Of a DNA stretch of 14,076 nt, positions 1 to 14,076 are shown in pieces. The stretch is from a bacterium (GTDB lineage: Bacteria > CAIWAD01). A program made the position numbers and the translations under genes. How positions within the stretch are numbered: position 1 is the first letter of the stretch; every line of letters starts with the position of its first letter. The stretch is taken from NCBI GenBank assembly GCA_030685015.1, contig JAUXWS010000094.1:1-14076 (forward strand), in the 5' to 3' direction. The notes beneath the pieces were generated by a model that saw only the letters and a program-made list of their open reading frames with translations, ran no database searches and was not told the DNA's origin.

Positions 1-99
1 CTGATCGCGCCCATCGCCATGGAGAAGGACCTGCGCTTCGCCATCCGCGAGGGTGGCCGCACCATCGGCGCCGGCGTGGTGACGGAGATCCAGAAGTAG
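1..99 (+). CDS. tuf: Elongation factor Tu, C-terminal end (partial)
   Basis: The window opens inside a gene. The last 32 codons read [18 protein letters not shown]..., then [14 protein letters not shown] and a TAG stop. This is the conserved C-terminus of the third beta-barrel domain of EF-Tu, the GTPase that carries aminoacyl-tRNA to the ribosomal A site in the cytoplasm. The G-domain and domain 2 lie upstream of the window. Being followed by rpmG, tRNA-Trp and secE is a common arrangement for a tuf copy. No U-rich terminator follows the stop; the first structure downstream is the perfect palindrome at 111-142. Only the tail is visible, but the motif is highly diagnostic. Confidence 0.95.
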
Positions 100-110
100 A
101 ATGGGCCGCG

Positions 111-142
111 CCGTAGGGACACGACGCGTCGTGTCCCTACGG
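111..142. repeat. Perfect 32-nt palindrome in the tuf-rpmG gap
   Basis: CCGTAGGGACACGACG (111-126) is followed directly by its exact reverse complement (127-142), giving 16 of 16 paired positions with no spacer. As RNA it would fold into a 14-bp stem with a CGCG loop. G-rich sequence (GGGGG) follows, not a U tract, so it does not look like an intrinsic terminator. It resembles the dispersed palindromic elements seen in intergenic DNA of many bacterial genomes, or could be a dyad operator. A second, smaller hairpin (GATCCT, 5-nt loop, AGGATC; 157-173) follows in the same gap. I found no convincing promoter in 100-281. Confidence 0.85.
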
Positions 143-281
143 GGGGCCGTTGCGAGGATCCTGAAGAAGGATCAGGGGTTGGCCGGGCATCGACAGATCG
201 AGGCCCGTTGCCTGGAGTAGTGGACCGACCGGGCCGGCCATGCCGCCCCGCCCGCCCCGCCGGGGCAAAAGGAGTGGACTG

Positions 282-431
282 ATGCGCGACATCATCATCC
301 TGGCCTGCCAGGAGTGCAAGCGGCGCAACTACACGACGACCAAGAACAAGCGCAAGCACACGGGTCGCGTGGAGTTCACCAAGTATTGTCCGTGGTGCAA
401 CAAGCACACTCCGCACAAGGAAACCAAGTAG
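282..431 (+). CDS. rpmG: Ribosomal protein bL33 (zinc-ribbon form)
   Basis: This is a 49-residue protein of the large ribosomal subunit, located near the E site. It begins [19 protein letters not shown] and has the length typical of bL33. Two CxxC pairs, C9/C12 and C36/C39, form the zinc ribbon of the C+ type; many lineages carry a C- version without these cysteines. The start at 282 is chosen because AAAAGGAG (267-274) sits 7 nt upstream and the family's N-terminus begins here. An in-frame ATG at 240 would add a proline/arginine-rich stretch not seen in L33. The gene lies 13 nt before tRNA-Trp and is probably on the same transcript. Paralogues, if any, would be outside the window. Confidence 0.96.
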
Positions 432-444
432 CGGCTTGCCGCAC

Positions 445-517
445 AGGCCAGTAGCTCTAATGGTAGAGCGGCGGACTCCAAATCCGTAGGTTGGGGGTTC
501 GAATCCCTCCTGGCCTG
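445..517 (+). tRNA. trnW: tRNA-Trp (anticodon CCA)
   Basis: A complete 73-nt cloverleaf is visible. The acceptor arm AGGCCAG (445-451) pairs with CTGGCCT (510-516), followed by discriminator G517. The D stem is GCTC/GAGC. The anticodon stem GCGGA/TCCGT encloses loop CTCCAAA, with anticodon CCA at 478-480. The variable region is AGGTT, and the T arm GGGGG-TTCGAAT-CCCTC contains one G-U pair. The 3' CCA is not encoded (CTA follows), so it must be added post-transcriptionally. The tRNA sits between rpmG and secE, as in many bacteria, and must be cut out of the operon transcript by RNase P and 3' nucleases. Confidence 0.98.
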
Positions 518-545
518 CTACCGAAAGTGAGTGCAGGACATCGCC

Positions 546-725
546 ATGGTCAACTTCAAGACCTACATCAGCGAAGTCAACGAGGAGATGAGGAAGGTCA
601 ATTGGCCGACCTGGGCCAACCTAAAGAGTTCCACCGGCGTGGTGGTCTTCGTCTCCCTGCTGCTGGCTGCGACCGTCTATTTCTTCGATTTCCTGCTGTC
701 GCGGGCAGTGGGATGGATCCTTTAA
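546..725 (+). CDS. secE: Preprotein translocase subunit SecE
   Basis: This is a 59-residue single-span SecE, the usual size outside the enterobacteria. SecE clamps SecY in the inner membrane and is essential for Sec-dependent secretion. Residues 1-20 form the cytoplasmic amphipathic helix, with the conserved EEMRKVNWPTWANL segment at 13-26. One hydrophobic membrane segment follows at about residues 30-52 (VVVFVSLLLAATVYFF), then a short tail. I chose ATG 546 because AGGA (535-538) lies 7 nt upstream. A GTG at 531 would add five residues (reading MQDIA) and has no better ribosome site. It lies 28 nt after tRNA-Trp and 13 nt before nusG, the classical secE-nusG pair. Confidence 0.95.
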   Translation: MVNFKTYISEVNEEMRKVNWPTWANLKSSTGVVVFVSLLLAATVYFFDFLLSRAVGWIL

Positions 726-738
726 TCCGGGGACGGGC

Positions 739-1314
739 ATGACGGAGCAGGCCACGCAGCAGGATGTGGGCACCGAAGGCGAGCTGGTCAAGCGCTGGTA
801 CGCCGTCCAAGTGTTCACGGGCCAGGAGGAAAAGGTGAAGCGCTTCGTCCTGGAGGAGGCGCGTCGCCTGGGCCTGGGCGAGCTGATCACGGACGTGCAC
901 ATCCCCACCGAGAAAAAGGTGGAGATGCGCGCCGGCAAGCGGAAGGTGAAGGACGTCATCAATTTCCCCGGCTACATGTTCGTGGAGATGGTGCTCACCC
1001 TGCAGACCCGCCACTTCCTGCTCAACTCCCCCAGCGTGCTCAATTTCGTGGGTCCCAACAACGAGCCTCATCCGCTGTCGGACACGGACGTCAAGCGCAT
1101 CATCGGGCGGATGGGATCCAACGACGAGCCCACCCTTGACCACCGCTACAAGGTGGGCGAGCAGGTGAAGATCATCGACGGGCCCTTCAACGACTTCAAC
1201 GGCACTCTGCAGGAGATCAACGAAGAGAAGAAGCGCCTCAAGGTGATGGTGTCGATCTTCGGCCGCTCCACCCCGGTGGAACTGAATTTCACCCAGGTGG
1301 AGCCCATCAATTAA
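739..1314 (+). CDS. nusG: Transcription elongation/antitermination factor NusG
   Basis: This 191-residue protein binds RNA polymerase and promotes processive elongation, and couples transcription with translation or Rho through its C-terminal domain. The NGN domain runs from about residue 19 (RWYAVQVFTGQEEKVKRF) to 126 and includes FPGYMFVEM at 77-85, part of the RNAP-binding face. The KOW domain (about 137-191) has GPFNDFNGTLQEINEEKKRL and VMVSIFGRSTPVELNF. An acidic, low-complexity leader of about 18 residues precedes the NGN domain. GGGGA at 729-733 is a modest ribosome site 5 nt from the ATG. The gene follows secE by 13 nt and precedes rplK by 46 nt. Confidence 0.97.
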   Translation: MTEQATQQDVGTEGELVKRWYAVQVFTGQEEKVKRFVLEEARRLGLGELITDVHIPTEKKVEMRAGKRKVKDVINFPGYMFVEMVLTLQTRHFLLNSPSVLNFVGPNNEPHPLSDTDVKRIIGRMGSNDEPTLDHRYKVGEQVKIIDGPFNDFNGTLQEINEEKKRLKVMVSIFGRSTPVELNFTQVEPIN

Positions 1315-1360
1315 TCGGGCCGGCCGCAGGGCCGCCCCAACCGAGTGACAGGGACGACGC

Positions 1361-1783
1361 ATGAAGAAGATCACGGGCTACATCAAACTGCAACTCCCCG
1401 CCGGCGCCGCCACCCCGGCCCCTCCCGTGGGACCGGCCCTGGGCCAGCACGGCGTGAACATCATGGAGTTCTGCAAGCAGTACAACGCCAAGACGCAGGA
1501 CCAGAAGGGCATGATCATCCCTGTGGTGATCACGGTCTACGCCGACCGCTCCTTCACCTACGTCACCAAGACCCCGCCCGCGTCGGCCCTGCTCAAGAAG
1601 ATGGCCGGCATCACCAAGGGCAGTGGCGTGCCCAACCGCGACAAAGTGGGAACGATCACCATGGAGCAGTGCCGGGAGATCGCCCGCATCAAGCAGGAAG
1701 ATTTGAACGCCTACGACGAGGAGATGGGCGCGCGCATCATCGCGGGCACGGCCTTGTCCATGGGCATCGTGGTGGAAGACTAA
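1361..1783 (+). CDS. rplK: Ribosomal protein uL11
   Basis: This 140-residue protein of the L7/L12 stalk base binds the GTPase-associated region of 23S rRNA and takes part in factor-dependent GTP hydrolysis and the stringent response. The N-terminal domain carries the proline-rich [20 protein letters not shown] (residues 15-34) and [11 protein letters not shown]. The linker and rRNA-binding C-terminal domain contain [14 protein letters not shown] and end [11 protein letters not shown]. Length and both ends match the family. AGGGA at about 1350-1354 precedes the ATG. It pairs with rplA downstream (24-bp gap). I could not identify an L1-binding leader structure in the 46-bp nusG-rplK gap with confidence. 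Confidence 0.98.
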
Positions 1784-1807
1784 CCCAAAGGAAGCCAAGG
1801 CAGAGAC

Positions 1808-2512
1808 ATGAAGAGAAGCAAACGGTACTCTTCCGTCCTCGCCAAAGTGGATCGTCTCAAGCAGTACCCGCTGGTCGACGGCGTCCAGCTCATGAAGTCC
1901 TGCGTGACGACCAAGTTTGACGAGACGGTGGAAGTCACCATGAACCTCGGCGTCGATCCGCGGCATGCGGACCAGATCGTTAGAGGGACAGTTTCCCTTC
2001 CTCACGGAACTGGCAAAAGCGTTCGTGTCCTTGTCCTGGCCAAGCCCGACAAACACAAGGAGGCCCTGGAAGCAGGGGCCGACTACGTCGGACTCGACGA
2101 CATGGCGGAGAAAATCCAAGCCGGTTGGATCGAGTTCGACAGTGTGATCGCCACGCCCGACGCCATGGGCGTGGTGGGCAAGCTTGGCCGGATCCTAGGT
2201 CCGCGTGGCCTGATGCCGAATCCGAAGGTGGGAACCGTGACTCCCAACGTGGGACAGGCGGTGCGAGAAGTGAAGGCCGGCCGCATCGATTTCCGGGTCG
2301 ATCGCTACGGCATTCTTCACGTTGGCGTGGGGAAAGCCTCCTTCGAGCCAGACAAGCTGGTGGAGAACGTGGAGGAGTTCGTGCGCACGGTGCTGAAGCT
2401 CAAGCCTTCCGGCGCCAAGGGCACCTACGTCAAGAACATCACCCTCTCCAGCACCATGGGACCGGGCATCAAGCTGGACAAGGTCGAAGTCCTTGACCGC
2501 GTGAAGAGCTAG
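1808..2512 (+). CDS. rplA: Ribosomal protein uL1
   Basis: This 234-residue protein of the mobile L1 stalk binds 23S rRNA and helps release tRNA from the E site. In many bacteria it also represses its own L11-L1 operon by binding an rRNA-like mRNA site. Recognisable features are the MKRSKRY start, the domain II segment [20 protein letters not shown] (about residues 125-144), [18 protein letters not shown], and the C-terminal [16 protein letters not shown]. Length is normal. AAGG at 1797-1800 lies 7 nt before the ATG. Codon usage in the middle (around 1975-2050) looks a little less GC-biased at third positions than in its neighbours, which I judged by eye only. The stop codon overlaps the rplJ ribosome site. 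Confidence 0.98.
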
Positions 2513-2521
2513 GAGCGAGCG

Positions 2522-3127
2522 ATGCCTACCCCCAAGAAAGAAGCGGTCATCCAGGATCTGGGCACGCGCCTGGGCCGGGCCAAGGCCGTCTACGTGGCGG
2601 ATTATTCCCGCATGAACGTGGCGGCCATGACGGCCCTGCGCGCCGAACTGCGCAAGGCCGACGCCGAGATCCAGGTCGTGAAGAACAACCTGATCCGCAT
2701 GTCGCTGCAGAACACGGTTTGGGCTGATGCCGGCAAGGACCTGCACGGTCCCAGCTCGCTCACCCTGGCCTACGGCGAGGCGCCGGTGGTGGCGAAGGTG
2801 CTCAGGCGCTTTGCCCTCCATCACAACGAGCGGCCGGTCGTCAAGGCCATCGGCTTCGAGGAAGGCGTCCACGGCGGCGAGTTCCTGGCCACCCTGGCGA
2901 CCATGCCCACCCGCGACGAGGCCCTGGGCATGTTGGCCGGCGTGCTGAACAGCATCATCGCCAGCTTTGCCCGCGTCCTCAATGCCGTGGCCGATGCGCG
3001 CGGCGAGGCCGCCGCTCCCGCTCTGGCCGACGCGCCGACGGCAACCGACCCGACCCCCGATGAGACAGCTCCGGACGCTCCCGCCGAGGACGCCGGTGAG
3101 AAGGCGGAGGATGGCGCCGCGGCCTAG
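2522..3127 (+). CDS. rplJ: Ribosomal protein uL10 with acidic Ala/Pro-rich C-terminal extension
   Basis: L10 anchors the L12 dimers to the stalk base. Residues 1-130 form the rRNA/L11-binding domain ([29 protein letters not shown]). The helix at about 130-160 ([20 protein letters not shown]) is the L12-binding spine. The remaining 41 residues (161-201) are an Ala, Pro, Asp, Glu and Thr-rich, probably disordered tail, making the protein longer (201 aa) than the usual 165-180. The start lies 9 nt after rplA, and AGGAG at 2511-2515 overlaps the rplA stop, so there is no room for the long L10-repressed leader known in Escherichia coli. A 9-bp inverted repeat spans the stop codon. Confidence 0.96.
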
Positions 3128-3140
3128 GCTCGCGCCATCC
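3109..3140 (+). promoter_or_regulatory. Inverted repeat across the rplJ stop codon
   Basis: GGATGGCGC (3109-3117) is the exact reverse complement of GCGCCATCC (3132-3140), with a 14-nt loop holding the TAG stop of rplJ (3125-3127). No U tract follows, so it is not an intrinsic terminator. Because L12 is needed in about four copies per L10, a hairpin here could affect mRNA processing or rplL translation. That role is inference; the pairing itself is directly visible. Confidence 0.5.
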
Positions 3141-3173
3141 AGGATTTGGACTGAAGGAAAAAGGAGATACACC

Positions 3174-3548
3174 ATGGCGTTCGACAAGGCGGTCTTCATC
3201 GAGCAGGTCAAGGAAATGACCGTGCTGGAGCTGTCCGAGCTCGTCAAGGCGATCGAGGTCGAGTTCAATGTGTCCGCGGCGGCCCCGGTGGCCGTGATGG
3301 CGGGCGCCGGTGATGGTCCGGTCGTGGAGAAGGTCCAGACCGAGTTCGATGTGGTGATGACCAGCGCCGGCCAGAAGAAGATCGCCGTCATCAAGGTGAT
3401 CAAGGACATCGTCGGCCTGGGCCTCAAGGAGTCCAAGGACTTCGTGGACAACCTGCCCAGGGCCGTGAAGGAAAAGGTGTCCGAATCCGAGGCCAACGAG
3501 ATCAAGGAGAAGCTCGAGGCCGAGGGCGCCACCATCGAGATCAAGTAG
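3174..3548 (+). CDS. rplL: Ribosomal protein bL12 (L7/L12)
   Basis: This 124-residue stalk protein recruits and activates translational GTPases and is present as multiple dimers on L10. The N-terminal dimerisation domain covers about residues 1-33 ([22 protein letters not shown]). The hinge (about 34-52) is alanine/glycine-rich. The C-terminal factor-binding domain (53-124) carries the conserved [20 protein letters not shown] and ends AEGATIEIK. The ATG at 3174 is set by a strong AAGGAG (3161-3166), 7 nt upstream. An in-frame start further upstream would read through the end of rplJ in another frame and does not match the family. An attenuator-like hairpin follows at 3572. Confidence 0.98.
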
Positions 3549-3571
3549 TCTCGACGGCTCATGCCCATCCC

Positions 3572-3612
3572 GCCACACCCCCGGAAAGGGGGTGTGGCTT
3601 CCCCTTGTTTTT
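3572..3612 (+). terminator. rplL-rpoB attenuator-like hairpin
   Basis: GCCACACCCCC (3572-3582) pairs perfectly with GGGGGTGTGGC (3588-3598) around a 5-nt GGAAA loop, an 11-bp GC-rich stem. A run TTGTTTTT lies at 3605-3612, six bases beyond the stem, so the terminator is imperfect and probably leaky. A partial terminator between rplL and rpoB is established in Escherichia coli, where it lowers rpoBC relative to ribosomal protein synthesis; the same role is likely here. A second small hairpin (GGACC-TGAG-GGTCC, 3614-3627) follows directly. Confidence 0.75.
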
Positions 3613-3664
3613 CGGACCTGAGGGTCCCTGATCGACCCGGTACTGGCAACAGGCAGGAGGCCGG

Positions 3665-3810
3665 ATGAACCGCAGCGCCAGGCAGCCTGACGGTCCGCTC
3701 CGGAAGCCCGACCCGCCGCGATCGCCCCGGTGGACCGCCTTCGGCGGTTTCCCTGCGCCAACCGGTCACCATGGCCGTGATACTGCTGTCCCAGGTGGAG
3801 GAGGTCTCCT

Positions 3811-3814
<4 letters not shown>
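3665..3814 (+). CDS. Possible leader ORF overlapping the rpoB start
   Basis: A 49-codon frame starts at ATG 3665 behind AGGAGG (3655-3660, 4-nt spacing). It ends at TGA 3812-3814, overlapping the rpoB TTG by the TTGA arrangement typical of translationally coupled genes. The predicted peptide is rich in Pro, Gly and Arg, with no recognisable domain. It may be only a translated leader that brings ribosomes to the rpoB start, or a chance frame in GC-rich DNA. The ACCGCC/GGCGGT hairpin (3734-3748) lies inside it. I do not recognise the product, and coding status is uncertain. Confidence 0.3.
3797..3813 (+). promoter_or_regulatory. rpoB ribosome-binding site with self-complementary flank
   Basis: The site GGAGGAGGT (3797-3805) lies 5 nt from the TTG start of rpoB and fixes this unusual start. 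AGGA (3799-3802) can pair with TCCT (3807-3810) over a GGTC loop, so the ribosome site and the base before the start codon could be partly masked by a 4-bp hairpin, extendable by G-U pairs. Combined with the overlapping leader frame, this would suit coupling control. The pairing is visible; the control is inferred. Confidence 0.4.
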
Positions 3815-7590
<3,776 letters not shown>

Positions 7591-7603
7591 AGTCTGTCGG
7601 TAA

Positions 7604-7626
7604 CCCAAGCCGGCAGGCCGCTTGGG
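7604..7626 (+). promoter_or_regulatory. Hairpin in the rpoB-rpoC gap
   Basis: CCCAAGC (7604-7610) and GCTTGGG (7620-7626) form a perfect 7-bp stem with a 9-nt loop, just upstream of the rpoC ribosome site (AGGGAGG, 7628-7634). No U tract follows. It may mark an mRNA processing point or simply keep the ribosome site exposed. It also argues against a TTG at 7622 as the rpoC start, since that codon lies inside the stem. Confidence 0.45.
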
Positions 7627-7639
7627 AAGGGAGGACGCC

Positions 7640-11935
<4,296 letters not shown>

Positions 11936-11962
11936 TCCGTCCGCACTGACTGTGACCGATTG

Positions 11963-12003
11963 CAGCGCCCGGCTTCCGCGAGGAGGCCGGGCGCTGTTTG
12001 TTC
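11963..12003 (+). terminator. Intrinsic terminator of the rpoBC operon
   Basis: CAGCGCCCGGCTTCC (11963-11977) pairs with GGAGGCCGGGCGCTG (11982-11996) through 15 positions, one of them a G-U pair, closed by a GCGA (GNRA) tetraloop. It is followed by TTTGTTC (11997-12003). It lies 27 nt after the rpoC stop and ends the conserved cluster. The U tract is short but the stem is very stable. The first REP-like repeat begins only 3 nt later. Confidence 0.85.
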
Positions 12004-12005
12004 AT

Positions 12006-12098
12006 GCGGTCAGACCCATCATCTGACCTGACCTTTGCCGCCGCGGTCAGACCCATCATCTGACCTTTGCCATCGCGGTCAGACCCATCATCTGACCT
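12006..12098. repeat. Left REP-like array: three 24-nt palindromic copies
   Basis: Three identical 24-nt copies start at 12006, 12043 and 12075. Each reads GCGGTCAGACCCATCA and then TCTGACCT. The arms GGTCAGA and TCTGACC pair around a 7-nt CCCATCA loop. Spacers are 13 and 8 nt and share a CTTTGCC core, so the real unit is about 32 nt; the first spacer has a 5-nt duplication (TGACC/GACCT). The last copy ends 9 nt from the 3' end of the RAYT gene. The stem core is shared with the right-hand palindromes (12911, 13072, 13241), which ties both arrays to the transposase. No CRISPR character: the spacers are too short and there are no cas genes. Confidence 0.85.
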
Positions 12099-12107
12099 GT
12101 GATCTGG

Positions 12108-12677
12108 TCATGTTCGAACCCTCCACGCCGTGAGGTAATCCGCCATGAGTTGTCTGTAGGCGTCTTGACGCCCGGACGAGGTCGTGGCAAGACCCTGATA
12201 CCAAAGCGTTGGCGTCACGTGAGGATTTGGATCGCCATGGGCATGGGCCAGGTAGCTGGACCACATGTAGTGCTGCGGCTCCTCCACAAGACCCGCCCGG
12301 ACTGGGTTTGACTCGATGTAGAGGTGACAGGTGGCGATGCGCTGGTCATCCTCCATCGGTTCGGACCAGTACCGTCCAATCCACAGCGAACCAGATCGGC
12401 CGAGCTGCTGGTTCATGCGTTGGGTGTGTCGACCGGCTGCGACCTTCAGGACCCGGCCCATGCTTCCATTCCGCTGAACCGAGAGGATGAGATGAATGTG
12501 ATTGCGCATGAGGCAGTAGGCATGCAAGGTGCAATCCCACGTCCGGGCTTGACGGGACAAGCTGTCCAGGAAGTTGTGGCAATCCTTGTCGTGGCAGAAA
12601 ATGTTGCCGCGGTTGTGTCCCTTGAGAATCACATGGTGGATAGTCCCTGCCTGATCGCGGCGGCGTGGGCGGTTCAT
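12108..12677 (-). CDS. REP-associated tyrosine transposase (RAYT, Y1/HUH family)
   Basis: This 189-residue protein reads on the - strand from ATG 12677 behind AGGAGG (12688-12683, 5-nt gap). It has the full RAYT pattern: the N-terminal GTIHHVILKGHNRGNIF (11-27), the metal-binding HUH motif in RNHIHLIL (H60, H62), a tryptophan/glycine motif LWIGRYWSE (98-106), the catalytic tyrosine Y120 in YIESNPVRAGLV (120-131), and YMWSSY (137-142). RAYTs cut and join single-stranded DNA at REP hairpins. The key residues are present and there is no frameshift, so it is probably functional. It is oriented against the rpoBC operon and is flanked by palindromes of one core type. A generic IS200 TnpA is less likely because of the NPVRAGLV block and the longer length. 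Confidence 0.93.
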   Translation of the reverse strand: MNRPRRRDQAGTIHHVILKGHNRGNIFCHDKDCHNFLDSLSRQARTWDCTLHAYCLMRNHIHLILSVQRNGSMGRVLKVAAGRHTQRMNQQLGRSGSLWIGRYWSEPMEDDQRIATCHLYIESNPVRAGLVEEPQHYMWSSYLAHAHGDPNPHVTPTLWYQGLATTSSGRQDAYRQLMADYLTAWRVRT

Positions 12678-12714
12678 CCGAGCCTCCTGCCTGGTCGTGG
12701 GTGCATGCGGACAG

Positions 12715-12731
12715 CGGGGTTCATGACCCCG
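12715..12731. repeat. Small inverted repeat upstream of the RAYT gene
   Basis: CGGGGT (12715-12720) and ACCCCG (12726-12731) form a 6-bp stem with a TCATG loop, 38 nt before the RAYT start on its strand. It could be part of the RAYT leader or a degenerate palindrome. The rest of 12678-12790 shows no gene; its right end (about 12770-12790) looks like a decayed copy of the tandem unit's tail. Confidence 0.35.
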
Positions 12732-12910
12732 TCATGTCACAGTGGATGCAACGCCAGGCGGGGAGCTTGGGATGCCTGTGGACACGGGTTTTCGCCATGA
12801 TCGGCGAGGGGTGTCCGAAGGGAATGACAGGCAATGCCAACCGGCCGGCCGACCAACTGGATTGATCCGTTGGCTGGTCAATGGATTTGGTTGACGGCGG
12901 CAGCTTCCGC

Positions 12911-12931
12911 GGTCAGACGGTTGGTCTGACC
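12911..12931. repeat. REP-like palindrome, right array copy 1
   Basis: GGTCAGAC (12911-12918) and GTCTGACC (12924-12931) form a perfect 8-bp stem around GGTTG. It is enclosed by TTGAC (12891-12895) and GTCAA (12935-12939), with a GCGG/CCGC hairpin between, so the whole could fold as a branched structure. Confidence 0.85.
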
Positions 12932-13071
12932 TCTGTCAAGGCGCCCGTGAACCTGTGTTGTTCACCATGTTGGAGGAGGAGTGTCCTGAGGGAATGACAG
13001 GCATGCCAACCGGCCAACTGGATTGATCCTTTGGCTGGTCAATGGGTTTGGTTGACGGCGGCAGCTTCCGC

Positions 13072-13092
13072 GGTCAGACGGTTGGTCTGACC
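13072..13092. repeat. REP-like palindrome, right array copy 2
   Basis: The 8-bp stem and GGTTG loop are identical to copy 1, 161 nt further on. The enclosing TTGAC (13052-13056) and GTCAA (13096-13100) arms are also kept. Confidence 0.85.
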
Positions 13093-13240
13093 TCTGTCAA
13101 GGTGCCCGTGAACCTGTGTTGTTCACCATGTTGGAGGAGGGGTGTCCAGAGGGAATGACAGGCATGCCAACTGGCCAGCCGGCCAACTGGATTGATCCGT
13201 TGGCTGGTCAATGGGTTTGCTTGGCGGCGGCAGCTTCCGC

Positions 13241-13261
13241 GGTCAGACGGTTGGTCTGACC
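13241..13261. repeat. REP-like palindrome, right array copy 3
   Basis: The inner stem is the same as in copies 1 and 2, 169 nt after copy 2. Here the outer arms are TTGGCGGC (13221-13228) and GCCGTCAA (13262-13269), which pair over 8 positions including one G-U. The outer stem is therefore longer than in the other copies although both arms changed. Confidence 0.85.
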
Positions 13262-13338
13262 GCCGTCAAAATTTCCCTTTCAAGTTAGAAAGTGAACAAC
13301 CAGCTTCAGCCATCCATTGATTCCAACTCGGAGATCCC

Positions 13339-13962
13339 ATGAAGGCGACCTTGTTGATACTCACCCTGGTCGGTGTGACCCGTTCGCATGGTCTGGACAT
13401 GGTGGCCATCCCGGCAGGAAGCTTCGAGATGGGCGCCACAGGCATCGCCACACCCGTGCATGAGGTCACCTTGACCTACGATTTCGAGATCTCCCGCACC
13501 GAGCTGACCAATGAACAGGCCCTGCCGGCCATCCAATACGCCTGGGACGCGGGACTCATCACGGTCGAGGACGGTTGGATCCGAGCCCATGGGCGCAACC
13601 TGATCCGCACCGAACTGACCCCGGCCTTCCATGAGATCAGATTCAACGCCGCCTCCGGGCAGTTCTACCTGACGGCCGCCACCGGTGTCTACGGCAATTG
13701 GGGACCGGGTTACTCCTATCCCAACGGCTACGATCCCGCCCCGCGCCCGGCCCACTACATGACGTGGCATGGCGCCGCCTCGCTGTGCGACTGGCTGAGT
13801 CTCTTGAACGGCCTGGAGCCCTACTACAACGGGAACTGGAATGCCGGCCCCGCCACACCTCCCCACGAGGCGGCGGGCTACCGTCTGCCCACCGAGGCGG
13901 AATGGGAGTATGCCGCGCGCTTCCCTGACGGCAGGATCTACCCATGGGGTCAGAGCTTGTGA
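13339..13962 (+). CDS. FGE/SUMF1-like (formylglycine-generating enzyme fold) protein, C-terminally truncated
   Basis: This is a 207-residue protein behind CGGAG (13329-13333, 5-nt gap). A short hydrophobic N-terminus (residues 3-14, TLLILTLVGVT) suggests a signal peptide. The FGE-sulfatase fold then starts with DMVAIPAGSFEMG (20-32) and continues with HEVTLTYDFEISRTELTNEQ, WHGAASLCDWLSLLNGL (143-159), RLPTEAEWEYAAR (182-194) and YPWG (201-204). Family members normally continue for roughly 50-100 residues or more, through a GNVWEW-type and an RGGSW-type motif. Here TGA follows three codons after YPWG, and no frame in the remaining 114 bp restores the family. The protein is thus probably a remnant, or interrupted. 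Substrate unknown; many relatives are not true sulfatase activators. A C-terminal part beyond the window cannot be excluded. Confidence 0.8.
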   Translation: MKATLLILTLVGVTRSHGLDMVAIPAGSFEMGATGIATPVHEVTLTYDFEISRTELTNEQALPAIQYAWDAGLITVEDGWIRAHGRNLIRTELTPAFHEIRFNAASGQFYLTAATGVYGNWGPGYSYPNGYDPAPRPAHYMTWHGAASLCDWLSLLNGLEPYYNGNWNAGPATPPHEAAGYRLPTEAEWEYAARFPDGRIYPWGQSL

Positions 13963-14076
13963 ATCAATTGCGACCCCCGATCCTGCTCCTCGATCGCGTG
14001 GTGGATCGCAGCAGCCACATCACGACGTTGCGTCCCTTATGTGATCACCTGGTGCTCCTCTTGCGTCATGGTCCAG
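13944..14076. other. Unassigned window end after the FGE break
   Basis: From ATG 13944 a + strand frame stays open to the window edge (MGSELVNQLRPPILLLDRVV and onwards). The exactly opposed - strand frame from 14036 to 13950 reads RRDVAAAIHHAIEEQDRGSQ then LIHKL and a TGA stop, but carries a TAA at 14037-14039. I recognise neither. The sequence no longer resembles the FGE family from about 13957, which would suit an insertion, a rearrangement or a foreign gene end. Confidence 0.3.

Follow-up and report, generated by a model that had tools for sequence, protein, structure and literature searches.

Among the systems described to date, TIRYT/TIRtron elements carry TIRs with the consensus GGGGWSAS, some of which are self-complementary, form clusters and recur across the genome (Di Nocera 2013, PMC3733652). 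For REP systems, the yafM gene of E. coli is known to lie between Y and Z2 REPs (Nunvar 2010, PMC2817692), and more than one REP subfamily occurs at nearly half of the sampled tnpAREP genes (PMC6006769); two different REPs around one RAYT are already a published arrangement. How RAYT enzymes choose a strand on a near-perfect palindrome is unsettled, with the flanking tag and the loop contributing variably by system (PMC8266576).

Here we analyze a window, a stretch of 14,076 nucleotides in which a RAYT gene stands between two arrays of short hairpins. We consider it probable that the locus belongs to the TIRYT/TIRtron kind of RAYT element, its gene bracketed by its own self-complementary, low-copy, non-GTAG end repeats; it is filed as a TIR-type RAYT element and not as a canonical REPtron because the GT[AG]G tag is absent. 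RAYT and hairpins together would make a selfish element of an ordinary sort, unusual in its flipped hairpin loop, and the window contributes a non-GTAG RAYT locus from a lineage of bacteria that has been sampled sparsely.

The RAYT gene and its flanking hairpins

From the translations, which supply the gene names, we infer that the window holds rplK-rplA-rplJ-rplL-rpoB-rpoC. A terminator-like hairpin 3' of rpoC (11962-11997, plus strand) delimits the rpo operon and lies outside the RAYT element. At the other end, a formylglycine-generating-enzyme-like ORF (13339-13962) aligns to no more than positions 4-136 of a profile of 255 positions and, near the contig end as it is, is possibly frameshifted or truncated.

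The RAYT/TnpA_REP-like HUH-tyrosine transposase gene occupies 12108-12677 on the minus strand and encodes 189 aa (PF01797, E 2.2e-12), with the motifs NHIH, LWIG and YIESNP and no long C-terminal domain. NHIH is the HUH motif, and the tyrosine lies in YIESNP, the class 2 Y---NP signature; an alignment of 17 homologues shows no variation in either HUH histidine, in the tyrosine or in the NP. The protein passes NCBIfam model NF047646 marginally (80.7 bits against a cut-off of 80) and stays under the cut-off of the IS200 model (23.8 bits against 55). A PDB search with the single sequence gave no match, a profile being needed to reach the TnpA_REP structure 4er8, which is the best PDB match of the homologue-alignment profile. 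With HUH motif, tyrosine, Y---NP signature and curated model all found, the protein can be assigned from its sequence to RAYT/TnpA_REP (TnpAY1 class 2), and the enzyme looks intact; among TnpAY1 subclasses 2.1, 2.4 and 2.6, it matches no published table row exactly.

The hairpins that an earlier note had seen around this gene are indeed present, six perfect ones starting at 12008, 12045 and 12077 on the left and at 12911, 13072 and 13241 on the right. The left array (within 12006-12099) consists of three identical 21-bp hairpins at 12008-12028, 12045-12065 and 12077-12097, spaced by 37 and 32 bp, whose loop reads CCCATCA on the plus strand and TGATGGG on the minus strand. The right array (12806-13269) is built of three tandem 161/169-bp repeats, overlooked in that note, each with one hairpin close to the end of its unit; no further copy of the 161/169-bp repeat was found in the genome. 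On the plus strand, the hairpin at 12911-12931 reads GGTCAGACGGTTGGTCTGACC, and those at 13072-13092 and 13241-13261 have the same sequence. All six hairpins are preceded by GC on the plus strand and five are followed by T, the one at 13241 being followed by GCC instead.

These hairpins stand well above chance. The window contains the motif GGTCAGAC nine times where 0.67 occurrences are expected, a count of nine being reached in 0 of 200 shuffles, and DNA folding of the hairpins gives z-scores of -3.5 and -4.2. Furthermore, 23-nt arms bracketing the RAYT are 87% complementary, and the flanking inverted-repeat score of 32 exceeds a null maximum of 25. A possible three-way junction, in which a TTGAC/GTCAA stem encloses a small GCGGCAGCTTCCGC hairpin together with the first right hairpin (12891-12939, plus strand), has modest support in the DNA fold (z about -2).

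One repeat family and its probable link to the gene

Searching the genome at up to 2 mismatches recovers 13 further copies on seven other contigs, with a single match to the reversed-pattern control, bringing the total to 19 sites; several lie at contig ends, making an undercount possible. The loops of the dispersed copies are TGATGGG, TGATTGG, TGAGTGG, TGGTTGG, CGATTGG and CGGTTGG, and the dispersed arrays repeat at about 44 bp including the spacer. As to the 5' GCGG put forward in the earlier note as a putative recognition tag, GC adjoins just 6 of these 13. No GT[AG]G stands beside the stem in any of the 19 copies, on either strand, and the hairpins are therefore not canonical REPs.

The left and right hairpins had been taken for two dissimilar families that share a stem, with one enzyme tolerating both element types. 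Within the window alone both loops and surroundings differ, which favors such a reading; it would have two unrelated repeat families converge on one stem that the same RAYT recognizes. The genome speaks otherwise: intermediate loops occur among the other copies, and one array on contig C17 alternates both loop types, with TGATGGG, CGGTTGG, TGAGTGG and CGGTTGG loops in succession, about 44-52 bp from one to the next and sharing a common spacer. Since the bridging loops among the 13 other copies grade into each other, the left and right sets are variants of one family, GGTCAGAYGRTKGGTCTGACC. The spacer of the right hairpins also matches that of the dispersed units (see below), and we regard convergence as extremely unlikely.

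The link between the gene and these repeats is favored by two comparisons that the earlier note had proposed. The motif is found elsewhere in the genome, as described above, and relatives lacking a close RAYT show background abundance: two same-genus genomes, one same-family genome and one same-class genome yield 0, 0, 1 and 1 matches at up to 3 mismatches (reversed controls 0-3), and none of the four has a RAYT nearer than 36% identity to that of the window. With about 19 copies and one genome holding the pair, the comparison suggests at most that the hairpins may depend on the RAYT. Neither an empty site nor a target duplication was found for the RAYT element; the sister species G001 has no RAYT at rpoC and its downstream genes differ, so the insertion cannot be dated there.

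The hairpins might instead play a passive part, as gene-end or RNA elements that recombination has spread, with the RAYT beside them by coincidence. On C1, C17, C67 and C78, copies stand immediately behind the stop codons of genes whose C-termini resemble one another and look like sorting domains (array sites L033 1-360, L034 1-340, L050 1-200 and L051 1100-1330), and because these copies follow similar gene ends, some of their spread may be due to recombination and not to transposition. As an account of the whole, this is very unlikely: three copies lie on either side of a RAYT, private flanking repeats are found at other RAYTs too, and the terminator scan called no terminator-like site at the RAYT-flanking hairpins.

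Two features of the assembly and its repeats may be mentioned here. Contigs C1, C17 and C67 start inside the shared gene-end stretch. In C69 (L036 5480-5860), a focal-type hairpin sits within a separate direct repeat of about 190 bp rich in TCTCCGCA, of which a second copy holds a decayed hairpin.

Loop and flank orientation

The claim that the left and right hairpins run in the same orientation stands in one respect and fails in another. Scoring against the dispersed copies, 13 in all, places the left loop on the minus strand only (equalled by random 7-mers at a frequency of 0.00025) and the right loop on the plus strand only (0.0003); because of these opposite fits, the hairpins form an inverted repeat when read by their loops. 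The flanks and spacers uphold the original claim. Specifically, the right-hairpin spacer GCGGAAGCTGCCGCCGTCAAC matches the dispersed-unit spacer, typically GCAAAGCTGCCGCRCCAAC, on the minus strand (p ~0.0005, the limit of 2000 shuffles), and the 3' spacers of left copies 2 and 3 also match on the minus strand (p 0.01 and 0.004); no spacer match to the dispersed units was seen for left copy 1. The loops alone do not settle the orientation as inverted, since the spacer points the opposite way. The right loop thus appears to be flipped relative to its own flank, with left and right flanks running the same way. Our literature search found no paper that brings together minute inversions, hairpin loops and palindromes.

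A second RAYT of the genome, on contig C19, sits between GTGTCCGAC hairpins, of which there are 34 perfect copies genome-wide. Many of these form pairs at a distance of about 190 bp whose inner sequence is conserved, and in the pairs both ends carry the 5' GGCA...TGCC element and the 3' CTG flank in one direction while their loops are opposite (CCATGGG, then CCCATGG). Because these pairs show the same conflict, disagreement of loop and flank is not peculiar to the window. The pairs themselves are inferred to be non-autonomous derivatives moved by the C19 enzyme, and a second RAYT with a private repeat family supports the gene-repeat link. A dispersed element of about 240 bp with GTGTCCGAC hairpins at both ends matches the ends around the C19 RAYT (L039 2858-3703, L071-L090, L035 432-644), and several contigs begin inside it.

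Flanks running the same way with opposite loops, both at the window and in the C19-family pairs, are also what one might see if, as for IS200/IS605 insertion sequences, the left and right hairpins were non-equivalent ends read on a single strand, with the whole unit moving as one transposon; the shared flank would then mark the strand, and the opposite loops would distinguish the ends or pair loop to loop. This is unlikely for the focal element, as its gene occurs once and the genome contains no other complete element, its protein falls short of the IS200 model and carries the class 2 Y---NP motif, and in the dispersed focal arrays every loop points one way relative to the spacer. It is similarly unlikely that the end hairpins, with same-strand flanks and mutually reversed (complementary) loops, embody a code for end identity or end pairing on single-stranded DNA; if true, such a loop code would be a recognition mode absent from the REP literature examined.

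For a TIRYT/TIRtron-type element, the right-hand arrangement could have arisen if the loop of an ancestral hairpin was flipped by one small inversion between its palindromic arms. The inversion would have come first, followed by tandem amplification of the 161-bp unit, and local amplification may likewise account for the three-unit arrays on each side. By analogy with TnpA_REP (PMC8266576), the enzyme would bind the folded hairpin on one strand of single-stranded DNA and cut close to the foot of that hairpin, the weight of stem, loop and flank varying between systems. It may also move or copy units into new intergenic sites, as the TnpA_REP literature suggests. With loop and flank cues disagreeing on one side of this RAYT, and likewise in the second RAYT family, both offer natural substrates with which to separate the two cues; for the locus in the window, this is its chief scientific value.

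Other RAYT loci and comparison with known systems

Inverted flanking repeats extend beyond this genome: of 25 further RAYT loci sampled from other genomes, 20 are flanked by inverted repeats whose score exceeds that of each of 60 shuffles, with a core that is commonly GGGGTCAG or GGGGAC, and additional loci gave more examples. We read these repeats as the published TIRYT/TIRtron arrangement. The focal GGTCAG corresponds to the GGTCAG part of GGGGTCAG and lacks its two leading G residues, as set against a GGGGWSAS-type core.

Other RAYTs keep different company. A third RAYT of the source genome (C100) and its relatives in G001 have DNHxH, YI[DE]ANPWRA and a DPLAGL C-terminus in common, and are flanked not by palindromes but by direct tandem arrays with a period of 11 or 22 bp (L038 1-94 and 911-1098 at C100 itself; L040 2330-2453 and L041 2054-2171 and 3084-3334 in G001). 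Two of the three array families are scattered widely through the genome they come from, and searches of the other three genomes did not find them: GGGCAACACCA arrays (101 33-mer matches) occur dispersed in the source species alone and TGTGGTGCCGG arrays (139 matches) in G001 alone, the remaining family being found only beside its RAYT. In the small sample of RAYT literature searched, we found no description of a RAYT clade with 11-bp tandem arrays, and this clade, with its species-specific arrays, is more surprising than the main locus. The start of a fourth RAYT (C6, L037 1-616) adjoins a GGACTGTCTGCAGACAGTCC palindrome and GACTGTCC repeats at a contig end; GGACAGTCC repeats, similar to these GACTGTCC repeats, lie beside a focal-type hairpin in C48.

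Set against known systems, the locus shares with the REPtron (a RAYT with GT[AG]G REPs) an HUH/Tyr enzyme, palindromes on both sides that differ in type from side to side, and dispersed copies. Unlike a REPtron, it is without GT[AG]G and its flanks are not inverted, and its roughly 19 copies compare with hundreds, the 19 sites lying below the usual figure of more than 100 per genome for canonical REPtrons. TnpAY1 subclass 2.6, with its atypical secondary structures (PMC6006769), likewise has no GT[AG]G tag and has copies elsewhere in the genome, but its row reads YIH[QN]NP and WQ where the focal protein has YIESNP and LWIG, and it belongs to another lineage. IS200/IS605 elements resemble the locus in their HUH/Tyr enzyme, hairpin ends and, possibly, same-strand ends; the focal protein differs in having Y---NP (YIESN) and not Y---Q and in scoring below the IS200 cut-off, and the gene in being single copy, with no tnpB seen adjoining 12108-12677. 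TIRYT/TIRtron elements have, as here, a RAYT-like gene framed by inverted repeats that bear no relation to GTAG REPs; some TIRs are, likewise, self-complementary, grouped in clusters and found repeatedly across the genome, and their GG(G)GTCAG-like core may be shared by the focal GGTCAG. The focal repeats differ in being short perfect hairpins, arrayed three to a side, with the loop on one side flipped relative to its flank.
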